Assembly: GCF_000091045.1 (NCBI RefSeq) | Contig: NC_006686.1 | Location: forward strand, 1,547,501 to 1,575,000 | Direction: 5' to 3' | Length of the DNA stretch: 27,500 nt | DNA from: Cryptococcus deneoformans JEC21 | Taxonomy: Eukaryota; Basidiomycota; Tremellomycetes; Tremellales; Cryptococcaceae | In this document: positions 1-27,500 of the stretch, piece by piece | Numbering within the stretch: position 1 is the stretch's first letter | Layout: every line of letters begins with the position of its first letter | Made by a program: the position numbers and the translations under genes | The notes under the pieces: model-generated | What the model was told of the DNA's origin: nothing | Databases searched by the model: none | Seen by the model: the letters and a program-made list of their open reading frames with translations, nothing else

Positions 1-732
1 ACCGGTGGATGGCCGCATGTTCGTTGTGCGGCCAAAGCGATGGAGCAGTCATCAACTGTAGCGAATGCGATGTAGAATTCCATGCGTCCTGTGCATGGCA
101 ATCCGGTTTGACGTTGGGGTTTGAATTCAACCTTGTAAGCTCTTTATTAAGTATTTCACGGCACGGTTGATTGATCCATAACTCAGGCGAAACCGGGAAA
201 GTCGCACAACGAGATTGTTGTCAAATTTAAAGACAGCGAAGGTGTTATGAGCGCAGGAGTGTGGTGCAAATCGCATGACCTCAGCGGACGCGTTATTCAT
301 GAGATCTTTGATGTCGAGCCAGATGGTGGTGAAGTGCGTGGGAACAGTATTTAAAGATTTCACTGATGTAAGCATCTACTAACAAGATGTTTTCAGACTG
401 CGTTCCAAGTGTACATCGGCGCCTACAAATCTCCGACTTGGAACTCTGCGTTCCCGCTGTTGCGCAAGGCTAAGCGATTGGAGCTCATCACGCCATCATC
501 GTTGAAGTTAGAAGAAACAGAAACAAACGTAGAAAAGTGCGATCTTTGCGGAGTATCTGATAGCCCAATGTGGCATAAAGACAACGACGGAACCGTACAA
601 TCCGATGCGGCATCCGCTAAAGAACTTCCAAGAGATATGGGAATAGTCCCCAAGACTGCGAAGGATGGACAAGGACGAGAACAACAATTGCGACTGCTCT
701 GCCATTTATGTTGGTTTAAGAACCAAAATTAG
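1..732 (+). CDS. PHD-finger chromatin protein, Snt2-like, C-terminal part (5' end off the window)
   Basis: Three exons join in one frame: 1-134 (codons from base 3), 187-333 and 397-732. The introns are 135-186 (GTAAGC...CAG) and 334-396 (GTGCGT...CAG, with a TACTAAC branch site). The first exon holds a Cys-rich half finger (CSLCG...CSECD...FHASC). The second continues to GVWCKSHDL, which closes an extended PHD (ePHD) finger of the Snt2/BRPF/JADE kind. Downstream is a basic stretch (FPLLRKAKR) and a second Cys pair set, CDLCG...SPMW about 50 residues before LCHLCWFKNQN-stop, resembling a GATA-like zinc ribbon. The family binds histone tails in chromatin complexes. The rest of the protein (BAH, first PHD) would lie to the left. 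Named zinc-finger genes of the Cryptococcus MAT locus (ZNF1, RUM1) are candidates, but I cannot assign one from this fragment. Convergent with PRT1; the stops are 127 bp apart. Confidence 0.72.
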
Positions 733-859
733 CCCCAAGTACATCGTATTTCTTATTGATTGATGAATAGGCGGTAGTAATGCACAAGCACTAACAGATA
801 GCAGATTCAGGGATAGACAATTTGTTACAAAAAAGATGCATCATACGAGACCACTGAAG

Positions 860-2767
860 TTACATCGACAATTCCTCAGTCTCATCGATAAGTTCTTCGA
901 CCCACTCCTCAACCCGTGCCTCCTGCCCTTTAACATCGATCTTTGCCTTTGACTTGCCTCTGTTCTCGCGTTCAAAAGCCAGCCTGTCGTTGTTCCTAGT
1001 CCTCCAAGCATTCCACTCGCCGATCTCTCTGCGACGCTGGGCGAGCTTCTCGGCACTCCCTCGGTTCTCCTCCGCAGCATCTTCTTCATCAAACTGTCGC
1101 GAATATTCTCGAAGTTCCTTTCTGACCTTCTTAATCTGATCCTTACTAAGCAGCGTAGGAGGACGAGGCCGCCAAAGGAACTGCTTGAAACGATCCCGTG
1201 ATTCGTGCAGAAGTTGTTGACCTTTGAAATCCCAAATAGAAAAGCCAGGCTCAGGCTGTAAAGTATATTAGATTAATAATCCTGACAGCAACAATTATCA
1301 CTCACGGACTGTCGCCATGTAGATGCAGAAGTCGCAATGTACCGTCCACTAGGATCCCAAGCAATCTCTGTGATGCCGTAATGTTCCCCAGTGCCCAACA
1401 TAGTTACGTTAGCCCCAAGCTCAGCAGCCTCTCGCCTTTCGTCGATAGTGAAGTCAAGGTCCCAGAATTCGATATCATACTTGCTGGACGATCCTATGGT
1501 GGCCAATGCGATATGACGACCCTTGGGTGACCAGACGAGAGTATTGGCCATTTTGCTGTCAAGATGTTTAATTGCGATGAAATCTCCCTTCTTGGAATCA
1601 AGCTGATAGAAATCGATGCTGTACTTGGTCGACGCCCCTGAGACCGATGGAAGATTTGTTTCTGCTTGGAGAACGATGGCAAAGCGAGTGCCCGAAGGCT
1701 CCCATGCAAATTGCGGAACGTAATCTGGAGACAGAGGTCAGCTGCCTCAATTAACAAGCTCTAACTGGATGAACATGCCTTTAAATTCAAGAACCTCCAC
1801 AGGGTAATCTTTCTCGCGCATGCGGAAAATTTCTAAATTGCACGAAGTTGCCTTTTTGGATTTGGCCTTTCGAGCATGGCGATCAACCTTTACACAAAGG
1901 AAATCACCTTGACTCTGCCAATAGAATTTACACTGGGATAGAGAAAAATCAGCAAGTTGATATCACGCTAATAATGACACGTACTTCAGAGACATTAAAC
2001 AGGTTCTTTGATCTCAAGATCGTCCGGCTTGGTACAGCCATTATGTTCACTCTAGCGGGCTGATTCTGAGCTTCAGGGGTCCAGAAGGCTAGAACACACT
2101 CCTTTCCCTTTCCTTCTTGTCTCGCTATCAAATCCTTCTGGCTCATAGGACACCATTCAAAGTCTTGTACCCCCTCGATTTTGATACTCTTTCTATCCAA
2201 CAATCCCATAGTGGGCAGTTCATACACTGAAATCCCCGCGCCGACATTGCACTTAGCGATATACGAGTCATCCGCAGACCACTTGAAGGTTGGCCACGAC
2301 ATGCGGGATTGAGTATCATCTACCCCAATTGCAGATTTATCACCAGGGAATGTCCGAAGAACACGTGTCGTCTTGATGTCCCAAATGACATACTGGTTTC
2401 CTTCGTCTTCAGGACCGAAAGTGTCTCGCAGAGCTGCATTGGGATGATTCTCATAATTTGGAAGAGGATCTTCTGACCAGGTAACGAGATAATTCTCGCA
2501 GGGGGAAAATTGGATAAGCCGAACATTGGGGTGAGTGAATCTGAGCACATTGACGCCAATGGGTCCATCGAGTTTGGGACCGGACCATAGGGCAACGCCA
2601 ACACGATGAAGCGAAGCCAAGTAGGTTCCCATGGTGGACCACTGTAGGTACAACTCACCCCATTTCTAAATTTAAGCTGTCAACATCATGACAACCAAAC
2701 TGATGATTAACAGATACAAATCAGACCCACACTGTTCTTCACAGGTTTACCGTCGGGCCCCTTTAAT

Positions 2768-2813
<46 letters not shown>

Positions 2814-3070
2814 TTTCCCAGAAGGTTACATACTGGTCTCTCCCAGCAATATCCCCAAGCCAATTTCGCAAGTAATCCTGATAAAATGTTAGTCGCTTCC
2901 GACAGCATAAGACAGTTACCAAACTTCACCTTCTCAATATACTCCTTTTCTTTCCAGCCCGATGGCAGATCGCCCTCTCCAACAGGCATACTGGCGAAGC
3001 GTTGAATGTCTCCAAATCGATTTACGTGCAGCACGTTTTTACCAAAGGATACACCGTCGAGAGTGTGGAC

Positions 3071-3111
<41 letters not shown>

Positions 3112-3441
3112 CGAAACTATTGGAAAAGAGAAGTCAACATATATAATGAAACAGGAATTGACGATCCGGTACCCTTTGTTAGTACCAGCTGCTGCGTTCC
3201 AAGGCATGTCTATACTTTCCTCCTCGATGGGCGCGCCCACTTTGGCGAATGTCTGTCTCAATCGCTCCAACAGTCTCTGCTTCTTACTACCGTCTACGAT
3301 AGGAATGTTGTCGACGACCAACATCGTCTCAAAGCCCTTCTGGGCGGTCACAGCATACCTAAAATGGTGGTGAATCAGTCAAATCCATGGTCACAAAAGG
3401 TCGCAATCATTTGATGGAGATCACGCACTTTTCCTCAATGT

Positions 3442-3472
<31 letters not shown>

Positions 3473-3520
3473 CTCACGCTGCTCATCTTCTGAAAAATAG
3501 TCTAGGTCGGCGGCGGACAT
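860..3520 (-). CDS. PRT1: Eukaryotic translation initiation factor 3 subunit B (eIF3b/Prt1)
   Basis: Scaffold subunit of eIF3, which recruits the 43S pre-initiation complex to mRNA in the cytoplasm. Start: ATG at 3520 gives [20 protein letters not shown]. Exon 2 opens an N-terminal RRM ([14 protein letters not shown], then [18 protein letters not shown] across an intron). It is followed by [20 protein letters not shown] and a WD/beta-propeller eIF2A-like domain ([56 protein letters not shown]). The C-terminus is the charged helical tail ([20 protein letters not shown]) ending in EELSM-stop at 860. Introns on the minus strand: 3359-3428, 3117-3173, 2878-2929, 2666-2732, 1933-1984, 1725-1778 (GC-AG, see findings) and about 1257-1306. 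The product is roughly 740 aa, normal for fungi, with no break. This essential gene is a known resident of the Cryptococcus MAT locus. The promoter must lie above 3520. Confidence 0.95.
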
Positions 3521-4282
3521 CTTGGAAGCTGGATAGTGAAGCGAAGTAGAAGATGAAAGAGAGATGATCAACGAGGCTCAATACTTTTTAGTTTCAGTTT
3601 AAGGACAAAAGATCCCAAATAGTCGGCAGTATGCGGCATTATTACTCGCCAAAATATGTGGCAGACCAAGTTACACTGTTGCTGGCTGGCATGAAAGTCG
3701 GTCTTTTTACGAGAATGTACGCCAGCCATTTGTTTGCGTTGATACCCAGTAACAAGATTACATGGTCTGTGATGTTGCTGAAATTTTCTCTTGATCACTT
3801 ATCTTCCTGAAGAAAGCAAATGATGTGACGGGCAAGAAGGATGGCTCTTGATACTCGTCCTACGGAGAAGAGAATGAGTACGCATCATATTACAATTCTA
3901 ATTGTCACGCCTTATTAATGAACGACTGTCAATCGTAAGCTCATAATCACTAATAATACATTCCACCCATAAGAGGAATCAAAAACATCCCGTGTAAGTA
4001 CTACCGTGCCTACCACTCCATCCAGACCATTTCGTCTGGCTTTTCATTCGTCGGAGGGGCCATTGATCATTTCAGTTGGCCGTTTTGTTCGATTTTCCAC
4101 AGCAGTACTGGTTGCATCTATTATTACTGGTATGGTCCATCTCGTTCGTTGCCAGCGGTTCTGATGAACGAGCCAATTTGTGTGGCATACAGGTTTCATT
4201 AACAGGCAGTAGTAGGTAGTGGTGTCATGTCACGTGGCTATCGCCGCTCGACCTCCCAAAAAATAATCTCCGCCCTACCTTT
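3521..4282. other. Intergenic DNA upstream of PRT1
   Basis: Contains the presumed PRT1 promoter on the minus strand. Reading frames here are short and show no domain or splice pattern I recognise. I see no RNA gene. The stretch ends at the left flank of the TIR element at 4283. Confidence 0.5.
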
Positions 4283-4633
4283 GGGCCTGTTCGGCAACTT
4301 CTTGCGCGTTTCAAAAAATTTCTGTGACTTTCAGAAGGGTATGAGTTTTTGCTGTGACCAGTGATTTGACTTTCTCCCGGGACCAAAAATCTGAATCGAA
4401 CCGTGCGCGTACCTGGTGACTTTGACTGGTGAGTTTGGCCTTTTTTCAAACTCGCCTCAAAATCGAGGTGAGTTTGTCCGGTGATTTTGGGACAAAAGTC
4501 ATACTCGACGCCGAACAGGACGAAAGCGTCAAAGTCACGGCGGTGATCTCACGTCGTGACTTTTTTGGACGGAATCAAATTTGGCTGGTGACTTTGGCAA
4601 AGTCATCACTTTTCGCGGTTGCCGAACAGGCCC
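4283..4633. mobile_element. 351-bp MITE-like element with 16-bp terminal inverted repeats
   Basis: The left end reads GGGCCTGTTCGGCAAC (4283-4298), and its exact reverse complement closes the element at 4618-4633. The flanking octamers CTACCTTT (4275-4282) and TTACCTTC (4634-4641) share TACCTT and differ at the two outer bases. That fits a worn 8-bp target-site duplication of the hAT superfamily. The interior repeats GTGACTTTG/GTGAGTTTG motifs in both orientations and has no credible ORF, so it would be non-autonomous. The family is inferred from TIR and TSD length only. Confidence 0.72.
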
Positions 4634-5289
4634 TTACCTTCTTTATCCGTACTCATTCTTAACCATTTCCTTTCCTTGTCAGCATGGTTATGGCTATGAC
4701 CCTTCCTTATTCCGCTTCAGTCCGCGTCCGAGCATACCTCATTATCTACGGCCGCGGCCTTGTTCATCAGTCTTCGAGAGGGCAAGGAGATACACGGAGA
4801 TAAAGAAATCGTCAACCTTCTACAAGCTTCTTTGCTACAGAGTTCCGACGACGCAGATAGATGTGGAACTGGTTAATGTGAGAACGAGGAGTCAGCAGAG
4901 GTTGAGATGTGTATGACTGCCATTTCATAGTTGTAAGTACTCGTCGATCCACTATTGTTGTCCTCTCCTCTCATTACCTTCCGTCCTCCTCACTTATCCG
5001 TTGAAGGCTATTGCTGGAAGAGATAGCCCTCTGACAAGTCCGTGAAATTGCAGCTGCATCTGTGTCCTCGAGGAAGCTGGAAAGCACCCTATGCTACTTT
5101 AGTTGTGTTCTCGATCGTTCGTCTACAGTTGTACTTGTAGCATTAAGTTTGAAGCTTGGGATGTGATGCTAAAGTGTCACAGGCGTCACGTCTCAGTCAG
5201 CGTAGCTGCGCGGCGCTCAACTCGGATGATGTAGGACTCGACAATAGAAAGTAAAGGTATCTAGTCTAGCAGAGCTAGATGGAGGAATT
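4634..5289. other. Intergenic DNA, no gene recognised
   Basis: Pyrimidine-rich stretches (around 4650-5000) and scattered GTAAGT/CAG pairs are present. I cannot assemble a reading frame with recognisable protein character on either strand. It could include transcribed non-coding sequence, but nothing in the bases proves it. Confidence 0.4.
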
Positions 5290-5375
5290 GCCAGGCTGAC
5301 GAAACAGAATCTGGACTTATGAGGAACGAATAGCCAGGCCTGAAGGAACAGGAGCTGGACTAATGAGCCTCGAGC
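5290..5375. repeat. Diverged 43-bp tandem duplication
   Basis: Two adjacent units begin GCCAGGCTGA (5290) and GCCAGGCCTGA (5333). Each continues through an AACAG, then CTGGACT, then ATGAG framework with several substitutions. The second unit runs into the left arm of the pheromone-promoter inverted repeat (from 5366). Confidence 0.55.
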
Positions 5376-5554
5376 TTTTTGTATGCCATTGCACTGTGGT
5401 GAGGGCACCCGGTAATACTTTGATGATAATTTAAGAGCTTGCCGAAAAACAATAAAGAACTACATATCCTGCCGGAGAACAATAGAACATTTTGAAAGCC
5501 TTTGCCGATTAAACAAAAAGACACATTAAACAAAAAGACACTCGGCGCTGATGC
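5366..5554 (-). repeat. Left arm of the pheromone-promoter inverted repeat (decayed promoter copy)
   Basis: This 189-bp arm is the reverse complement of 5637-5807. It is 18 bp longer because it carries a 17-bp tandem duplication (ATTAAACAAAAAGACAC at 5508-5524 and again at 5525-5541) plus a 1-bp insertion. Read on the minus strand it is a pheromone promoter copy with faults: the TATA box is TACAAAAAG instead of TATAAAAAG, and one response element reads TTTATTGTTT (5447-5456) instead of ending in TTC. The other element is intact (TCTATTGTTC, 5477-5486). The sequence beyond it on the minus strand holds no pheromone ORF. Confidence 0.9.
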
Positions 5555-5687
5555 CAAAGAAACAATGAAAGAGAGAGGCCTTTTACGCTTTTTGCAGATT
5601 CCGCCAAAACCTAAGTTTTCTTTTGTTGTTTCTCCAGCATCAGCGCCGAGTGTCTTTTTGTTTAATCGGCAAAGGCTTTCAAAATGT

Positions 5688-5697
5688 TCTATTGTTC
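5688..5697 (+). promoter_or_regulatory. Pheromone-response element, TCTATTGTTC
   Basis: Exact match to YYYATTGTTC, the element I recall as the target of the HMG-box factor Mat2 in Cryptococcus pheromone-induced genes. It lies 199 bp upstream of the MFalpha start codon and is followed by TCCGGCA, as in the second copy (TTCGGCA). Confidence 0.75.
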
Positions 5698-5716
5698 TCC
5701 GGCAGGATATGTAGTT

Positions 5717-5726
5717 CTTATTGTTC
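5717..5726 (+). promoter_or_regulatory. Pheromone-response element, CTTATTGTTC
   Basis: Second exact YYYATTGTTC match, 29 bp after the first, in the same orientation and with the same trailing YCGGCA context. Paired spacing suggests cooperative HMG-factor binding; that is inference. Confidence 0.75.
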
Positions 5727-5789
5727 TTCGGCAAGCTCTCAAATTATCATCAAAGTATTACCCGGTGCCCTCACCACAGTGCAATGGCA

Positions 5790-5798
5790 TATAAAAAG
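5790..5798 (+). promoter_or_regulatory. TATA box of MFalpha
   Basis: TATAAAAAG lies 97 bp between its end and the ATG at 5896, downstream of both response elements. A CT/CA-rich leader follows, typical of highly expressed fungal genes. Confidence 0.75.
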
Positions 5799-5895
5799 CT
5801 CGAGGCTTCCCCCTTTTTCTCGCTCATTAGACAGCAACTCAATCCTCACTACCGACCAGCAACCAACCATCGCTACTCCACAACCAGTTACAATA

Positions 5896-6012
5896 ATGGA
5901 CGCCTTCACTGCCATCTTCACCACCTTCACTTCTGCCGCCACTTCCTCTTCTGAAGCTCCTCGCAACCAGGAGGCCCACCCTGGTGGCATGACCCTTTGT
6001 GTCATCGCCTAG
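5896..6012 (+). CDS. MFalpha: Mating pheromone precursor, alpha type (farnesylated lipopeptide)
   Basis: A complete 38-codon ORF with no intron. It starts MDAFTAIFTTF, has a Ser/Thr/Ala-rich leader, then APRNQEAHPGGMT, and ends LCVIA-stop. The terminal CVIA is a CaaX box: the Cys would be farnesylated, VIA removed and the Cys carboxymethylated. Processing at Asn-Gln would release the lipopeptide that starts QEAHPGG, which I recall as the Cryptococcus MATalpha pheromone. The peptide is exported without a signal sequence by a Ste6-type ABC transporter and sensed by Ste3 on the opposite mating type. The promoter has a TATA box and two pheromone-response elements within an inverted repeat. Cryptococcus alpha strains usually carry several nearly identical copies; this is the only intact one in the window, so its copy number cannot be given. 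Confidence 0.95.
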   Translation: MDAFTAIFTTFTSAATSSSEAPRNQEAHPGGMTLCVIA

Positions 6013-6592
6013 ACCCAACGTCCCCTCTGCACGCGCGTGTTAGTCGCTATTCTACTTTGCAAAGCATTACGAAGTTGCTCATATTTAATCATAGCTGGTA
6101 TTCGCATCATATCGCAAGACTAGGTCGAAGCATATCGTCGGACAGATGGTAACGAAGCGTATGGGACTTGTTTAGATGGTATTGACATCATGTATAAATA
6201 TAAAGTAGTCCATTTAGACAAATAAGAACGAAAGAAACAGTGGTCCAAAAGCATCATATCTACCATCCAGCAGATCAATCCCTCGGTTTCAGGGAGACAA
6301 AATATACAAACAGAATCTAACTTATCTTTATATATTAATATTCCCCGTGTCACCTTTGAAAATTTCCTCACTTTTCGCCTTCGTTCTCATCCGTGACCCC
6401 CACAACCTCCCATTCAACCGCCACCGTTACGTAGACGAAAATCGTCTCTACATGTCTATACCCTTTTCAGACGTGCATGCATCGAACCATGGACATGAAA
6501 AACGTCGCCAAAAAAAATCGTGACCGTGCCTGAAGGCATGGATTTTTTTTTTTCATATGCATGGCGGATATCGCCGCCGCCCCGGTTTCATT
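6013..6592. other. 3' region of MFalpha and intergenic DNA
   Basis: The first 100-200 bp should be the pheromone 3' UTR. The rest is AT-rich with homopolymer T tracts (around 6541-6553). No reading frame with recognisable protein content was found. Confidence 0.4.
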
Positions 6593-6956
6593 AGGGAAGC
6601 TCACGATGCGATTTTTTTTCAAAAATCGTCGATTTTTGGCGCTTAATTAACCATCGATTTTCCATCGATTTTTGATCGATTTTTGTTAATAATCCTAATT
6701 ACAAAAAAATCGATTAAAAAAAAATCGACCTTTTGACATCGATTTTCTATCGATTTTTGCCTGATGTCATGACATGGAACTTCTCGCTTTTTCTGGAGAT
6801 TTGAACCTCTGGTCATCTCTTTGTAGACGGAGATTTACCTAACTCCGAGGTCCAGAAATCGGTTTGAAATTATTAACGTCACCTGGGCCACTCACAGCTA
6901 AATCGCCGATTTTTATAAAAATCGATTAGAAAAAAAATCGCACCGTGAGCTTCCCT
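6593..6956. mobile_element. 364-bp MITE with AGGGAAGCTCACG termini
   Basis: The left end AGGGAAGCTCACGATGCGAT is matched by the reverse complement of the right end (ATCGCACCGTGAGCTTCCCT) with one mismatch. The similarity continues into poly-T/poly-A. A 3-bp direct repeat ATT flanks both sides (6590-6592 and 6957-6959), which fits a Harbinger/PIF-like or related family. The left half is packed with ATCGATTTTT units in both orientations, so it should fold strongly. There is no ORF; it is non-autonomous. Confidence 0.75.
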
Positions 6957-7287
6957 ATTCGTCGTCGTTCGTGGAATAACCTTCCGTTTCTAGAACTTCC
7001 TTTACGTTTCTTCTTCTGTTATACGTATCTTCTCATGCCACGGATTCCTGGACCTTCTACTGCACTATAAACTGCTTTAACTGCCTTTATTCCGCTAAAA
7101 CGCACCTATCCCGACGACTCCTCTTTCCATCCCCTGTCCCTAAACACCCTGGAGACCCGCCTTCTTCAACTGTACCTCCTCAGTCACACTCATCCAACCG
7201 TCACCGTCCTCCAAATCCTCTCCCTGGCGGTGACGTGCCCCCGAGTTTTATGGCCCCTCGAACCAAACAACAAACAGCAATCGCCAT

Positions 7288-8420
7288 AACTTGGCTGCCT
7301 GTGACGTATTATGCCCAAAATATCATGTTAGATTTTGGATAGACGAGCATGCGGATGGCGACCGGAAGTGGCAAAGCTCTCCAGCTGCTAACCCTACAAT
7401 ACATGATGTGCCAATGAAGCTGTACAGCTACCTCTGCCTACAGATCCTGAACCTGAACTTTACGAGCTAAGCTTTCGACCAGTAATTCGGAAGGTACGCC
7501 TCCCTTCTACCCAGTCCCCTTGATCATACCTCTGTGAAATCACCTAGAATGCAGCCGGCTTCAGAAGCGACCTTCGCAGCTATAACCGCGCTTTGGCTAT
7601 GCCGTCTATTGGCTTCAAACATCGACATCAATCCGTCTGGGGACTCAAAGGCATTCGATCTGTTACCCATTTGCAGCCGAGTCTTATCATCTCATCAGAT
7701 TCCTTTTGTCTGCGCCTGGAGACGCCTCTATTTATGCTCAGGTCGGTATGTCCGAACTTAACGAAGATAGCAGAGTCCAGCAACTTAACAGAATTGAAAT
7801 GCCTTCAACTACTGTGATCGGCCTTAACGAAGATAGCAGAGTCCACCAACTTGACAGAGTTGAAATGCCGTCAACTACTGTGATCGGCAATCCTCAGGCG
7901 GATTCAGCAGATGTCGCTGTGTGTAGATTTTTATATCAAATAACTCCTAACAGTTAAGGCAAGACTGCAGCGAGAGCCTCATGTAAGTGCGTTTTACTTC
8001 ACAGTTGTATAATATAGCTAACGTTTCCGCTGTAGGCAAATCCGCTCACGCCTACTAAACCCGAAACAACATGATCATCGTCGATACAATCTCCCTACAG
8101 TGGATGACGTCGCGGCTACCATGCAAGCTCTGAAATAGAACCTAGCAGCGGCCGTGGGACCATACAGGAAACCTATGGAAGTAAAAAATCTCAACGTGTG
8201 AGCGAGAAAAGCCGCCACTTTTTACACCTCCATTTCATTCTGATTTATCACCAGCGAGGGAGAATATGGATGGTATTCCTAGATCCCATCTCGCTGAAGG
8301 GCGTAACTACCCATCATCAATTATAGAACTCACATCCTCTGCTAACATCGTCATTTCAGGATGAGGCAGGAACGGTACAAAAAGTCCCTATGGAGCAATC
8401 CTATGCCTTACGGTCTTATT
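7288..8420 (+). pseudogene. Decayed Helitron replicase-helicase (N-terminal part)
   Basis: Successive translated pieces in order resemble the N-terminal half of Helitron proteins. They are a CxxxC/WIDE segment (NLAACDVLCPKYHVRFWIDE, from 7288), VQLPLPTDPEPELYEL (about 7418), FRSDLRSYNRALAMPSIG (7560 on), YHLIRFLLSAPGDASIYAQ (about 7680-7740), HDHRRYNLPTVDDVAATM (about 8068-8125) and EGEYGWY (about 8255-8275). They lie in different frames. Some changes of frame can be explained by introns (for example GTAAGT...GCTGTAG at about 7984-8036), others need frameshifts. A stop follows MQALK. The Rep HUH motif and helicase are not visible. This is an eroded, non-functional remnant; the assignment rests on remembered family motifs. 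Confidence 0.55.
7757..7888 (+). repeat. Two 66-bp tandem repeats inside the Helitron remnant
   Basis: The copies are 7757-7822 and 7823-7888, identical at 62 of 66 positions. Both are open in one frame and encode LNEDSRV..L.R.EMPSTTVIG, a 22-residue unit. All four differences are single-base changes. Confidence 0.85.
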
Positions 8421-20400: not shown

Positions 20401-23305
20401 ACAAAAATCTTTTTCCGGGCTGGCACTTTAGCCTTCCTAGAATCCCTCCGTTCACGAAGGCAATATGAACTTGCAACTACCATCCAAAAGTACATTCGGC
20501 GGCGTCTTGCGTATAAGCACTACAGCCAGTTGAAGTCAGGAGCTATAGTGATTCAGAATTGGTGGAGGGGTGTTCTGTCTAGAAAGAAGCTGGTCGAGTT
20601 GAAAAAGCTCAAGGTCACTTTGTGGATTCAGAGTACTGCAAGGGGCCATCTCAGCAGGAAAAGATATATTCAAGAGAAAGAGAATGTTGTAAGGCTTCAA
20701 ACGGGTATGTGAAGAAAAAAATACGGCTTTTGATCTAGCAGCGTGCTTATTCGATGAAAATGCCAGTCGCCCGTCGTCATCTAGCACGCAAAAGGGCAAA
20801 TGAAATGAGGGAGTTAACTGCTGCTGTGACTTTGCAATGTCTTTTCCGAAGCTGGTGAGTTCCAAAGCTTTTCCTACATAAACCGTACTCTTGTCTTAAT
20901 GGTACTTTTGGTAGCGCGGCTCGGCGTGAGTATCAGACTCAAGTCAGACGTATTGTCGTTCTTCAATCACAGTGGCGCCGCAAGCTCGCCGTGAGAGAAC
21001 TTGTTTCCTTGAAAATTGAGGCAAAATCCGCCACCAAATTGAAGGAGATTTCATATCAGCTTGAAAATAAGGTAGTTGAACTCACTCAAGCTCTTCAAAA
21101 GCGCCTCAGTGAGAATAAGGATTTGGTATCTCGAGTTGCCGCTTTGGAGAGAGAGACGGCAGTCTTGAATCAAAGGAATAACGAACTTTTAATAGGAAGG
21201 CAGGAATTGGAACAGAGGCTTTCAATCGCTTTAGCGGAAAGTGGCAATTACAAGTCTCTCGTTGCGCAGAAGGAGCAAGTGGAGTCTGAATTACGCAGAA
21301 AGACAGACAAGGACATTGAGCAACGAGAGGAAATTCGACTGCTTACTGCACAACTTGATGCTGCATTATGCTCCACTGAGGAAACCAAAGCGTCCCTTGA
21401 CCTCGCTAACAGTCAAAGCGTTGGAGATAAGGCAACCATTGACCAGTTGCGCACAGAACTGTCTCATGTACGAGAACAGCTTTCACGGACCAATACTCTT
21501 AACGCCTTGACTAAGGGCAACCGATCCCGAGAGGTTCCGTCTTCACCGTCTACCGGTCAGGGTTTCCGTCATTTTGAGAATACTATCGGTTTAGGCACAG
21601 CACCTGACCAGATTCCTCTGGCTAGGCGGCGTAACAGACGCCATTCGATGACTGCCGGTTCTTTGCTTGTTGGAGGTGGCAATCAAGATGCGAATCAAAT
21701 TGTGAAGCTCAACCCTCGCGCAGCATCGACCATATACACGCAAGACATATCGCTGCACCTGCGCGACTCTCAGGATTTGCCTTTTTCGCCCTCACTGGCC
21801 AATACTTCAGATGAAATTACCAGATTATTGGAGGATGAGGTGTCACTTGATGATGATGTTCTTCAAGGTCTTATTTATCAGCTCAAAATCCCAAACCCCA
21901 GTTTGCACGCACCTCCAACAGCTAAAGATGTTTTGTTCCCAGCACATCTTATCAGCTTAGTCAGTAATGAAATGTGGAAAAGACACATGAGGTCAGAGTC
22001 TGAGCGTTTTTTGGCTGTCGTAATGTCAGCTGTGCAGCGCCATGTCGTGGTAAGTGATCATTCATAGGACTAAATCGTTACCTTCTGACATGCTGACATC
22101 CAACTATTTTAGGAATTTAAAGGCGAAGATATCATTATTCCAGGAATCTTCTGGTTGTCCAATATCCAGGAAATTCTGTCGTTCATTTCTTTCGCTGAAG
22201 ATGAGGAATCGAAAGGTTATGTTCCGGGATATGACTTCTCTAACGGGCACGATTCAGACTGGCGCGGCTATATCCGTTTGCTTGGTGTCGTCAAGCATGA
22301 TCTTGATTCTCTGGAGTATAATATTTATCACACCTTCATGCTTGAGATCAAGAAAAAACTGTCCAAGATGGTTGTACCTGCATTGATCGAGTCCCAATCA
22401 TTGCCCGGATTCATCACATCTGAAGGCTCTGGAGTGTTTTCCAAGATGCTCGGCGGTATTGGAGGCGCGCAACAGCCAGCGGCTAAAATGGACGATATTT
22501 TGAACCTCCTGAACAAGGTCTGGAAGTGTTTGAAAATCTATTACATGGAAGAGAGCGTGACTCATCAGGTAATGACTGAATTACTCAAGTTGATTGGGCA
22601 ACTCTCTTTCAATGATTTACTCATGCGACGGAACTTCTCTTCCTGGAAAAGAGGTAAGTCCATTTCGCAGGTGAATGGTCTGTCACTGACCTCTCCCAAG
22701 CTATGCAGATACAGTATAACGTCACACGGATTGAGGGTTAGATATTCTCATCTTCTATGCGATTGTGAGCTGATATTCGCCTGTAAAGAGTGGTGCAAAG
22801 CCCACGATATGCCCGAGGGTCTTCTTCAACTGGAGCATCTCTTGCAAGCTACAAAACTATTGCAACTAAAAAAAGCAAGTATAATAGCGTACGATGGTGA
22901 CCACTGATTGAGTTCGAAGTTCGCTAATTACCATTTCGTCAGGCTACGCTGAATGACATCGACATCCTTTTTGACGTTTGCTGGATTCTTTCACCTGCAC
23001 AAGTTCAAAAACTCATCAGCCAATATCACACTGCGGATTATGAAGCTCCTCTCAACGCTGAGATCCTACGTGCCGTCGCTGCTCGAGTCAAGCCTGAGGA
23101 CAAAAATGACCAGCTGCTGCTAGCGCCAGAAACAGACGATGTGGGCCCATATCAGTTACCCCCACCGAGAGAAATAGTAAATTTGGAGACCTGTGAGTGT
23201 GTTCTTTCCGTATTTAGATGCCGCTCATATCATTCCTGCGTGGTAGACGTCCCAGCGTGGCTCAACATTCCAACTGTTCGACGATTGGCGGCACTCGTAG
23301 CTTAG
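17462..23305 (+). CDS. MYO2: Class V myosin heavy chain
   Basis: Actin motor that carries secretory vesicles and organelles along actin cables to sites of polarised growth. The start at 17462 ([20 protein letters not shown]) opens an SH3-like domain. The motor head has P-loop GESGAGKT split by an intron at about 18221-18281, switch [17 protein letters not shown], switch II DIYGFEHF split by introns, and the actin-binding stretch [14 protein letters not shown] motifs follow ([67 protein letters not shown]). Then comes a coiled coil (about 20991-21510) and a C-terminal DIL cargo domain (IQEILSFI... MEAFGN-like spacing; [36 protein letters not shown]). It ends LAALVA-TAG at 23303-23305. Exon 1 is 17462-17792 and exon 2 begins at 17849. 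All junctions I checked keep frame (for example [10 protein letters not shown] near 22655). About 1,600 aa, intact. Convergent with STE20. Confidence 0.95.
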
Positions 23306-23860
23306 CGAGTCTAGTCCTTCATATTGCATGCTACCACGCTCTCTGCGTGCTTGAGATTAAACGATGCGATGATGTGACGTTCATAAAGTAGATAAAACTG
23401 TCTGAAGAAAAATTTGATTTATTGCGATTGTGAAACGTCTTCGCAAATTGGTCGCGCGAGCCCCGAACAGTACCCATTAACTGCAGCAGGAGAACCAATA
23501 AAATGTTCTTTCGATCAAATGAAGCGCAACGAGCAGCACTCTTTATTTATATTCGTCTCTTCTAAATTTCATGCCTGCCATGAATCGAATTTAACATGAA
23601 GAGAACCCCATCAACGATCATATCAAAGCGATAGGCTGACATTGTGTATGTAGATAAGCAAAGCCGTTGTTACAGAGGGTGAAAGAAACAGTGACAAGAT
23701 TTGGGGATTCTCGAGAGCGAGCGATGAAACAGATGGCACTAGATAGACTTTGAAAGATAGCAGGCACGATTATCACAAAACACCTATACGCAGTCGAGAA
23801 AAGCCAAGCATCATTAACATATACACAGCTGAATGACCGGCGACTAGGACAACTACATAT
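23306..23860. other. Convergent 3' spacer between MYO2 and STE20
   Basis: 555 bp between two stop codons facing each other. It should hold both 3' UTRs. No ORF, RNA gene or repeat recognised. Confidence 0.5.
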
Positions 23861-26277
23861 CTACAGCTGCTTCATAATAAGCGAATAGCACTTTTGATAC
23901 ATATTTGATACAGAATAAATAAAACTCACAGTGCCTTGCTTGAACCGCAGTAAAGGGGCAAGATCTCGAACAGAGCATGCTAACTGCAAGAACTCGTGCT
24001 TAAACACAATCAGGGCTATTGCAAACGGAATATATCTCAGAAATAAAAATTATCTCACCTTTAAAAGCTCAGTAGATGTTGCCCGGAACGCGACATCTAC
24101 ACAAAGGCATACGCTCAAGAAGTGTTTGAGATCCTGGCTAAGTTTCTCGGGTGACTTCAAGGTAGGAGTGCCATTTGTGGCTATCAGGTAAAGAGCTTTA
24201 AGGGGCTCTTCATCGAGGTAAGGAGGCTCGTTTTCGATCATTTCTATAGCCATGATCCCCAAAGACCAAATGTCTACCTTGGCACCATACTCCTTTTGCT
24301 TGACAACTTCAGGGGCCATCCAGTACGGCGTTCCGACCATAGTAGCACGCTTAGACTTCTGGTCCGTAAGTTTGGCGCAGAAGCCGAAATCGGCTACGGG
24401 ACGTCAATATCAGCTTGGGCAACCGGGCTGCAGAACGTAAAGGTAACTAACTTATCTTGACTTCACCTTGGGTATTCATCAAAAGGTTGTCAGACTTGAT
24501 GTCACGATGAATGATGGACCTAGAGTGTAAGTGTTGTAAACCGCGACAGGTCTAGAAAGTGAAGGGTCATCACAGTCAGTCACCACCCCCGTCACTGATC
24601 TTGATGAACTGACTTCAAGGCATATCGCTGCAATCTGATTTTCTTCCAATTTATTATTCTCGATGACGTCTGTGAGTGCCCCTCCTTCCATATACTCCAT
24701 GACAACCCAAAGCTCTGAACCTCGTACGAGGAACGCATCAAGAAAGTTAACAACGTTTGGATGTTGGGATTCCCGCATAACAATGATCTCATTTACGATC
24801 AGCTCTTTGCGTGGCTGCTGAGATAAATCCATCTGTTTAATAGCAACCTTCTTGCCATTCAGCAGCGTTTTGGCAACGAAAACCATTCCTGATGCCCTGA
24901 AAAGTTTGGTCAAACCGGCTCCTTCAGGGGACACAGCGGTCACTCACCCTTGGCCAATCTTCCTTATTTTCGAATACAGCTGAGATGGGTCCTTGGCACT
25001 TACAACGGATCGCAGCTTTTCCATAATTTGTACTTCGTTCATGGTACTGATTCTTTTCTCCATAGTCGGGCCAGGACTCCACGTAACCTTCTCCTTATCA
25101 GATTTAGCCATTGCAGGCCGTGAGACGGACTCCATAGGCTGGTGCTGTGAATTAAGTATTTTTTCTTTCTCTTTCTGGGCCAAGGTCTACTAGACAAGTC
25201 AGTTTCAATACGTAGTCTCAGATGATGTATTACATTTTCTTCAGTATCAAACGATGGCCGAACAGGCACGACAGTGGTCGCTTCTAACGACTCCGGTGCC
25301 GTGAATGGCACTGATTGAAGCTGTTGCTGCTGTTGCTGTTGTCCACCCAAACCTACGCCTTTGAAACGCGTAGCGGCAGTACCAGTTGTCAACGACTGAT
25401 TTGAAACAGTTGGCACAGGAAACTGTTGGTATCCTTCGAGAACATTGCCAGCTTGCTGTTGGGTGTAAAATTGAAGAACATCTAGTACAGCTTCTGGATT
25501 GCGGGCAGCTTCCTCTTTGGTGATAGCAGATGAAGTGAGAAGTTTTGACCACTGAGGCGGTAGACCCTGCGTGAGAGAGCATTAGAGCATTAGAACGATG
25601 GATCATTCGTTTGGGCGGCTTACAGTGAATCCCCCTGACTTAGGGTCGAAACCAACATGAACCTGATGAACGAAGTTCGTAGGTTGGGATACGCCCAAAC
25701 GCGGAGATCTGCTGTAAATGTCGTCCATCCACCCATAAACCTCATTATCTGAGCGAAAAGCGAAGTAAAGCAATTTGTCGCCAGTTTCAATTTCCACACA
25801 GTAGGGCTTCATATCTACTCGTTGGACATCTTGTATGTCCTCCAGAGACACGGTGTAAACGGGTGAAGGAGAATTCTGCGGCTCCGATATCAGCTTCATA
25901 ACAACATTCCCCTACGTTTCATTTGGACGAAATGGTGATTAACACGCATGGATTCTTACCTCATTTTTGTAGATACGAAGTTCAGCAGACCCTAGGACTA
26001 GCCACCTCTTACTCCACATGAATGCTCTCAGCCCTTCTTCCTTTATGCTAGCTGCACCAGATCGAATCGTCCTGCTGCGCGTCGTATCCACAAGCTTTGT
26101 CGACTGTATCGATGAATTGGTATACGAAAATGACGGAGAGTAGGAGGTCGAGGAGAAATTGGATTGCGGGGCTGCTGCTCCGTCGGTAACTCTAAGTATA
26201 GAAGGTGCTGTGACTGCAGCTCGTCTAGGCGGCACCGGTGCTGGTCGAGAAGGAGTAAGAGAAGGACTGAAAGCCAT
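23861..26277 (-). CDS. STE20: p21-activated kinase Ste20 (PH, CRIB, kinase)
   Basis: Effector kinase of Cdc42/Rac GTPases acting on polarity and upstream of Ste11. ATG at 26277 gives [19 protein letters not shown]. Domains: a PH domain from about residue 65 to 170 ([50 protein letters not shown]); CRIB ([20 protein letters not shown], then FTGLPPQW across an intron); a Gln-rich linker (QQQQQQQ); and a C-terminal kinase ([94 protein letters not shown]). The PH-CRIB-kinase order is that of Cla4, as I recall for Cryptococcus Ste20. About 670-700 aa. The last codons are either spliced (ending FKQGTL) or read through 21 more residues; both end at the TAG at 23861-23863. Confidence 0.94.
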
Positions 26278-26604
26278 GTCGCAAAGGGTCGCTACGCATG
26301 CAGCTAAAGGTTTAATCAGTTCCGCAGCTTCGCATGTAGTGAGATTACTTGAACGATCAGGAAGCGCTTCACCTACAAGCTGAAGTTTTCACACGTCAAG
26401 TGCGTCGAAGACTGACAAAAAATGAACGCTGTCGGTAGTCGTGCTGTTACTTTCGTTTGTAGTATGTACTCACTTGTACCACCAGTAATAACTGTACCAG
26501 TACAGTACTCGACTCGTACTCGTATACCTACGTAAAAGAATGTAACCCCCCATTTGATTCCGCGACGCGTTTTTGACTACGAGTACTGTATACCCATCAT
26601 TATG
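26278..26604. promoter_or_regulatory. STE20 upstream region
   Basis: Promoter and leader of STE20 on the minus strand. It includes a patch rich in GTACTGTAC/CGAGTAC-type palindromic words (about 26495-26595). No exact YYYATTGTTC match. Confidence 0.4.
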
Positions 26605-27478
26605 ACTTTGAATTACTCTCCCTAGGCTTCCCCCCCGGGTTGCGTCCGGATCAGGCGCGTGAATCAGTTTAAATACATTTAGGCATGGAAAGGTCACTCC
26701 TTCGGGCTGTAAACTAACAAAGGCTTGCGACAAATGGTCGCGGGGCACTTCACTGAAGGACAGCTTGCTTAATTGCGACTCATATGTATGTCGTGCCACT
26801 GGCACGCAAGGGACGAAGAAGACAAAACATGCATTCATGCACTTGTAATGCGTCCTGTTACTCGCTACTTGGAAAGCTTAGCCTATTCACGCAAGATCCT
26901 ATCCATGCATATATACATATATAAGTACAGTAGAATACAGTAAATTAATCATCCGATGGAACCGATACAACAGACTTCCTCTTCTTAAACACAGACAGAG
27001 ACAATTTCACATCAAAAAATGGCACTCGACGGTAGCTCCTCCTCTGTTCCCTTTGAGTTGGCAACTTACCGTCTACGTACCTATTCACATGATGGCGTAT
27101 ATCATCACCACGGAGTCGCACCTGTGACTCAGCTCGCTTCTTCCACCATGAGGCCAGCTTGGGGCCTTCGGCTTTTCCCCGTCAGTAGGCAAAGGGAGAT
27201 ATGCGTGGCAGGATACACAGATCATTTAATTGGCGGTATATAATCAGGGGCGATATGGATAGATGGATGGATAAAGAAGGAAGCTGTGGTGGAAGAAGAA
27301 AATGACTGAATGCGTTTGTTGTTTGTTGGGTTGTTTGATGTTTGGTTTTTTGTTGTTTCGTAGTTTGGCAAACGGCCGCGCCTGACGCATGCCTAAATGT
27401 AGTTGAACTGATTCACGCGGTTCACGCGCCTGATCCGGACGCAACCCGGGGGGGAAGCCTAGGATTTCACTTTGAATT
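26605..27478. mobile_element. 842-bp element with 65-74 bp terminal inverted repeats and flanking 10-bp direct repeats
   Basis: The left inverted repeat is 26621-26685 (CCTAGGCTTCCCCCCCGGGT...TTTAGGCATG). The right one is about 27389-27462, its reverse complement, with an extra GCGTGAACC-type duplication and a few substitutions. ACTTTGAATT occurs just outside both ends (26605-26614 and 27469-27478), separated by 6 bp from each arm. If these are a target-site duplication, its length (9-10 bp) would fit a Mutator-like (MULE) family. The interior has no transposase. Confidence 0.7.
27019..27243 (+). CDS. Small hypothetical ORF inside the 26621-27462 element
   Basis: 74 codons, starting MALDGSSSSVPFELATYRL and ending LIGGI-stop. 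It is preceded by a TATA-like run (TATATACATATATAAG, about 26909-26925) and a CA-rich leader with AAAAATGG around the ATG. His/Tyr-rich centre, no signal peptide, no membrane segment, no CaaX end. No family recognised. The promoter-like context is the only argument for it being real, and it could belong to the mobile element or be chance. Confidence 0.25.
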   Translation: MALDGSSSSVPFELATYRLRTYSHDGVYHHHGVAPVTQLASSTMRPAWGLRLFPVSRQREICVAGYTDHLIGGI

Positions 27479-27500
27479 GTTCATACACGTACTTATAACT

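What the first reader, a model, noticed from the sequence alone, without database searches (positions are those of the whole stretch)
5366..5807. Pheromone promoter present as an inverted repeat in which only the gene-facing arm keeps its control sites
The two arms (5366-5554 and 5637-5807) are near-identical. The few differences fall on functional bases of the left arm: TATAAAAAG has become TACAAAAAG, and one response element TTATTGTTC has become TTTATTGTTT with an inserted T. The left arm also has a 17-bp tandem duplication and no pheromone ORF beyond it. The right arm, 88 bp from MFalpha, is intact. The simplest reading is a former head-to-head pair of pheromone genes that lost one partner, with selection now acting on one arm only. 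Alternatively the left arm still binds Mat2 through its remaining element and acts as an enhancer or forms a cruciform.
Basis: partly seen in the sequence, partly recalled or inferred. Interest (0 to 1): 0.85.

Follow-up and report, generated by a model that had tools for sequence, protein, structure and literature searches.

The report
Half-lost pair of yeast pheromone genes
A yeast pheromone gene still carries the mirror-image half-promoter of a lost twin gene; an intact twin pair sits nearby and the loss itself was already reported in 2004, so this is a well-preserved relic rather than a new mechanism.

Summary
The inverted repeat is real: arms 5366-5554 (189 nt) and 5637-5807 (171 nt), spacer 82 nt. 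The same genome holds one other copy of the whole block, 17.5 kb away (C4:1534912-1535348, 97%), and there it is the shared promoter of an intact head-to-head MFalpha pair. The window block is that unit with one gene gone. Its left arm ends just past the TATA position, against the first ~187 nt of a ~616-nt LTR-like repeat. No partner-gene trace was found in 15.4 kb to the left. Fraser 2004 (PMC526376, passages) already says that this variety's fourth pheromone gene was replaced by a retroelement.

Only 2 of 5 private left-arm changes hit motifs, and one gene-bearing arm has 4 private changes. Selection on one arm only is compatible but not shown (P = 0.18; Fisher P = 0.44). Enhancer and cruciform roles remain untested.

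The parts
5366..5554 (-). Left arm: orphan MFalpha promoter arm, gene lost
   Evidence: Inverted copy of the right arm; corresponds to the arm of the pair's right-hand gene
5375..5383 (-). Changed TATA box (TACAAAAAG on minus)
   Evidence: Differs from 3 of 3 gene-bearing arms
5447..5455 (-). Changed Mat2-type element (TTATTGTTT on minus), with one extra T beside it
   Evidence: Differs from 3 of 3 gene-bearing arms; element consensus recalled
5477..5485 (-). Intact Mat2-type element of the left arm (CTATTGTTC)
5508..5541 (.). 17-bp tandem duplication, also present in the pair's right arm
5555..5636 (.). Spacer, with a 4-nt AG-repeat length difference against the pair
5637..5807 (+). Right arm: intact promoter arm of MFalpha
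   Evidence: No private change among four arms
5689..5697 (+). Mat2-type element CTATTGTTC
5718..5726 (+). Mat2-type element TTATTGTTC
5790..5798 (+). TATA box TATAAAAAG
5896..6012 (+). MFalpha pheromone precursor gene, 38 aa, ending CVIA (probably MFalpha1; name inferred)
   Evidence: Pfam Pheromone 21.0 bits, just under the curated cut-off of 22
5175..5363 (+). Truncated LTR-like repeat (positions 1-187 of ~616) abutting the left arm

Best explanation
The block is a palindromic two-way MFalpha promoter, one of two such units that lie inverted to each other in the MATalpha locus. In the intact unit, 17.5 kb away, each arm fronts its own pheromone gene. In the window unit the gene that faced the other unit is gone together with its leader, and an LTR-like fragment now abuts the arm just past the TATA position. 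The remaining left arm is a promoter without a gene. It carries five changes of its own, two of them in its TATA box and in one Mat2-type element, while the arm in front of MFalpha is unchanged, through use and perhaps through gene conversion with the other unit. Shown here: the anatomy, the intact sister unit, the truncation, the LTR-like neighbour and the mosaic identity. Inferred: that the loss came by element insertion plus deletion, that the arm is now unused, and that conversion homogenises the arms.
For: The 442-nt block matches one other place, C4:1534912-1535348, at 97%. MFalpha ORFs lie on both sides of it and point away from each other (sequence read). Homology of the window unit to it runs from 5366 to 6212 at 98.3% and ends at 5366. 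The left flank is positions 1-187 of a ~616-nt repeat at 87%; of 38 matches to that repeat in the genome, 18 are about full length, the query copy included. The partner's leader, ORF and 3' flank leave only one 16-nt and one 13-nt match in 15.4 kb to the left. Three of four arms agree against the left arm at the TATA base and at the element base. Fraser 2004, passages: three or four MFalpha genes in ~500-bp repeats usually flanking PRT1/ZNF1 in inverted orientation; in var. [quoted passage not shown] neoformans MATalpha and the C. gattii complex.
Against: The left arm has not clearly changed more than one gene-bearing arm (5 versus 4 private changes). Two motif hits of five is not significant (P = 0.18), nor is the contrast with 0 of 4 (Fisher P = 0.44). 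No sequence from another strain or species was aligned here, so the direction of change rests on four arms of one genome and on the papers. The LTR-like repeat has no 3' end at the junction, so simple insertion does not explain it, and only one of three full copies read shows a 5-bp target duplication. ZNF1 was not identified between the units.
Confidence: 0.88

Rival explanations
1. The orphan arm is kept by selection as an upstream enhancer: its intact Mat2-type element and the spacer-side half add to pheromone induction of the remaining MFalpha gene.
For: One of its two elements is intact. All 5 private changes lie in the gene-side half of the arm and none in the spacer-side half (P about 0.04, tested after looking). 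In PMC2829064 a 1-kb MFalpha1 promoter, long enough to include both arms, was used in a construct (passage).
Against: The spacer-side half is also nearly unchanged in the other arms, as conversion or simple recency would give. The 1-kb construct did not reproduce normal regulation according to its authors. No single-arm test was found in the listings.
Confidence: 0.12
2. Only the promoter was duplicated in inverted orientation; there never was a second gene at this place.
For: No remnant of a second ORF was found to the left.
Against: The window unit shares spacer, duplication and arm polarity with an intact pair, the arm is cut at an LTR-like fragment, and relatives are described with two pairs (PMC12510652).
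Confidence: 0.03
3. The palindrome matters as DNA structure (cruciform) or as a site for inversion between the two units.
For: Pheromone-gene inverted repeats are proposed to mediate MAT inversions (PMC12510652).
Against: No fold or breakpoint test was made here, and an 82-nt spacer makes extrusion less likely (general knowledge). It would not explain the loss of one gene.
Confidence: 0.05

Closest known systems
Intact head-to-head MFalpha pair of the same genome, C4:1534707-1535552 (MFalpha2/3; names inferred from PMC2829064)
   Same: Same palindromic promoter, spacer and leaders; 98.3% over 848 aligned columns
   Different: Both genes present and both arms with intact TATA and elements; the window unit has one gene and an LTR-like fragment where the other was
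MFalpha gene pairs flanking PRT1/ZNF1 in C. neoformans MATalpha and the C. gattii complex (PMC526376 and PMC12510652, passages and sections)
   Same: Two inverted units; a WD-repeat exon with an eIF2A domain, as expected of PRT1, lies between them here
   Different: Two pairs are described in relatives; here one pair and a half. ZNF1 not identified here
Y-chromosome palindromes kept by gene conversion (cited in both papers)
   Same: Inverted copies of sex genes in a non-recombining region, with a conversion-like mosaic
   Different: Far shorter; conversion here is inferred from four arms of one genome

Membership tests
MFalpha promoter-gene unit of Cryptococcus | Pheromone precursor gene with a C-terminal CAAX box beside the promoter | tested here: met
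   38-aa ORF ending CVIA at 5896-6012, three copies found in the genome; Pfam Pheromone at 21.0 bits, under its cut-off of 22
MFalpha promoter-gene unit of Cryptococcus | Mat2-type elements (YYATTGTTC, recalled) in each arm | tested here: met
   7 of 8 sites present across four arms; the missing one is in the gene-less arm. In the whole window 4 sites against 1.15 expected; 2 of 100 shuffles had as many
Head-to-head MFalpha pair | A pheromone gene on both sides of the palindrome | tested here: not met
   Window: gene on the right only. Other copy: met
Two inverted MFalpha units flanking PRT1/ZNF1 | Second unit in inverted orientation with PRT1 and ZNF1 between | tested here: inconclusive
   Inverted second unit found. 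Window 1273-1551 hits eIF2A (38.2 bits), window 1949-2632 hits nothing. ZNF1 not found: 0 of 7 of the 8 L004 open frames of 85 aa or more had a Pfam hit
Solo LTR of a retroelement beside the arm | TG...CA ends and 5-bp target duplication | tested here: inconclusive
   Full copies run TGTCACG...CGTGACA; 1 of 3 copies read shows a 5-bp duplication; gag and protease frames lie beside one copy (L041), but that they belong to the same element was not shown
Relaxed selection on the gene-less arm | More changes, or more motif changes, than in gene-bearing arms | tested here: inconclusive
   Private changes 5 (left arm) against 4, 0 and 0; motif hits 2 of 5 against 0 of 4, Fisher P = 0.44
Functional Mat2 target | Binding and pheromone-induced transcription from each arm | not testable with these tools
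   PMC3744442 passages say Mat2 recognises elements upstream of MFalpha1-3; arms not separated

The most novel reading that the evidence does not exclude
The orphan arm is under selection: its one intact Mat2-type element and its spacer-side half boost the remaining MFalpha gene, so the loss of a gene turned a two-way promoter into a one-gene promoter with a captured upstream enhancer.
Probability: 0.12. Interest if true: 0.4.

Novelty: already known. Interest (0 to 1): 0.22.

Why it matters
It shows at base level how one of four redundant pheromone genes was lost from a non-recombining mating-type region, and it leaves a natural comparison: the same promoter arm with and without a gene in one genome. 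Whether an unused promoter decays or is preserved by gene conversion becomes testable across strains. The gene loss itself is not new.

Tried and rejected
Rejected: the 17-bp duplication as a sign of decay (shared with an arm in front of an intact gene). Rejected as a strong claim: that the differences fall on functional bases (2 of 5, P = 0.18). Rejected: simple LTR insertion as the whole story (no 3' end of the repeat at the junction).

Led nowhere: a Pfam scan for ZNF1 in L004 (0 of 7 frames given, of 8 listed). Finding the Mat2 element in print: one search listed 13 of 14 papers, none with the literal consensus; one search listed 15 of 152, none with ATTGTTC; the Kruzel 2012 paper is not held. 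The consensus is therefore recalled. (10 of 10 and 12 of 78 papers listed; listings only) showed no single-arm promoter dissection. Sister species and other strains could not be aligned: the genome has no relatives in the held set. I did not scan genome contigs (bacteria and archaea) or viral contigs, and metagenome contigs allows no scan. I ran no protein-database, structure-prediction, solved-structure, strand-folding or RNA-family search.

Full report
What is there. The window is bases 1547501-1575000 of contig C4 of a 19.05-Mb, 14-contig genome. Size, contig number and mating-type genes fit C. deneoformans JEC21 (formerly C. neoformans var. neoformans, serotype D); that name is my inference from recalled facts. 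The inverted repeat has arms 5366-5554 and 5637-5807 and an 82-nt spacer. The right arm ends 88 nt before the MFalpha start codon at 5896.

The decisive comparison. A search of the whole genome with the 442-nt block finds one other place, C4:1534912-1535348, in inverted orientation at 97% (such counts are lower bounds). A search with the MFalpha ORF finds three copies: the window gene, C4:1534707-1534823 (minus, 100%) and C4:1535437-1535552 (plus, 97%). The last two flank the second copy of the block and point away from each other, so the second copy is an intact head-to-head pair. The window unit matches it from 5366 to 6212 at 98.3% over 848 columns. The window's left arm corresponds to the pair's right arm: both have the same side of the spacer and the 17-bp duplication. 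The lost gene was therefore the counterpart of the pair's right-hand gene and faced the segment between the two units.

What lies where the gene was. Homology ends at 5366, just past the TATA position. Positions 5175-5363 are the first ~187 nt of a ~616-nt dispersed repeat, at 87% identity. A full copy has 38 matches in the genome, of which 18 (the query copy included) are about full length. The three full copies that I read begin TGTCACG and end CGTGACA; one shows a 5-bp target duplication (TAGAG) and two do not. This looks like a solo LTR but is not proved to be one. In the window the last two thirds of the repeat are missing, so a deletion or other rearrangement came with or after the insertion. 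BLASTN with the pair's leader, ORF and 3' flank against 15.4 kb to the left found one 16-nt match (E 0.005) and one 13-nt match (E 0.33), both to the 3' flank. TBLASTN of the peptide against the window, L003 and L004 found the three known copies and two poor matches (E 1.5 and 8.3).

Four arms compared. The left arm has 5 private changes: one inserted T and four substitutions. Two are in motifs: the last base of one Mat2-type element and one base of the TATA box. The pair's left arm, which fronts an intact gene, has 4 private changes (2 substitutions, 2 single-base indels), none in motifs. The window's right arm and the pair's right arm have none. Outside the arms, the window's spacer is 4 nt longer in an AG repeat. 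The consensus YYATTGTTC is recalled (Kruzel 2012, not held); that Mat2 recognises elements upstream of MFalpha1-3 I saw in passages of PMC3744442. The chance of 2 or more of 5 changes in 27 of 171 positions is 0.18; Fisher's test against 0 of 4 gives 0.44. All 5 left-arm changes lie in the gene-side 91 of 173 columns (P about 0.04, tested after looking). Relaxed selection is plausible but not shown.

Conversion-like mosaic. The window gene's arm has 0 substitutions and one indel (the duplication) against the pair's right arm, and 2 substitutions and 2 indels against the pair's left arm. Its leader, ORF and 200-nt 3' flank have 0, 0 and 1 substitutions against the pair's left gene, but 0, 4 and 96 (with 4 gaps) against the pair's right gene. 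This suits the intra-allelic conversion proposed in print, but few changes carry it, and private changes in the pair's left arm would explain part of it without conversion.

What is known. Fraser 2004 (PMC526376; [quoted passage not shown] It says that in var. [quoted passage not shown] The shared 3' flank of 200 nt fits the first statement. PMC12510652 (passages; section 13 part 1; [quoted passage not shown] neoformans MATalpha and the C. gattii complex, and states that all three MFalpha copies of C. deneoformans are expressed. PMC2829064 (passages) lists the deletions mfalpha1::ADE2 and mfalpha2,3::URA5, from which I infer that the window gene is MFalpha1 and the pair MFalpha2/3. In the parts I read, the promoter arm left behind is not mentioned; I read none of these papers whole.

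Verdict. Added here is base-level anatomy: the orphan arm, its end against an LTR-like fragment, which gene was lost, the two motif changes seen against three other arms, and the correction that the duplication is shared and so no sign of decay.

Noticed in passing
13953-14438: Inverted repeat of 214-nt arms (98%) with a 58-nt gap. The genome has 13 other copies of a ~270-nt repeat matching one arm plus the middle, so the window copy looks like an inverted dimer. Some copies lie within about 2 kb of copies or pieces of the 616-nt repeat on C3, C7, C13 and C14.
   Followed up: partly
6592-6957: ~366-nt element with inverted ends (TAGGGAAGCTCACG), MITE-like, downstream of MFalpha; at least 7 other places in the genome hold copies or pieces.
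   Followed up: partly
26621-26687 and 27388-27463: Inverted stretches of 43 nt (100%) and 32 nt (94%) about 700-760 nt apart, right of the kinase gene; possible transposon ends.
   Followed up: no
7757-7888: 66-bp tandem duplication, 94% identical.
   Followed up: no
L003:7937-8052: The pair's right-hand MFalpha gene has 4 base differences and one residue change (T to A at residue 9) against the other two copies, which are identical.
   Followed up: yes
4286-5162: The stretch left of the LTR-like fragment is a patchwork of other dispersed repeats at about 70-91% identity.
   Followed up: partly
6323-6590: A dispersed repeat of ~260 nt between MFalpha and the MITE-like element, with about a dozen relatives at 81-97% in the genome, some partial.
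   Followed up: no
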